Assembly: GCF_013112225.1 (NCBI RefSeq)
Contig: NZ_JABFHI010000005.1
Span: 186,001 to 250,000, forward strand
Reading direction: 5' to 3'
Origin: Vreelandella azerica
GTDB lineage: Bacteria > Pseudomonadota > Gammaproteobacteria > Pseudomonadales > Halomonadaceae
DNA: 64,000 nucleotides
Shown: one piece after another, positions 1 through 64,000 of the stretch
Position numbering within the stretch: position 1 is the first letter of the stretch
Layout: every line of letters starts with the position of its first letter
Position numbers and translations under genes: made by a program
Notes under the pieces: model-generated
What the model was told of the DNA's origin: nothing
The model's database searches: none
Seen by the model: the letters and a program-made list of their open reading frames with translations, nothing else

Positions 1-2
1 CT

Positions 3-785
3 GAGCAGGTATACGCCGAGGCCGTGGAGGCGCTGGCGCAGATTCCCCAGCCGGAAACCCGCGTTCAACTCCAGCGCATTCTGCAACGCAGTGCCCGCAA
101 GGCGGGGCTGGTAGTTGAGCAGCCGGGCGTTGAGCCGTTGAAGTTGCAAGAACTTAGCCTGCCGCCTGGGGCAGGGCGCGTTGAACAGGCGGTGATTGAA
201 GCGCTCAGCAATACGGACTGGCAGCTTTATCACGTTGAAAACAATCTGTTTACCGGTATTTTTGCGCTGCTGTTCTGGCCGGTGCTGTTTGCGCCGGTGC
301 GCGGTGCTTTTTTCCACCCCTTCCAGGCGGGCCCTGTGGATCTATTCCGGCCAGGGTTTGTTGAAGCGCGCCAGGCGTTGGTGGATCAGGCCTTCAAGGC
401 GCTGGATGACGGTCGCTATCGCCAGATCATCCGCGAGCGGCTGGCCAGCAAGCAGGGTATTCGCTGCTCCTTGGTGTATTGGCCAACGCTGACGCCCGAA
501 CGCGTGGAGGCGGCCCTGGCGTGTATTCCCGCCGCGGATTGGCGCTTTATCTTTGAACACCTATTGCTGGACCTGCGCCATCACAGCCGTGGGCTGCCGG
601 ATCTGATTGCCTTTAATCAACAGGCGGAGGCGTATCAGCTGATTGAAGTCAAAGGGCCGGGAGACCGCCTGCAGGATCACCAGCGGCTGTGGCTGAACGC
701 CCTGCAAGCACAGGGGGTTAACGTTAGCGTCTGCCATGTGCGCTGGCAGGCCGAAACCGCCCAGACGTCTGATGACCCGTTATGA
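3..785 (+). CDS. VRR-NUC domain nuclease, FAN1-like (5' end outside window)
   Basis: The reading frame is already open at the window edge and ends 4 bp inside the next gene (ATGA overlap at 782-785), so only the C-terminal ~260 residues are seen. The last 80 residues carry the VRR-NUC signature: a GLPDL motif (D is a catalytic metal ligand), then IEVKGPGD with the E-x-K pair, then Q-x3-W. In FAN1-type proteins this domain cleaves flap and interstrand-crosslink-associated DNA structures. FAN1 homologues are usually near 550 residues or more, so about half is missing here. Translational coupling to the downstream helicase suggests the two act together in DNA repair; that partnership is inferred. 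Confidence 0.85.
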   Translation, partial: EQVYAEAVEALAQIPQPETRVQLQRILQRSARKAGLVVEQPGVEPLKLQELSLPPGAGRVEQAVIEALSNTDWQLYHVENNLFTGIFALLFWPVLFAPVRGAFFHPFQAGPVDLFRPGFVEARQALVDQAFKALDDGRYRQIIRERLASKQGIRCSLVYWPTLTPERVEAALACIPAADWRFIFEHLLLDLRHHSRGLPDLIAFNQQAEAYQLIEVKGPGDRLQDHQRLWLNALQAQGVNVSVCHVRWQAETAQTSDDPL

Positions 786-3076
786 AAGTCGCGGTCAGGT
801 CGCTGTGTGAGTTTGCCGCCCGCACCGGTAGCCTGGAGTATCGCTATACGCCCTCGCCCAGTGCGGAAGAGGGGATTGCCGGGCATCAATGGGCGCAGTC
901 GCAGCGCCCGGCTGGGTATCAGGCGGAGTACCTGCTGGAAGGGGCGTGCCTGGGCGTTCAGTTACGCGGTCGCGCAGACGGCTACCACGCGGAAGCCATG
1001 CCGGTTTATCTGGAAGAAATCAAGACCCACCGAGGTGACCTGTCGCGCATCGGCGCGGGCCAGCATCGTCTGCACTGGGCGCAGCTCAAGGTCTACGGCG
1101 CCCTGCTATGCCAGCGCGATGGCCTGGAAGAGGTGAAGCTGCGTCTGGTGTACGTGGATATCAGCAGCCACCAGGAAACCGTTGAGCAGGCGTGCATGAC
1201 GCGGGCAGAGCTGATGGCCGAGCTGGAAGCCCTGTGCCGTCGGTTCAAGGCCTGGCACCGTCAGGAGCAGCAACACCGCGGCGAGCGGGATCAGGCGCTG
1301 CAGCAGCTGCGCTTTCCGTTTGCCGGTTTTCGCCCCCACCAGCGCAGCCTGAGCGAGACGGTTTATAAAGCTGCCAGCACCCGACGCACCCTGCTGCTGG
1401 AAGCACCCACCGGCCTGGGCAAAACCCTGGGCGTGCTGTTTCCTGCCTTGATGGCCATGCCAGCGCAGCAGCTTGATCGCCTGTTTGTACTCACCGCCCG
1501 CACCACAGGGCGCGAACCCGTGCTGGCCAGCCTGCAGCAGCTGGTCGATAGCTCATCCTCTGCCTCGCCGTTGCCGCTCAGAATCGTCGAGCTGACCGCC
1601 AAGGAAAAAGCCTGCGAATACCCTGACCGCGCCTGCCATGGCGATAGCTGCCCGCTGGCCAGCGGCTTCTTCGACCGCTTGCCTGCGGCCAGGGAAGCGG
1701 CCGCCCAGGCACGCTGGCTCACCCGGCAGCGCCTTCAGCAGCTGGCGGCCGAGCATGCCATCTGCCCGTATTACCTCGGCCAGGAAATGGCCCGCTGGAG
1801 CGATGTGGTGGTCGGCGATGTGAACCATTACTTCGACCGCCAGGCGCTGCTGTATGGGTTGACCCGTCAGAACCGCTGGCGGGTGATGCCGCTGGTGGAT
1901 GAAGCGCACAATCTGGTCGACCGCGCCCGCGGTATGTATTCCGCCCGTTTGCGCCAAGCGGATGTCAGTATTGCCAAGCGCGCCGCCCCGAAAAGCCTGG
2001 CGCCTACCTTTGAGGCGCTTCAGCGGACCTGGCGGCGCCTGATCAAGACCTATGATAGCGAGCAGGCCAATGGTGAACCGCTGACCCGTTATCTGGAAGA
2101 GGTGCCTGGCGAGCTGAATCGCGCCTTGCAGCGGCTGGTGAATGACCTGACCGCCTATATGACCGAGCATGCGGTGGTGCCCGAGCTGCAGACGCTGTTG
2201 TTTGATGCCTTAGGCTTTATGCGCTTGGCGGACGACTTTGGCGAGCATTCGCTGTGCTCGGTAACGCTGGTCAGCCGTCAGAGCCGCCAGGGTGGTCGCG
2301 CTCGACGAGGGCGCTTGGCTACCCTGGCGATTGACAATGTGGTGCCGGGGGATCTGATTGCCGAGCGCTTCAAGGCCGCCCATGCCTGCGTGCTGTTTTC
2401 GGCTACCCTGACGCCGACGCGCTTTTACCGTGACCTGTTGAGCCTGCCACCCCGCACGGTGGCGCAGACGATTGCCAGCCCGTTCCGTGCGGCCCAGGTC
2501 GAGGTGCGTTATCCGCGGATCAGCACCCGCTATCGTGACCGGGACCGCTCGCTGGCGCCAATTGCCCAGCGGGTCAGCCGCCAGTATGCGGCGCAACCGG
2601 GGAACTATCTGATCTACCTCAGCAGCTTTGCCTATCTGCAGCGCCTGCAGCACCACCTGGCTGCCGTTGCCCCGTCGCTGCCGCTGCATGCCCAGCAGGC
2701 CGGTATGCGTGAAGCGGAGCGTGAGGCTTTTATCGAGGTGTTCCGCCGCCAGCGCGGGGTGGTCGGGCTGGCCATGCTGGGCGGAGTCTTTGCCGAGGGG
2801 ATCGACCTGCCAGGCGATGCTCTGGTCGGCGTCTATATTGCCACTCTGGGTCTGCCGCCCTTTGGCCACTTTAAGCAGGCCCAGGCGGCTCGGCTTCAGG
2901 CGCGTTTTGGGCAGGGCGATGACGATACCTATCTTTACCCCGGCCTGCAGAAAGTGGTGCAGGCAGCGGGACGGGTCATCCGCAGCCCGGATGATAACGG
3001 CCTGATTGAACTGCTGGATGACCGCTTTACTGCGCCAAAGCTGCAGGCGTTATTGCCCGGTTGGTGGAAGGCCTAG
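782..3076 (+). CDS. ATP-dependent DNA helicase, XPD/DinG family, with N-terminal PD-(D/E)XK nuclease-like region
   Basis: The 764-residue superfamily 2 helicase has Walker A APTGLGKT (about 208-215), a DEAH box (373-376), the FSATLTP motif III and a QAAGRVIRS motif VI. Four cysteines at about 278, 285, 290 and 328 are placed as in the iron-sulfur domain of XPD and DinG. The first ~150 residues are not helicase: an RGRADGY segment, a YLEEIKTH segment (E-x-K) and a later Q-H-x-L-H-W-x-Q-L-K-x-Y stretch resemble a Cas4/RecB-like PD-(D/E)XK nuclease. The start ATG overlaps the stop of the VRR-NUC gene. Expected role: unwinding and trimming of repair intermediates. The helicase call is firm; nuclease activity is inferred from motifs. 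Confidence 0.88.
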   Translation: MKVAVRSLCEFAARTGSLEYRYTPSPSAEEGIAGHQWAQSQRPAGYQAEYLLEGACLGVQLRGRADGYHAEAMPVYLEEIKTHRGDLSRIGAGQHRLHWAQLKVYGALLCQRDGLEEVKLRLVYVDISSHQETVEQACMTRAELMAELEALCRRFKAWHRQEQQHRGERDQALQQLRFPFAGFRPHQRSLSETVYKAASTRRTLLLEAPTGLGKTLGVLFPALMAMPAQQLDRLFVLTARTTGREPVLASLQQLVDSSSSASPLPLRIVELTAKEKACEYPDRACHGDSCPLASGFFDRLPAAREAAAQARWLTRQRLQQLAAEHAICPYYLGQEMARWSDVVVGDVNHYFDRQALLYGLTRQNRWRVMPLVDEAHNLVDRARGMYSARLRQADVSIAKRAAPKSLAPTFEALQRTWRRLIKTYDSEQANGEPLTRYLEEVPGELNRALQRLVNDLTAYMTEHAVVPELQTLLFDALGFMRLADDFGEHSLCSVTLVSRQSRQGGRARRGRLATLAIDNVVPGDLIAERFKAAHACVLFSATLTPTRFYRDLLSLPPRTVAQTIASPFRAAQVEVRYPRISTRYRDRDRSLAPIAQRVSRQYAAQPGNYLIYLSSFAYLQRLQHHLAAVAPSLPLHAQQAGMREAEREAFIEVFRRQRGVVGLAMLGGVFAEGIDLPGDALVGVYIATLGLPPFGHFKQAQAARLQARFGQGDDDTYLYPGLQKVVQAAGRVIRSPDDNGLIELLDDRFTAPKLQALLPGWWKA

Positions 3077-3094
3077 CGTGACACTCAATGAGCG

Positions 3095-4701
3095 CTACAC
3101 AGGCAATACCGCGCCGTCAGCGCGGGGTTCAGTGCCGCCCTGCAACCCGCCTGTGTTGGCTGAGCGTAGAATGATCTGGCCGCGCCCGAAAGTCAGGCCA
3201 TCGTTGGCTCTGACAATAGTGTGGCCGCGCCGGGCCAGCGCCTGAGCCAGGTGGTCGGGGAAATCCGGTTCGACCTCAACCGTCTTGCCGTGGGTCCATT
3301 TCCAGCGCGGCTTATCAAGCGCCGCTTGGGGGTTAAGCAATTCTTCCAGTAAGGCGATGACGACCTGCACATGCCCCTGGGGCTGCATGAAACCACCCAT
3401 GACGCCAAAGGGCCCCACCGCCTGTTCGCCGCGGGTAATAAAGCCCGGAATAATCGTATGGTAAGGGCGCTTGCCCGGCGCCAGCACGTTGGCATCGTTT
3501 GGGCTGAGTGAAAACGACCAGCCACGGTTTTGCAGGCTGATACCGGTACCCGGCACCACCATGCCGGAACCGAAGCCATCAAAGTTGCTCTGGATAAACG
3601 ACACCATATTGCCTTCCGCATCGGCCGTGGCCAGGTAGACGGTGCCGCCCTTGATGGGGTTGCCGTGCTTAGGGAGGAGGGCGTTTTCGCCAATCAGGCG
3701 GGCGCGGGCGGTCAGATAATCCGAAGACAGCATTTGCTCAGGGTTTGCGGTCATCTCGTCGGGCTCAGTGATGTAATGCAGGCCATCTACATAGGCCAGT
3801 TTGGTGGCCTCAATACGCCGATGCAGGGCATCCACAGGGTTGCGTGGTTCGTTGCCAAGGGCTTCCAGCATGCCTAGCGCCTGCAGGGCAATCATGCCGC
3901 TGCCGTTGGGCGGAATTTCCCAGATGTCGTGGCCGCGATAACGCACGCTGATGGGCGTGACCCACTCCGGCGTAAAGTCCGCCAGATCCTGTTTGCGCAG
4001 AAAACCGCCGTGCTGGAGTGAGAAGGCGTCGATTTCATCTGCCAGCTCGCCGCGATAAAAGGCCTCGCCTCGGGTATCAGCGATACGCTGCAGGCTCTTG
4101 GCCATATCAGGAGAGCGCCAGCTTTCCCCTGGCTGCGGCGCATGGCCTGTGGGTGCAAAATGAGCAAACCAGGGGGCAAACTCGGGCTGCTCGCACTGGC
4201 GGTAGCGATGTTCCGCCTGCTGCCAAAGCTGGCTGACCACGGGGAGACCGCAAAGCCGCGTTCCGCCAGTTGAATGGCTGGAGTCAGCAGTTGTGCAAAG
4301 TCGAGCTTGCCAAAACGCTCGGAGAGCGCGGCCCAGGCCGCTGGAGCGCCGGGTACGGTCACTGGCAGCAAGCCGTTGGCTGGCATCTCACTATGGCCGA
4401 GGGCGGTGACGGCGTCGCAGGAAATGCCTTGCGGCGCCGGGCCGCTGGCATTCAGGCCATAGAGTTCGCCCTTCATCCACACAATCGCAAAGGCATCGCT
4501 GCCAAGCCCGTTGGAGGTGGGTTCCACCACGGTCAGCGCCGCGGCTGTGGCAATCGCGGCATCCACGGCATTGCCGCCCTGCCTGAGGATATCGCTGCCT
4601 ACCTGAGCCGCCAGTGATTGCGAGGTGGCGACCATGCCGTGCTGGCCAAAGGTGACCATGCGGCGTGAGGAGCAGGGGTAATAATGCGGGTCAGACTGCA
4701 T
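3095..4701 (-). CDS. gamma-glutamyltransferase family protein (frameshifted)
   Basis: Two minus-strand frames join into one ~535-residue gamma-glutamyltransferase/acylase-family protein. The N-terminal part (from ATG at 4701) has GGNAVDAAIATAAALTVVEP and SNGLGSDAFA, typical of the large subunit. The C-terminal part has GGTVYLATADAEGNMVS; the Thr there aligns with the autoprocessing nucleophile that begins the small subunit. The frame breaks at the G4 run at 4241-4244: one extra base restores GFAVSPVVSQLW, so a one-base deletion or base-calling error is likely. No signal peptide is seen, so it is probably a cytoplasmic member rather than the classic periplasmic glutathione hydrolase. Transcribed convergently with the helicase and divergently from the methyltransferase. 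Confidence 0.82.
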
Positions 4702-4838
4702 GCTGAATCCTTCTGAAAAGTCATCGCGATTGTAAGGTTAATCTTGTAACCTCGGCGCTTACCATCGGCCTGAAACGTTACACTGGCGATGGGCAAGAAG
4801 ATAGCAACTCGACGGCCTCCAGGTAGGGGAATAGCCAA

Positions 4839-5767
4839 GTGAAAGAAAATATCGTATTGCTTGATGGTGGCATGGGCCAGGAACTGAGAAAGCGCAGTCA
4901 GCGCCCGGTCACGCCGCTGTGGTCTGCCCAGGTGATGCTGGATGAGCCTGATCTGGTCGTCGCGGCCCACCGGGATTACATCGCGGCGGGCGCTCGGGTG
5001 ATTAAGCTGAATAACTACAGCGCCACGCCCCAGCGCCTGGCCCGTGATGGCGACCCTGCAATGTTTGAGACGCTGCACACTGCGGCGCTAAAAGCGGCCC
5101 ATCAGGCGCGGGACGAAAGCGGCCAGAAAGAGGTGCGCATAGCAGGCTGCCTGCCGCCGCTGGTGGCCAGTTATCATCCTGACAGCGTGCCGGATGAGGC
5201 GACCTGCCAGCGTGATTATCGTCGCCTGGTTGAGCAGCAGGCCGCGGGAGTGGATGTCTTTTTGTGTGAAACCATGTCGCTGGCCCGCGAGGCGCTTGCC
5301 GCAACCCAGGCAGCGGTGGAAAGACGCTTCCCGGTGTGGGTGGCGTTCTCCGTTGATGACGGCGATGGCACCCGGCTGCGTTCCGGTGAGCCTCTGGCCG
5401 CTGCGGCCAAGGCGGTGGTTGCCGCAGGCGCCGAGACGGTGCTGGTCAACTGTTCGGTACCTGAAGCGGTGACGGCTGCCATGGGGGAGCTTTCCGGGTT
5501 GGGCGTACCCTTTGGTGGCTACGCCAATGGCTTTACCTCAGTGGCACCGCTGCAACCGGGGGCACCGTGGACAAGCTGACCTCGCGCAAGGATCTGGGCC
5601 CAGCCGCCTATGCCGAGATTGCCCTGGGCTGGATTAAGCAAGGCGCTACCCTGGTGGGCGGTTGCTGCGAAGTTGGCCCTGCCCATATCGCTGCCCTGGC
5701 CCTGCGCCTGGCGGATGAAGGTTACCCGCTGGTATCCTGCTGCAGGCCAGATAAACTCAAAGCATGA
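4839..5767 (+). CDS. homocysteine S-methyltransferase family protein (frameshifted)
   Basis: The corrected protein is ~309 residues with the Zn- and homocysteine-binding signature of the MmuM/BHMT family: LLDGGMGQEL near the start, a VNCS cysteine, and GGCCEVGPAHI near the end. These enzymes transfer a methyl group from S-methylmethionine or a similar donor to homocysteine to make methionine. The frame breaks at the G5 run at 5558-5562; a sixth G gives LQPGGTVDKLTSRKD, the expected continuation. The stop overlaps the ATG of the GtrA gene by 4 bp, so it is first in a coupled five-gene operon although its chemistry has no obvious link to the glycan-type genes behind it. The 137-bp gap upstream is shared with the divergent transferase gene and must hold both promoters. 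Confidence 0.85.
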
Positions 5768-6207
5768 TCAAGCGTCTTCTAACATCCAGCAGTTCTCTGG
5801 CCACCTTCGGGCGTTTTGCGATGGTGGCCTGCAGCATTGCTCTGATCGATATCGGCGCGCTGTACGGGCTGCATGAAGGTCTTGATGCCAATGTCTATCT
5901 GGCCCGGGTATTCTCGTATTTTATGGCCATGACCGCCGGTTATTTTCTGAACCGCCATTTTACCTTCCATCATCAGCGGCGCTTTCGTCATCTGCTGGCG
6001 GATTTATGGCGGTTCTATTCGGTCTTTGCGCTGGGTGGCCTGCTTAACTACGGCGTTTTTGCGCTAACGGTGGCGCTGGGTGGGCGAATGGGCGTTATGC
6101 CAGAGGCAACTTTCTGGCTGCCTCTGTTGGGGGTCTGGCTGGGAGGCCTGGTGGGCATGAGCTTTAATTACGTCTTTTCTCACAAGCTGGTATTCAAGGA
6201 ACCATGA
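5764..6207 (+). CDS. GtrA family membrane protein
   Basis: This 147-residue protein has four predicted membrane helices and the GtrA-type pattern (FGRFAMVACS near the N-terminus, AGYFLNRHFTF in the middle, FNYVFSHKLVF at the end). GtrA proteins are proposed to flip polyprenyl-linked sugars across the inner membrane for O-antigen or other glycan modification. Its start overlaps the methyltransferase stop and its stop overlaps the sulfotransferase start, each by 4 bp. With a glycosyltransferase two genes later, a lipid-linked sugar substrate is plausible, but none is shown by the sequence. Confidence 0.85.
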   Translation: MIKRLLTSSSSLATFGRFAMVACSIALIDIGALYGLHEGLDANVYLARVFSYFMAMTAGYFLNRHFTFHHQRRFRHLLADLWRFYSVFALGGLLNYGVFALTVALGGRMGVMPEATFWLPLLGVWLGGLVGMSFNYVFSHKLVFKEP

Positions 6208-7382
6208 AGCATCTACGCCCCCTGGCCGAAGGGCTTGGCCGCTATCTGGGCTGGTGGCTGAGCGCGCTGGTGCGCTGGCGCGACCCGCTGGCACCCATGA
6301 CACTCAGGCGCGCCGCCGTTCTGCTGTTGGGGATGCCGCTGTTCTTGCTGGTGCAGCTGATCCATGCGGTCTGCCTGCTGCTGGATGAGCTGCTGTTTCC
6401 CGGCTACCGGAAGGTGGTTATCAAACAGCCGCTGTTTGTGACCGGTATTCCGCGCAGCGGCACCACTTTTCTGCACCGTACCCTGGCCATCGACCACGAG
6501 CGCTATACCACCTTGACCACCTGGGAGGCGCTGCTGGCGCCGTCCATTGTTCAGCGCAAAATCATCCATGCTCTGGCCTGGCTGGATCAGCGCCTGGGCG
6601 GGCTGGGGCAGCGCGGCGTGAATGCCTTGACGCGACGCCTTGCGGGTGGGCTGGATGATATTCACGAAGTGGGGCTGGAGGCGGCCGAAGAAGATTACCT
6701 GGCGCTGCTGCCGGTGGCCGGCTGCTTTATCATGCTGCTGGCCTTTCCCGCTGCTGTTGGTCTGCAGCAGCTGGGCCATCTGGATCGGCAGATGCCGCGA
6801 GAGCGGCGACAGCGGCTGTTGGCATTCTATTACAGCTGTCTGCAGCGCCATATGTATGTGGACGGTGGCCAGCGGCGTCTGCTGTCCAAGAATGCCGCCT
6901 TCGGCAGCTGGCTTGAGGGGCTTTATGCGTTGTGTCCGGATGGGCGCTTTATTATCTGCGTGCGCGAGCCGCTGGCGGCCCTGAACTCTCAGATCAGCTC
7001 CATCGACAGCGCCCGTGCGCTGTTTGGCAGCGCCGTGAACGCTGACGCTTTTCAGCAGCTGTTTGCCGAGCAGTTCGCGGATACCTTGGAGTATATGAAC
7101 GAGACGCTGACCCGCTGGCCAACCGGGCGAGCGGTCGTGGTGGATATGGCCGACCTGGGCGCTGCCCCCGGTGAGGTGATTCCCGCAGCCCTTGAGCAGT
7201 TAGAGGTTAAAGTGAGCGAGAGGCTGGAAACCCATCTGCTTGCGCTGCCGAAGCGCCCCCATCGCCCGCGCGCCAATAGCGGCGCTGCCCTGGTGTTAGC
7301 TCAATCACCGCTTGAGCAACGCCTGTTGCCTCTCTACTATCAGCTGATAGCTCTTCCTCATCGAACCCGGACAAAGACGTGA
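6204..7382 (+). CDS. sulfotransferase family protein
   Basis: The 392-residue protein has the PAPS 5'-phosphosulfate-binding loop GIPRSGTTFLHRTL (about 81-94), followed by a conserved acidic region and IICVREPLAALNSQ, which resembles the 3'-phosphate-binding segment. A hydrophobic stretch at about 35-62 suggests membrane attachment with the catalytic part in the cytoplasm. Sulfotransferases of this group move sulfate from PAPS to hydroxyl groups on lipids or carbohydrates. Its place between a GtrA flippase and a GT4 glycosyltransferase, with 4-bp overlaps on both sides, points to sulfation of a membrane glycan or glycolipid; the acceptor is unknown. Confidence 0.85.
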   Translation: MKHLRPLAEGLGRYLGWWLSALVRWRDPLAPMTLRRAAVLLLGMPLFLLVQLIHAVCLLLDELLFPGYRKVVIKQPLFVTGIPRSGTTFLHRTLAIDHERYTTLTTWEALLAPSIVQRKIIHALAWLDQRLGGLGQRGVNALTRRLAGGLDDIHEVGLEAAEEDYLALLPVAGCFIMLLAFPAAVGLQQLGHLDRQMPRERRQRLLAFYYSCLQRHMYVDGGQRRLLSKNAAFGSWLEGLYALCPDGRFIICVREPLAALNSQISSIDSARALFGSAVNADAFQQLFAEQFADTLEYMNETLTRWPTGRAVVVDMADLGAAPGEVIPAALEQLEVKVSERLETHLLALPKRPHRPRANSGAALVLAQSPLEQRLLPLYYQLIALPHRTRTKT

Positions 7383-8515
7383 ACGAGACTGCCGAGTATT
7401 CCCCCGAAGCGCCCCGGCTGGCGGCCAAACAGCTACGCGTTGCGATCTTCTCGGACTCACTGGCCGAGCGTAATGGCACAGGCGCTTACTACCATGACTT
7501 GCTGGCTCATTTACACCAGCAGGTGGCTACTGTGGAAACCCTCCAGCCCAAGCCCCGTGGGCGGGTGGATATTCTTTCTGTCCCGTTACCCGGGGATGCC
7601 ACCCAGCGGCTGGTGGTGCCCAACCTGTGGCGGGTTAACCGCCAGCTGGCCGAGTTGCGCCCCAATATCATTGTCAGCGTCACGCCCGGGCCTTTTGGCA
7701 TGCTGGGGTTGTGGATGGCGCGGCGTCATGGCTGCGGTTTTATTTCTGCCTATCACACGGATTTTGAGGGGCTGGCCGATCTGTACTGGGGGCCTGTCAA
7801 AAAGCGTGTGATCAATGGCTTTCTGCAAGGAGTTAACCGCTTTATCAGCCGCCGCAGTGGCACCGTGCTGGTCAATAATAGCGATCTGGTGCAGCAGGTG
7901 AAAAAACTTGGCGCCACCCAGGTGGACATCATGGGAACACCTCTCGAACCGGGGTTTCTGGAAGCACCAGCGGTGCCCCCACCGGGAACCCTGGCCCAGG
8001 TCTGCTATGCGGGAAGGCTGGCGGCGGAAAAGAATATTGATGCCTTTATTGAGGCTGCCCGATGCCATCCTGAATTGAATTTTGTGATGGGCGGCGACGG
8101 GCCGCTGCGCAAGGTCGTCGAGCAGGCCGCCAGGGAGCTTGATAACCTTGACTACCGAGGCTGGCTGAGCCGCGATGATTTGCGCGCCTTGATCGACCAG
8201 TCGAGCCTGCTGGTGCTGCCTTCGCATATGGAAACGTTTGGCTCGATTGCCCTGGAAGCCCTGTCTCGCGGTCGGCCAGCGTTGGTTTCCGAGAATGCCG
8301 GTATTCACGACTGGCAGCAACTGGCAGGTGTACTGATTCCGCTGCGCCAGGGGGAGAGCGTTGCCAGCATTCTCGATACCTTGGCCGAGTGGCCCGCTGA
8401 ACGCTGGCAGGAAATGGCGCAGAAGGCTCGCCAGGCGGCTATCACACTGAACCAGCAAACCGTGGCGCAATGGTTGGACGTGCTTGCCGGCCATGCACGG
8501 GGAGGGCGGTCATGA
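7379..8515 (+). CDS. glycosyltransferase family 4 protein
   Basis: A 378-residue GT-B fold enzyme. The N-terminal half has IFSDSLAERNGTGAYYHDLL, typical of sugar-acceptor domains in this family. The C-terminal half has YAGRLAAEKNIDAFIEAA, FVMGGDGPLR, GWLSRDDLRALI and the E-x7-E-type region PSHMETFGSIALEALSRG, which bind the nucleotide sugar. Close family relatives include mannosyltransferases acting on lipid acceptors, but the donor cannot be read from sequence. The GTG start overlaps the sulfotransferase stop and the stop overlaps the deacetylase ATG, so it is translated in a coupled series. Confidence 0.88.
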   Translation: MNETAEYSPEAPRLAAKQLRVAIFSDSLAERNGTGAYYHDLLAHLHQQVATVETLQPKPRGRVDILSVPLPGDATQRLVVPNLWRVNRQLAELRPNIIVSVTPGPFGMLGLWMARRHGCGFISAYHTDFEGLADLYWGPVKKRVINGFLQGVNRFISRRSGTVLVNNSDLVQQVKKLGATQVDIMGTPLEPGFLEAPAVPPPGTLAQVCYAGRLAAEKNIDAFIEAARCHPELNFVMGGDGPLRKVVEQAARELDNLDYRGWLSRDDLRALIDQSSLLVLPSHMETFGSIALEALSRGRPALVSENAGIHDWQQLAGVLIPLRQGESVASILDTLAEWPAERWQEMAQKARQAAITLNQQTVAQWLDVLAGHARGGRS

Positions 8516-9236
8516 AGGCCCTGATCAGTATTCATGATGTGATGCCTGAAACCCTGGAGCGGGTACGCGGGTTGATCGGGCAGCTTCAGGATAATGGCCA
8601 TGACGCTATTACCCTGCTGGTGGTGCCGGGGCGGGATTGGCAGGCGGAGGATATTCGCCAACTGGCCGACTGGTCGGCCCAGGGCATCGAGCTTGCCGCC
8701 CACGGCTGGCACCATAAAGTGCGGCATGTAAAAGGGCTTTGGCACCGCTTGCATTCCACCCTGATCTCCCGCGATGTGGCTGAACATCTGGCCTTGGACG
8801 CAGAAGGCATAGAAGCCTTGATGCGCCGTAGTGCTGCCTGGTTTGAGCGCCATGGCCTGCCAGCGCCAAGCAGCTACGTGCCCCCTGCCTGGGCGCTGGG
8901 GGCCTTGCCCAAGGCACGCTGGCCGATGCTGCCCTATCGGCGTATCGAGGTCACCCGTGGCCTGCTGGATACCCGCTCCGGCCAGCTTGAGCCTCTGCCA
9001 TTGGTGGGGTTTGAAGCGGATACCCGCTTGCGCGCCACTTTTTGCGCGGCTGGAATGCTGTTCAGGCTCACAAGGCCAGGCGTCAGGGGCGCCCATTGCG
9101 CATTGGCATTCACCCTCAGGATGGCGAGCTGCTGCTGGCCGATGATCTGATGGAGTTTATTCGCGGTGGTTGGACGTCCCGGCGTATGGATGGCCAGGGG
9201 CACCTTGACGGTGCAGATCCGGTTGCGCCCTTCTGA
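8512..9236 (+). CDS. DUF2334/polysaccharide deacetylase-like protein (frameshifted)
   Basis: The start ATG at 8512 overlaps the glycosyltransferase stop. The protein begins with ISIHDVMPETLERV (the HD of a NodB-like fold) and has ELAAHGWHHKV, whose histidines would complete the metal site. The frame breaks at the T5 run at 9039-9043; adding one T gives ATFLRGWNAVQAH and then RIGIHPQDGE, a terminal motif typical of the family. Length after correction is ~241 residues. Such proteins remove acyl groups from sugars; here it would act on the same glycan as its operon partners (inferred). Its 3' end overlaps the convergent diguanylate cyclase ORF, which suggests that one of the two ends is wrong. 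Confidence 0.75.
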
Positions 9237-10888
9237 CTTGGCCTTGTATAGCGCTCGGTCGGCGTAGGCGAGGATGTCCGCGAGAGGTTCGACTTCGTTA
9301 GTGCAATATCCGCCGATACTGACGGTAATCGGCTCGCCATTGAGGCTTACCTGATCCGCTATCCGATGACGCAGCCGCTCAGCAATCTGCTGCATATCCT
9401 GATGGGTTGAGGGGTAGAGCATGATCAGGAATTCGTCGCCTCCCCAGCGCCCTGCTACATCATAGGGGCGTAGCTGTTCGCGCAGGCAGTCCGCGACCTG
9501 CTGGAGAGCCAGATCACCGGCTTCATGGCCGTGGTTATCGTTGATCAGCTTGAAGCGGTCAATGTCGAGCCATAACAGGCAAAGCGGCTGCTCTTCCCGA
9601 TCGGCTCTAAGGCGGGTCTGTTTCAGGGCCTCTTCAGTACCACGGCGATTCAGCAGGTCTGTCAACAAGTCAAAGCGGGCCAGTTTGTCGAGTTCAGCCG
9701 TGCGTGCCTCTACTCGGCTTTCCAACTCGTTGGTGTGTGTCTGTATGGTGTTGGCCATGTCGCGGAAATGCCAGATCAGCCGAGCCATCTCGCCGTTTCC
9801 CTTGGGCAGCTCACGGCTATCATAGTAGCCGCCCTTGAGGGCCTGCATGGCGGCTTCGAGCTGGCTGATCGGTTTCAACACAAAGCGCCGCACGGCAACA
9901 TGCAGCAACACGATGCTGACTATAAGAATGCTGATGCCCGTCAGCAGTAAAGGCATGAAATGCGAGGAGGGCATGATCACATCCAGGTCCATCAGGGTGA
10001 CTTCATACCAACCAACACTGGGCAGCCAGACAACGCCCATCAGGTGGCGTTTGTTCTCCACTGACACAAATGCAGTGTGAATATCACCCGGTGTTGTCTT
10101 GGCCGTCTCCAGCAGGCTGAGGGTGTGCTGGCGGCTTTCACTCCCGCTGATCAACTGCGTCAGATGGCTTTTTGCCCCTCCGGTTTGACCAGGCTGGCAT
10201 ATTCAATAAAGTTACGGTCGCGATACAGCTGGATGGCACCGCCATGGTCAACAAAAATAGTGGTAATGCCGGGCTGATCAATCGCGACGGTTTCAGCCAG
10301 GATGGTTTCAAGGTCTATGCCGGTACCCACGATACCCAGGATGTCATTGGTTACCCGGTCACGCATCAGCACATCAATCCAGAGTTTGGTGACGTTCAGT
10401 TCGGTATCAGGGTTAACGTTGAGGTGAATATCGCGGCCCTGTTCGATCAAACGGTAGAACCAGGCATCATCAGGGTCGTCTTCTGACAGGTAGTAACGCA
10501 AGCGCTGGTCAGCAAACTCATTATCGGCATTATTGTAGTAATAGGCGCCATTGTGGGCGTAGGCAATAAAGTAGTTATTGGCGCCAAAGTTGCCGCGAAA
10601 GCGCTCCATTTCAGCCAGGGCATTCTGAAAAAGGTTGTCATTATCCGGGGTATGCGCCAGGTCCTGGATGATTGGAGAGTCAGCCATTTGCCGCGCCAGG
10701 GCTATTTCGCGTTCCAGAGGTCGCAGCAGGCGGGCGCTATCGTAGCGAACCTGGACTTCGGCGACCTGTGTTCCCCATTGCTCAATAACGCCATTGATCA
10801 TTCGATCAAAGACTTGCCAGGTAGCCAGGGCTGCTACTAACACCAGACCAACCGCAATCAGGATAAGCCGGGCCCCAAGGCTCATTGT
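8934..10888 (-). CDS. membrane diguanylate cyclase with Cache-type sensor domain (frameshifted)
   Basis: Two frames join at the T5 run at 10169-10173; one extra base restores EGQKSHLTQLISGSESRQ. The corrected protein has an N-terminal membrane helix, a ~250-residue periplasmic Cache-like domain, a second helix, a HAMP-like linker and a GGDEF domain with an intact active site (RWGGDEF), so it should make c-di-GMP. I chose the ATG at 10888 because GGAG lies 7 nt upstream; longer starts (ATG 10918, TTG 10960) are possible. The frame runs ~80 codons past the normal end of a GGDEF domain (after GRNRICTVKV) into the deacetylase gene, so the true stop is probably near 9.18 kb. An IS3 element sits ~135 bp upstream and may have separated it from its promoter. 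Confidence 0.82.
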
Positions 10889-11090
10889 TTTCTCCGCGAG
10901 AAATATCGAAAAACGCATTGCAGCATGCCATAGGGGATGATTTATGTGAAGTTTAAACAAGCTGAACTTTTTGTAAGAAGGCTTGCTGTCTTTAATTTTT
11001 CAGATTTTCCAAGGATGTTGATTGAAGTGGACCCCAAAATTTGGACAGGTGCCTAAGCTATGATTCATCATCTCCACAAGGAGGAGAATC

Positions 11091-11375
11091 ATGAGCAAGA
11101 AACGCAAACAATACAGCGCATCATTCAAGTCCAAAGTCGCTCTGGCCGCCATCAAGGGCGACCAGACCACATCCGAAATTGCTGCTCGTTTTCAGATCCA
11201 CCCCACCATGGTCAGCACCTGGAAGCGCGACTTGCTGGAGAACGCTACCGACCTCTTCGAAGGCAAGAAGAAGGTCGGCAAGTAATCCGATGAGCCCAGC
11301 ACAGACGAGCTGTACCGTGAGATTGGTCGACTGACGGTGGAACGCGATTTTTTGTCGCGCAAGCTCGATCAGTAA
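11091..11375 (+). pseudogene. IS3 OrfA (HTH protein), interrupted by in-frame stop
   Basis: OrfA of an IS3-family element: RKQYSASFKSKVALAAIKGD is the helix-turn-helix start and DELYREIGRLTVERDFLSRK is the leucine-zipper region needed to dimerise. A TAA at 11283-11285 stops the frame after 64 residues, but the same frame continues with normal sequence to TAA at 11373. This is a base substitution rather than an indel, so unlike most broken genes here it may be real. Without read-through the OrfAB transposase could not form. Confidence 0.8.
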
Positions 11376-11389
11376 GCCGCCAACAGCGG

Positions 11390-12223
11390 TTGGCAATGAT
11401 CGAGCGTGGTCATCCCCAAATCAGTCTTTCACGCCAGTGCGAGCTGCTCAAGCTGAGCCGCTCATCGGTGTACTACGTCCCTCGTGAGCCATGTCAGGAG
11501 GATCTGGACCTGATGTATCTGATTGATCAGCAACACCTGGAAACGCCGTACTATGGCTCTCGCAAGATGCGTGCCCATTTGCAGCACCAGGGCTATCGGG
11601 TCAATCGGAAGCGGGTGCAGAGGCTGATGCGCACCATGGGCATTCAGGCGGTGTATCCACGCCCCAGAACCAGCATTCCGGGCGACGGGCACAAGGTTTA
11701 TCCGTACCTGCTCAAAGGGCTGAAAATCGACCGCCCCAACCAGGTGTGGGCAACAGATATCAGCTATATTCCGCTGGCCCGGGGCTTCATGTATCTGGTC
11801 GCCATCATCGACTGGTACAGCCGCAAGGTGCTGTCCTGGCGGGTCTCCAACACCATGGACACAGACTTTTGTGTCGATGTCCTGGAGGAGGCTCTACAGC
11901 GCCATGGAGCGCCGGAGATCTTCAATACCGATCAGGGTGTCCAGTTCACCAGTGAGGCCTTCACAAACGTTCTCAAAGATCATGGCATCCGGATCAGCAT
12001 GGACGGCAAGGGCTGCTACCATGACAATATATTCGTGGAACGGCTCTGGCGCAGCGTCAAATACGAGTGTGTTTACCTTGCCGCTTTCGAGGATGGACAA
12101 CACTTGAAGCAGGCGCTCCACCGGTACTTCTGGCATTACAATCAGACCCGGTACCACCAAACCCTTGATTACCAAACGCCCGATGAGGTGTACTACGGGC
12201 AACCCATATCTCTGGCAGCCTGA
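11390..12223 (+). CDS. IS3-family transposase OrfB, integrase core
   Basis: The 277-residue rve-fold protein has the three catalytic acidic residues in their usual settings: WATDISYIPL, FNTDQGVQFTS and NIFVERLWRSVKYE, followed by HYFWHYNQ-type terminal sequence (YFWHYNQTRYHQ). It lies in the -1 frame relative to OrfA, as expected for a programmed-frameshift OrfAB transposase. It is intact, but production of the full OrfAB protein is blocked by the stop codon in OrfA. Confidence 0.92.
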   Translation: MAMIERGHPQISLSRQCELLKLSRSSVYYVPREPCQEDLDLMYLIDQQHLETPYYGSRKMRAHLQHQGYRVNRKRVQRLMRTMGIQAVYPRPRTSIPGDGHKVYPYLLKGLKIDRPNQVWATDISYIPLARGFMYLVAIIDWYSRKVLSWRVSNTMDTDFCVDVLEEALQRHGAPEIFNTDQGVQFTSEAFTNVLKDHGIRISMDGKGCYHDNIFVERLWRSVKYECVYLAAFEDGQHLKQALHRYFWHYNQTRYHQTLDYQTPDEVYYGQPISLAA

Positions 12224-12550
12224 GTCAGGGAAACAACCGGATTATAGCTTAGGGATACCATCAGGTTGTCCAACTGATTGGGTCCACCTCAGATGTTGGC
12301 TAATTTAAGCAGCAGATAGCTATTTCTAGTTATTTTCTGAACAAACTGGAAAAGAGTTGAAAAGCGTGATGATGGCTAATACATTTAAAAGTGAAAAATG
12401 ATAACTTATTATTTGATTTCTGCTTTCTGAAAAGTCTTTTTTAGCCTTATATACTTTAACCGTAGCTACTGTATTTTTGTATTTTTAAGTATTATCTTAT
12501 ATTTTAGGCTTGACTTACTTTTTTTTTATCCATTAAAACGTGAGGTATCC

Positions 12551-12895
12551 ATGTCGTCGCAGAGAGTTATGCTTACCACATCATCACACCTGGAAGGTTA
12601 TCGTGTGACAGAGCACATCGATATCGTCTCCGCTGAATGCGTATTTGGTATGAATGTCTTCAAGGACATGTTTGCAGGGGTGCGTGATTTCTTTGGTGGT
12701 CGCAACAAGTCATCTCAGAACGCTCTGCGCGATGCACGCATTGCCTGTCTTGATGAGTTGAAAGAAGAAGCCGCGCAGATGGGGGCCAATGCGGTCATTG
12801 GGATCGACCTCGACTACAGCGAAATTTCTGGCGGCGGTAAATCAATGCTGTTCCTCGTCGCCACAGGCACCGCGGTGAAAGTGTCGAAGGTTTAA
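12551..12895 (+). CDS. ybjQ: YbjQ family (UPF0145) protein
   Basis: A 114-residue cytoplasmic protein matching the YbjQ family by its start ([20 protein letters not shown]), the central [25 protein letters not shown] block and the C-terminal GTAVKV. YbjQ proteins form small homo-oligomers of unknown function. A GAGG ribosome-binding site sits 8 nt before the ATG. It stands alone, following 260 bp of AT-rich DNA (12292-12550) that flanks the IS3 element and in which I see no gene. The phn promoter region follows it. Confidence 0.85.
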
Positions 12896-12955
12896 ATCGT
12901 CGTTGTTATTTTCCATCAGGCGGGTTGGCAGTGATTGCGTTCAGTCCGCCTCAGG

Positions 12956-12994
12956 TGTCATTTAAGTGTCATGGAGTTGTCGTGGAAACGTCAT
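12956..12994 (+). promoter_or_regulatory. two tandem Pho boxes (PhoB operator)
   Basis: Four hexamers repeat at exactly 11 bp: TGTCAT at 12956, TGTCAT at 12967, TGTCGT at 12978, CGTCAT at 12989, each separated by 5 bp of A/G/T-rich sequence. PhoB sites are pairs of 11-bp units beginning with CTGTCAT-like hexamers, so this is two adjacent full sites. They lie ~60-100 bp upstream of phnD and predict induction at low phosphate. Confidence 0.8.
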
Positions 12995-13055
12995 CCGGTT
13001 CTGTAAGGATTGAACTGTTAATGATTTTTCACCCCCTATCCCCTATAGGTGATCC

Positions 13056-14042
13056 ATGCGCGTTCATACTCTTTCGTTTAAGCAGCCCTTCTTTCTGCGT
13101 TCGCTGCTCAGCGTTGCCATTACCGGTGCTTTCAGCGTTGTTGCCCTTCAGGCAAGTGCTGATATGTCGTCACGTTACATAGATAGTGACGGCGATCTGG
13201 TGGCAGATATTCCCGCCGACGAATCCCAGTGGGTCGATCCTGATACGTTGATTTTTGCTTACACTCCTGTGGAAGACCCAGCCATATATGCCGATGTGTG
13301 GGCCGATTTCCTTGACCATCTGGCGGATGCAACTGGCAAGCGGGTGCAGTTCTTCCCAGTGCAGTCTAACGCGGCTCAGCAGGAAGCGCTGCGCGCAGGC
13401 CGACTGCATGTGGCAGGTTTCAACACCGGCGGCGTGCCTGTGGCGGTCAACTGTGGCGGCTTCCGTCCGTTCACCATTATGGCAGCAGAAGATGGCAGCT
13501 TCGGGTATGAGATGGAAATCATTACCTACCCGGGCAGCGATATTGAAAGCGTTGAAGACATCCAGGGCAGCCAGCTAGCGTTTACGTCGCCTACTTCCAA
13601 CTCCGGTTTCCGCGCGCCTTCGGCGCTGTTGCGTTCCGAGTATGGTATGGAAGCTGACGAAGACTTTGAAACGGCGTTTTCCGGCTCTCACGACAACTCC
13701 ATTCTGGGCGTTGTCAACAAAGACTATGAAGCTGCTGCTGTTGCCAACTCCGTGCTCAACCGTATGCTGGCGCGAGACGTGATCGAGGAAAGTGATTACG
13801 TTTCTATCTTTACTTCCGAAACCTTCCCGACCACCGCTTACGGCACGGCGCACAATCTGACGCCCGAGCTTCAGGAGCAGATTCAGGAAGCCTTCTTCAG
13901 CTATGACTGGGAAGGCACGGCCCTGAAAGCCGAGTTCGCCAACTCCGGTGAAGCCCAGTTCATCCCGATCACTTACCAGCAACACTGGAATGTGATTCGC
14001 ACCATCGCCGATGCCAACGGCGTGACCTACGACTGCGATTAA
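13056..14042 (+). CDS. phnD: phosphonate/phosphite/phosphate ABC transporter, periplasmic binding protein
   Basis: A 328-residue PhnD-family binding protein. Residues 1-36 are a Sec signal peptide (basic start, hydrophobic core, ALQASA cleavage region). The mature protein has the family pattern IFAYTPVEDPAIYADVW, a GRLHVAGFNTGG binding-site segment, LAFTSPTSNSGF and SHDNSILGVVNKDYEAAAV. It captures oxidised or reduced phosphorus compounds in the periplasm and passes them to PhnE. AGGTGA lies 5 nt before the ATG. It is the first gene of phnDCEE and follows the Pho boxes. The actual ligand (phosphonate, phosphite or phosphate) cannot be assigned from sequence. Confidence 0.9.
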   Translation: MRVHTLSFKQPFFLRSLLSVAITGAFSVVALQASADMSSRYIDSDGDLVADIPADESQWVDPDTLIFAYTPVEDPAIYADVWADFLDHLADATGKRVQFFPVQSNAAQQEALRAGRLHVAGFNTGGVPVAVNCGGFRPFTIMAAEDGSFGYEMEIITYPGSDIESVEDIQGSQLAFTSPTSNSGFRAPSALLRSEYGMEADEDFETAFSGSHDNSILGVVNKDYEAAAVANSVLNRMLARDVIEESDYVSIFTSETFPTTAYGTAHNLTPELQEQIQEAFFSYDWEGTALKAEFANSGEAQFIPITYQQHWNVIRTIADANGVTYDCD

Positions 14043-14131
14043 ATCGCTGATTCAACAAGATGTTAACGGCCAGGAGGCTTGCCTTCTGGCCGTGTTGCTG
14101 TATCAGGCAAGCTAAAAACGGGATTGAGAAC

Positions 14132-14971
14132 ATGCTGAAGTTAAGCGGCCTGGGTAAGCGCTACCCGACCGGGGACCGCGCCCTGACCAATATTGAACTG
14201 ACCCTGCCCAAAGGCCAGGTGATGGCCCTGATTGGCCCTTCTGGCGCGGGTAAAAGTACACTGATTCGCTGCGTGAATCGTCTGGTAGAGCCAACCGAAG
14301 GCAGTGTGACGCTGGAGGGCGTCGAACTGACCCGGCTTTCCGGCCAAAAGCTGCGCCAGGCGCGGCGTTCTATGGGCATGATATTTCAGGAGTATGCGTT
14401 GGTTGACCGCTTGACGGTGATGGAAAACGTGCTTTCCGGTCAGTTGGGCTATGTGGGCTTCTGGCGCAGCTTTCTACGCCGTTATCCGCAATCGGCTGTC
14501 GTGGAAGCTTTTCGCCTGCTCGAGCGGGTTGGCCTTCCACATGCGCTGGATAAACGCGCGGATGCGCTTTCCGGCGGGCAGCGCCAGCGGGTGGGTATTG
14601 CCCGAGCATTGCTACAAAGCCCTAAGCTGCTGCTGGTGGATGAGCCGACCGCCAGCCTGGATCCGAAAACCTCCCGCCAGATCATGCGCTTGATTCGCGA
14701 GTTATGTGCAGAGCGCGAGCTTGCCGCCATTATCAATATCCATGATGTGGCCCTGGCACAGCAGTTTGCTGACCGCATTGTTGGCCTGCGCGCCGGTGAG
14801 ATTGTCTTTGATGGCCCGCCCGGTGAGCTTACCAGCGACATTCTGACCACCATCTACGGTGAGGAAGACTGGGATACAACGCCCGAGCCAGAAGATAATT
14901 CGGTTGATGAACGGGATGACCCAACACCGCCGACGCCAATGGCCAGGGTTGCCGCAGGAGGTGCGCGGTGA
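14132..14971 (+). CDS. phnC: phosphonate ABC transporter ATP-binding protein
   Basis: The 279-residue ABC ATPase has Walker [10 protein letters not shown] (about 35-43), a Q-loop ([14 protein letters not shown]), the signature [15 protein letters not shown] and Walker [13 protein letters not shown]. It energises import through the two PhnE permeases. I start it at the ATG at 14132, where the conserved [11 protein letters not shown] begins; an upstream in-frame start at 14060 would add 24 residues of no recognisable sequence. The C-terminal ~30 residues are an acidic and Pro-rich tail beyond the usual domain. The stop overlaps phnE by 4 bp. Confidence 0.92.
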
Positions 14972-15804
14972 AGCTAACCGAAGAAGCACTCAGCGAGCAG
15001 CGCCAGCAAGACGCTCTAGCAGGGCGGTGGCGCCGGCTGCCTTTGATTCAGTCCCCTCTCCTGCGCCTGACTCTGTTGGTCGGACTGGTGACCTATCTTA
15101 TCCTGGCGCTGAGCAGCGTCGAGGTTAACTGGGCCAGAGTTGCCGAAGGGGCCGGGCGCGGGCTGGAGTTTCTAGCTGCCTTTACCCGACCCGACTTTAT
15201 CAGCCGCTGGGACGATATCTGGGCAGGCCTGCTGGAAAGCCTGACCATGACGGTGACATCCACCGTGATTGGTGTGGCGCTTGCCGTGCCTGTCGGGCTG
15301 GGGGCGGCACGCAATATTGCCCCAATGCCGGTCTACTGGGTATGCCGTGGGATTATCGCCGTCTCGCGCACTTTTCAGGAAGTGATTATTGCCATCCTGT
15401 TTGTGGTGATGTTTGGCTTTGGCCCCTTTGCAGGGATGATTACCCTGGCGTTTGCCACCATTGGTTTCATGGCCAAGCTGTTGGCAGAAGATATTGAAGA
15501 CCTCGACGAGCGCCAGGTGGAAGCCGTACGGGCCACAGGCGCTGGCTGGTGGCAAACCCTGAACCACGCCGTACAGCCTCAGGTCATGCCGCGTCTGATC
15601 GGGCTTTCTATGTATCGTTTGGATATCAACTTCCGCGAATCGGCCGTCATCGGGATTGTCGGTGCGGGCGGCATTGGCGCGACCCTGAACACCTCGATCA
15701 ACCGCTACGAATACGATACTTCCGCCGCGGTGCTGCTGATCATTATTGCCATCGTATTGCTGTCTGAATACAGCTCAAGCTTTGTGCGGCGCTGGACGCA
15801 GTAG
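14968..15804 (+). CDS. phnE: phosphonate ABC transporter permease
   Basis: A 278-residue inner-membrane permease with about six helices and the PhnE coupling-helix region [40 protein letters not shown] marks the first core helix and [17 protein letters not shown] the last third. It is coupled to phnC by a 4-bp overlap and pairs with the second permease gene 34 bp downstream to form the heterodimeric channel. Confidence 0.9.
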
Positions 15805-15838
15805 CCTGCCTTCAGCCATTTAAGTCAAGGAACTCACC

Positions 15839-16653
15839 ATGCCTGTTTCCACTTCTCCCCAGGGGCAGCCGCAGTGGCGCCTGCGAACCACCAAAGCACA
15901 ATGGCTTGGCTACCTGGCCTGGCTGGCGGGCATCAGCCTGTTTCTATTGTGCTGGAAAGTCATCTCCGACAACACCATGTGGGTATTTGTCGAAGATGCC
16001 GGACGCCAGGGTACAGACCTGATCAGCCGTATGCTGCCGCCTGAATGGACTTATGCCCATCAACTCTGGCTGCCCATGTGGGATACCCTCAATATTGCCA
16101 CTCTGGGGACGGCGCTGGGAATCATGATGGCCTTTCCCGTGGCGTTTCTCGCTGCCCGCAACACCACGCCGCATCCTCTGATTCGCAGCCTGGCACTGAC
16201 AATTATTGTTTCGTCGCGCTCCATCAATTCCCTGATCTGGGCCATGCTGCTGGTGACGATTCTGGGGCCAGGGGTGCTGGCAGGGATTATTGCCATAGCG
16301 CTGCGCTCGATTGGTTTTGTAGGCAAACTGCTCTATGAGGCGATTGAGGAGATCCACCCGACGCCGGTGGAAGCCATTGCGGCTACCGGCGCCAGCCGCA
16401 TGCAGGTGATGAGCTATGGCGTGCTGCCCCAGGTGTTGCCTGCCTTTGCCGGTATTAGCGTCTACCGCTGGGATATCAACATTCGTGAATCGACGGTGCT
16501 AGGCCTGGTGGGAGCGGGGGTATTGGTCTGCAGCTAAATGCCTCCATCAACAGCCTGGCCTGGGATCAGGTGAGCGTCATCTTTGTGATGATTTTTGCCA
16601 CTGTGCTAGTTTCGGAATGGATCTCAGCCAAGGTTCGCCACGCCATCATCTAA
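15839..16653 (+). CDS. phnE: second phosphonate ABC transporter permease (frameshifted)
   Basis: A paralogue of the preceding permease with the same coupling region (EAIAATGASRMQVMSYGVLPQ) and NIRESTVLGLVGAG. The frame is lost at the G5 run at 16516-16520; one extra G gives GAGGIGLQLNASINSLAWDQ and a normal end at TAA 16651-16653, a 271-residue protein. A one-base sequencing error is the simplest reading. No phosphonatase, C-P lyase or phosphite dehydrogenase gene follows, so catabolism must be encoded elsewhere. Confidence 0.85.
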
Positions 16654-16682
16654 CGGCACTTCCTCGTCTAAATCTGATGCCT

Positions 16683-16710
16683 ATCATGAGCTAGCGACAT
16701 AGCTCATGAT
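16683..16710 (+). terminator. hairpin after phnE, weak terminator candidate
   Basis: An 11-bp perfect inverted repeat (ATCATGAGCTA ... TAGCTCATGAT) with a 6-nt loop lies 30 bp past the phn operon. There is no T-run after it, so it is a poor intrinsic terminator and could instead be a protein site or an mRNA-stabilising stem. Confidence 0.4.
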
Positions 16711-17405
16711 GTCATCCCCCTCAAATGCCAATAAAGTTGAGAGGCTGGGCTTTCAGAGCACCCTGACTGATGCCAAGGAGGCGACTGAAGATGGTCTTGA
16801 AATTCAGATTTCGTCTGTCTGAAGGCAGGATAAATAGTTTAATTACCGTTTAACATAAATTGCCGCACATGATGCCTCAGACATTTTTAAGGTAAGTTGT
16901 TCAAAAAAATCCCTGTTTTCCAGTGAATTCCACTAAAAATAACGGTTTCGGTTATAAATTTGCTGCAAAAAGTTAAAAAAATAATGTTTATGCCTGTGCT
17001 GGCTTTTTCGCATCTGTGGTGATTTTGCTGCGCTGTACAGGCAAGCTTCATTACTGTTAATTTAATACTTGTGTATTTTGTTTGGTGTGTTTATAAGTGC
17101 ATTCAGGCTCAAGCGAATGATCAGGCATCTTCCAATGACGACATGAAAACATGGTGTTGTAAGTTATCTAGAATGGATGTTTTCATGTAAAACAATGAGC
17201 ATTGTTAAAGCATGATGCGATCTGTCTAACTCACAAAATTAAACTTATTTTTTAAGTTGTTGTCTAGTAGTGCTTGCACTTAATTATGTTTTTAGCTAAA
17301 AATTTATGGGTACTTTCTATTAAAAAAATAACTATAGTGTCGGCTATCGGCTTTTATGTGTGACTTTAAAGGTTTTGTATTTTTCAATTATCGAGGGGCA
17401 TGTTA
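16711..17405. other. long AT-rich intergenic region upstream of the peptidase/ATP-grasp/ectC operon
   Basis: About 700 bp without a convincing gene, much more AT-rich than the operons on either side. It holds a 12-bp perfect inverted repeat (17141-17188) and, near 17332, a CTATAGT that could be a -10 element; I could not identify a matching -35, which would fit a stationary-phase or stress sigma factor but is weak evidence. The length suggests complex regulation or an unannotated small RNA. Confidence 0.45.
17141..17188. repeat. 12-bp perfect inverted repeat, 24-bp spacer
   Basis: ACATGAAAACAT at 17141-17152 pairs exactly with ATGTTTTCATGT at 17177-17188. No T-run follows on either strand, so it does not look like a terminator. 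Its position ~220 bp before the operon start makes it a possible operator or an RNA stem. Confidence 0.5.
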
Positions 17406-18368
17406 ATGCAGGCATTTTCAAACCCGGTAGGCTACGGAACGCTATGGTTCCACAACCTCTTGACCGCTGAAGGTACGCCAGTTGCGTATGATCCCCAGGC
17501 TCGGGCTTTTCTGCCGACACCTCCATTTTGTGCCAACCGGGATGTGATTGGCTGTAATTGGATTGCGCCTGAACAGGGCGCTTTCTGTCGCTCATGTGCG
17601 ATGACCGCATTGGCCCCTGACCTGGAAATTCCCGATGTTATTCCCAATTGGGCCGAAACCGAAGCGGCCAAGCGCTGGGTGATTGATAACCTGGGCCGCT
17701 GGCACTGGTTCAGGCCAGAAGATCCGGGTACACGCCCTGTTTTTCACATGCTTGCCGATGGTTATACGCTTGCGCCGATGGGGCACGGTGAGGGTGTGGT
17801 CACCATTAGCGTATCTGAAGCTGACCCTGTGGTACGCGTGACGCGTAAGGAAGCACTGAATGAGCCTTACAGAACCATGATAGGGCACATGCGCCATGAG
17901 ATTGCCCACATGCTGTGGTGGCGTCTCAGCCTGCGTGAGGATTTCCTGGTAGCTTTCCGTGAGATGTTTGGTGATGAGCGCGCTGACTATGGCGCTGCGC
18001 TTGAAAAGCATTATGAGCAAGGACCACCTCAAGACTGGGAGCTTTTCTACCTGACATCCTACGCGTCTGCACCCCCATGAAGACTGGGCGGAAACCGCCG
18101 CACACCTTTGCACTTGACCGATATCACCGACAGCTTTATTGCCACTGGGCTTTTAACGCCCGAAATGCCGAGCCACCGCTGGGACCCTTATGCAGAGCCT
18201 GATACCCAGGTGCTGGTTAATGTCGCTGCTAACCTGGTGATGCGGGTCAACCACGTCAACCGCTCCATGGGGCTGTCGGATATCTATCCCTTTGTGCTCT
18301 CCGAGGCGGCTCACCGCAAGCTGGCCTTTGTTCATGACTGGCTGCGTCGTGGTGCTCAAGGGCGTTAA
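17406..18368 (+). CDS. putative zinc-binding metallopeptidase (Peptidase_Mx-like), frameshifted
   Basis: The corrected ~320-residue protein follows the 'putative zinc-binding metallo-peptidase' family: a cysteine cluster (FCANRDVIGCNW and FCRSCAMT), EAAKRWVIDNL, GHGEGVVTISVSEADP, an HEIAHMLWW stretch equivalent to the HExxH metal site, FGDERADYGAALEKHY and the terminal HDWLRR region. The first zinc-ribbon cysteine pairs usual at the N-terminus of this family are absent (FSNPVGYG instead of a C-x2-C motif). I start at ATG 17406 because GAGGGG is 7-8 nt upstream; ATG 17400 is too close. Two indels split it, at the C5 run 18072-18076 and the T3 before 18108. It is first in an operon with ATP-grasp and ectC genes; proteolysis is not demonstrated. 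Confidence 0.7.
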
Positions 18369-18428
18369 TTAAAGCCCTTTTATGAGCTGACGACGATTTT
18401 ATAAGTATAAATTTCTGGAGAATAATCA

Positions 18429-19751
18429 ATGTCGACTATGTCTGAATCCAAAATGTCTCAAGACAAAATGTCTCAAGAAGTTCTGTCCTGGCGCGATCCG
18501 GAAATGGATTCCGTCAAAGGTACCGAAACACCTAAAGATCCCAATAAAGGCTATATCGCCCTGCTGGGCTGGAGCATCAATGCGATCAAGGCGGCTCAGA
18601 AATTTGATCGCCGCTATGTTGTGGTTGCGCCAGAATGGGCGACCGATTTTTGTGCGGCTAACAAGATACCGTTTATTGCCTGGGACTTTGTGCGTATTAA
18701 CGACCGCTCAATGGAGATTGCCGAAAGACTGAAGGCAGAGGGCGTGGATGTTGCCATTCCATTATTTGAAGAAACCGTGGAATGGTCCGGTGCGATTAAC
18801 TCCGTGTTGCTGGATAACCCGCGCATGTTTGGGCAATCGATCCTGTTTCGCGATAAGGCATTGATGAAGCGCCGTGCCCAGCTGGGCGGCATCCGCGTCG
18901 GGATTTTCGAAGAAGCTCACGAAAAAGAAGATATCATTCGCTTTATGAAGCGCGTCAACCAGACGCTGCTGAAGCTTGATGGCGACGTGGATGATCCGAT
19001 TCATGTCAAAGCCTTTGATAAGGCAGGCTGTCTTGGCCACCGTATGATCCGTACGGTAGAAGAAATTGATAATATCCCCGAAGAAGAATACCCCTTGCTG
19101 ATGGAGAGCCACCTCGACGGTTGGGAGTTCGCCGTGGAGGCATGGATCCACGATGGCAAGATCCAGTTTCTGAATATTTCCGAATACGTCACGCTTGGCT
19201 ATTCGGTATTTGTGCCTGCCACCGAAGAGCTTGAAAGCTGGCGCCACCTGATTACCAAGCAGATTGAGCTGTTGATCAAGACTTTTGATATTCAGTTCGG
19301 GCTGATTCACCCTGAATACTTTGTTACCGCCGATGGTGAAATGTACTTTGGTGAGGTGGCTTATCGTCCGCCGGGCTTCAAGGCGTTTGAACTGATTGAG
19401 CGTGCTTACGGGTTCAATGCTTATCAGGCGTCTATGCTGGTATTTGATCCGAAGAGCACAAAAGAGGAAGTGGCTGCCTTTTTCCCACGCGAAGTGGTGG
19501 ATGCCAAAGGTTACGCAGGCTGCTTTGGCGTATATCCGAAACGCCGTGTGGTCAGCAAGCTGGAAATGCCTAAAGAGTGTATTGAGCATCCGTATTTCGA
19601 GTCGCACGAATTAACCGCGCCTGCCGAAGAAACAGTGCCCGATCGCTCAGCATTTGGCACCCATTGGGGGCTGGTATTTTTCTTTGGTGATGACCCCATC
19701 AAGATGCGCGATCTACTGAAGACTCAGGAAGACCTGGACTTTTACGTTTAA
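18429..19751 (+). CDS. ATP-grasp family protein, carboxylate-amine ligase candidate
   Basis: The 440-residue protein has an N-terminal domain with [16 protein letters not shown] and YVVVAPEWA (a Rossmann-like pre-ATP-grasp part), VKAFDKAG at 193-200, [16 protein letters not shown] at 224-239 (base- and phosphate-contacting part) and HPEYF...[10 protein letters not shown] at 294-316, where the E and nearby polar residues would bind Mg-ATP. ATP-grasp ligases activate a carboxylate as acylphosphate and join it to an amine or thiol. A GGAG site lies 9 nt before the ATG. It is 60 bp after the metallopeptidase and 67 bp before ectC, all one strand. The substrate is unknown; a product then cyclised by the EctC enzyme is my inference. 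Confidence 0.82.
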
Positions 19752-19818
19752 CGCTTTTGCATCAGGACAGGTGGCGTTGAGTGAGCGCCACCATTACAAC
19801 TATATAAAGGACAACATC

Positions 19819-20207
19819 ATGATCGTTCGTAATATTGAAGAAGCGCGTCAAACAGAGCGTCTGGTAAAGGCCGAAGACGGTAACTGGGACAGTACACGTC
19901 TGGTACTGGCTGCTGATGGTGGAAATTTCTCCTTCCACATAACGCGCATTTATGCAGGAACCGAAACCCATATCCACTATAAGCACCACTTCGAATCTGT
20001 GTACTGCATTGAAGGAGCGAAGTGGAAACACTGGCGGATGGCAAGGTCTGGCCTATCAAGCCAGGTGATATCTATATTCTGGATAAACACGACGACCATC
20101 TGCTGCGCGCTTCCAAAACCATGCATCTAGCCTGCGTGTTTACGCCGCCGATCACGGGAACCGAAGTTCACCGCGAAGACGGTTCTTACGCACCCGCAGA
20201 AGACTGA
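19819..20207 (+). CDS. ectC: ectoine synthase, solitary (frameshifted)
   Basis: The protein matches EctC throughout: [57 protein letters not shown], then in a second frame [34 protein letters not shown] and [14 protein letters not shown]. EctC is a cupin that closes N-gamma-acetyl-diaminobutyrate to ectoine. The frame breaks near 20014-20019, where the usual EGEGEVETL is short by a few bases. The ATG at 19819 has TAAAGG 8 nt upstream. ectA and ectB are not beside it; instead it follows an ATP-grasp gene. It is either a second, solitary EctC with another substrate or a moved copy. A strong hairpin follows. Confidence 0.88.
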
Positions 20208-20220
20208 TTTGCAGTAACGT

Positions 20221-20256
20221 TAGACAACCCGCTGATATTTATCAGCGGGTTGTCTA
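20221..20256. terminator. strong bidirectional hairpin terminator
   Basis: A perfect 16-bp stem (20221-20236 with 20241-20256) with an ATTT loop separates ectC from the convergent kinase gene, whose stop codon lies in the right arm. Short T-rich sequence follows on the plus strand. It would stop transcripts from both sides. Confidence 0.8.
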
Positions 20257-21757
20257 TTTCTGGGTCGTTAAGGGTTCAGTGTAGATCGGCAGGGAAAACC
20301 GGAAACAGCTGCCGTGGCCGTCGCCTTGAGAATCGACGTCTATATGGCCACTGTGATGTTCAACAATGCGTTTGCACACAGCCAGGCCAATGCCTGTGCC
20401 ATCAAACCGGCTGCGTGGCTGTAGGCGTGAAAATACTCGAAACAGGCGGTTCTGCTGGTCAGGGGCAATGCCTATGCCGTTGTCCTTGATCGTGACATGC
20501 CAGCAATCGTATGACTGATGACCCGACATAATCACCCTGGGCGTTGTGTTTTCGTCCACGTATTTAAGGGCATTGTACAGGTTCTGCAGCAGGCGCACCA
20601 GTTCATCATCGCGGCTGACATACACCTCGGGCCAGTCACCGCGGACCTCAATGTGTCCCCCGTCTCTTTTAGTAGTGGGCCAAGGTAGGCGAGCACTTCA
20701 TCGACCACGTCACGGCTATCCACCCAGGCCATGGGGGATGTTTTACGGCCTACCCGTGAATAGTTGAGAATGCCGAGAATCATCGCATCCATGCGTTCGG
20801 CACCTTCGCGGGCAAAGCCAATCATTTCTTTGGCATCACGGCTCAGGTCGTTGCCCAGCTCCTGAGTCAGCAGTTGCAGGTAGCTGTTGACCATGCGCAG
20901 CGGCTGGCGCAGGTCGTGGGAAACCGCATAGGCAAAGTGCTCAAGTTCTTCATTGGAGCGGGTCAGCTCCAGCTGGGTTTCCTTGAGCGTGTGAATATCC
21001 AGATGCACGCCAATCAGTCGAGTAGGGCTATCCTGAGCATCACGCTCTACGATTTGACCACGCCCCTGAACCCATCGGTAGCCCTGGATCGTCTGATAAC
21101 GAAATTCGATAATAAACTCATCACCCGCCTCAAGCTGGCTATGTACTGCGTGGCTGCAGCGCTCAAGGTCATCCGGATGCAGGCGCGCCTGCCAGTCAGC
21201 AAAGGTCAATGGAGTATCAGACGGTGTCAGCCCCAGCATCCGGTAGCAATGTGCATCCCATATGATCTCGTCACGCTGCGGGTACCAGTCCCAGATGCCA
21301 AAGCCGGAGGCTTGCTGAGCCAGGGAGTAGCGTGCCTCGTTTTCTTCGAGTTCCTTCTGGGCCGTGACTCTCCGCGTCACATCAATCCCTACCCCTGAAA
21401 GTAAAGGAGATCACCGGCATCATTAAAAAAGCAGTATTGATCCACTCGACCCAACGCGGTTGGCCGTCGGCGCTTGTTGCCTGATTGCAAATACGGTGGC
21501 AAGGGGCGTCCGGCGTGAACTTCGGGTATAGCTCGATCCATTTATGATGCTCATCGCACGGGCAGGCATCCAGCCAGCGTTGGCCGACCATGGCCTCAGG
21601 TGGTGGTGCCAAAAAAGGTCGCCATCGGGCGGTTGGCAAACACCAGAGTGGTATCCGGCAGAAAACGGTTGAGCATAAAGGGGTGGTGCTCAGCGAGTGC
21701 CTGATAGTCCACCTGCTGGGTGTCTGGGATCATAGTGTCTTGCCCGGTGTGGTTCAT
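20254..21757 (-). CDS. PAS-containing sensor histidine kinase, HK-C (frameshifted)
   Basis: Starting at ATG 21757, which overlaps the upstream receiver gene's stop, the corrected ~500-residue protein has two PAS domains (LNRFLPDTTLVFANRPMATF in the first; FGIWDWYPQRDE and IDVTRRVTAQKELEE framing the second), a HisKA box [17 protein letters not shown] with the phospho-accepting His, and a HATPase domain with DNGIGIAPDQQNRLFRVF and FDGTGIGLAVCKRIVE. No membrane segment is seen, so it is probably cytoplasmic. Frames change near 21600, at a T6/G4 pair near 21390-21430 and at a G5 near 20660; each is repaired by a one-base change at a homopolymer. It is last in the seven-gene signalling operon. 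Confidence 0.8.
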
Positions 21758-22227
21758 TGGGGACGTTTGACCAGGGTCAGCCAGTAGTCTTCAACGTTCT
21801 GTATCGCCTGCAGAAACTGCACAAGGTCGACGGGTTTGGTCACAAAGCCGGCACAGCCAAGATTATAGGTATCGACAATATCGGATTCTGCTTCCGAGGT
21901 GGTGAGAACAATCGCCGGAATCCGCTTGAGGTCTTCGTCCTGTTTAAGGTGCTGCAGCAGGGTCTTGCCATCCATGCGTGGCATATTAAGATCCAGCAGG
22001 ATGATATCCGGACGAGGCGCATCCTGGTAGGGGGCCTGTTGCCGCAGAAACGCCAGGGCCTCAACACCATCGCCGACATCGCACAGTTGGACCAGCAGCC
22101 GACTCTTCTTGAAGGCCATGCGGGTCAAATGGACGTCAGCAGGTTCGTCTTCCACCAACAGCACCACAAAGTCATTCACAGTGTCTTCCGGTTGTGGGGA
22201 GATGGATGGGTTACAGGGCGTATTCAA
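21754..22227 (-). CDS. single-domain response regulator, REC-2
   Basis: A 157-residue receiver-only protein: VVLLVEDEPADVHLTRMAF (acidic pocket), DIILLDLNMPRMDG with the phospho-accepting Asp, IVLTTSEAESD (Thr switch) and FVTKPVDL (Lys). This LVEDEPAD-type group, like RcpA-type partners of PAS or phytochrome kinases, has no output domain and relays phosphate or acts by protein contact. It starts 4 bp after the HK-B stop and overlaps HK-C by 4 bp, so it probably serves these kinases. Confidence 0.9.
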   Translation of the reverse strand: MNTPCNPSISPQPEDTVNDFVVLLVEDEPADVHLTRMAFKKSRLLVQLCDVGDGVEALAFLRQQAPYQDAPRPDIILLDLNMPRMDGKTLLQHLKQDEDLKRIPAIVLTTSEAESDIVDTYNLGCAGFVTKPVDLVQFLQAIQNVEDYWLTLVKRPQ

Positions 22228-22230
22228 GGG

Positions 22231-23612
22231 TCACCTCGCGAGGGGTAAATCAAACAAGACGGCCGTGCCGCCATCGATGCCATCTTGTATGTCGAGTTGG
22301 CTGTCCAGATTGCGTAACGCTTTCACCACCAGCGCCAGGCCCATGCCGGTGCCCGGGTAGCGCTCATTATGAGGGACCAGGCGCGTAAACATCTCAAGTA
22401 CCTGGGGGCGGTATTCCGGGCTGATCCCCATGCCGTTATCGTCTATCCTGAACCTGACGTTGTCGCCAATGGTGACCGCTGAGAGGCGCACCTGAAGCGG
22501 CTTGTCTGGGCGGCGATACTGCCAGGCATTGTGCAACAGCACATGGAAAATCATCCTGAGTTGGCGCGCATCGGCCTTGATGTCAGGCATTGGTGTCATG
22601 ATATTTAGAGTGCCGCTGTGTTTCAGCGGCGCCAAGGTGGGCTCGGCGCAGACGTCTTCAATCAAGCCTGCAATATCAATGGTTTCGGGTTTAAGCGTCA
22701 TTTCCAGGCTGAGATAACGCTGTATATCATTCACCAGCGCCCTGAGCTGACGGGCCTGATGATCAATAAAGCCAACGGCTGTCCGGGTGCTTTCCGCCTC
22801 CAGGGTGACGGTGTTCTGGTGTTGTTGAGATGGTGAGACTGTTGTTGAGACTGTTGATGAAGATTGTTGGGTGTTGCTCAGAGAGCTGCTGGAGATAGCT
22901 GCTGGGCAAAACTGACCAGCCGACGGCTGGGTTCCTGGAAGTGATGGGCCATTACCTGGCTCAACCTTTCCAGCTCCCGGTTACGAAACGATAGCTCTTT
23001 GATCAGACGTTTATTTTCTCGTTGCGCACGACGCAAGCGTAAGAGGAGAGCCACCAGGAGCGCAATGATACCTAACTGAACCGTAGTACCTATGACCGCT
23101 ATCCAGAAAGTACGTTGGCGAGCGGCCTGCAGCTCTGCGGTTTGCAGGTCAATCTGCTCCTCCACGCGCTGAATATAGTGACGCTCGGCGGAAGCCTCAA
23201 AGTCGCTGGTGTCATAAAGGGATGAAATCAGTACCTCTCGCCCATCGATCTCGAAGGGGTCGGTATAGATGCCCATGACCTTGATGCTGCCATCCGCCAG
23301 GCGATGACGAAAATACAGATGGTTGCGTTCGGCTTCGGCAGCGCGGCGAATCTCACTATTAATCTGTGCAGAGTTCAACATGTTGATCTTATTGATATGC
23401 ATGCCTTCCAGTTGCTCAAACCCGTAGAAGGTTTTAGCCGCCGGGTTGGCACGCTCGATAATGCCGGTCTCGACATCAATCATCCACATGGGGGTGGAGT
23501 GCTGGTTAAAAAACGCGTCGAAATCGGGCATGGCCCAACTGCTACCGGCCGCCAGCATGGTCAGTACCAAGGTGAGTGATTGACAAAACCGCCTATATAC
23601 GCGCATTACCAA
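22231..23612 (-). CDS. sensor histidine kinase with periplasmic PAS domain, HK-B (frameshifted)
   Basis: Residues 1-28 form a signal peptide or first helix, followed by a PAS-like domain ([19 protein letters not shown], then [19 protein letters not shown]), a membrane helix [20 protein letters not shown], a coiled coil, a variant H-box [17 protein letters not shown] and, in a second frame, a HATPase domain ([43 protein letters not shown]). The order places the PAS domain in the periplasm. The frame changes near 22890. A Gln/Ser/Thr-rich low-complexity linker encoded at about 22810-22880 joins HisKA and the dimerisation remainder. It overlaps the end of the upstream kinase by 20 bp. Confidence 0.78.
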
Positions 23613-26572
23613 TCATCCCGGTTTGATGTCGTTTTGGCAGCGTCAACATAAACCGGCTGCCCTGGTTTTCACCCTCGGATTCCACCCAGATCTCACCGCC
23701 GTGGCGTTCCACAATCTTGCGGCAGATCGCCAGGCCAACCCCGGTGCCTTCATACTGCTCGCGGGTATGCAGACGTTGAAAGACCTTGAACAGGCGGTCT
23801 TGCTGTTTCGGAGAAATGCCAATGCCGTTATCGCTGACGGTCACCTTCCAGGTGTGAGCATCGGCGTCGGAGCGCGACGTGCAGGCCAATGACAACGCCC
23901 TGCCCAGGCATACGGTATTTTAACGCATTACCAATCAGGTTCTGGAAAAGCCGGGTCATTTCATCGGGGCTGGCGTAAACCTGTGGCCAGTCATCGTCAA
24001 TGTTGAAATGAGCACCGGCTTCCTGGATGGCAGGCGTCAGAAAATGCAGGGCTTCATCAATGGCCTCCTTGAGCGCCATCACCTGCATGGGCTGGCCCTT
24101 GCGGCCGACCCGGGAGTAATCCAGCAGGGAGAGCAGCATGCTGTCCATACGCTGAGCGCCATCACGCATATAATGCAGCATGGTACTGGTGTCTTCGTCC
24201 AGATCATCACCCAGCTGGCGTTCCAACAGCTGGGCATAGCTGGTGACCATACGCAGCGGCTGGCGCAGGTCGTGGGAGGCGGCATAGGCAAAATGCTCAA
24301 GCTCTTTATTGGAACGCTCCAGCGATGCACGATACTGTTCCAGTTCTTGCTGAGTGGCATATTCTTCCGTGATATCCCGAATATAACCGTGCCACAGGGT
24401 GCTACCGTCGTCGAGGCGTTCCGGGGTGGCAATACCTTCTACCCAGAGCTGATGGCCGCGCGGGTGATTGATGCGATAATGAACCCGCCAGGTCGTCAGC
24501 TGTTCAGCAGAACGCTGGATGGAATCGGCAATCCTTTGAATGTCATCTTTGTCGATGACCGCGAAAACCTGGCGCGCATCGTCGCGTACCGCTTCTGGTG
24601 TGAATCCATAAATTTCTTCAATGCCCTGGCTGGCATAAGGGAAGGCGCAGCGTCCATCCGGGTGTTGCCAGAACTGGTAAAGCATGCCGGGCAGTAGGGC
24701 GGCGTGCTGTCTCGTCTGCTCCATGGCCGCCTGGGCGCGGGCTTCGGCCTCTTTGCGGGGGTGATATCGCTGTGGGTGCCGGCCATCCACAGGGGCTTGC
24801 CGTCGTCGTCCCAGTCAACCACACGACCTCTGTCTTGCACCCAGATCCAGGTGCCATCGCGGTGACGCATGCGGACTTCCACATCATAGGCATCGCGTTT
24901 GCCGGCAAAGTGCTCGTCCAGCATGGCTTTGGAATAGGGCAGGTCATCCGGGTGGCATAACGCCATCCAGGTGTCGATAGAGGTCGGTGAAATCTCCTTC
25001 AGCTGATAGCCCACCATATCGGCCCAGCGCTCATTAAAGCGAGTTTCACCGGTCTGGACGTTCCATTCCCAGGTGCCAGCAGCGGTGCCCCACAGAATGT
25101 TTTTCAAGGCGTTGCGCTCGGCCTCAAGTTCAGCGTGATCCTTTTCCTGCTGAGTGATGTTATGCAGGGCGACCAGATAAGTGGGTGCGTGGTCGAGCCT
25201 ATCAACCAAGGCATCCTGGTTGAATTTGATCAGCTTGGCTTCGGCGGTAACTTTCTGTCCTTTAAAGTCAATAAGCTGCCAGATAAATGATTGAGGCTGG
25301 TCGTTGGCGCGCTCCATCAGTTCCTCGGCAAGTTTTTGTGGATAGGCTGCCATCCGCCTGGCAAGTAGGGGAAAGATCAAAAATGCCTTTACCGATCAGA
25401 TCCCGTTTGCTATCAGCCTGAAAAAGCTCAATTGCCGCCAGGTTGCTATCCGATACGAGGGTTGACCCGTCTTCGTTGACGTGCAATAGCAACTTGGCAC
25501 TGGGCGAATGATAAAAGAGGGCGTTGAAGCGCTGGAAAAGGCGTGAAGTCCGCAAATAGAGTATCAACAGCAGCAGGGTTGCCAACACGATGCCAACTGT
25601 CAGCCCAATCATCAGCCAGAGACCCTTGCCGTAGCGCTGTTTTAATTGCTGCCAAAGGGTCAAGTCTTCGGGCGCAAAGGGAGCAACGCCCAGAGCGCGG
25701 GCGGCCAGTTCCACTGGCAGATAATCCTGGGGCGGGTCAAAGGCGACAGACTGCTCCTCTTTGCCAGTACGCCGTTTAGTTGAAGCAGGGCATTACTGAC
25801 CCGGCGAATGTCTTCCATGGGTACATGAGGCATGGCCGCCAGGGCCCATTCCGGGTAAAGGCGGGTGGAGTGAACCAGCGGGAAATAAGGGTCTGCTGGG
25901 TGCGCTTCAATTACGGATAGCTGGCCCGGCTGCAGGCGCCCTTGGGCAAGCCAGTCTTCGACAATGCCACTGCGCACAAACCCTGCCTCAACGTCGCCAC
26001 TAAGCAGGGCGCTGATCACCGCATCGTGGCCACCCAGTTCGCGGTAATCGGCAAAGGTTTTTGAGTCAAACCCTTTCTGCTCGAGCTCATAGACCTGAGT
26101 CAGAAAGCCGCCCAGAAAAGCGTTTGCCGGGCACCCCGATGTCCGCCCCTTGCAGATCTTCCAGCCCCTTAAACGTTGAGCCTTCAGGTACCAGGATGAC
26201 ACCTGCCAGGGAGCTGACATAACGTCCACCCTGAATATGCTTAAGGGTCGCCAACGCACCGCTGACCGCATAGTCCTGACGCACCGCCAGAAAATGGCGC
26301 GGGTTAGTCAGAATGAAATCAACGCGTCCTTCGGCAATAGCGATATCAAAGGCCTCAAGCGAGAGAATCTCCATGCGGACGTCCTGGCCGGGCAAGGCCC
26401 ACTGCATGGCTTCGATCACAGGGGTAAAGCGCGCCTCTACGGTCGCGGGGTTACGGTAGGCAAAAACGCCCAAGGTGGTGGTTGGCATCGCCTGGGTAAC
26501 GGCTGGCAATATGAGCAGAACAAGCAGAACGAACCAGATCAACAGGGGCGGTGGATGAGACGGTGGACGCAT
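23593..26572 (-). CDS. sensor histidine kinase with PhnD-like periplasmic domain and multiple PAS domains (several frameshifts)
   Basis: Five consecutive frames give one ~990-residue protein. Order: signal segment; PhnD-family binding domain ([57 protein letters not shown]); membrane helix [20 protein letters not shown]; three PAS domains with PAC motifs; H-box [17 protein letters not shown]; HATPase [18 protein letters not shown] and [16 protein letters not shown]. Breaks are at A4 26116-26119, near 25755, a C4 near 25368, a C5 near 24765 and near 23880; each is mended by a one-base change. A phosphonate-, phosphite- or sulfonate-like ligand sensed in the periplasm is plausible from the domain family, but not proven. 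Confidence 0.78.
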
Positions 26573-26595
26573 AAATATTCTCGGTTAACCCAGGC

Positions 26596-27927
26596 TTACT
26601 CAGAGGCTACAGCGTTTTCATTAACATTATCTGCCTGCTGACATACCCGGTTGCGACCTTTCTGCTTTGCGGTATAAAGCGCGGTATCCGCGCGGGCCAG
26701 AGCCCCGTCCGGGCGATTATCAGCGGCGCGTAATTTATCCACCCCGATACTGGTGGTAATGCCAAGGGCTTGGCCGTCGGTGTCCACCTGCATGGCCTCA
26801 ATGCTGGCGCGGACTTTTTCAGCCACCTGCATGGCTCCTTCTGCTGGCGTATCCGGCAGCAGGATGGCAAATTCTTCACCTCCCAAACGACCAAAGATAT
26901 CATTTTCGCGCAGTTCATCGGCAATCGTGGTGGCAAAGGCTTTGAGAAGTTCGTCGCCAATCGCATGGCCATAGGTATCGTTGACTTTCTTGAAATGGTC
27001 AATATCCAGCATCAATATGCTGGCCGAGTAGTTTTTATGGCGTTTGACTCGGCCATATTCACTGTTCATGGCATTCATGAAGCTGCGCCGGTTGAGCAAG
27101 CCAGTCAAGGAGTCATGCATGGCCAGGTCGCGCAGCTGTTCTTCCATGGCCTTGCGTTCGGAAATATCCTGTTGAATGCCCACCATACGCTCCGGCTTGC
27201 CGTGGCTATCCCAGCTGACCACATGGCCGGAGGCAAACTGCCAGACCCAATGGCCCTTTTTATGCTGTAAACGGAATTCGCACTGGTAACGTTTAGCCTG
27301 GTTCTCAAAGTGTTCGTTGAGGGCTTGATGAAACGCGCTCTGGTCGTCCGGGTGAATCCGTTCCATCCATTGCGAAGCCGAGGCGGGCAGTTCAGGGTCA
27401 TCCGAATAAAACCCGATATTTTCCAGCAGACGTTCACTGTTGTAATAGCTATCGTCTTTGAGGCTCCATTCCCAGACCCCCAGGTTGCCGCCTTCTATCG
27501 CGGCCATCATTAATTCTTCTGACTGCTGCAGGCGGTATTCCAACTGGTGGCGCTCCATGGCATAGCGTATGGCGCGCAGCAGGTTTTCAGCTTTCAGCTG
27601 GTTCTTGATCAGATAGTCCTGGGCGCCGGCTTCCAGGGCTTTCAGGGAAAAATCCATGTCATCATGGCCGGTCAGTACCACGATCGGTGTGCCGCGCGCC
27701 ATGGACTTGCAGCGGGAGACGGTTTCAAGCCCGGTGGAATCTGGCAGGTTAAGGTCAAGCAGGATGACATCTGCGGCGGCATCAAGCGTCTCAAGATGCC
27801 GGTTCAATGCCTCCAGGCTTTTGAGCCAGGTAATCTGGTGCTCGCCACCGCTGAATTTGAGGCTATAGCGGATCAGGCCAGCATCGCCGTCTTCATCCTC
27901 AATCAAAATAATGTCAAGTGCTTGCAT
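26596..27927 (-). CDS. response regulator with PAS and GGDEF output (diguanylate cyclase)
   Basis: An intact 443-residue protein: a REC domain (IILIEDEDGDAG, VILLDLNLPDSTG with the phospho-Asp, VVLTGHDD), a PAS/PAC domain (NLGVWEWSLKDDSYYN to GIQQDISERKAME) and a GGDEF domain with RLGGEEF, an accepted active variant. It should make c-di-GMP in answer to phosphorylation by the neighbouring kinases. I use ATG 27927, which has AGGA 8 nt upstream and starts at the REC domain; a start at 28014 adds 29 residues that overlap the preceding gene. Confidence 0.92.
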   Translation of the reverse strand: MQALDIILIEDEDGDAGLIRYSLKFSGGEHQITWLKSLEALNRHLETLDAAADVILLDLNLPDSTGLETVSRCKSMARGTPIVVLTGHDDMDFSLKALEAGAQDYLIKNQLKAENLLRAIRYAMERHQLEYRLQQSEELMMAAIEGGNLGVWEWSLKDDSYYNSERLLENIGFYSDDPELPASASQWMERIHPDDQSAFHQALNEHFENQAKRYQCEFRLQHKKGHWVWQFASGHVVSWDSHGKPERMVGIQQDISERKAMEEQLRDLAMHDSLTGLLNRRSFMNAMNSEYGRVKRHKNYSASILMLDIDHFKKVNDTYGHAIGDELLKAFATTIADELRENDIFGRLGGEEFAILLPDTPAEGAMQVAEKVRASIEAMQVDTDGQALGITTSIGVDKLRAADNRPDGALARADTALYTAKQKGRNRVCQQADNVNENAVASE

Positions 27928-27943
27928 AATAATGTCCTGAAAC

Positions 27944-28399
27944 TCAAGGGGCTGCCCGTTGGACCAGTTCGAACCAATAGATCGCCAGGCGCTGCATATG
28001 GTGAGTGAATTCATCCATGCTGGTCGATTTCACCACATAACCAGCGGCACCCTGGGCATAGGATTGGCGAATGTCGCTCTGCGCACTGGAGGTGGTGAGC
28101 ACAACAACAGGAATCAGACATAGTCGCGGATCAGCCTTGATATGTTCCAGAAACGTAAAGCCATCCATGCGGGGCATGTTAAGGTCAAGCAGAATCAGAT
28201 CAGGTAGAGGCTGGCTATCATCCAGACGCGCTTCCAGCAGCGCCAGGGCGCTTTCACCGGTTTCGCTGTGCTCAAGGGATATGCCTTGATGCAGGTGCTG
28301 GGTGATATCCCTGAAAACCCGCTGGGTGATATAGGCATCGGCCTGATCATCCTCAACCAGGAGAATTCGGTGCTCCCCTTGTCTACGCGCCTCGTGCAT
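27944..28399 (-). CDS. single-domain response regulator, REC-1
   Basis: A 151-residue receiver-only protein with ILLVEDDQADAYITQRVF, LILLDLNMPRMDGFTFLEHI (phospho-Asp), VVVLTTSSAQSD and YVVKSTSMDEF. It is a close relative of REC-2 in the same operon, so the operon contains two copies of a kinase-plus-receiver module. Its start lies 17 bp inside the end of HK-A. Confidence 0.9.
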   Translation of the reverse strand: MHEARRQGEHRILLVEDDQADAYITQRVFRDITQHLHQGISLEHSETGESALALLEARLDDSQPLPDLILLDLNMPRMDGFTFLEHIKADPRLCLIPVVVLTTSSAQSDIRQSYAQGAAGYVVKSTSMDEFTHHMQRLAIYWFELVQRAAP

Positions 28400-30205
28400 G
28401 GCTTAAACCTTTTACAAATAAAAGCCTGAAGGTAGTGCCTTCCGGGCTGCTGTCATTAATACTGAGTTCGCCATCCAGTTGGCGCATGATCAGGCGGGCC
28501 ATGGCAAGCCCCAGGCCAATGCCAGGCTGCTCACTATCGGTCACCAAGCGGGTGAACAGGGAAAATGCCTGATCGTGATGCTTCGGGGCGATGCCTACTC
28601 CGTTATCCTGGATGAACACCTGCCAGTGGTCGGGGCGTTCTTCTGCCCATAGCTTAACACAAAGATACTTTTCGGCATGATGATAGCGGCAGGCATTATC
28701 CAAAAGTATCTCGAAAAGTTGGTACAGCCGCCGCTGATCCCCGATCACAATCGGTAAAGGGCTGAAGGACACCTTCGCACCCAGCTTTTGGAGGCGGTCT
28801 GCCAGCGCTGGTGCGCTCAGCAGTTGGTTGACCAGATCATTGAGGTCGACGGCGGCAAGCTCAGGTGGCATTTGGGTCATCTCCAAATAGTGTCTGGCCC
28901 CCTCGACAAGCGTGCTTAACCTGGCTGCCTGAGCGTTGATAAACGCAACGGCCTGGCGATCCTGCGGGTCGTCCAGGCGGGCATGTTCAAGCTGGCTGGA
29001 GAACACCATCAGACGCCGAGAAGGTTCCTGAAAGTGATGGGTCATGACCTGAGTTAAGCGCTCCATTTCCTGGGCATAATCTGTCAGGCGTTGCTCACGG
29101 TGCTGCAGTTGCTGGCCATCTGGTTCAGGGTCTGGGCCAGGTGATCCAGCTCCCGCACAGAAAAGGTGCTACGGATAGGCTGATGCTGGCCGGCTCCAAT
29201 AGTGGCAATGCCACGCATCAGTTGATTCAGGGGTGTCAGGATAAGCTGCCGGATACGCCACAGCGACAAAGGCACCATCAGCAAAGCCGTCACCAGCATG
29301 GCAATGATCAACCCTTCTCGGGTGATACGCTGTTCCTCATGATACTGGCTGGCTGGATAGTGGAGCAGCGCACCGGGAATAGCGGACTGGCTGGCGAACC
29401 CTTGGTATTGCCAGAAACCACTGTCGTTATGCAGTAAAGACGTCGTCTCAAGCATTTGTTGAGGTTGGTCACTATATTGATTCAGAGCATCGGCCTTATT
29501 GATCAGGTGAGCCTGAACGCCGCTGGGCAACACCTGCTGGAAAACCGTTTCGCTTAACGCATAGGCCAGAACCAGGGTGCCCAATGCTTGATTCTGCTGG
29601 GTTAACGGATGGACATGAATATAGTAAGGAGCACCGTGAATCAAATGGTAGTCGCCGTCTTGATGTTGGACGGCCTGCCAGCCGTCGTTAATTTCGGCCA
29701 ATAACAGCAGATCGTCACTGTCTGTGTGGCGAGTATGCTGCTGCAGTTTGGCCGTGGCCTGCTCAAAGCTGACAATGCCCTGCTCAAGCCCCTGGCTCCC
29801 CTGGCGGGCATAGCTGACCAGCTGGTTATCATGGCTGAATACATAGGCGCTGTTGGCCCGCCCGTTCTGAATTAAGGCTTGCAGATCGTCGGCGATACGC
29901 TGTTTTTCGGGGTTGAAGATAATCGCTTGATAGTTTTCCGGGTCTTCAAAGTCGCGGATCAGGCTGAGGGCCGCGAGAACTCTGGCTTGGCTCTCCAGCC
30001 ACTGGGCTTCTTCGTGTATTTCATGACTGATGTCATTTAGAGTGGTGTTGATCTGCTGAATGCTGGTCGCCAGGGTGCTTTCTGCGGCATCGCGATGATA
30101 GGCCAGCAGGTTACGGTCAATCAGGTAGCCGCTGATGGCAAGTGCCATAATGACAATGACCGTCACATAGGCCGGTAGCTTGAAGGCAAGCGAACGAAAA
30201 GGCAT
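28383..30205 (-). CDS. membrane sensor histidine kinase with CHASE4-like sensor, HK-A (frameshifted)
   Basis: The first gene of the operon. Residues 1-30 form a membrane helix (VTVIVIMALAISGYLI), followed by a ~250-residue periplasmic domain with the pattern of CHASE4-type sensors (EEAQWLESQARVLAAL, NSAYVFSHDNQLVSYAR, LGTLVLAYALSE), a second helix, a HAMP domain, then in the next frame the H-box [17 protein letters not shown] and HATPase parts QDNGVGIAPKHHDQAFSLF and GIGLGLAMARLIMRQ. One base missing at about 29111 restores NQMASQLQHREQRLTDYA. It shares the unusual HHFQEPSRR box with HK-B. The divergent gap to the PotD-like gene (30206-30381) should hold its promoter. Confidence 0.82.
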
Positions 30206-30381
30206 CAGGCAATAAGCTCCACATCAGCGGGTGTTACCGGCATTCTACCTGCCTGGCAGTGGTTTCTCCTCCTGAAAGGCAGGCGCCTTGGCGGTAGGTG
30301 CCTGGATATTGCATTGATGTCTTGTATTCAGGAACTCAAACCCGGCATGATGCAGTACAACAACAATCAGGGAGCATCCTG

Positions 30382-31617
30382 TTGAAACGTCGCGATGTGC
30401 TTAAAGCAGGGGGAGCCGGTTTGCTGTTGGGAACAGCAGGCTTTCCTGCCATTGTGAAAGCACTCAATCGCCCGCCGACCCTGCGCGTTGTGGGCACCCA
30501 TGTCACGCTTCAGGAACCCATAAGGCGCCGCGCGGAGCAGGATCTGGGGATCAACATCGAGTTTCATCCCGGTGGCAGTGCCGAAGTGCTGCTGAAGGCA
30601 GCGACAGACCCAGGTGCCTTTGATCTCTATGAGCAATGGACAAACAGCATTCGCGTACTTTGGCAGGCCAATACCATCCGACCGATAGACACTCGGCGCC
30701 TGACCTACTGGAAAGACATCAATAATCTGCCCAAAACCGGCAAGATTTCACCGGCGGCGCGGGTGGGCCAGGGCGATGCACCTCACCGGCTGCTGTATGC
30801 CCAGCCGGATGGCACCCTGGGGCACACGCCCACGGACAGAATCAGCTTTCTGCCCTATGCCCATAATGTAGATTCCTTCGGTTACCGCACCGATGTTATT
30901 GAAGAGGGCATTCCCTATGAAACCGAAAGCTGGGGGTGGTTACTGGACAAGCAACAGCGTGGCCGGGTGGCGATTATCAATGAACCGAGCATTGGTTTGT
31001 TCGATCTGGCGCTAGCCGCCCAGAGCAAAGGCCTGATGCAGTTTGGCGATATCGGTAACATGAGCCGACAGGAAGTCGATCAGCTGTTTGAGATCCTGAT
31101 TGATTACAAGCGCCAAGGACAGTTTCGCGGTTTCTGGTCATCGGTGCCCCACTCTGTTGATCTTATGGCAAGAAACGAAGTGGATATTTCCAGTATGTTT
31201 TCGCCAGCGGCCTTCCGCTTGCGCGGTATGGGGATTCCTTGTGCCTACGCAGCGCCTAAAGAAGGTTACCGAGCCTGGTATGGGGTTATGTGCCTGTCAT
31301 CTGCTGTCAATTCAGAACGCAAGGAGCTTGCTTACGCCTTTATGAACTGGTGGCTTTCCGGGTGGCCGGGTGCCTTCATTGCCCGGCAGGGCTACTATAT
31401 TGCTAATCCTCAGCAGGCCAGGCAGTACCTCAATGCGGATGAGTGGAACTTCTGGTATGAAGGCAAACCTGCTGAAAATTCGATACCGGGAACCGATGGG
31501 TTAGAAGTCGCAGTGCCCGGCGAAGTGCGCCGGGGAGGAAGTTATCAGACCCGGTTCGAAAGGGTATCGGTCTGGAATACGGTCATGGATACCTATGAAT
31601 ACTCCTTAACCAAATAG
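30382..31617 (+). CDS. Tat-exported spermidine/putrescine-type (PotD-like) solute-binding protein
   Basis: The protein starts with a twin-arginine signal (LKRRDVLKAGGAGLLLGTAG), so I choose the TTG at 30382, 7 nt after AGGGAG; an earlier in-frame start adds 28 residues in front of the RR motif. The mature part looks like a PotD/extracellular solute-binding family 1 domain (LRVVGTHVTLQEPIRRRAEQ, AIINEPSIGLFDLALAAQ, YGVMCLSSAVNSERKELAY). No permease or ATPase is adjacent; instead a membrane diguanylate cyclase follows ~10-70 bp later. This resembles polyamine-sensing NspS/MbaA of Vibrio, where a PotD-like protein controls a c-di-GMP enzyme. The ligand is not known. Confidence 0.82.
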   Translation: MKRRDVLKAGGAGLLLGTAGFPAIVKALNRPPTLRVVGTHVTLQEPIRRRAEQDLGINIEFHPGGSAEVLLKAATDPGAFDLYEQWTNSIRVLWQANTIRPIDTRRLTYWKDINNLPKTGKISPAARVGQGDAPHRLLYAQPDGTLGHTPTDRISFLPYAHNVDSFGYRTDVIEEGIPYETESWGWLLDKQQRGRVAIINEPSIGLFDLALAAQSKGLMQFGDIGNMSRQEVDQLFEILIDYKRQGQFRGFWSSVPHSVDLMARNEVDISSMFSPAAFRLRGMGIPCAYAAPKEGYRAWYGVMCLSSAVNSERKELAYAFMNWWLSGWPGAFIARQGYYIANPQQARQYLNADEWNFWYEGKPAENSIPGTDGLEVAVPGEVRRGGSYQTRFERVSVWNTVMDTYEYSLTK

Positions 31618-31685
31618 AGAGACCTATTGCTGGCATAAAGCGGTTTTCCCATTGGCGTCTGAAAAACAGACTTTTTGCCGGCTTT

Positions 31686-33345
31686 ATGGTGATAGGGCTG
31701 GTAGGTGGAGGCTTGGCGCTTTTCATGGGACTGGCCATCAGCAATATCTATGCAGACTTTCGCCGCTTTAATCTGGTGAGCGAACGGGTTGAACTGGGGT
31801 ATGACCTGTCTACCCAAATGGTGATTCTGCAACGTTTGTCCGAGAAGTTTATACAGGAAGGTGACCGTTTTTCCGCCGATCAGATCGATCTGGCCCTGGA
31901 AAAGGCTAACACTGTGCTTGCTATGCTGGAAGACGATGCCAGCGCGCCGATCAGCCAGCGTGCAGGCATCATGGCCGTTCATCTGAATAACTTTCAGGAG
32001 GCGTTTGCCGAGGTCAAACGGCAGCGCGAGCGCCAGAACCAGCTGACCAATGAGGCAATTCATGCCCAGGCCGAGCTGCATGGCAATCTGATCGATAACT
32101 TTGCTGACAGGGCGCTGGGCGCAGAATCCGCTGCCCTGGTCGAGCGGCTACGCACCTCGCTATTGCAGATAGAAGGCTTTGCCCGCGACTATTTTGATTC
32201 ACTTGACAATGCCCTGATTCGCCAAATCAGAGGCAATGTACGCCAGTCCCAGGCGTTGATTCGACAGCTTCAGGCGTTGCATCAGGAGGACGCTTTTGCG
32301 GGGCTTTTGCCCAGAATGGATGCGTCGATACTCGCTTATCAGGAGGCGATTCTTGAAGCGGTGCAGCGCACGCGGGGTTATCTTTTCCTGGTCAATGTGG
32401 TTATGGCGGCGGAAACCTATGAAATTCTCTATCAATCGGAGCGACTGGCCGAAGAGCTGCGCCAGGAAATGCTCGCGATTGAGGAAAGCGTTGACTATAA
32501 AAAGCAGCAGGTGTTTGTGCTGGCGCTCATTGGCAGCGTTACAATGCTGCTGCTTATCGTGGGACTCTCTTATGCGTTAGGTCGCAGTATTGCCACGCCG
32601 ATTGAAAACTTGGCTGGCGTTTTCCGGCGTCTTGCCCGAGGAGAAACGGCGCCCATCAAGCCTGGCCATGAAGCAGGCTACGAGCTTCAGGAGTTATCCA
32701 GAGCCTCCGAGGTTTTTCGCGAGAAAATGCCGAAACCCAGCAACTACTGGAAAGGTACCGCGAAATTAGTGAGGAGCTGGAAGAAAAGGTCAAGGAACGC
32801 ACTCAGGCACTTGAAGAAGCCAACCAGCAGCTGCAGGAGCTTTCCCGCACTGATGGCCTGACGGGCCTTGCCAATCGGCGCTACTTTGAGGAAATTCTGG
32901 CACGAGAATGGTTAACCGCACAACGCAATGACCTCAGCCTGACCGTTATCATGCTGGATGTTGATTACTTCAAGGCGTTTAATGATCGCTATGGGCACCA
33001 GGTCGGTGATCAAGGCCTGCGAGAAGTGGCGCTGGTGTTAAAACAGCATGCTCGGCGAGGTAACGATATAGCCGCGCGGTATGGCGGAGAAGAGTTCATC
33101 ATCATTCTTCAGGATAGCGACCAGGCGTCAGGCGCAGCGATTGCTGAACGTATCCGCTATAGCCTGGAGGCGCTTGATATCGCTCATGAAGGCTCCCCAA
33201 TCAAAAAAGTAACGGCCAGTTTCGGCGTCGCGGCGGGCAAGCCAAGCGAAGGTTTCAACAGTGCTTTTGAGCTGGTCAAAAAGCAGATGACGCCCTCTAC
33301 CAAGCCAAGCAGACGGGTAGAAACCGTGTAGTAGCTTTGGCCTAG
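31686..33345 (+). CDS. membrane diguanylate cyclase with helical periplasmic sensor (frameshifted)
   Basis: N-terminal helix (MVIGLVGGGLALFMGLAIS), a ~250-residue helical periplasmic region, second helix (VLALIGSVTMLLLIVGLSYA), HAMP, a coiled coil, and a GGDEF domain with TDGLTGLANRRYF, MLDVDYFKAFNDRYGHQ and RYGGEEF. Breaks at the A4 run 32724-32727 and A5 run 33278-33282 are each mended by one A, giving EKNAETQQLLERYRE and KKADDALYQAKQTGRNRV with stop at 33343-33345. The open frame continues upstream of the ATG at 31686 (RFSHWRLKNRLFAGF), so the real start is probably near 31627 with another indel. It lies directly behind the PotD-like gene and probably forms a sensory pair with it. Confidence 0.82.
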
Positions 33346-33351
33346 ATTGCT

Positions 33352-34298
33352 TCAAGCGGGAATAGTCCTGTCTTTGCCCAAGAACTTTGCCCTGTATAAG
33401 GCGCTGTCGGCGCGCTTGAGTGTCTCTTCATGGCTCTCATCGCTTGATGCCATGGCGGTAACGCCCATGCTGGCCGTCACTGCCACGTCATCCAGCTGAA
33501 AACGTTTCAGTTTCTGCCTCAGACAGCGCTGAAGTCGCCTTGCAAACTGGAGGGCATAATCATGCTCCGTATTGGCAAGCACAAAAACAAACTCATCGCC
33601 GCCAAAACGGCAGACCGTATCTGTCTTGCGTGATTCTGACGCGCATATGTCAGCGACACTCAATAACATCCGTCGCCCAGATGATGCCCTTGGGTATCAT
33701 TGACGTGTTTAAGGTTATCCAGATCCATTATAAGAATCGAAGTGGGCACTGAGTGACGTTTGAAAATCTCAAACTGGAAGGTCAGTTCACGCTCCATTTT
33801 GCGACGATTATAAAGTCCGGTGAGCTGATCGGTTTCGCCCAGTTCCTTTAACTTTAGCTCATAGCGGCGCCGCTCTGAGATATTGCTGGCAACCCATAAA
33901 ACAACCGGTTCACCATCCACGCGAAAATCCAGCGCCTGGATACGCGCCTCAAACCATATCGGCTGCGCTGGCCCCTTATCAGGCAAGCCTTTTACGTCAT
34001 AACCATCAAGTTCGTATTCGGTGATCAGTAGCTGTCTCGATGCCAGCGCCTGCTCAATCTGTGCCAGAAACCAGTCGGCCTTTTCAGGTTTGATGATATC
34101 GGCAATCGTTAGCCCCACCAGGCCACTGCCATCATGATAGTAACGGGCATCTCTACCGCCAAAGACAGCCACGTATTTTCCCTGACGTGTCAGCACAAAA
34201 GCGGGGTCAGGCAGCGCCTCAAGTACGGCAAATGCCTGCTCGATGCCCATCAGGAAGCCTTCATCCGAACTGCTATAGTCAGTATCCACACTAACCAC
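33352..34298 (-). CDS. PAS-GGDEF diguanylate cyclase (frameshifted)
   Basis: A cytoplasmic ~315-residue protein with one PAS domain (VLEALPDPAFVLTRQGKYVA to VASNISERRRYELKLKEL) and a GGDEF domain (TDQLTGLYNRRKMER, ILIMDLDNLKHVNDTQGHH, RFGGDEF). The frame breaks near 33665; one extra G gives HLGDGMLLSVADI. The start codon is uncertain: a GTG at 34298 or later GTG/ATG codons are possible. It is convergent with the preceding cyclase, stops 6 bp apart. Confidence 0.82.
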
Positions 34299-34396
34299 CT
34301 AGATCATTAACCGTAATGAATAGCCAGTGTGCTTCAGGTTTTGAAACAGGACTTCCACTCAGCGCTACATTGGCAAGGTTTATTGATTGCCTGAAT

Positions 34397-35362
34397 TCAG
34401 GAACAGCCATCAGCGGCTGCGCGTGCTTCACCGGGCGCGCAGCCAAAGCGGTTTCTGAACGCACGGTAAAACCAGGAGAGGTGATTGAAGCCAGATTGAA
34501 AAGCAATCTCGCTGATTGAGCGGCGTCTGGCGTTAGGGTTGGTCAGCATGGCAAAGGCAAGCTGTAGCCGCTGTTCAAGTAGGTAATCCGTAAAGGACGT
34601 GCCCTGGCTGCTAAACAGGGCGCGAATATAGCTGGGAGAGACACCATGCCGGGATGCCAGTTGATCCAATGACAGCGATGACCGTGCATGTAGCTTGATA
34701 TCTGATTTGATGGCTCTCAGGCGTGCGTCTCTTAAACTGCCACGCCGGGCATGCATGGCAGCATCACGCTTGGCCATCAGTGCCAGGCAGGCCAGGTCCA
34801 GCATTTGACGGCTATAAGATAGCGTTGACGACACTTCCAGCGCATCCGAGCAAGCGGTCAGCGAGAGCGCAAGGCGGGTCAGGTGATGTAAGGGTTCGCT
34901 AGGTGGCAGCAGGTTTTTAGGCAGGTGATCCATCTGCTTGATCAGTGGGCCGAGCTGCGCTCGCGGAAAGGCAATGCTGAGAAAGTTGGTTCTTTCGCCG
35001 AAGAAATCAACGCTGCCAGACTGATGATTGAAAACAAGCCGTGCACCGCCTGGTTTCAGCGCCAACGAATCGTGGGACTTCAGATGAGATAGCCAGCCGC
35101 CTTCACCGCCAGGGTGAATCAGAAAGGTAATATCATCATTGCCATCAACCACCTGGGGTGACTCGCGTGCTGCCCGCAAGGAGGAGGACGTCACATTAGC
35201 AATTGATACCCCAGGTAAAAGCCTGATGCGTGTCTCAACATGCGGTACTTGGTTGCGACGCGTCAATAACGATACCTGTGAGATTGCACTGTAAACCTCC
35301 TGTGCAGCCTCCAGACGCTCACTTACAGCGAAGTCACTGGTAGAAAACGCAATAAAAGTCAT
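34397..35362 (-). CDS. AraC family transcriptional regulator
   Basis: The 321-residue protein has an N-terminal ligand/dimer region of the AraC-binding-domain-like type and a C-terminal double helix-turn-helix: SSLSLDQLASRHGVSPSYIRALF and SISEIAFQSGFNHLSWFYRAF with the terminal RNRFGCAPGE signature. I use ATG 35362; a TTG at 35383 would add seven residues. No adjacent operon is obviously its target, so the regulated genes are unknown. Confidence 0.85.
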   Translation of the reverse strand: MTFIAFSTSDFAVSERLEAAQEVYSAISQVSLLTRRNQVPHVETRIRLLPGVSIANVTSSSLRAARESPQVVDGNDDITFLIHPGGEGGWLSHLKSHDSLALKPGGARLVFNHQSGSVDFFGERTNFLSIAFPRAQLGPLIKQMDHLPKNLLPPSEPLHHLTRLALSLTACSDALEVSSTLSYSRQMLDLACLALMAKRDAAMHARRGSLRDARLRAIKSDIKLHARSSLSLDQLASRHGVSPSYIRALFSSQGTSFTDYLLEQRLQLAFAMLTNPNARRRSISEIAFQSGFNHLSWFYRAFRNRFGCAPGEARAAADGCS

Positions 35363-35471
35363 TGCATGATTGTAGCAGATCAATGTCCAAAGGTTGTAAA
35401 GCCGCTACCCGCAGAAAAGAGCGAATAATTTGCGCCGAAGTAGTGAAGGAAATTGTAGCTACGAAGCCACA

Positions 35472-36029
35472 TCAGGAACTGACAGATAACTGTATCTGCC
35501 GGGCTTTTTCTTTCAGAAGCGGTAAATAGCTGTCCAGCAGGGTATCCATATCGACTCGGGCGGCATCGGTACTGATGTTCAGAGCACCCAGCAACTTGCC
35601 CTCAGTATCGAAGGCGGGAATGGCAATTGAGCGCAGCCCGGAATCGAATTCCTGATCGACAATGGCATAGCCCTGTTGCCGTGCGGTTAAAATGGCCGCT
35701 TTCAGGTCGCCACGGCGGTTAAGGGTCTTGTCGGTATACGGCGTCAGTTTCACACCTTCCAGATAATCATCGAGTTCACCATCAGATAACTGGGCTAGCA
35801 GTATGCGCCCCATGGAAGTATAGGCCGCCGGCAGCTGAGTCCCTGTTGATAAGGTAATGGCCACCAGCCGGTGGGGAGCTGAAGAGCGGGCAATATAAAT
35901 TACTTCGTCGCCGTCCAGTACGCCCAGCGACGAGGATTTGAATTCTGGACTGTAACGGCGGCGCTTGCAAGGCGCTTCCAACACGCTTAATTCGGTCATG
36001 GGAGTGTCCACTAAGAAATAGGTGGACAT
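35472..36029 (-). pseudogene. IclR-family regulator lacking its DNA-binding domain, fused to IS3 OrfA start
   Basis: Residues ~32-185 are an IclR effector-binding domain (SSSLGVLDGDEVIYIARSS, STGTQLPAAYTSMGRILLA, GYAIVDQEFDSGLRSIAIPA). The first ~30 residues are foreign: APCKRRRYSPEFK is the typical start of an IS3-group OrfA, and the DNA before it carries a TGTCCACC...GTGGACA terminal repeat. The helix-turn-helix of the regulator is therefore lost and the ORF is a chimera. It may still fold as a ligand-binding domain but cannot bind DNA in the normal way. Confidence 0.75.
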
Positions 36030-36035
36030 CTACCG
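35945..36035 (-). mobile_element. IS3-family terminal fragment (left end and OrfA start)
   Basis: On the minus strand, ATGTCCACCTATTTCTTAG leads into GTGGACACTCCCATG and an OrfA-like start MTELSV...KRRRYSPEF. This is the end of an IS3-family element of the IS51-like type; the rest of the element is missing, deleted together with the 5' part of the iclR gene. Confidence 0.65.
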
Positions 36036-36133
36036 TCAAGGAAATCGTTGTTCAGCGGAAGGTGTGTTCATCGGTCGCATACCAAAAAGCTGACCAAGCT
36101 ATGCCTAAACAAGTCTATTTCAGACGGCAGAAA

Positions 36134-36158
36134 CAAAAAAAAGCACCCGTAGGTGCTT
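36134..36158 (-). terminator. intrinsic terminator, probably of ssrA
   Basis: Read on the minus strand, AAGCACC TACG GGTGCTT forms a 7-bp stem with a tetraloop and is followed by at least seven T. It lies 17 bp after the tmRNA-like 3' end at 36175-36188, as expected for an ssrA terminator. Confidence 0.75.
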
Positions 36159-36174
36159 GATTTGCTTAATAAGG

Positions 36175-36188
36175 TGGTGGAGGCGGCG
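36175..36188 (-). other. attachment-site scar: 3' end of ssrA (tmRNA)
   Basis: The minus strand reads CGCCGCCTCCACCA, identical to the 3' acceptor end typical of gammaproteobacterial tmRNA, followed by the terminator above. The sequence in front of it (to the right on the plus strand) is AT-rich and not tmRNA. Integrative elements often use the ssrA 3' end, leaving a short copy at one edge and rebuilding the gene at the other. The intact ssrA is not in this window. Confidence 0.6.
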
Positions 36189-36546
36189 TCCCGTTAAAAA
36201 TTGTATTAAGGTATTGTTTTATAAAAATATAATTGAGTTGTATTTTTAGTATATGCCCCCATATATGCCCCCTTTTTTGCTGGCTTTTTGACCATGCGGC
36301 CTACAGCGTAATTTTTTTGTTTCGGTGCTGTTTTCACCCAATTAATTTTTTGCCCATGCACTATATTCTAGAAATAACTAATATTTTTTGAACTTAACAA
36401 GCTTGCATATCAACAACGTTAACGCCACGTTCCGCTTGTGTGCTCTATAACGGAATCCAATCGCCTGTGTGCGTCAATCATTTTAATTAGAAATAAATGA
36501 TGTATCGAGGTCGCGTTTGCAGAAGTGCAAGCAGATAGGTATGAGT
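36189..36546. other. AT-rich island edge without genes
   Basis: About 360 bp of AT-rich DNA just inside the putative attachment site. It contains the direct repeats at 36251-36272 and no convincing ORF. No integrase gene is found here. Confidence 0.5.
36251..36272. repeat. direct repeats next to the attachment site, possible integrase arm sites
   Basis: ATATGCCCCC occurs at 36251-36260 and again at 36263-36272. Short direct repeats beside an att core are typical of tyrosine-recombinase arm-binding sites; this use is inferred from position. Confidence 0.5.
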
Positions 36547-36903
36547 TCAAAGCAGGTTTTGTGCTTTGAACTCAGGTGCACTTTCTTGCTCATAACTAGG
36601 ATCAGTAGGCCCTTTGTTGATGGTCGAGAGAGCGGTATTCGCATCTAAAATGACTGCTTTGATGCCGGTCACTCCCATTGCTCCTAATCGTGCGGTATGC
36701 ATCTCGCAATAGGCCTCGGCATTGATACGGGTGTCGAATAGATAGATTCCTCCTGCCAGCTGCTGATCAGCATCCTCTGTCCAGATTTTCCAAATTAAGC
36801 CGGGCTCATGATTGATACTTTCTGCCAGGGTTGTCATGGCATTGGTCATCTCTTCACCGAAAGGGCCATTAAAAGGGAAATGAACCTGCAATATGACGGA
36901 CAT
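36547..36903 (-). CDS. YdhR-family monooxygenase-like protein
   Basis: The 118-residue protein resembles YdhR (ferredoxin-like alpha/beta fold, antibiotic-biosynthesis-monooxygenase type): ILQVHFPFNGPFGEEMTNAM, EPGLIWKIWTEDADQQLAGG, IYLFDTRINAEAYCEMHTARL. Such proteins are small dimers of unclear biochemical role. I start at ATG 36903 because AGGAGG lies 6 nt upstream. A decayed second copy lies at about 37947-38345, as part of a local tandem duplication. Confidence 0.82.
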   Translation of the reverse strand: MSVILQVHFPFNGPFGEEMTNAMTTLAESINHEPGLIWKIWTEDADQQLAGGIYLFDTRINAEAYCEMHTARLGAMGVTGIKAVILDANTALSTINKGPTDPSYEQESAPEFKAQNLL

Positions 36904-37083
36904 GTTGCCTCCTGTGAGAATCATTGATGGTGAGGTATAAGCCTTTTCATCGTGAGGTGAATTATACTTCTAACTGTATATGCACGGGTTACTCTCCGAG
37001 TTCAAGCGCAGCTTGCGCTTTAATCCCAGGTAGATGATAAAAATATAGGCACGCCTATCAATGAGACGTGCCAAGTTGTAGTC

Positions 37084-37299
37084 TTATGCGGCGCTATTTC
37101 GCTCCTCGATCCGTTTTTCGATCCATTCGTTGATCTCGCTCTCAACCCACGCGACCGCACGTCCTCCAATCCTTACCGGCTGCGGGAATTGTTGTTGATC
37201 CATCAACCTATACAGCGTCGACGTGCTCATGCCGCAACGTTCTAAAACAGTGTTCCGGCGCAGCAGCTGTTGGTACTGGGTTTCATTCGTGTCTGTCAT
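37084..37299 (-). CDS. AlpA-family regulator (excisionase-like HTH protein)
   Basis: A 71-residue winged-helix protein of the AlpA type: NTVLERCGMSTSTLYRLMD, QFPQPVRIGGRAVAWVESEI and NEWIEKRIEER. AlpA proteins activate integrase genes or act as excision factors of tRNA/tmRNA-integrating elements; the CP4-57 element of E. coli, which sits in ssrA, carries one. Its presence 0.9 kb from the ssrA scar supports a former integrative element. The integrase itself is absent. A decayed copy is at 38437-38643. Confidence 0.88.
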   Translation of the reverse strand: MTDTNETQYQQLLRRNTVLERCGMSTSTLYRLMDQQQFPQPVRIGGRAVAWVESEINEWIEKRIEERNSAA

Positions 37300-37493
37300 C
37301 TGTCCTTCCTATTGTCTGGTATGAAAATTACCTAACAGGAGGAATAAGGTGAGCTGTTTAACTGTTTGCCCTTTTGAAATGTAAAATTATGCGATTTTAT
37401 GTGTTTTTAAGTTTGGTGCGTCATGTTAGTGCTTGTACTCAACTATCACTTGCTTATTTTGGATAAATAAACGGTCTTTCGAGTGAACTTCTC

Positions 37494-37777
37494 GATGCAG
37501 TTGTCTGTCTCTTTATTAGCCGTGACGAGTAAACACCTTCACCTTGCCCCTGCTATCCAACGCGGTGCTTGCAGGGCCAACATACGTGTGTGCAGAAGGG
37601 TCTCCATGACCGGTAATGGCATCCACCATGGTGATCTGTTGGTGGTAGATCGCAGCTTAGAGGCCTTGCTCGGGGGGCGTAATTGCCGTGGACGGAGATC
37701 TGACCGTCAAACGGCTTAAGCTGTTAGGCTAGCGCGCCTATCTGAAAGCCAACAATCCGGCTTATCGGCTCATCCCA
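37494..37777 (+). pseudogene. umuD remnant 1
   Basis: Fragments of UmuD are readable in changing frames: a degraded start, then MTGNGIHHGDLLVVDRSLEA, and an AYRPIP-like stretch (codons near 37745-37775). Compared with the copy at 47.3-47.7 kb it has an internal deletion before the catalytic-serine region and several frame breaks. It ends where the tRNA-Arg half begins. Confidence 0.7.
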
Positions 37778-37822
37778 CTCCTAAGCGGCAGGTCGCAGGT
37801 TCGAATCCTGCCAGGGACGCCA
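37778..37822 (+). other. 3' half of tRNA-Arg (anticodon CCU), attachment-site remnant
   Basis: From the anticodon loop CTCCTAA (37778-37784; anticodon CCT at 37780-37782) the sequence follows tRNA structure: 3' anticodon-stem strand GCGGC, variable loop, T-arm GCAGG-TTCGAAT-CCTGC, acceptor strand CAGGGAC, discriminator G and CCA. The 5' half is missing; umuD-like sequence stands in front. This is what an integrative element leaves when it recombines inside a tRNA gene. Confidence 0.78.
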
Positions 37823-37946
37823 GTAAAATCAATGTGTTAGTTTCTCTTCTTATTTTCAAAATATTAGATTTTCCCTCGGGTTCCCCTAGTTTTGCAAGCA
37901 CTGGAATGGCCTACTGGCGTCTAGTCAGGGGCTTTTTCTCGGCGCA

Positions 37947-38345
37947 TCAGTCGCCTGTGATGGTGGATTTCCCAACACCACATGAAGTTATTTGACTCTC
38001 AAGAATGTTACGATCAGCAGATTCTTTATTGATGATTGATCGGATAGTATTCGTGCTCAAGGTGACTGCCTTGATACCACTCATCGCCGCTTTGAGTTGG
38101 ATAAAATCGATGCCGATCAGGCCTGTTGGCACCTGCGGCCATACAGCTTCTAACTGTTTTTCCTGTTAAGCAAGCGGATCTTCCTGATCAGGGTTCAGTT
38201 AGATCGCCTGGCGTGGTGTCCAGTTACGGGTGGCACGATGCCACTGCCCTGGGAGTACCCAAGTCAATGACTGTTGACTTTTGGGTGCGCGTGTCGAGTA
38301 GATAGATGCCGGCTGCCTAATCAATACGCAGCAGGTGTCCTCCGA
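37947..38345 (-). pseudogene. decayed YdhR-family copy
   Basis: Pieces of the YdhR-like protein are found in more than one frame on the minus strand: SGIKAVTLSTNTIRSIINKE aligns with TGIKAVILDANTALSTINKG of the intact copy, and an A-x-IYLLDTR-like stretch lies near 38290-38310. The gene is interrupted by an unrelated insertion and stops. Confidence 0.65.
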
Positions 38346-38436
38346 GCTCAAATCGCAGTTTTCACTTTGAACCCAGGTAGCTAATAAAGACTGAGGCACA
38401 CCCATCAATGAAAAGGTGTGCCTGGTTTTATGGTTT

Positions 38437-38643
38437 TACGCGGCGTTATCTCGCTCCTCGATCCGGGCTGCAATCCATTCATTTATCTCGCTCTCTACCC
38501 ATGCAACCGCGCGTCCTCCAATTCGAACAGGTGGCGGAAACCGCTTTTGATCCATGAGCCGATAAAGCGTTGATGTGCTCATGCCGCAGCGCTCTAAAAC
38601 CGTATTTCTAGAAGTTGTGCACGTTGATTTTCATTCGTTTCCA
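38437..38643 (-). pseudogene. decayed AlpA copy
   Basis: The minus strand encodes RNTVLERCGMSTSTLYRLMD, FPPPVRIGGRAVAWVESEI and NEWIAARIEERDNAA, nearly the same as the AlpA at 37084, but the frame is lost near the N-terminus (about 38610) where a few bases are missing. Confidence 0.72.
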
Positions 38644-38802
38644 TCACCATCATCCTCTTGCCTGATATAAAAAAATTGGCTAACAGGAGGAATAAGGTGG
38701 GTGTTAAAGTCATTTGCCCTTTAAGAATGTAAAATAATAAATCTTTATGTATTATAATGCTAATATTGCTGATGTGCTTTTAAACGAGACAAAGCTATTA
38801 GC

Positions 38803-39290
38803 GAACCGCAGCCTGGGGGTCTTGCCTGGGCGTGTGATAGTGATTGCCGTGGATGGTGATCTGACCGTCAAGCGGCTGGAGCTGGTTGGGCTGCGCGCCT
38901 ACCTGAGGGCCAGCAACCCGGCGTATCGGCCCATCCCGCTTGAAGAGTGTGAGTCCCACGTCTGGGGCGTGGCGACATATGTGCTACAAGTGCTATATCG
39001 CTATGGTGGCATTGGTGGATTGCAACAACTTCTATGTCTCCTGTGAGCGGGTTTTCAACCCGGCGCTGGAGGGGCGCCCGGTGGGGGGCTGTCCAATAAT
39101 GAAGGTTGTATTGTCGCCCGCTCCAATGAGCTGAAGGCGCTGGGCGTTGCGATGGGTACTACCTGGCACCTGCTGTCGCCGGGCTTGCGCCGTCAGGTGA
39201 TCCTGCTGTCGAGCAACTACGCGCTATATGGGGATATGTCGCATCGGGTGACGGAAGTGCTGTCCAGATTTTCGCCACATATCGAGGTGA
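38803..39290 (+). pseudogene. umuD 3' part and truncated umuC
   Basis: LPGRVIVIAVDGDLTVKRLE, YLRASNPAYRPIPLEE and VWGVATYVLQ are the C-terminal part of UmuD. umuC starts at ATG 39003 (VALVDCNNFYVSCERVFNPA), changes frame at the G6 run near 39090, continues ARSNELKALGVAMGT and LSSNYALYGDMSHRVTEVLS, and is cut at FSPHIEV (about 39288), losing more than three quarters of the polymerase. Not functional. Confidence 0.78.
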
Positions 39291-39395
39291 TCTGTTGGTG
39301 GTAGATCGCAGCTTAGAGGCCTTGCTCGGGGGCGTAATTACCGTGGACGGAGATCTGACCGTCAAATGCTTAAGATGTTAGGCTAGCGCGCCGAT
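39285..39395 (+). repeat. copy of umuD segment 37636-37738
   Basis: GTGATCTGTTGGTGGTAGAT and the following ~100 bp are almost identical to the umuD remnant at 37.64-37.74 kb, down to the odd GCTTAGAGGCC and TTAGGCTAGCGCGCC. It joins the umuC stump to the EAL fragment, so it marks a recombination junction. Confidence 0.7.
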
Positions 39396-39780
39396 TACCG
39401 AGCGTGTGTTTCCGGACGACCCGGAGCTTGCTCGTTAATAGTTAGAGGTATTACGGACGTTGGGTGTTGGCATTTCAATCGATGATTTCGGCACCGGCTA
39501 CTCATCCCTGACCTACCTGAAATATCTCCCGGTTTCTGAGTTGAAAGTTGATCAGTCGTTTGTCGGCGGTCTGCCTGATGATGAAGCAGATGCAGCGTTG
39601 GTGACCAACACCTTGTCAGCTGCTCACCATTTACATCCTCGCACAGTGGTCGAAGGAGTCGAGACGGCTGAACAAGCCAAATATTTTGCTCCATTTTCTG
39701 ATGTTCTCTTGCAAGGCTACTTCTATGATCGGCCCTCCTGTGTCGAGCACTGGATGGAAAAATGGGTAAAAAGTAGATAG
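39392..39780 (+). pseudogene. EAL-domain phosphodiesterase remnant
   Basis: C-terminal part of a c-di-GMP phosphodiesterase: ITERVFPDDPELAR, two consecutive in-frame stops at 39437-39442, then LGVGISIDDFGTGYSSLTYL, LKVDQSFVGGLPDDE, TVVEGVETAEQAKYF and LLQGYFYDRP. The DDFGTGYSSL metal and loop-6 motif is intact, but the EAL signature and N-terminal half are gone. A remnant of 125 residues could be translated from 39460 but would lack the active site. Confidence 0.8.
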
Positions 39781-39895
39781 CCGATGTTCATTGTGTTTTC
39801 ACTAACCGCCAGGTCATCTTTTCTGTAGGCTAACTCTCACAATCCGTGCGCTATTCAGTTATTGTATAGGGAATGTACAGATCGGATGGATCAGC

Positions 39896-40717
39896 ATGGA
39901 ATTAGTAGTTTTTGATTTGGACGGTACGCTGCTCAACCATAATCAGCAGATCTCCAAGTACACTCTGGAGACGCTGCACAAACTTGGTGAACGCCACATC
40001 GCTTATACTGTGGCGACCGGTCGAACACTGCATGCTGCCAAACCCTGTCTGTCCGGCCATTCTTTCCGACTGCCGCATGTGTACAAGAATGGTGTGATCA
40101 TCTGGGACCCAGGCACCAGTGTCTACCGGCACCCCAATTTTCTCACGGCCTCAGAGATCCAAGCCGTCCTTGAGGCCTTCGCCAAGGTACACCTGACCCC
40201 CTTTGTATTCACGCTTGAACCCGACAACCAGCATGCGGTGTATCACTCGGCCATTCTGGATGAGCATGGCGCCACACTGGTGAAATCATTGGCCGAAACT
40301 CGGCAACTGCCTGTTTACCCACTGGATAAGCTGAACCCAAGGTCAAGTATTACCAATATCAGTGCGCTCGGTCCGGAGAAGGCTATACGACGGATTTCCG
40401 AAGCGCTGGACGAAGAAGATCATCTGGTGGCCTACCTGGGTGACGTCAAGAATGCGCCGGGCCGTTTCTGGCTTGATATCCACCACAGTGCCGCCAGCAA
40501 GGGCAGTGCGTTGTCTATCTTGAAAGAAGAACTGGGGTTCGAGCGGATCATCTGCTTTGGTGACGGCGACAATGACATCAGCATGTTCTCTCTGGCAGAT
40601 GAAAGTTACGCCCCGTCCAACGCCACGGATGAAATAAAGCGGCTGGCCACCGCCACCATAGGGCACCATAACGATGATGGCATCGCCCGTTTTCTGTGTG
40701 AACGGTTCAACCTTTAA
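39896..40717 (+). CDS. HAD superfamily hydrolase, Cof type
   Basis: A 273-residue protein with HAD motif I VVFDLDGTLL, motif II ATGRT, and motif IV CFGDGDNDISMFSLAD; the large C2 cap lies between residues ~85 and 190. Cof-type HADs dephosphorylate sugar phosphates, nucleotides or cofactors such as FMN and PLP; the substrate cannot be predicted. It converges with the short-chain dehydrogenase gene, 10 bp apart. A 115-bp gap upstream follows the EAL remnant. Confidence 0.9.
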   Translation: MELVVFDLDGTLLNHNQQISKYTLETLHKLGERHIAYTVATGRTLHAAKPCLSGHSFRLPHVYKNGVIIWDPGTSVYRHPNFLTASEIQAVLEAFAKVHLTPFVFTLEPDNQHAVYHSAILDEHGATLVKSLAETRQLPVYPLDKLNPRSSITNISALGPEKAIRRISEALDEEDHLVAYLGDVKNAPGRFWLDIHHSAASKGSALSILKEELGFERIICFGDGDNDISMFSLADESYAPSNATDEIKRLATATIGHHNDDGIARFLCERFNL

Positions 40718-40727
40718 CGTCCGACGC

Positions 40728-41534
40728 TCACAGTAACTGTCGCGCATGCCACTCCTTGCCGCTAAATTCCTCGATGGGAACCTGATTAAGTAAGTCAGAA
40801 AGGGCATCTCCCACCCTCTCTGGCATTAAACAGTTACCTTGCACCAGGCGCTGATGGAGATATTCGGCGTGAGGCAGGGCGAGTGAACTGGCGGCACGGA
40901 TGTGCTGGCGTAGCCCGGGAGTATCGACCATCCCAGGCTGAAAGAGGGCAACAGTGGCGGAATAAGGTGCCAGATCTAGAATAAGCTGTTCGAACAAACG
41001 ACGTAAAGCCATCTTGCTGATGCCATAGGTACCAGTACCCGGTTGCGCTTGGCGGTCAATGCCTGCACCGACAAGCACCATCCGGCAGAAGTGGGCATGA
41101 GATCGGGCGTTGCCGTCAAGATAGGGTAGCAATGCCTGAATCAATCTTAGCGGGGCCATCACATTCAGCGCCAGCGCTGCCTCAAGTTCATCCGGCTTCC
41201 AATGTTGCAAATCATCGGTGGGTGTCCCTATTCCCGCGCAATGGATAAAGCCCTCCAGCCTGAATGAGTGGCTGTGTAATGTGTGTTGCAGGCCGTTGAT
41301 CACTGCTTCGCATTTCTGGCGATGGGCCAAGTCCCCGGCAATGGCGATAAAGGTGCCTTGCGGGTGTTGCTGGCGCAACCGGGTCATCATGGCCTCCAGT
41401 GGGGCCTTGCGGCGCGCCAGCAGTATCAGGGCCTTGCCCTGCTCAGCGAGTTTCTCAGCAGTGGCACTGCCAATACTGCTGCTGGCGCCGGTAATGATGA
41501 CAGTCTCAAAACCGGGGTGTGCAACCTCTGTCAT
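40728..41534 (-). CDS. short-chain dehydrogenase/reductase
   Basis: A 268-residue classical SDR: TGASSSIGSATAEKLAEQGK (NAD(P)-binding glycine-rich loop, with an S in place of the usual G at one position), HCAGIG, ALALNVMAP, and a YGISK catalytic Tyr-Lys pair. The arginine pair RRK after beta-2 suggests NADP(H). The substrate is unknown. It is divergent from the FAD-dependent oxidoreductase gene, which could share regulation. Confidence 0.88.
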   Translation of the reverse strand: MTEVAHPGFETVIITGASSSIGSATAEKLAEQGKALILLARRKAPLEAMMTRLRQQHPQGTFIAIAGDLAHRQKCEAVINGLQHTLHSHSFRLEGFIHCAGIGTPTDDLQHWKPDELEAALALNVMAPLRLIQALLPYLDGNARSHAHFCRMVLVGAGIDRQAQPGTGTYGISKMALRRLFEQLILDLAPYSATVALFQPGMVDTPGLRQHIRAASSLALPHAEYLHQRLVQGNCLMPERVGDALSDLLNQVPIEEFSGKEWHARQLL

Positions 41535-41714
41535 GTCCTATCTCCTGCGGGTATGGCATCCGGGTCGGTTGAGTCAAACCTGCAAAGATGTCAATGTCTT
41601 AGTGTCAGTATATATACAAAATGCGTAGGCCCTTGTTTTTGGTAGTGTCAAATCTGTGCCATCCTTGTGCCCGGTTAAGCGCGAAAGGCATTCTTTAAAT
41701 ATCTGATATACAAG

Positions 41715-42959
41715 GTGTCTATATCAATGGTCTCTTCCTCTTCTGATTCTGTTTCGAAGCCTGGTCTCAGCGTTGCCATCATCGGCAATGGCATCGCCGG
41801 CGCTGCCGCGGCAAGACAGCTTTCACTGACGATGCCAGAGCAACTTGACCGCATCACGCTCTACGAGATCGGCCGTGGTCCCGGTGGCCGGGCTTCAACC
41901 CGAAAGACACGAGCGATCCCGGCGTTGGGCATCAACCACGGAGCGCCCTATGCGGATATCACGACCCCAGAGGGGCTTGAGCTGTTGTCATCACTGGGTG
42001 ATGCCATCACGCCCTATACGGGTGTTCGCTGTGTACTCGATGGCAGCACCGGTGCGTGTCAGCGCCGCGAGCAGCTGGCCGGTGAAGCGCTGATTACCGG
42101 TATCAATGGCGAGATGGCCGCCATCGCCGGGGCTCTGATGCTGGATGATCACAACGCACGCCTGCCGCGCATCAATTCAGCGTATTCAACCATGATCACG
42201 GGGCTATCGCGATCAGACGGCGAGGAAGCTCCCTGGATACTCCGGGATAAAAACGCCGAAGAGGTCGGGCGTGCCGACTGGCTGGTGGTGGCCGGTAGTG
42301 GTGTCGCCCATCCACGCTGGTCGGACACCTTTGGGGGTGAGCCGCCCCTTGTCGCAGTGGCTTCGCAGCTTGCAGACGGGCAGTTAAACGAAGCCCTTGG
42401 GGTCATTGCCGGGCAAACGGCAGCGCCGGTGCTCACGGTCTTGATGCACTGCACCGGTGATGAGGCTGAGCAATGGCAGCGTCTGGCTTTCAATGATGGC
42501 CGGGTCGAGCACCACAGTGTCCTGGCCAAGATTTCAATCCAGCCGTGTGGCCCGGAGAGTTGCTCGGTGGTTTTGCACTCCACGATCGATTACGCCCGTG
42601 GCAATGCCGGGGTATATGGGGCTTCATCCAGTGCGGCAAGGGTGGGTGATGCCTCATCGGATAGCGCTCGAGAAGAGGCCATCGTCGATGAAATGTTAAC
42701 CGCGCTAGGCGATATCCCTGGGATGCCGGCAATTGAAAAATCGCGGTACGTGTTGGGCCCATTGCTGCACCGTTGGGGTAATGCCTTTCCCGAGGGGCAG
42801 CCTTTGCCAAGGGCACTATCGCTTTGTCCCACCTCCCGAGTGGCTTTCTGTGGGGACTACATCAGTACAGGCGCGCGAATGGGCAGCTGTGAGTGTTCGC
42901 TGCTATCCGGAACCCATGCGGCAGATGCTATTCGTGCCCAGGCCATGGGTGATGTGTAG
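41715..42959 (+). CDS. FAD/NAD(P)-dependent oxidoreductase, renalase/amine-oxidase-like
   Basis: The 414-residue protein starts with a dinucleotide-binding loop VAIIGNGIAGAAAARQLS and has the second FAD motif YEIGRGPGGRASTRKTR followed by GINHGAPYADI; the C-terminal FCGDYISTGARMGSCECSLLSG is the FAD-closing segment. This matches bacterial renalase-like amine oxidases that oxidise dihydropyridine or amine substrates; I cannot name the substrate. ATGs at 41715 and 41727 are both possible starts. Confidence 0.8.
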   Translation: MSISMVSSSSDSVSKPGLSVAIIGNGIAGAAAARQLSLTMPEQLDRITLYEIGRGPGGRASTRKTRAIPALGINHGAPYADITTPEGLELLSSLGDAITPYTGVRCVLDGSTGACQRREQLAGEALITGINGEMAAIAGALMLDDHNARLPRINSAYSTMITGLSRSDGEEAPWILRDKNAEEVGRADWLVVAGSGVAHPRWSDTFGGEPPLVAVASQLADGQLNEALGVIAGQTAAPVLTVLMHCTGDEAEQWQRLAFNDGRVEHHSVLAKISIQPCGPESCSVVLHSTIDYARGNAGVYGASSSAARVGDASSDSAREEAIVDEMLTALGDIPGMPAIEKSRYVLGPLLHRWGNAFPEGQPLPRALSLCPTSRVAFCGDYISTGARMGSCECSLLSGTHAADAIRAQAMGDV

Positions 42960-42998
42960 CGCTGAGCCATCATTCACGCGGCCATCACCCTGGCAATA

Positions 42999-43778
42999 TC
43001 AGTTCTTGACCAGTCCGCCATCCACCACCAGATTCTGGCCAGTGACCGCTCGGCTCCAGGGCGATGCAAAAAACAGGGCCGCATCGGCAAACTCTTCCGG
43101 GGTGGTGACCCGGCGCAAGGGCGTATTGGCAGCGATGAGGTCAAAAACAGCCTCAGGCGTCGCGGCAGATGCATCCGTGGTGCGCAGCAGCCCTCCCGAC
43201 AGCATGTTGACCGTGATGCCGTCAGGCCCCAGGTCGTTGGACAGCGTACGCGTAAGCGAGAGCAGCGCGGCCTTGGCCGCCGTATAGTCGTGGTAGGGGA
43301 CCACCGGGTTCTGGAAAAGGTTGGTGCCAATATTGATAATCCGCCCGGTGCCCTGCTGACGCATGCCTGGCAGCGCTGCCTGTATGGTGTTGAGTGCACT
43401 ACGCGCCGTACCCTGCAGCTGTTGATCAAGGTTTTCCCAGTTCAGGGTGTCGGCGGTGGGGCGTGCATCGCCGTTAAACGAAAAGTCCGAGAGTGCATTA
43501 TTGATTAGAGTAGTTACCGGCCTTCCGAAATGGGCCTGCACAGCGTTGAACATGGCTCTCACTGCGTCAGGGTCGCGCACATCCGTCTGAATGGCCAGGG
43601 CGCGCTCCGGCGCCTGAGCCACCACGGTCTGTGCTGCTTCGCGACTTTTCAGGTAGTTCACGGCAACGCATGCGCCCTCGGCTAGAAAGGTACGCGTCAA
43701 GCATGCACCCAAGCCGCGGCTAGCGCCGGTAATCAGCACAACTTGTTGGGAAAGCGGTAATGCAGGAGATATAAGCAT
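42999..43778 (-). CDS. short-chain dehydrogenase under TPP riboswitch control
   Basis: The 259-residue SDR resembles 3-oxoacyl-ACP reductases: LITGASRGLGACLTRTFLAE, NYLKSREAAQ, INNALSDFSFNG, RIINIGTNLFQNPVVPYHDYTAAKAA (catalytic Ser replaced region, then Tyr-Lys) and TGQNLVVDGGLV. The riboswitch just upstream decides the start: a frame-open ATG at 43844 lies inside the aptamer, so I use ATG 43778. Riboswitch control implies a role tied to thiamine or its precursors, for example a reductive salvage step; this is inference from position only. Confidence 0.85.
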   Translation of the reverse strand: MLISPALPLSQQVVLITGASRGLGACLTRTFLAEGACVAVNYLKSREAAQTVVAQAPERALAIQTDVRDPDAVRAMFNAVQAHFGRPVTTLINNALSDFSFNGDARPTADTLNWENLDQQLQGTARSALNTIQAALPGMRQQGTGRIINIGTNLFQNPVVPYHDYTAAKAALLSLTRTLSNDLGPDGITVNMLSGGLLRTTDASAATPEAVFDLIAANTPLRRVTTPEEFADAALFFASPWSRAVTGQNLVVDGGLVKN

Positions 43779-43838
43779 CAGGGCAGGTTCCTTATAAATG
43801 GCAAGGATGCCTACCGTACACATGAATGGCCGCGTGTA

Positions 43839-43923
43839 TGACATCCCTTCGCCGGTATGAACTGGATCAGGTTCAGCGGGTGTTATCTCAGCCCTTGTGT
43901 CTTATCAGGGCACCCCGTGTCGC
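43839..43923 (-). promoter_or_regulatory. TPP (thiamine pyrophosphate) riboswitch
   Basis: On the minus strand the conserved thi-box parts occur in order: ACGGGGTGCCC, GGGCTGAGA, ACCCGCTGAACCTGATCC, GTTCATACCGGCGAAGGGA. A short P1 helix closes it (GACA near 43921 with TGTC near 43841). It ends about 60 nt before the dehydrogenase ATG at 43778, leaving room to hide the ribosome-binding site when TPP is bound. Confidence 0.93.
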
Positions 43924-44095
43924 TAAGCAAATGTATCCTACGCTTGGCTCATGTCACAAGTACCATCTGCCGACAGACGTTTCATGGTGGGATTAGTACA
44001 GCCGTACTGGGCCAAAGTAGTGGAAGTGTGGGTGTTTCGTGGCCATATCGACATGCAAGCGCTGGCTCACGAGACGTTGTTTAAAGGAGAAACGC

Positions 44096-44608
44096 ATGAT
44101 GATTACGTCACGAGAAGATCTCGACGCCATCAAGCAGTCGTGCCAAGCGATGGTCACCAGTAGTTCGCGCCTTTCAGCCGGCGCGGCGATCATTCCTTTG
44201 CCGGGGATGGATGTCGGGTCGGACGTCGCTATTCTGATGCGGCTGATTCCCCGGATCAACCACCAGTTCGGGCTAACGCCTGAACAGATCGAAAGTCTGG
44301 ATACCGAAGCCAAGCTGTTTGTGATGACGGCCATTTCCAATACGGGCAGTAGGTTGGCGGGGAAATACATCACCAGAAAACTGATCGTGATGCTGCTACA
44401 GAAGATGGGAGTCAGGGTTGCCGTCTCCCGGTTCGTGCCCTTCGTCGGCAGCGCCGTGGCTGGCGGCATCAGCTACACTGCCATGAAGATGATGGGCAAT
44501 CGTCATATCGAGGACTGCTACCAGATTGCCCTGGCAACGCTGGAAAATGACCGGGAACTGGTCGTGATTGCTGAGAATCAGGCAACACCACTAACCTGCG
44601 ACGATTAA
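44096..44608 (+). CDS. DUF697-like small protein
   Basis: A 170-residue protein with GAAIIPLPGMDVGSDVAIL, the motif typical of DUF697 domains, and a hydrophobic glycine-rich region FVPFVGSAVAGGISYTAMKM near the C-terminus that may insert in the membrane. AAAGGAG lies 7 nt before the ATG at 44096, which I prefer over an upstream start at 44039. DUF697 proteins are often paired with GTPases; none is present here. Function unknown. Confidence 0.68.
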   Translation: MMITSREDLDAIKQSCQAMVTSSSRLSAGAAIIPLPGMDVGSDVAILMRLIPRINHQFGLTPEQIESLDTEAKLFVMTAISNTGSRLAGKYITRKLIVMLLQKMGVRVAVSRFVPFVGSAVAGGISYTAMKMMGNRHIEDCYQIALATLENDRELVVIAENQATPLTCDD

Positions 44609-44705
44609 GCTTTCTGCGTCTGGATGCTGACGACTGATGGTTTCAATCGCCTGATTATCAACGGGTAGGGCCTGCCATGGGCAAGCCTTCACGATGGAGA
44701 CGTTC

Positions 44706-45834
44706 ATGTTCCGCCGCTTTAGCGTTGTGCTTGCCGCTGTTGTGTTGCTGCCTTCCTGCGCGATACCGCCGGATTCCCCGCGATTTCAGCCCTCGGGCAG
44801 TCTGCCGCGCTATGATCAACCAGGCTTCGATGCGTACGTCCGCGATACCCGCGCTTGGCTCGCCGATAATAGGCGCTTCATCAGCGACGACCACCAGCGC
44901 GAGATAGCGCTCAACGCACCGTTTGAACGCGGTATCCTGTTCGTGCACGGACTGGGCTCGAGCCCGTGGTATTTTACAGATATCGCCAGTGCCATGGTGA
45001 ACGATGGCTGGCAGGTTCGCTCCCTTCTGTTGCCCGGGCACGGCAGCCGCCCCGCCGACCTGATGCTGCCAAGCAATGATGACTGTGAAAACATCCTCAC
45101 CACTCACGCCCAACGGCTGGCAGACGACGTCGATGAGCTCTGGCTGGGTGGTTTCTCGACCGGAGGCAACCTGGTCACTTCCCATGCGTATGACAACGAC
45201 AATATCGACGGGCTGTTGTTGTTTTCACCCGGTTTTTACCCAGATAGCCGCTATCTGTTTCTCGCCCCGGCGATTGCTCATTTCTGGGACTGGCTCGACA
45301 TCGACGACGAGGACAATATCGCAGCGTATCAGTCTCTGCCATCACGAGGCGCCGCGCTGTATAACCATTCGGTTAGCGCCGTACAAAAAAAATCTCGACG
45401 CCGAGCTGTTCGATAAACCCGTGCTGATGACCATTAGCCAGCATGACAGCGTACTCGACCCCAACGCGACGCTCGAAGCCTTTCAAACCCGCTTTCCTCA
45501 CCCGGCATCGCGCTTCATATGGTACGGCGACACCCCAGCGCACCTTGACGATTCACGCGTCACGCCACTCACCAGCTATCTTTCCGACCGGCGGATCAGC
45601 ACCTTTTCCCACATGAATGTGCTGTTTGCACCCGAGAACCCCTATTACGGTGAAGCGGGCAGCTACACCATGCTGGAAAACGGGCAGAAAGATCTTATCC
45701 GGCCCGATAATCCAGACTCCCTCTGGTTCAGCGCATGGGGCCACCGGGATGCGGAAAAGTACCATGCCCGCCTAACCTGGAACCCCTACTTTGATGAGCT
45801 TCTCGACGTCATCCGTGGAGTAACAGGCGATTGA
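44706..45834 (+). CDS. lipoprotein alpha/beta hydrolase (frameshifted)
   Basis: The protein begins with a lipoprotein signal (VVLAAVVLLPSC, Cys lipid-anchored) and has an alpha/beta-hydrolase core: GILFVHGLGSSPWYF (oxyanion-hole region), WLGGFSTGGNLVTSHA with the nucleophile Ser in G-x-S-x-G, and ISQHDSVLDPNAT and AWGHRDAEKYHARL-like stretches where the acid and His are expected. The A8 run at 45385-45392 is one base too long; removing one A gives VQKNLDAELFDKPVL and a stop at 45834. The corrected length is ~376 residues. Substrate unknown, probably an esterase-type lipid or ester target at the membrane. Confidence 0.82.
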
Positions 45835-45911
45835 GCGGTGGCAATGGGCTGATTTATCGCGACGGATACAGACGTCTATGCTATTAGACAGCCATTACGA
45901 CACTGGAGGCC

Positions 45912-46424
45912 ATGATGACCACTCCGCAGCCTGAAACGTTCCATCTGGACAGCGATGACGCGACCGGCTACCCCAACTCCCCGTTACCGGTGCTAGTCTA
46001 CCGAGGTGTCGTCAACACCCCTGACCCGGCGGCTCGCGCCGATGCGTTCAAACGCCACGGCTGGTCGTCATCCTGGCGCTACCACCTGTATGACTTTGAC
46101 CACTTTCACTCCACCGCCCACAAAGCGTTAGGCATCTTTCGCGGTAAAGCTCTCGCGCGGCTGGGCGACCCTGACGGTTAGGAAGTGATGCTGTACGCAG
46201 GCGATGCGCTGCTACTACTCGCAGGGGTTGGGCATGCAAGCCTGGAGGCGGACGATGATTTTTGCATGGTAGGTGCCTACCCGTCTGGCTAACAGCCCAT
46301 TATAGAGCGCGGTGACCCAAAAGATTTGGAAGCAGCGCTGGCGCGTGTAGCCAGCGTGGCAATACCCGAAAACGATCCGGTAGGCGGCCCACTGAAAACT
46401 CTATGGGCACACGTATCGCCGTAA
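45912..46424 (+). pseudogene. cupin-domain protein with two in-frame stops
   Basis: One continuous frame encodes a small cupin (VLVYRGVVNTPDPAARADAF, YDFDHFHSTAHKALGIFRGK, LYAGDALLLLAGVGHASLEA, FCMVGAYPSG, ending DPVGGPLKTLW) but has TAG at 46179-46181 and TAA at 46290-46292. There is no frameshift, so this looks like true decay by point mutation rather than the homopolymer errors seen elsewhere. An 89-residue N-terminal product could still be made. Confidence 0.8.
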
Positions 46425-46545
46425 TCACCTTGCCCTTGCCGATAAACGCTATTCTCGACAGGCTTACACACAGTCAGAGCCATGACCCATACTGCTCTGG
46501 CATCCCAATGTCAGATACCAAAAAAAGCCCTATGTCCGTCTAAAC

Positions 46546-46725
46546 TTACTTTTTCTTACTCTTCCAGGTCCCACCATATTGATATGAATGCTCGTAAACT
46601 GTTTTGACTGCAACCAGACATTTACCGCAAAGAAATACCCAATCGGTTAACTTCCCATACCGACACCGATAGAGAGCGTCTTTTGATTCACCACATTTGC
46701 AACATGCTTTAGTTCTGATACGCAT
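46546..46725 (-). CDS. small cysteine-rich protein, predicted zinc-binding
   Basis: A 59-residue protein (ATG 46725) with a C-C-x2-C group near the N-terminus (KACCKCGESKD), a single Cys in YRCRYG, and FLCGKCLVAV, together enough for one zinc site, ending in a basic GGTWKSKKK tail. I believe similar small proteins occur in other marine gammaproteobacteria, but its function is not known. It stands alone on the minus strand. Confidence 0.6.
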   Translation of the reverse strand: MRIRTKACCKCGESKDALYRCRYGKLTDWVFLCGKCLVAVKTVYEHSYQYGGTWKSKKK

Positions 46726-46905
46726 TATGATTGCTGACTCTTGGAGTTTTCCATGACACCCACCCTCTCTGATTTTGCCAAGTCGAGAAAATCTATGCTG
46801 CTCTTGATGAGTCTGTTTTGCGTTCTGTGGCACTCTACTTCCAAAAGTACTTTGCCTGCTAGCCGATGAGGCTATGGATCAGAAGCCGGGCGACAAGCGT
46901 ACCTG

Positions 46906-47178
46906 GTGATGATTAACTGTTTTGTCCGCAAGGAATCCCCATGTCATACCAAGCGACGGCTCATGCTGTGGACAGGGTTGATGATTACGACCACCTTCGG
47001 GTTTGTGCTGGTGGCACTGGCGTTAAGCGATGAAGTCAGCCATGTGGTAGCGCTGCGTCAACTCTCCATTCCTTTGGGCACCTTGATCGGCATCCTGTGG
47101 TTAAAGGAAAGATTATCCACTTTCAAGGCATTAGGCCTTGTCATTATGCTGACGGGTTTATGGATGGTCGTTAATTGA
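46906..47178 (+). pseudogene. EamA/DMT transporter C-terminal fragment
   Basis: About 75 residues match the last helices of EamA-family transporters (TTFGFVLVALALSDEVSHVV, ALRQLSIPLGTLIGILWLKE, LSTFKALGLVIMLTGLW). Full members are ~290-300 residues with ten helices, so more than two thirds is missing upstream. Non-functional as a transporter. Confidence 0.7.
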
Positions 47179-47252
47179 AAACGCGTCGATATATCTATAT
47201 TCCCTAATCAGGAAGTGGAAAGTGACTTGTACTTAGACATTGTCCGTCTATT

Positions 47253-47268
47253 CTGTATATATTATCAG
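47253..47268 (+). promoter_or_regulatory. LexA (SOS) box
   Basis: CTGTATATATTATCAG fits the CTG-N10-CAG rule with an AT-rich centre. It lies 20 bp before the umuD ATG at 47288, so umuD should be repressed by LexA and induced by DNA damage. Confidence 0.8.
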
Positions 47269-47287
47269 TATTTGAGCGGGCTATCCC

Positions 47288-47760
47288 ATGTCATTACCTG
47301 TCTTCTTGATTGGCCGTGCCGAATCGGCCCCTACACCTTGCCTGTTGCCGCGTTGTCCAGCGCGGTTCGGGCCGGGTTTCCCAGCCCGGCCGATGATCAC
47401 CTGGATAATGACCTTGAACTGCACCAGCACGTGGTCAGGCACCCTGCTGCCACCTATTTTGTGCGTGCAGAAGGCGACTCCATGACCGGTGACGGCATCC
47501 ATCATGGTGATCTGCTGGTGGTGGACCGCAGCCTGGAGGCCATGCCCGGGCGGGTGATCGTGATTGCCGTCGACGGAGACCTGACCGTCAAACGGCTGGA
47601 ACTGGTGGGGCAGCGGGCCTACCTGAGGGCCAGCAATCCGGCATATCGGCCCATCCCGCTGGAAGGGCGGCTGGTGGGGGTACTGTCCAATAATGATGGC
47701 CCCTGTCTGACCTGTGTCAAAGGTGGAGGTATACATACTGTAACAGGGGTGGTTGAATGA
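47288..47760 (+). CDS. umuD: UmuD-like autoprotease fused to a short umuC stub (frameshifted)
   Basis: The best-preserved umuD in the window. The frame is restored by one C at the C4 run near 47330 (ESAPYTLPVAALSS). It has the Ala-Gly cleavage site in VRAGFPSPA, the catalytic Ser in AEGDSMTGDGIHHGD and the Lys in LTVKRLEL. After YRPIPLE it runs directly into EGRLVGVLSNNDG, which is an early part of UmuC, then novel sequence to TGA 47760. An internal deletion at the short similarity PLE/ALEGR has thus removed the umuD end and most of umuC. The autoprotease part could still act, but no polymerase subunit remains. Confidence 0.78.
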
Positions 47761-47778
47761 AGGTCAGATAACGACCGA

Positions 47779-49460
47779 GGCTGTGTGAAAACGTATTGGC
47801 CGCTATACTTTTCCAAGGTTTATTGAGGAAATGGCGATGAAGCGATTCGTTGTAGGCGAGGCCCGAGATCAAAGCACCCTGTTTCCTGCGCTACTGGATG
47901 ACTTCGTCGCAGACGATAACCCTGTCCGTGCCATCGAGGCATTCGTTGAAGGTCTCGACCTCAGAGAGCTTGGTTTCAAGGGTGTTGATCCGCATGCGAC
48001 AGGTAGGCCCGCCTATCATCCTTCGGTACTTCTAAAGCTCTACATCTACGGCTACCTTAATCGCATCCAGTCGAGTCGCCGCTTAGAGCGCGAAACGCAG
48101 CGCAATGTCGAGCTGATGTGGCTAACAGAGCGCCTGACACCAGACTTCAAGACAATTGCCGACTTCCGCAAGAACTATGGCGATGCCATCTGCCGTGTTT
48201 GTCGTGAATTCATCGTGCTTTGCCGGCGACTGGAGCTGTTCTCCCAAGCCATCGTGGCCATCGATGGCAGCAAGTTCAAAGCCGTCAACAACCGCAATCG
48301 CAATTTCACAGCCATCAAGGTGAAGCGTCGCCTTGAGCAGATCGAAGAAAGCTTCAATAGGTACCTTGGTCAACTAGATACAGCCGACCACGCTGAGCCT
48401 GCTTTGGCCGAGGCCAAGACGGAACACCTGAAGGAGAAAATTATAAAGCTCAGGGAAGAAACGGCGCGATTACAATCAGTTGAGGAGCAACGACTGCAAT
48501 CCCCTGACCAGCAAGTATCTTTGACGGATCCAGATGCCAGGGCGATGGCCACCAGTGGCAAAGGCACCGGGACAGTCGGTTATAACGTGCAGACAGCGGT
48601 TGATAGCCAGCATCATTTGATTGTGGCGCATGAGGTGACCAACGTCGGGCATGACCGTGGGCAGCTTTTCAATATGGCGAAGCAAGCTCGTGAAGCCACT
48701 GGAATCAAGGAGCTGAAGGTCGTCGCTGACAGAGGCTACTTCAAGGGCGAAGAAATCCTCGCCTGCCATAAGGAGGGGATAACGACCTATCTGCCTAAGC
48801 CGATAACATCTCCAAACCAGGCAAAGGGCTTTTTCTCAAGAGACTCATTCCGGTACTTACCTGAAAATAATGAATATTCTTGTCCTGCTGATCAGCGACT
48901 CATATGGCGATATGAAACAGTAGAAAAAGGCATGAAGCTGCATACTTACTGGAGCTCGGCATGTGGAAGCTGCGCTATGAAAGAAAAATGCACAACGGGC
49001 AAGCAACGACGGATCAGGCGTTGGGAGCATGAAGGAGTACTTGAAGCTGTACAGTCACGTCTCGATTGGAATCCAGAGATGATGCGCCTGAGGCGGCAAA
49101 CGGTTGAGCATCCATTTGGCACGCTGAAAGCCTGGATGGGGGCGACACACTTCACGACAAAGCGGCTCAAAAATGTGAGCACGGAAATGAGTCTTCATGT
49201 GTTGGCGTACAACCTGACGCGCGTCATAAAGATCTTGGGAGTCAATGAATTGATGAAGGCCGCAAGGGCGTAATAGCCCTTTTCTCCGTATTTCAGGGCC
49301 GTCATAGCCGCTGTAGCTGGTTTCTGATGACTTCATAATTTCCATATGTCATAACAGCAGCGGTCGGCAATTATCGTAGCAATGGCTCAGGTGGGGCCAG
49401 AGGACAGCTGAAGGGGTAGATTCGTGAGTCAGATCAGGTTTGTGCAGTTTTCACACGGCC
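47779..49460 (+). mobile_element. IS1182-family insertion sequence
   Basis: Ends match as inverted repeats: GGCTGTGTGAAAACG at the left and, in reverse complement, GGCCGTGTGAAAACTGC at the right. It encodes one intact transposase. No clear target duplication is seen, which would fit later deletion or recombination at the flanks. Confidence 0.82.
47831..49273 (+). CDS. IS1182-family transposase (DDE type)
   Basis: The intact 480-residue protein has the N-terminal DUF772-type region (GRPAYHPSVLLKLYIYGYLN, SSRRLERETQRNVELMWL, TPDFKTIADFRK), a DDE core with VAIDGSKFKAVNN and KVVADRGYFKGEEIL, a four-Cys region ACGSCAMKEKCT, and the terminal QTVEHPFGTLKAWMGATHF containing the catalytic E. Apparently functional. 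A related but different copy lies at the window's right end. Confidence 0.92.
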   Translation: MAMKRFVVGEARDQSTLFPALLDDFVADDNPVRAIEAFVEGLDLRELGFKGVDPHATGRPAYHPSVLLKLYIYGYLNRIQSSRRLERETQRNVELMWLTERLTPDFKTIADFRKNYGDAICRVCREFIVLCRRLELFSQAIVAIDGSKFKAVNNRNRNFTAIKVKRRLEQIEESFNRYLGQLDTADHAEPALAEAKTEHLKEKIIKLREETARLQSVEEQRLQSPDQQVSLTDPDARAMATSGKGTGTVGYNVQTAVDSQHHLIVAHEVTNVGHDRGQLFNMAKQAREATGIKELKVVADRGYFKGEEILACHKEGITTYLPKPITSPNQAKGFFSRDSFRYLPENNEYSCPADQRLIWRYETVEKGMKLHTYWSSACGSCAMKEKCTTGKQRRIRRWEHEGVLEAVQSRLDWNPEMMRLRRQTVEHPFGTLKAWMGATHFTTKRLKNVSTEMSLHVLAYNLTRVIKILGVNELMKAARA

Positions 49461-49528
49461 AGGACCCAAAGCGGACTTTAAATTTTCAGTTTATGATTTT
49501 CTGATAATAAGCATGAAACGCTAAACCT

Positions 49529-50239
49529 CTAAAAACGGTACCCCACCCCCGGCTCAGTCTGAATGTAGCGCTGTTCTGTCGGGTCATCGCCCAGCTTTTG
49601 TCTTAACCTGCCAATAAGAATGCGTAGGTAATGGGTGTCCTGAGTGTGAGTTGGCCCCCAGATATCTTTCAAAAGCTGTGACTGGGTAACTATTTTTCCT
49701 GAAGCCAGCATCAGGACCTTCAAGACGGCGAATTCCTTGGGGGTCAACCTGACCGGCACAGCATTCACGACCACCTTGCGCATGGCAAGGTCAATATGTA
49801 AGACACCATCATCAAAAATGGCGGATGCCGGGGTGGCAGCTTCAGGGTTTTTTGCCTGGAGACGTAACTGTGTTCTGACCCGGGCCAGTAGCTCATCCAC
49901 GCCAAAAGGTTTGGTGACATAGTCATTGGCGCCGAGGTCCAGCGCCTTGACTTTTTCCTGCTCTCTGTCACGAACCGACAGAATGATCACCGGTATTGAC
50001 GACCATTCGCGTATGCCTGCAAGTACATCGGTGCCCTCCATATCCGGCAACCCCAGGTCCAGAATCACCAGGTCAGGTGAATAACGGGCACATAGGCCAA
50101 GGCCGGTTTCGCCGTTATCAGCCTCAAGCAGCTCATACCCTTCAGTTTTCAGGCTGATGACCAGAAAGTGCCTGATTTGCGGCTCGTCATCAATGATCAG
50201 AATACAGGGTGTGTCGCGTTGGTGAGTTGAAACCGTCAT
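49529..50239 (-). CDS. kdpE: KDP operon response regulator
   Basis: A 236-residue OmpR/PhoB-type regulator: REC domain with ILIIDDEPQIRHFLV, DLVILDLGLPDMEG (phospho-Asp), VIILSVRD and YVTKPFGVDEL, then a winged helix with LTPKEFAVLKVLM and the recognition helix region DTHYLRILIGRLRQKL. It should activate kdpFABC when KdpD signals potassium limitation. The start overlaps the corrected kdpD stop by 4 bp. Confidence 0.93.
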   Translation of the reverse strand: MTVSTHQRDTPCILIIDDEPQIRHFLVISLKTEGYELLEADNGETGLGLCARYSPDLVILDLGLPDMEGTDVLAGIREWSSIPVIILSVRDREQEKVKALDLGANDYVTKPFGVDELLARVRTQLRLQAKNPEAATPASAIFDDGVLHIDLAMRKVVVNAVPVRLTPKEFAVLKVLMLASGKIVTQSQLLKDIWGPTHTQDTHYLRILIGRLRQKLGDDPTEQRYIQTEPGVGYRF

Positions 50240-52916
50240 GCACTGGCTTCCTCAGCGGTGAGTTCGGGCGGTTCATTCAGCGGCAGCGCTATTTCAATGG
50301 TCGCTCCACGCTTGTTTGGGCCGCTCAATGCTCGTATGCGCCCCCATGGGCAGCTACCATACCATGGCAGATAGCTAGCCCCAGGCCGCTGCCATGAGGG
50401 CCGCGGTCACCGTCACCTCCGGTAAAGAACATGTCGAACACCCGGCTGCGTTGCTCTTCAGGAATGCCTGGGCCTTCATCTGATACACTAATAATAAGCT
50501 CATCCTCAGTCTGATAGGCATGAATACTCAGCGTTGAGCCGCTGGGCGCAAATTTGGCGGCATTCTCAAGCACATTGACCAATGCCTGTTCAATCAGCGC
50601 CGGGTGGACGTATAGCAAGGGCAAATCCTCGGCGAGATATTTCTGTAATCTTACCTTGTCCATCAGGTTGCGGGTACGCCGCAGGGCAGACGACAGAATA
50701 TCGGTCAAGGCGATCCAGTCGCGTTCGATTTTCAGGGTTCCATGGCCAAGTTTTGTCATGTCGAGCAGGTTGCGGATATAACGATCCAGGCGCTCACCTT
50801 CACCCAGCACCGAATCTAGCAGGCTGTGTCTGTCTTCCTCTGACAGACGTTCTGACATCGATTTCAGCGTGCTGGCTGAGCCGATCATCGACGCCAGTGG
50901 CGTCCGCAGATCATGAGAAATTGATGACAGCAGGGCAGAGCGTAGACGTTCGGTTTCTTCGGCAACCCGTGAGGCTGAGAGGTTGGCCGCCAGATGGGTG
51001 CGAAACCAGGCCAGCCCCAGTTGATGGACATAAACGCCAATGGTCAGGCCGCGGTAATACTCCGGCGTCATGTCACTGACCCATAGCCCTAGCACGGCGT
51101 ACACCTCGTCATTGGCTTCCACCGGCTCAAAGCGCCACGGCAGACTGCTGAGCGTATCCGAAAAAGCACCGCTAGGTTTGCTGTTACGCAATGTCCAGTC
51201 AATTGCGGAAAAGACCGCATCGCTGAGTGAGGGCGTCGAACCCGCCTGAGTGACCACCTCAAGCTCGCCATTATCTGGGCTACGTTGAACCAGCATCAGC
51301 GGTCGCTTGAGTTGGCCGAACAGGGCATCAGTAGCTTCTCTCTGCACCGAGTTGATGTCAGGCGCCGCTGCCAGGCGCCGGGTGAACTGGAGATGGGCAT
51401 CGGCAAGGTCGTTGGAGGCGCGTAGCATCTGAATCTGATCCCTGAGTCTGCCTGCCAGGTTGCCCCCAATAACAGCAATGACCAGAAAGAAAATGACCGT
51501 CAGGATTTCATCGCTGTCTGTCATGCTGAAGGTCAGGCGCGGCTCGGTGAAGAAAAAGTTATAGGTCAGAAAGCTTAACACCGCCGTGGCCAGTGCCGGG
51601 CGGATACCGGTTCTGGCCGCGACCCAGAGCACCGAGGTCAGAAAGATAAGCGACAGATTGCCCAGCGGCAACACATCCTGAAGCCCCATAGAGACGGTCG
51701 TGGCTGCTACCACACTGGCCAGTGCCCACACATAGTCACTCCAGTGGGTGCGGCTTTTGTTCGTCTCGATGCGCTTCATGTGCTGCCGGCGAGGCACCGG
51801 AATAAAGGTCACCTCAAAGGCCGTGGCGCGTTTCATCAGACGACGGGTGGTGGAAGGGCGCCAGTGCCACCAAGGCTTGTCAGAGCGGCCCAGTATCAAG
51901 GTGGTGACATTATGTTCCTTGGCAAACGCCAGAATTTCATCTGCGACATCATAGCCCCTTAAGGTGCGCACTTCTGCCCCCAGCCTTGCGGCCAGTGCAA
52001 AGACTTTTTCAATGCGTTGGCGTTGTTCGGGCCCGGCCCGGCCATTATCGACGCTGACAACGGTCCAGGGCGCCTTGCGCCGATCGGCAATCCGCCGGCC
52101 AGCGCGAACCAGTGCCTCTCCCTGGCTGGCGCCGTCCACCGCAACCAGCATACGAGAGCGGATATGCCAGGGCCCCTCGATTCCCCGGGATTGCATGGTG
52201 TCACGCACATCGGCATCCAGCCGCTCGGCGATAGACTGCACCGCCAGTTCACGCAGTGCCGACAGGTTCGAGGGGGAAAAGTAGCCTTCCATAGCCGCGC
52301 GGGCCTGCTCGGGCACGTAGACCTTGCCCTGGTTCAGGCGCTCCAACAGCTCTGAGGGAGTCAGATCAACCAGCACAATATCCCGGGCACGTTCGAGTAT
52401 GGAGTCTGGAACCGTCTCGCGCATACGTATCCCGGTGATGCTGGCAACGACATCCGAGAGGCTTTCCAGATGCTGGATATTGATCGCCGTCCACACGGTG
52501 ATTCCCTGATCCAGCAGCTCTTCGATATCCTGAAAGCGGCGCAGATGGCGAGTGCCGGGAATGTTGCGGTGGGCAAGTTCGTCAACCAGCAGCACCTGAG
52601 GCTGGCGCTGTAGAGCGGCATCAAGGTCAAATTCATCAAAGGTATGCCCCCGATAGCTGACCTGCTTGTAGGGCAGCTGTTCAAGACCTTCACACAGCGC
52701 ACGGGTTTCCTCGCGACCATGGGTTTCGGCCACACCAATCACCACATCAATACCTTGCTTGCGCAACTCGTGGGCGGCTTGCAGCATCTGGTAAGTCTTA
52801 CCGACACCCGGGGCAGCACCCAGGAAGATTTTCAGCCCGCCACCGGTTTCCCGTGCCTGGGCTTTCAGCAGCGCATCGGGGTTGGGGCGGGCATGATTAT
52901 GGCTGTCTTGATTCAA
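50236..52916 (-). CDS. kdpD: KDP sensor histidine kinase (frameshifted near the end)
   Basis: The ~893-residue KdpD has an N-terminal ATP-binding sensor with GAAPGVGKT (33-41) and LVDELAHRNIPGTRHLRR, a universal-stress-like domain (ASQGEALVRAGRRIADRRKA), four closely spaced membrane helices (about 400-500), a GAF-like region, H-box LLSSISHDLRTPLASMIGSA and HATPase (NVLENAAKFAPSG, GSGLGLAICHGMVAAHGG). The frame is lost at the C5 run 50341-50345 (plus strand); one extra base gives GGRIRALSGPNKRGATIEIA and a stop overlapping kdpE. It senses low potassium, and possibly osmotic or ionic strength, and phosphorylates KdpE. Confidence 0.93.
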
Positions 52917-53512
52917 TCTGAACGCTCCTTGCCATCCAGGGCCAGGTTAAGGCGCAGGACATTCACCCGAGGTTGTCCCAGAACCCCCAGTGTGGGGGCT
53001 TGGGTATAACGCTGGATCAATTCGTTCACCTGTTCTGCCGGGATGCCTCTGGCGCTGGCAATGCGTGCGGCCTGAATTCGAGCGGCATCTGGTGAAATGT
53101 GGGGATCAATGCCCGAGCCAGAGGCCGCCAGCAAATCAACCGGAATCGCCTCGGGGGCAATATTATCGCGATCAGCGATAAGTTGAGAGGTTTGCCGTAC
53201 GCGCTCACGTAGTTCCGGGTTGCTGGCTGCATAGTTGGAACCGCTCACCACAAAAGGATCATGGTTTGCTGCCGATGGGCGACCATGGAAATATCCCGGC
53301 GCGTCGAAGCGCTGTCCGACCAGCTCAGAGCCTACCACGTTACCGTCTATTGTTATCAGGCTGCCGGTGGCCTGATGCGGGAATAATAGGCCGCCCAGAC
53401 TGGTCACTGCGAAAGGATAAATCCCGCCACACAGTATTATCAGGACGATGCCTGCTCTTAGGGAGGCCAGCCAGGAGGCCGAACGGGTGATATCAGGCGT
53501 AGAGTCAGTCAT
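52913..53512 (-). CDS. kdpC: potassium-transporting ATPase subunit C
   Basis: A 199-residue KdpC: one N-terminal helix (LRAGIVLIILCGGIYPFAVT), then the conserved GSELVGQRFDAPGYFHGRPS, SGSNYAASNPELRERV, IPVDLLAASGSGIDPHIS and LNLALD. KdpC stabilises the KdpA-KdpB complex and supports ATP binding. It overlaps kdpD by 4 bp. Confidence 0.95.
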   Translation of the reverse strand: MTDSTPDITRSASWLASLRAGIVLIILCGGIYPFAVTSLGGLLFPHQATGSLITIDGNVVGSELVGQRFDAPGYFHGRPSAANHDPFVVSGSNYAASNPELRERVRQTSQLIADRDNIAPEAIPVDLLAASGSGIDPHISPDAARIQAARIASARGIPAEQVNELIQRYTQAPTLGVLGQPRVNVLRLNLALDGKERSD

Positions 53513-53537
53513 TTTCGTTTCTCCGAAGGCGTGAAGT

Positions 53538-55556
53538 TTACAACAAAGTCACGAGCACAAGATCCAGGGCCTTGATCGCAGGGAAGGGTAATAGCAAGCC
53601 TCCCAGCCCGAATATCAGCAGGTTACGGCGCAGCAGAGCTGTGGCACTGGCAGGTTGATACCCAACGCCTTTAAGGGCGAAGGGAATCAGTGCCGGGATA
53701 ACCAGTGCATTGAAAATGGTGGCCGCCAGCACAGCGTTCATCGGATTCGAAAGATTAAGAATATTGAGCACTTCAAGCGCGGGAAGACTACCCACAAACA
53801 AGGCGGGAAGAATGGCAAAGTATTTGGCCACATCGTTGGCGAGCGAAAAGGTGGTCAAGGAGCCTCGGGTGATCAGTAACTGCTTACCGATTTCGACCAC
53901 GTCCAGTAACTTGCCAGGGTCTGAGTCAAGATCCACCATGTTTCCTGCTTCACGGGCTGCCTGGGTACCGGAGTTCATGGCCAGCCCGAGATCTGCTTGG
54001 GCCAGCGCCGGGGCATCGTTGGTACCATCTCCCATCATGGCCACCAGTCGGCCTTCGGCCTGTTCCCTACGAATGATATCCAGCTTCTGCTCAGGTGTGG
54101 CTTCGGCCACAAAGTCATCGACACCGGCCTCGGCAGCAATGGCTGCGGCGGTCACTGGGTTGTCGCCCGTGATCATCACCGTCTTCACGCCCATTTCCCG
54201 AAGCTTGGCGAAACGTTCCTTGATGCCGGACTTAATAACATCTGACAGGGCAATAACCCCCAGCACCTGTGAGCCTTCAGCTACCACCAGTGGTGTTGCG
54301 CCATTTTTGGCGACTCTGTCGACCAATCGGTCTGTTTCATCTGGATAGTGACCACCATTGTCAGTGACAAAACGACGAATGGCATCCGTGGCTCCCTTGC
54401 GCAAAATGCGCCCATCAGGAAGGTTGACGCCTGACATCCGGGTGTTGGCCGAAAACTCGATAAACTCAGTGCCGTCTGCAGCTTGTGCCTCAGATCCCTG
54501 TTCTTTCGCCAGAGACACCACGGACTTTCCTTCCGGCGTGGGGTCGGCCAGTGACGTCAGCAAGGCCGCATCTCTTAATGCTTCAGATGACACTCCCTGT
54601 ACACTTTCAAAGGCCGTGGCTTTACGGTCTCCCAGGGTAATGGTGCCGGTCTTGTCGAGCAAAAGCGTGTCGATGGAGCCGGCAACTTCAACGGCCTTAC
54701 CAGACTTGGCAATCACATTGGCGCGCATGGCGCGGTCCATCCCGGCGATGCCTATGGCGGGTAACAAACCGCCAATCGTAGTGGGAATCAGACAGACCAG
54801 CAGAGCCACCAGCACCGAGAAGGATGGAGAGGCGCCCACAAAGCTGGCAAAGGGAACCAGGGTGACAACCACGATCAGAAAGACCAGTGTCATGGCGGCC
54901 AGCAGAACTGACAAGGCCAGTTCACTCGGCGTCTTCTGACGGGACGCGCCTTCCACCAGAGCAATCATACGATCCAACAATGACTGGCCTGGATCAGCCG
55001 TCACTTCAATCACAATGTCATCGGAAAGTACCCGGGTACCTGCGCTGACACCGCTATTGTCAGTGCCCGCCTCACGTAATACCGGTGCGGATTCACCGGT
55101 GACCGCTGACTCGTTAATGGTTGCGGCACCGCTGACTATTTCACCATCAGCGGGTACCAACTCGTTGGGCTTGACGATGACCTGGTCACCACGGCGCAAT
55201 TGGGTGGCAGGGATTATCTGGGTCTGGTCGCCATCGAGCTTGCGCGCCTTCAGATCCTGTCGAGTGGCTCTAAGTGCCCCTGCCTGGGCTTTGCCGCGTG
55301 CTTCAGCAACGGATTCTGCGCCATTGGCAAACAGAACGGTAAACAGCAAAATAGCGCAAATAGCAAAATCAAGGATGGCAGACTGCCCCTGAATCAGCTG
55401 ATGGATGCCGAGCAGTCCGGTAACCAGCGTGCCGATACCGACCACCAGCATGACGGGGTTACGGGCCAGATGGGCCGGCGATAAACGCTTGAAAGACTGG
55501 CCCAGAACCCTGGTTGCTTTCAACGGATCGAGTTTATTAAAGGTTTGATCAGACAT
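53538..55556 (-). CDS. kdpB: potassium-transporting ATPase subunit B (P-type)
   Basis: A 672-residue P-type ATPase with TGES (153-156; actuator, whose Ser is the inhibitory phosphorylation site in E. coli), [11 protein letters not shown] (membrane helix 4 region), phosphorylated DKTGT (Asp 301), KGA and [21 protein letters not shown] hinge motif. It hydrolyses ATP to drive K+ through KdpA. Length is normal for the family. Confidence 0.96.
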
Positions 55557-55569
55557 CGTTACTCTCCCT

Positions 55570-57276
55570 TCAGGACATCAGAGCCAGCGTTTCCGCTATC
55601 GGACCCAGAATCAGTACCGGCATGAAGCTCAGCAGCGTAAACATCACAATGACGGCCAGGGTCATCAGGCCAAAGGTGGGCGTATCAATACTGAGACTGC
55701 CGCGTCCTTCCGGCGCTGCCCGTTTGGCAGCCAATGAAGCGGCGATGGCAAGTGGGGCGAGAATGGGAATAAAGCGCCCGATAGCCAGGTTGATTGCACA
55801 GGTGACATTCCACCAGACGGAGTTATCGCCCAGCCCTTCAAAGCCGGAGCCGTTGTTGGCAAATGCCGAGGTATACTCATAGATGACCTGGCTGAGGCCA
55901 TGGAAGCCGGGGTTGGAGTGCCCTGTCAGTGTCGGGAAAGCCACCGTGATAGCGCTGAAACCAAGAATCAGCAGAGGTTGGATCAGCAGGGCAATACAGA
56001 CCAGTTTGATTTCCCGTGTTTCCAGGGCCTTACCGGCCATCTCCGGGGCGCGCCCGATCATCAGCGAGCCGAGAAAAGCCGCCAGAAGAAGAAACAGCAG
56101 GTAGCCAATCAATCCGACTCCCACGCCGCCGAAGGTGACATTGATGAACATGTCGATCATGGGAATCATGCCACCCAATGGATTGAAGCTGTCGTGCATG
56201 CCGTTGACAGAACCATTGGAGGTCTGTGTTGTCCAGCTTCCCCATAGGGCAGTGGCCGTGGCCCCGAAACGGACTTCCTTACCTTCAAGGTTCGGCCCTT
56301 CAGCGGCCAGTTCGGTAAAGGCTGCATTGGGCTGGTTTTCTGACCAGATGGTGACGGATGTCAAACCCACTGACATGGCGACCATCACGCCCATGATCAT
56401 CACCGCCAGGCGGCGCCTGCCCGTTATGAAACCAAGGGCAAACACCAGTGCCGCCGGAATCAGTACAATCGATACAGTTTCCACAAAATTGCTCACCGGC
56501 GTTGGGTTTTCCAGTGGAACGCTGGAATTGGGGCCATACCAGCCGCCGCCATTAGTGCCAACCTGCTTGATGGCCACCATAGGTGCAACGGGGCCAATCG
56601 GTATGGTCTGTTCGGTGATGCCAGAGGTTTGGTCCAGCGGTGTGGCTGTCTGTGCGCCCTCATAGCTGTTGGGTACACCCTGGGAGGCCAGTATCAGTGC
56701 CACTATCGTGGCTACAGGTAACATGATGCGCACAATGGCGCGGATAATATCCTGATAAAAATTACCAACGTCCACAGTGCTGCCAGAGGAGGGTGCTTTT
56801 TCCTGGTGACCGAACAGAGTGCGTACAATGGCGATCAGAGCGGCCATGCCCGCCGCAGGCGTGACCACCTGAAGCGTGACGATGCCAAAGGTATGGGCGA
56901 GATAACTGAGCTGTGCTTGCCCAGAGTAATGCTGTTGGTTGGTATTGGTCAGAAAGGAGATGGCCGTATGCAAGGCAAGATCCCAGCTCATTCCCTCAAT
57001 GCCATCAGGATTCAGAAACAAAGCCCCCTGTGCCATCAGGAGTCCAAAGACCGCCAGTCCAAGCACCAGATGCAGTTTCAGCAGAGCTCTGCCGTAGCCT
57101 TGCCAGCTCATGGTCTGCTGTGGATTGATACCGAAAAGGCAATAAAGTCCATTTTCAAGCGGTAAAAAAACACCGCCGCCCGTACCAGGGCCGCTCTCAA
57201 ACACACCTGCGATATATTTACCCAAGGGCCACGCCAGTAGCAGCGTGACTGCGTAGATAATAATGACCTCGTTCAT
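55570..57276 (-). CDS. kdpA: potassium-transporting ATPase subunit A
   Basis: A 568-residue channel-like subunit of the SKT superfamily with ten or so helices. Selectivity-filter segments are visible ([49 protein letters not shown]). It forms the K+ entry path. Its ATG overlaps the stop of the small ORF upstream by 3 bp, so translation is coupled to it. Confidence 0.96.
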
Positions 57277-57353
57277 AGCCGCTCCTCCAGGTCAATGAAC
57301 AAGAAACACAGGCCAAAAAGGCTCACCATAATGCCAACCCCGATCAGTGCCAT
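57273..57353 (-). CDS. unrecognised 26-residue membrane protein between kdpF and kdpA
   Basis: ATG at 57353 opens MALIGVGIMVSLFGLCFLF followed by the acidic-basic tail IDLEERL, one hydrophobic helix with a charged end. It starts 2 bp after the kdpF stop, has AGAGG in the kdpF end as a ribosome-binding site, and its TGA overlaps the kdpA ATG (ATGA). I do not recognise a family. The tight coupling on both sides argues for a real gene; it could be a second KdpF-like accessory peptide. Confidence 0.6.
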   Translation of the reverse strand: MALIGVGIMVSLFGLCFLFIDLEERL

Positions 57354-57355
57354 GG

Positions 57356-57442
57356 TTAGAACCTCTCAGGCTTAAGCAAGGCGACTACCAGGTAGACGCC
57401 AATCGCGATAGAGATAGATAAAGGAAGAAAGACACCGCTCAT
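57356..57442 (-). CDS. kdpF: potassium-transporting ATPase subunit F
   Basis: A 28-residue single-helix peptide starting MSGVFLPLSISIAIGVYLVV and ending LLKPERF, the conserved KdpF tail. AAGGAG lies 3-8 nt before the ATG at 57442. KdpF stabilises the KdpABC complex in the membrane. It is the first gene of the kdp operon. Confidence 0.9.
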   Translation of the reverse strand: MSGVFLPLSISIAIGVYLVVALLKPERF

Positions 57443-57459
57443 ACTCCTTCAGTGAGTGT

Positions 57460-57492
57460 GTCTTTATAGTGCTGGGTAGGGGTGTAAAAATT
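57460..57492 (-). promoter_or_regulatory. kdp promoter with putative KdpE site
   Basis: On the minus strand AATTTTTACACCCCTACCC (57474-57492) resembles the E. coli KdpE operator core (T-run followed by TTTACACCCC). A TATAAA at 57463-57468 downstream of it could be the -10. A second T-rich half (ATTATTTTTACG) lies ~30 bp upstream. kdpF begins ~20 bp later. Confidence 0.5.
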
Positions 57493-57567
57493 CGATGACC
57501 AAATAAGGTGCTGAGCGTAAAAATAATGTTAAAAAATATCGCTGAGTAGGGTTAGAGACCGCCTTTC

Positions 57568-58941
57568 CTAACCGACAGGAAACTCGGTGTTGGCGTAGCG
57601 AACATGGGAACGGCGTCTCACCGTCAAGGTGTAGCCGAGCGTTAGAGGTCCAAGGCGGCCTATCAGCATCACGGCCATGATGACCAGTTGGCCTGCTGTC
57701 CCCAGTTCTCCGGTGGTGCCGCGGGATAAGCCTACCGTGCCGAAGGCAGACACCGCTTCAAAGGCAATGTTGAGGAAGTCATCCTTGACCAGGATGCTCA
57801 AGGTCAACACAGCGATAAAGATGACGGCCATACCGATAGTGGCGGTTGCCAGGGCTTTCAGTACGGTGTCGCTGCTCAGCGAGCGCCGATAAAAACTGAC
57901 ATTTTTATTGCCACGTAAAAAGGAGCGAGTGGCTGACAGCAGGATGACAAAGGTGGAGATCTTGATGCCGCTCGCTGTGGAGTTGGGAGCGCCGCCAATG
58001 AACATCAACATCAGCATCAATACACTGGTGCCAGCTGTCAGAGCGCCAATATCGAGCGTATTAAAGCCAGCAGTGCGTGGCGTTACGCCTTGAAACCAGG
58101 CGGCCAGAAGTTTATCCCACAAGCTGTCTAACCCACCCAGGGTGGCGGGGTTATCAAATTCCAACAGCAGAATGGCCAGGGTCGCCGTCAGGTTCAGCAA
58201 GAGGGTGGCCAACAGTATGACCTTCACATATACCGAAAACCGTGACCAACGGCGTTGGTTGATGACCTCCATAATCACGATATAACCCAGCCCACCGGTA
58301 ATAAACAAGGCGGTGACCGATAGGCTGATACCTGGATGTGAAACGTAGGCAGAAAGACTATCAGAGGATAAGGCAAATCCGGCATTGTTGAAGGCTGACA
58401 CGGTATAGAAAAGAGCTTCATAAAGCCCTCTTTCCCAGCCCAGCTCGGGAACGAAAAATATCGCCAGCATGATAATGCCGAACGCTTCTGCGGTCAGGGC
58501 AAACAGGGCAATAAACCCGCCCGCACGCCTGGCGGTTTGCAGGGAAATTTCATTGAACGCTTCCTGGGCGGCCAGCTGGTGCTTAAGGCGCAGTTTGAAG
58601 CCAAGCGCCAAGGCCGTCAAAACAGCAAAGGTCATTAAACCCAGCCCGCCAAGTTGAATCAGACAGAGAATCACCAACTGTCCGAATACGCTAAACTGGC
58701 TGCTCGTATCGACCACCACCAAGCCGGTTACGGTCACAGCTGAAGTGGCGGTAAAGGCGGCCTCCATCCAGGTGAGTGCTTCCACGCTGGCGAACGGCAA
58801 CTTCAGCAGGCATGCCCCGATAAAAATCAAAATCAAAAAGGCTTCAAGTAAAAGCCTGGGAGGGTTCATGCCCTGTTTTCGGCCACTGTCTGAGCGGTTT
58901 TTTCGCCGATCAGGTATCAGGTCCAGGAAATGTACCTTCAT
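57568..58941 (-). CDS. ktrB: TrkH/KtrB-family potassium uptake channel
   Basis: A 457-residue membrane protein with four repeated pore loops: TATSAVTVTGLVVVD, SAFNNAGFALSS, FQGVTPRTAGFN and SAFGTVGLSRG, each with the filter Gly, and about eight helices. Length and the absence of the extra N-terminal helices of TrkH favour KtrB, which takes up K+ or Na+-coupled K+. It overlaps the regulatory subunit gene by 4 bp and follows it in the same operon. Confidence 0.88.
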   Translation of the reverse strand: MKVHFLDLIPDRRKNRSDSGRKQGMNPPRLLLEAFLILIFIGACLLKLPFASVEALTWMEAAFTATSAVTVTGLVVVDTSSQFSVFGQLVILCLIQLGGLGLMTFAVLTALALGFKLRLKHQLAAQEAFNEISLQTARRAGGFIALFALTAEAFGIIMLAIFFVPELGWERGLYEALFYTVSAFNNAGFALSSDSLSAYVSHPGISLSVTALFITGGLGYIVIMEVINQRRWSRFSVYVKVILLATLLLNLTATLAILLLEFDNPATLGGLDSLWDKLLAAWFQGVTPRTAGFNTLDIGALTAGTSVLMLMLMFIGGAPNSTASGIKISTFVILLSATRSFLRGNKNVSFYRRSLSSDTVLKALATATIGMAVIFIAVLTLSILVKDDFLNIAFEAVSAFGTVGLSRGTTGELGTAGQLVIMAVMLIGRLGPLTLGYTLTVRRRSHVRYANTEFPVG

Positions 58942-59591
58942 AGGCGGTTAGCCATCTTGCGCAATGCTTCAAGTTGGCCACCCAACACTATCCGGTCGCC
59001 GTTGCGTATTTCCCATTGGCTATCCGGGTGGTGGTGCGCTTCTTTCAGGCGCTTTATTACCAGGGCCTCAACATGGACATCATTGATAATGTCACCAATT
59101 GTCTTGCCTATCAGGGCTTCTGTGGTGTGCAACTCGACCACAAAGTAGTCGTCTCCCAGCCCAAGATAATCATGCACCATGGGGTAGTTGAGTTCTTGCG
59201 CAATTCGGATGCCCATCTCGTACTCGGGGGCGATAATCCGTGTCGCCCCGAGTCGTTCAAGAATCAGATGATGCTGTGGGGTAAGTGCTTTGGCCCAGAC
59301 CTTCTCCAACCCCAGTTCTCGGAGCTGCAGGGTAGCCAACATGGTCGCTTCAACATTCCGGCCAATAGCGACGACAGCCGCATCGTAGCTTGCGGCGTTT
59401 AACTCAATCAGGGCGTTCTTGTCCGTGACGTCAGCAATGACGGCATGGGTAATACTATCGGCAAGACGGTCCACGCGCTGTTCATCTGCATCGATCCCCA
59501 GCACCTCATGACCAAGACGTGTCAGCTCTTGTGCGATGGTCGCTCCAAAAACACCAAGGCCAATAACGATAAATTGCTGTTTTTCTATCAT
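58938..59591 (-). CDS. ktrA: KtrA/TrkA-family regulatory subunit
   Basis: A 217-residue RCK protein: Rossmann start QFIVIGLGVFGATIAQELTR, GIDADEQRVDRL, and a C-terminal TrkA_C domain (DYFVVELHTTEALIGKTIG, NGDRIVLGGQLEAL). It binds nucleotides to gate the channel encoded just downstream. One RCK unit only, unlike TrkA at 61.7 kb, which has two. Confidence 0.92.
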   Translation of the reverse strand: MIEKQQFIVIGLGVFGATIAQELTRLGHEVLGIDADEQRVDRLADSITHAVIADVTDKNALIELNAASYDAAVVAIGRNVEATMLATLQLRELGLEKVWAKALTPQHHLILERLGATRIIAPEYEMGIRIAQELNYPMVHDYLGLGDDYFVVELHTTEALIGKTIGDIINDVHVEALVIKRLKEAHHHPDSQWEIRNGDRIVLGGQLEALRKMANRL

Positions 59592-59789
59592 GGCGTGGGC
59601 ACTCTCTCATGTCTTGGTAGTCACGCAACTAAGCTTTTATTTATCGTCGCACACTGAAAGAACCCCTTCCCATTCAGTCGCGTAAAAATAACGTAAAAAA
59701 ACACTTATCACTATCCTCAGTACCGTCTGAATGTGGTTTGCTTGCTAACTGCAAATTGCCAGTGCGTTAAATGAGGATGTACATCGGAC

Positions 59790-60134
59790 ATGCGATTTTT
59801 GCGAGCCCATCAGGAGTGGATAAGTCATGTTGCAATGGCTCTATCTTGGTTGGCTTTTCTCGCGTTAGTAAATAGTTTGGCATCGCAGCCAATTGTTTCA
59901 GTGTTTCCTTACTTGGTGCCTGTTATATATCTGGCCTGGATACATGGTGTGCGATGGGGGCTTGTGTTCGCAGGTCTTGGGACATTGGTAGCTGTTGCGG
60001 GCAATATGTTCTACCACTCTTCGACAGACGTCTTTTATGCAGGTATGAAAACATACGCTCAATTGTCTGGCGCCGCCTTAGGCACTGCATTTGCTAAGAC
60101 CATAACAAAAAAAGCGGTAAATGGGTTGTGTTGA
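59790..60134 (+). CDS. hypothetical membrane protein
   Basis: A 114-residue protein with three or four hydrophobic stretches (VAMALSWLAFLALVNSLA, VFPYLVPVIYLAWIHGVRW, GLVFAGLGTLVAVAGNMFYH). It resembles the membrane modules placed before some signalling domains, but no catalytic domain follows. It lies 70 bp before trkH and may be co-transcribed. The 198 bp upstream (59592-59789) is a divergent promoter gap shared with ktrA. Confidence 0.55.
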   Translation: MRFLRAHQEWISHVAMALSWLAFLALVNSLASQPIVSVFPYLVPVIYLAWIHGVRWGLVFAGLGTLVAVAGNMFYHSSTDVFYAGMKTYAQLSGAALGTAFAKTITKKAVNGLC

Positions 60135-60205
60135 TAAACAGTCTTATGTGGGCTCTGAGGCTTATTTCATGGATTGTGTCGGTAGCATGCAGAGGAAGTG
60201 TTGTG

Positions 60206-61679
60206 ATGAATTGGAATAGCCTGAGAGAGCGCTGGCAGCATTGGGCGCCAATTTTCAAGGTGTTAGCCATGCTATGGCTGGTACTGGCCGCCTTTATGGC
60301 CATTCCACTGATTGTCCTGGTCATTGAGAGGGAGTCCGATGCACTGGCATTCGCCCTGTCGATTGCCATTGTACTGCTGGCGGTGGCCGTGGTGTGGGGA
60401 GTACAAGACGAATACCTTTGGCCTTGAAGCCCTGGCAAATGTTTCTGGTGACGACCTTGAGCTGGGTCACCATCAGTGGCTTTGCCAGCTTGCCGCTGAT
60501 TCTTGGTGCGCCTCAACTGAGTTTTACTAATGCGGTATTTGAGTCGGTGTCGGCGATTACCACTACGGGTTCCACTATTCTGGTGGGCATTGAAAACCTG
60601 TCAGACGGGCTCAAGCTTTGGCGCGGCCTGATGCAGTGGTTAGGTGGTGTGGGCATTATCGTTATGGGCATCGCGATTCTGCCGTTACTCAAAGTCGGCG
60701 GGATGCGGCTCTTTCATACCGAATCTTCCGACTGGTCTGATAAGGTGATGCCACGCACCGGCGGTATCGCCAAGGCAACGCTCAGTATCTACTGCTTTTT
60801 TACTGTGACCGCGATACTGGCCTACTGGTGGGGCGGCATGGCGATTCTGGATGCTGTGGTGCATGCCATGACCTCGGTGGCCACCGGCGGTTTTGCCAAC
60901 TCGGATGCCTCTTTTGGTGCCTATGCCGACAGCCCGCACCTTTTATGGATGGCCAGTTTCTTCATGCTCGGAGGAGCCTTGCCATTTGTGCTTTATATAC
61001 GTTTCCTGCGTGGCTCACGGTCAGCGCTGTGGCGGGATCAGCAGGTAAGGGGCCTGTTGATGCTGTTGTTCTGCGTTATTGCTGGTTTGACTCTGTGGCG
61101 CATAGCGTCAGGAACCGATGCCTTTGAGGCACTGACCCATACTACCTTTAACGTTATTTCAGTGGTCACCACCACGGGGTATGCATCTGACGATTACTCT
61201 ACCTGGGGGCGTTTGCCGTTGTCGCATTTTTCTATCTGACGTTTGTCGGCGGTTGTAGTGGTTCGACCAGCGGTGGCATGAAGATTTTCCGCTTTCAGAT
61301 AGCGGCGTTGCTGCTACGCAATCAGCTTCGCTATCTCATTCATGCCAATGGTGTCTTCCCTAATCGCTACAACGGCCACCCGATGTCCGACGATGTGGCG
61401 CGTGGCGTTGTGGCTTTCTCGTTTTTCTTCTTCCTGACCATTGCCGGATTGGCGCTCAGCCTGTCGCTGATGGGGCTGGACATGGTGACCGCCCTGTCAG
61501 GAGCCGCCACAGCGGTGGCCAATGTTGGCCCGGGGCTGGGCGATATTATCGGCCCGTCTGGCAACTTTGCCACTCTTCCAGAGGCCGCCAAGTGGCTGTT
61601 ATGCGTGGGAATGCTGATGGGGCGGCTTGAGATTCTCACTGTTCTGGTATTGCTGACGCCCATGTTCTGGCGCCACTGA
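60206..61679 (+). CDS. trkH: Trk system potassium uptake protein TrkH (two frameshifts)
   Basis: The corrected ~490-residue TrkH has the larger helix set of this family and filter loops SAITTTGSTILVG, TSVATGGFANSD, SVVTTTGYASDDYSTWG and AVANVGPGLG, plus GGCSGSTSGGMKIFRFQ in loop 3-4. Frames break at the G4 run 60396-60399 and the G5 run 61205-61209; one G at each restores VWGSTRRIPLALKPW and WGAFAVVAFFYLTFVGG. Start ATG 60206 is preceded by AGAGGAAG. It forms the K+ channel with TrkA encoded 40 bp downstream. Confidence 0.9.
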
Positions 61680-61718
61680 ACAAGGCACCGCAAGGACTTA
61701 TTCAAGGAAACGAGCCTT

Positions 61719-63092
61719 ATGAAAATTATTATTCTGGGGGCCGGGCAAGTAGGCGGAACCTTGGCTGAACACCTGGCGCGAGAAGAGAACGACATTACCG
61801 TCGTCGATACTAATGCTAATAAGTTGCGTGAACTGCATACCAAGCTTGATATTCGTACTGTAACTGGTGCTGCCTCTTACCCTATGGTGTTGCGCCAGGC
61901 GGGCTGTGAAGATGCTGATCTGCTAATCGCCGTGACCAGTGCAGACGAGATCAACATGATCGCCTGCCAGATTGCCCACACCCTGTTTCGCACGCCGACC
62001 AAGATTGCCCGGGTGCGCGCGACCGCCTATCTGACCCGCAAGGGGCTGTTTGCTCACGAAGCCATTCCCATTGATGTGTTGATCAGCCCTGAACAGGTGG
62101 TTACAGAACACATCAGACGTCTGATCGAACACCCTGGAGCACTTCAGGTGATGGAATTTGCCGATGGAGCGGTGCAGTTAGTGGCAGTGAAAGCCGTTTA
62201 CGGCGGCCCTATGGTGGGTCAGAATCTGGCATTCCTTCGCCGCCATATGCCCAATGTCGATACCCGTGTGGCCGCTATCTATCGGCGGGACAGGCCGATT
62301 ATTCCCCAGGGAGATACAGTGATCGAAGCCGAGGATGAAGTCTTCTTTATCGCTGCTCGGCGTGATATCCGCACTGTCATGAGCGAGCTTAATCGGGTAG
62401 AGCGCAATTTTCGCCATGTCGTGATAGCCGGTGGGGGCAATATCGGCGAACGCCTAGCTGATTATCTGGAACATACCCACCAAGTCAAAATCATCGAGTA
62501 CAGCCTTGAACGCTGTACGCACCTTAGTGAGCGCCTTGATCGCACCGTTGTGCTGCATGGCAGTGCTACCAGCAAAAGCCTGCTGGAAGAAGAAAATGTC
62601 CAGGAATGCGATATTTTCTGTGCGCTCACCAATGATGATGAAGTCAATATCATGTCGTCCCTGCTGGCCAAGCGGTTGGGGGCTAAAAAGGTGCTGACTC
62701 TGATCAACAATGCGGCCTATGTGGATCTGGTGCAGGGCGGTGATATTGATATTGCCATCTCACCGCAGCAGGCCACCATTGGTAGCCTGCTGACCCATGT
62801 CAGGCGGGGCGATATTGTCAACGTCCATTCCTTGCGTCGTGGCGCTGCGGAAGCCATTGAAGCTATTGCCCATGGTGACAAGCAGTCATCCAGGGTGGTA
62901 GGTCGCCCGATAGGTGGGATTGATCTCCCGGAAGGAACCACAATTGGCGCGATTGTGCGCGGAAAACAAGTATTGATTGCCCACGATGATGTGGTGGTTG
63001 AATCCGGTGACCACGTGATTCTGTTTGTGATTGATAAACGCCGTATTCGCGATGTCGAGCGACTATTTCAGGTGGGCCTGACCTTTTTTTGA
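61719..63092 (+). CDS. trkA: Trk system potassium uptake protein TrkA
   Basis: A 457-residue protein made of two RCK units, each with a nucleotide-binding loop: [13 protein letters not shown] near residue 7 and [13 protein letters not shown] near 240, and each followed by a TrkA_C domain ([35 protein letters not shown]). It binds NAD(H) and ATP/ADP and gates TrkH. AAGGA lies upstream of the ATG. The 170 bp after it (63093-63263) contain no convincing gene. Confidence 0.95.
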
Positions 63093-63263
63093 ATGGCACT
63101 GTTCATCCCTTCTTATTCATCGCAATTACTTTTAATGGTATGACTCAGTCTAAACAATCAGCGAATCTTGGTGCCACTTTTTGGAAGGCTCATGGGTGCT
63201 CACAAGACTACTACGTGCTGAGCCGTCTTAATCAGAGTCTCCTAAACATCTGCTTTTGGCCGA

Positions 63264-64000
63264 GGCTGTGTGAAAGCACAAAACGCGGAAGGCGATGACA
63301 ATATTCAGCCGCATCGGCACGCCTATCGACCAGCAGTAAGCTTCATAACGCCTTCAGTTATTATTTCCGCATCTCAAGCTGTTCGAAATAATGCCCAAGA
63401 AATACCCGCTAAAGAGCGTTATCGGCTTCTATAGGCGGGTCGTCCAGGCCGTGGCACCCTATGCTCGCATCGCCTGGATCAAACCCTGTGGACCGAGGAT
63501 ATTCATGACGCGCTTCATATTGTAAGCAAGCACATGGAGGCTCATTTCCGTGCTTACGTTCTTAAGTCCCTTCGTTAGGAAGTGTGTCGCCCCCATCCAA
63601 GCTTTCAATGTGCCAAAGGGGTGCTCGACCGTCTGACGACGGATGCGCATCATGTTCGGCGTCCGGTCCAGTCGAGATTTTACCGCCTCCAGTACATCCT
63701 CGTGTTCCCAGCGTTTGATACGCCTATAGGTGCCCGTGGTGCATTGCGACTTCATTGAGCAATTCGGACAAGCCGAACTCCAATAACAATGAAGCGTCTG
63801 GCCCTTTTCAACGTTCTTGAAGCGCCAAATTAAGCGCTCTCTTGCGGGGCAGCGGTATTCATTACTTTTAGGCACGTAGCGGAATGCTTCTCTAGGAAAC
63901 ATACCTTTAGCCTGGTTCGGCGAAGTCTTAGACTTGGGTAAATACGTCGTAATGTTGGCCTCGTGACACGCAAGAATTTCACTCCCTGTAAAATAACCAC
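63264..64000 (-). mobile_element. second IS1182-family element (right part outside window)
   Basis: It begins with GGCTGTGTGAAAGCACAAAA, the same terminal repeat core (GGCTGTGTGAAA) as the element at 47.8 kb, and contains the 3' part of a minus-strand transposase. The element runs beyond the window. About 195 bp between the end and the transposase stop are non-coding. Confidence 0.78.
63459..64000 (-). CDS. IS1182-family transposase, C-terminal part (5' end outside window)
   Basis: The frame is open to the window edge (GYFTGSEILACHEANITTYL...) and ends QAMRA at 63459. Matching motifs to the first copy include RLIWRF, the four-Cys region ACPNCSMKSQCT, RRIKRWEHEDVLEAVKSRLD and QTVEHPFGTLKAWMGATHF. 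By eye about 70% of residues agree with the other transposase, so it is a different member of the family rather than a recent copy. Confidence 0.88.
   Translation of the reverse strand, partial: GYFTGSEILACHEANITTYLPKSKTSPNQAKGMFPREAFRYVPKSNEYRCPARERLIWRFKNVEKGQTLHCYWSSACPNCSMKSQCTTGTYRRIKRWEHEDVLEAVKSRLDRTPNMMRIRRQTVEHPFGTLKAWMGATHFLTKGLKNVSTEMSLHVLAYNMKRVMNILGPQGLIQAMRA

Follow-up and report, generated by a model that had tools for sequence, protein, structure and literature searches.

In the available text of PMC5924519 and PMC6344544, the function of solitary ectoine synthases (EctC) is called unresolved. The ectC gene described here resembles them in lying outside an ectABC cluster and in keeping the catalytic residues, and differs from them in having neighbours that recur elsewhere, namely genes for an ATP-grasp protein, for a large protein denoted BIG and for a Peptidase_Mx protein (PMX); no such partner is named in the available text of the two papers. 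A side reaction in which EctC converts glutamine to the synthetic solute ADPC (available text of PMC6344544) shows that the enzyme can ring-close another amide, although this is not a natural pathway.

The L-amino acid ligases (BL00235, 3vot; 4wd3; ATP-grasp_4) have in common with the ATP-grasp protein of our locus a match of about 120 residues, including an E-V-x-x-R-x-x-G stretch; the match is weak (E 0.003) and the Pfam score lies under the gathering cut-off. The NAGGN osmolyte system combines an ATP-grasp dipeptide ligase with a peptidase and an amidotransferase in the response to salt. The likeness lies in the pairing of an ATP-grasp ligase with a metallopeptidase, whereas EctC is found here and not an amidotransferase. 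The NAGGN synthetase and peptidase families, which we take to be included in NCBIfam, did not turn up when the ATP-grasp and PMX proteins were matched against it up to E 0.1. BIG, finally, recalls the staphopains and other papain-like cysteine peptidases, whose motif consists of Q, C, H and N/D in that order; it differs from them in its large helical N-terminal part and in having no Pfam match near a cut-off. Within the partial texts reached by our literature search no paper was found that joins ectoine synthase with ATP-grasp (for ectC plus ATP-grasp only a cosmeceuticals review surfaced), and the NAGGN phrase was not found either.

The locus is part of a window of 64,000 nucleotides from Vreelandella azerica (contig NZ_JABFHI010000005.1, positions 186,001 to 250,000), in which the following features were delineated:

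17400-18368, + strand: PMX, zinc metallopeptidase-like gene (Peptidase_Mx, PF15887; profile match, HEIAH motif)
17400-18080 and 18108-18368, + strand: the two PMX reading frames, split at a frameshift near 18075
18429-19751, + strand: ATP-grasp gene, copy A, 440 aa
19819-20207, + strand: extra ectC (ectoine synthase family), with a frameshift near 20016
19751-20230: segment of about 480 bp holding ectC; in relative G034 there are 26 bp here, between the ATP-grasp and histidine kinase genes
20221-20237 and 20240-20256, no strand: perfect inverted repeat with 17-nt arms and a 2-nt loop, a terminator-like hairpin

A preceding sequence-only reading had described three genes on one strand with gaps of 60 bp (PMX to ATP-grasp) and 67 bp (ATP-grasp to ectC), and both strand and gaps proved exact. 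Its 16-bp terminator is indeed a hairpin, with arms of 17 nt, situated between ectC and a convergent histidine kinase gene. The hairpin is absent from the list of the consensus terminator scan, whose yield did not rise above chance (5 found, 3.8 expected), as was the case for sigma-70 promoters (4 found, 4.4 expected). The layout was thus confirmed, but the reading did not mention that PMX and ectC are each frameshifted, so that neither protein is encoded in a single frame. The frameshifts are likely sequencing errors, because phnE and two histidine kinase genes that are intact in G034 are split in this assembly, as is the BIG gene elsewhere in it.

The ATP-grasp protein scores 21.9 bits against PF13535, under the Pfam gathering score of 27, and all eight aligned members match this family at E values up to 0.1. 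Its best PDB profile matches are the L-amino acid ligases (E 0.003 and 0.004, both weak), in which E-V-A-Y-R-P-P-G, starting at E309, aligns with E-V-G-A-R-I-G-G of BL00235. The glutamate of E309-V-A-Y-R presumably belongs to the metal-binding E strand of the ATP-grasp fold. The protein probably forms amide bonds and is a putative ATP-grasp ligase, with ligase profile matches on one side and a Pfam score under the cut-off on the other.

The two PMX reading frames score 159.9 and 58.3 bits against PF15887, and the G034 orthologue, in one piece of 323 aa (L036:5933-6901:-), scores 266.8 bits. The zinc motif HExxH is present as HEIAH or HEISH in 7/7 aligned proteins, so that profile and motif both place PMX in Peptidase_Mx. 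PMX adjoins ATP-grasp without EctC in G034, G029 and G827, where the identical arrangement in the last two perhaps reflects one event. In Nitrincola L099 a PMX relative (37%, PF15887 358 bits) and EctC are 0.2 kb apart, and in L128 the distance is 4.6 kb. Membership of PMX in another fixed operon was considered and rejected, as beyond the window's clade no neighbour family is common to more than three of the 11 PMX loci.

The N-terminal reading frame of the window ectC matches PF06339 with 82.5 bits (cut-off 27 bits), and because the gene is split its pieces score 81.5 and 83.1 bits against NF009806, each under the cut-off of 128 bits. The active-site residues W21, S23, R25, T40, Y52 and E57, as listed in the available text of PMC6344544, are kept in all 36 compared EctCs and are readable in the window's first piece. 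In the same 36 proteins the metal Y and H are offset by one column from the published numbering, and column 38 is H, not the published N, ectABC-borne copies included. The pieces are 94% and 87% identical to the other EctC of the genome, with 62 synonymous and 12 non-synonymous changes between the genes (dN 0.042, dS saturated at 2.6, dN/dS about 0.016), a substitution pattern such as a gene with retained function would show. That the window copy arose by recent duplication of the other ectC was rejected because the synonymous sites are saturated.

The sequence-only reading regarded this EctC as a lone one. At the locus it is, the neighbours of ectC being ATP-grasp and a histidine kinase gene and not the canonical ectABC cluster; genome-wide it is not, as a second ectC lies elsewhere beside ectA. 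The proposed search for a separate ectABC thus returned ectA-ectC, without ectB, and the contrary option that the window's EctC is the only ectoine synthase, working with distant ectAB, falls away with the separate ectC. No ectB above the cut-off was found in the window genome or in relative G034, which leaves both without the known diaminobutyrate route. A diaminobutyrate transaminase replacing EctB was rejected as well, since the three best of the four ectB-like matches in G000 fit other aminotransferases better (GABA transaminase, ArgD/AstC-type and PRK07482-type).

The steadiest partner of the ATP-grasp gene, BIG, lies outside the window and was missed in the partner set proposed earlier. 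It is encoded within 1.5 kb of an ATP-grasp gene in 12 of the 13 ATP-grasp genomes of the class sample; no BIG adjoins copy A in the window. The protein of 680 aa consists of a helical N-terminal part and a C-terminal part with papain-like residues, of which Q402, C408, H566 and N587, in the order of the papain-like motif, are invariant in 23/23 sequences. One further BIG entry was set aside because its reference could not be translated. In the structural model (pLDDT 83.6, pTM 0.75) C408 is at the start of a helix; an earlier model built from 7 sequences was poor (pLDDT 60.7) and was set aside. Foldseek matches of the model to the PDB are weak, with two staphopains (E 0.77 and 0.90) among the first six. 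Viral entries of papain-like type matched at E 0.22 and 0.55. BIG is putatively papain-like, on the basis of the residue pattern, the fold matches being weak.

EctC and ATP-grasp were found in one gene run in seven genomes including the window; the orientation varies, and the EctCs differ in ancestry (R, rightward; L, leftward; distances between ATP-grasp and EctC):

Window: PMX (R), ATP-grasp (R), EctC (R); 67 bp
G011: EctC (L), ATP-grasp (L); 107 bp
G024: ATP-grasp (R), EctC (L); 128 bp
G316: BIG (R), ATP-grasp (R), EctC (R); 108 bp
Oceanibium L123: BIG (L), ATP-grasp (L), EctC (R), PMX (R); 652 bp
Roseisalinus L127: ATP-grasp (L), EctC (R), PMX (R); 385 bp
G038: ATP-grasp (R), BIG (R), EctC (R), with BIG between; 2.0 kb

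L110 (Halomonas salicampi) is in all likelihood the same contig as G024, and the two were counted once. PMX is also in the run in two of the six non-window genomes, the alphaproteobacteria Oceanibium and Roseisalinus, and in Saccharospirillum L120 a broken-up ATP-grasp remnant adjoins EctC. In a tree of 28 of the 80 EctC loci and eight others, from which the window ectC was left out, the six linked EctCs do not form one clade; four changes were counted, at least two of them forced by starred branches. The window EctC is of the Halomonas type.

EctC is present above the cut-off in 13/13 ATP-grasp genomes of the class sample versus 51/369 genomes overall (chance 1.6e-12, uncorrected and ignoring relatedness and habitat), and this co-occurrence may simply mean that both are genes of halophiles. 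The two are adjacent in only 2/13 of these genomes (window and G316). Among 80 loci with EctCs close to the G011 type, several of which have short flanks, ATP-grasp was intact in the flank of three and a remnant in one, PMX was found in four and none of the partners in 74. ATP-grasp was found in only 1/12 genomes of the family of G435. Partner labels come from tblastn searches with one query protein per family (EctC had two), which would overlook distant partners. The idea that EctC and ATP-grasp belong together is partly supported: seven genomes speak for it, and at most loci examined the partners are apart.

The corresponding locus contains PMX only in G017, PMX and ATP-grasp in G034 and all three genes in the window, and the locus of the closest relative is without ectC. 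PMX, EctC or a PMX remnant is near the copy-A ATP-grasp gene at 6/41 genus loci, and we rejected the trio as a genus-wide conserved operon on this ground. The retrieved flank of the other 35 holds no PMX, EctC or BIG, which argues against a module; L218, L219, L226 and L233 stop at contig ends, and at such loci, as at those with short flanks, a partner could be missed. Separation of the three genes in homologous genomes, named beforehand as speaking against a common pathway, is thus largely what was observed. G009 likewise argues against a module, having three extra EctCs, two above the cut-off and none near its ATP-grasp gene.

We tentatively favour the view that the window cluster is a recent, local form of a mobile amide-ligase module that is linked to ectoine and belongs to ectoine-making bacteria, and in which EctC cyclises the product. 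The core of the module elsewhere would be ATP-grasp and BIG, with EctC and Peptidase_Mx as recurrent partners. At the expense of ATP, the ATP-grasp enzyme would couple a carboxylate to the amino group of diaminobutyrate or another amino acid, or alternatively make a glutamine-like amide. Ring closure of this amide by EctC would then give a cyclic amidine, either ectoine itself or something closely related, while the pair of peptidase-like proteins might release building blocks from the amide product or turn it over. For the ligated and cyclised compound suggested earlier, the gene association is at hand and the chemistry is inferred. A wider and unlikely extension is that ATP-grasp, acting without EctA, produces either diaminobutyrate with an N-acyl or aminoacyl group or a glutamine-type amide, that EctC turns this into a new ectoine-like cyclic amidine with BIG and Peptidase_Mx as processing or recycling peptidases, and that a share of the solitary EctCs works in such horizontally spread pathways of salt-tolerant bacteria rather than in making ectoine. 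The recurring partner set gives lone ectoine synthases a testable role; if the proposal is true, small cyclic solutes or metabolites would gain a new class, and BIG and this ATP-grasp family, for which no role was found in this analysis, a first function.

Rather less probable than the module is that PMX, ATP-grasp, BIG and EctC each bring a benefit at high salinity and travel together between halophiles on mobile DNA without a common pathway. Transposase genes on both sides of the Oceanibium L123 cluster, integrase and IstB genes adjoining Roseisalinus L127, and EctCs 93-96% identical to the G011 copy in Marinobacter, Nitrincola, Thiomicrospira, Halomonas and the alphaproteobacterium Oceanibium fit such a salt island, as do the separation of the partners at most loci and the lack of a common PMX neighbour family. 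Nevertheless, the genes are near neighbours, beyond mere sharing of an island, in the seven EctC genomes; in G038 BIG overlaps ATP-grasp and is followed by EctC, which begins 1 bp further on, and in each of the three genus genomes that possess an extra EctC as well as copy A (G000, G011, G024) the two lie side by side. It is improbable that the extra ectC is just a spare synthase that makes ordinary ectoine with the EctA of the ectA-ectC locus, ATP-grasp providing no more than a promoter position: the unchanged active site, the identity to the other EctC and the presence of ectA would suit this, but the missing route to diaminobutyrate and the recurrence of the ATP-grasp link with other EctCs do not.

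Among ATP-grasp modifiers the pairing of a ligase with a peptidase is known, and as ATP-grasp adjoins the papain-like Q-C-H-N protein and at times a zinc peptidase-like one, it might attach an amino acid to proteins or peptides and the peptidase-like proteins might take it off again, with EctC as a bystander. We consider this very improbable, given that EctC recurs and that the best PDB profile matches, though at E 0.003, are L-amino acid ligases and not protein ligases. Scarcely credible is a decaying or misassembled cluster with two of its three genes broken; the frameshifts in PMX and ectC and the remnants elsewhere (ATP-grasp in L120, PMX in L089) would agree with it, but PMX is intact in G034, neighbouring genes intact there are split in this same assembly, and the changes in ectC are those to be expected in a functional gene.

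The favoured module is probably horizontally mobile, and the transposase, integrase and IstB genes at L123 and L127 speak for it as well. Carriage on plasmids was considered and rejected: ATP-grasp and BIG each occur on a single plasmid record, a 1.8-Mb Halomonas replicon, and relatives of PMX on 11 records.

The three genes form a real and unusual neighbourhood on one strand, as the sequence-only reading had noted, and are preceded by a PhnD/PhnC/PhnE-type transporter and followed by a convergent histidine kinase gene:

17400-18368, + strand, Peptidase_Mx (PF15887) metallopeptidase-like gene (PMX), frameshifted in the window
18429-19751, + strand, ATP-grasp gene
19819-20207, + strand, ectoine synthase gene (ectC), frameshifted in the window

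The window corresponds to C16:186001-250000 of the genome (G000), which comprises 3.42 Mb in 20 contigs and is 89% complete. In G034, the closest relative at the locus, the ATP-grasp protein is 99% identical and PMX is unbroken (323 aa). PhnE and two kinase genes, all broken up in the window, are likewise intact there. This assembly thus has many split frames, which most likely represent sequencing (indel) errors. Within 13056-24730, breaks relative to G034 were seen near 16510 (PhnE) and near 20670 and 23872 (histidine kinase genes).

The proposal that the three genes constitute an operon for a new ectoine-like compound did not hold as far as conservation is concerned: the set of three is not conserved, and two of its members are frameshifted here. 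The link between the ATP-grasp gene and EctC fared better, as the pairing recurs within one gene run in seven genomes (the window, G011, G024, G316, G038 and the alphaproteobacteria Oceanibium sediminis, L123, and Roseisalinus antarcticus, L127), but the two adjoin in only 2 of the 13 class-sample genomes that carry the ATP-grasp gene. Tandem, convergent and divergent orders all occur, with gaps of 67-652 bp except in G038, where another gene (BIG, see below) lies in between; in locus L120 a broken-up ATP-grasp gene adjoins EctC. In a tree of 36 EctC sequences the six ATP-grasp-linked EctCs do not form one clade and imply four changes, at least two of them forced by starred branches, with the long branches of G038 and G316 unsurely placed and the bootstrap not settled. 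PMX adjoins the ATP-grasp gene in the window, G034, G029 and G827, and EctC in L123 and L127; it lies 4.6 kb from EctC in L128, a 37% identical relative adjoins EctC in Nitrincola (L099), and a remnant is found in G011. An IS240-type transposase gene borders the L123 cluster, with an rve transposase gene 3.3 kb away at its opposite end, and L127 is accompanied by an IstB gene and a phage-type integrase; these neighbours suggest mobility.

The steadiest partner of the ATP-grasp protein is one that the proposed trio omits, namely BIG, a 680-aa protein encoded outside the cluster. The ATP-grasp gene was found in 13 of the 369 class-sample genomes, and in 12 of these (all except G344) BIG lies within 1.5 kb of an ATP-grasp gene, at 31-405 bp in the measured loci and 1.4 kb in G316. 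BIG itself is present in 11 of 398 phylum-sample genomes. BIG (L037:4253-6295, - strand, and its relatives in alignment A4) adjoins the ATP-grasp gene not only in gammaproteobacteria but also in Oceanibium, an alphaproteobacterium, and in G435, which belongs to another class. It has no Pfam or NCBIfam match near cut-off, and a Foldseek search with its model (pLDDT 83.6) gave no confident match; two staphopains ranked within the first six PDB rows (E 0.77 and 0.90), and papain-like viral proteins formed rows 2 and 7 (E 0.22 and 0.55). Residues Q402, C408, H566 and N587 are invariant in 23 of 23 sequences, a papain-like pattern, and in the model C408 is placed immediately ahead of helix 409-420. 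Within the genus the ATP-grasp protein (a match at E 1e-100 in 75 of 82 genomes) comes in two forms: copy A, 90-100% identical to the window protein and present in 41 of 82 genomes (including the window and a partial copy in G031), and copy B, about 79% identical, which is followed by BIG in the copy-B loci read.

EctC scored above cut-off in all 13 class-sample ATP-grasp genomes versus 51 of 369 overall, although the corresponding chance figure of 1.6e-12 ignores shared habitat and descent. Conversely, when the flanks of 80 EctCs closely related to the G011 type were inspected, 3 held an intact ATP-grasp gene, 1 a remnant and 4 PMX (union 6 of 80); thus, most of these EctCs manage without such partners. 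By tblastn, ectA and ectB lie alongside in 10 of these loci, ectA alone in 4 and neither in 66. These EctCs (L098-L177; many from Marinobacter) are 77-96% identical to the G011 copy, and that of L098 sits behind a DUF2868 gene and a DUF3482-GTPase gene. EctC matches occur in 80 of the 82 genus genomes; in G823 EctC exists only as two pieces adjoining its partial ectB. Extra EctCs in G000, G011 and G024 adjoin copy A. Three further genomes, all without copy A, have extra EctCs far from their ATP-grasp gene or on another contig: G009 has three, of which two exceed the cut-off, and G817 and G020 each have one that falls below it. The three in G009:C1 (positions 2807089, 85708 and 2581361) are divergent and none is near an ATP-grasp gene.

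ectB scored above cut-off in 75 of 82 genus genomes. The others are G000, G034, G017, three genomes at most 74% complete, and G823 with its partial match, so that above 75% completeness only the first three and G823 are concerned. For G000, each of the three top-ranking ectB-like hits scores as another aminotransferase. In G000 and G034, 60 bp separate ectA (TIGR02406; 220 and 222 bits) from ectC, without an intervening ectB:

G000:C20:56037-57074 (= L035:6038-7075), ectA-ectC locus
G034, L195:5124-6161, ectA-ectC locus

Thus, genomes with this PMX locus retain ectA and ectC without ectB (G017 was examined for ectC only), and therefore either diaminobutyrate must have another source or the enzymes act on another substrate. 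EctC is described in PMC6344544 as closing glutamine to ADPC in a side reaction; by this analogy a non-ectoine amide would be a chemically reasonable substrate. The active-site residues of EctC are conserved, PMX carries a zinc-peptidase motif, and the ATP-grasp protein is weakly similar to L-amino acid ligases (E 0.003). The ATP-grasp protein might form an amide at the expense of ATP, which EctC would cyclise, with PMX and BIG possibly acting in processing. With its chemistry inferred in this way, the neighbourhood offers a testable lead on solitary EctCs.

The locus may have been shaped by stepwise gain or by stepwise loss. At this place G017 carries transporter, PMX and kinase genes but no ATP-grasp gene among them. 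In G034 an ATP-grasp gene stands between PMX and the kinase gene, and 26 bp separate two blocks that match the window, where 480 bp containing ectC are found instead. Gain is the simpler reading because copy A is located elsewhere in most genus genomes that have it. The window ectC is not a recent copy of the other ectC of G000, as the two differ by 62 synonymous and 12 non-synonymous changes over 127 codons (dN/dS about 0.016, dS saturated). In eleven genus genomes (e.g. G003:C54, G005:C1 and G016:C1) copy A and the ectC locus share a contig, about 36-44 kb apart.
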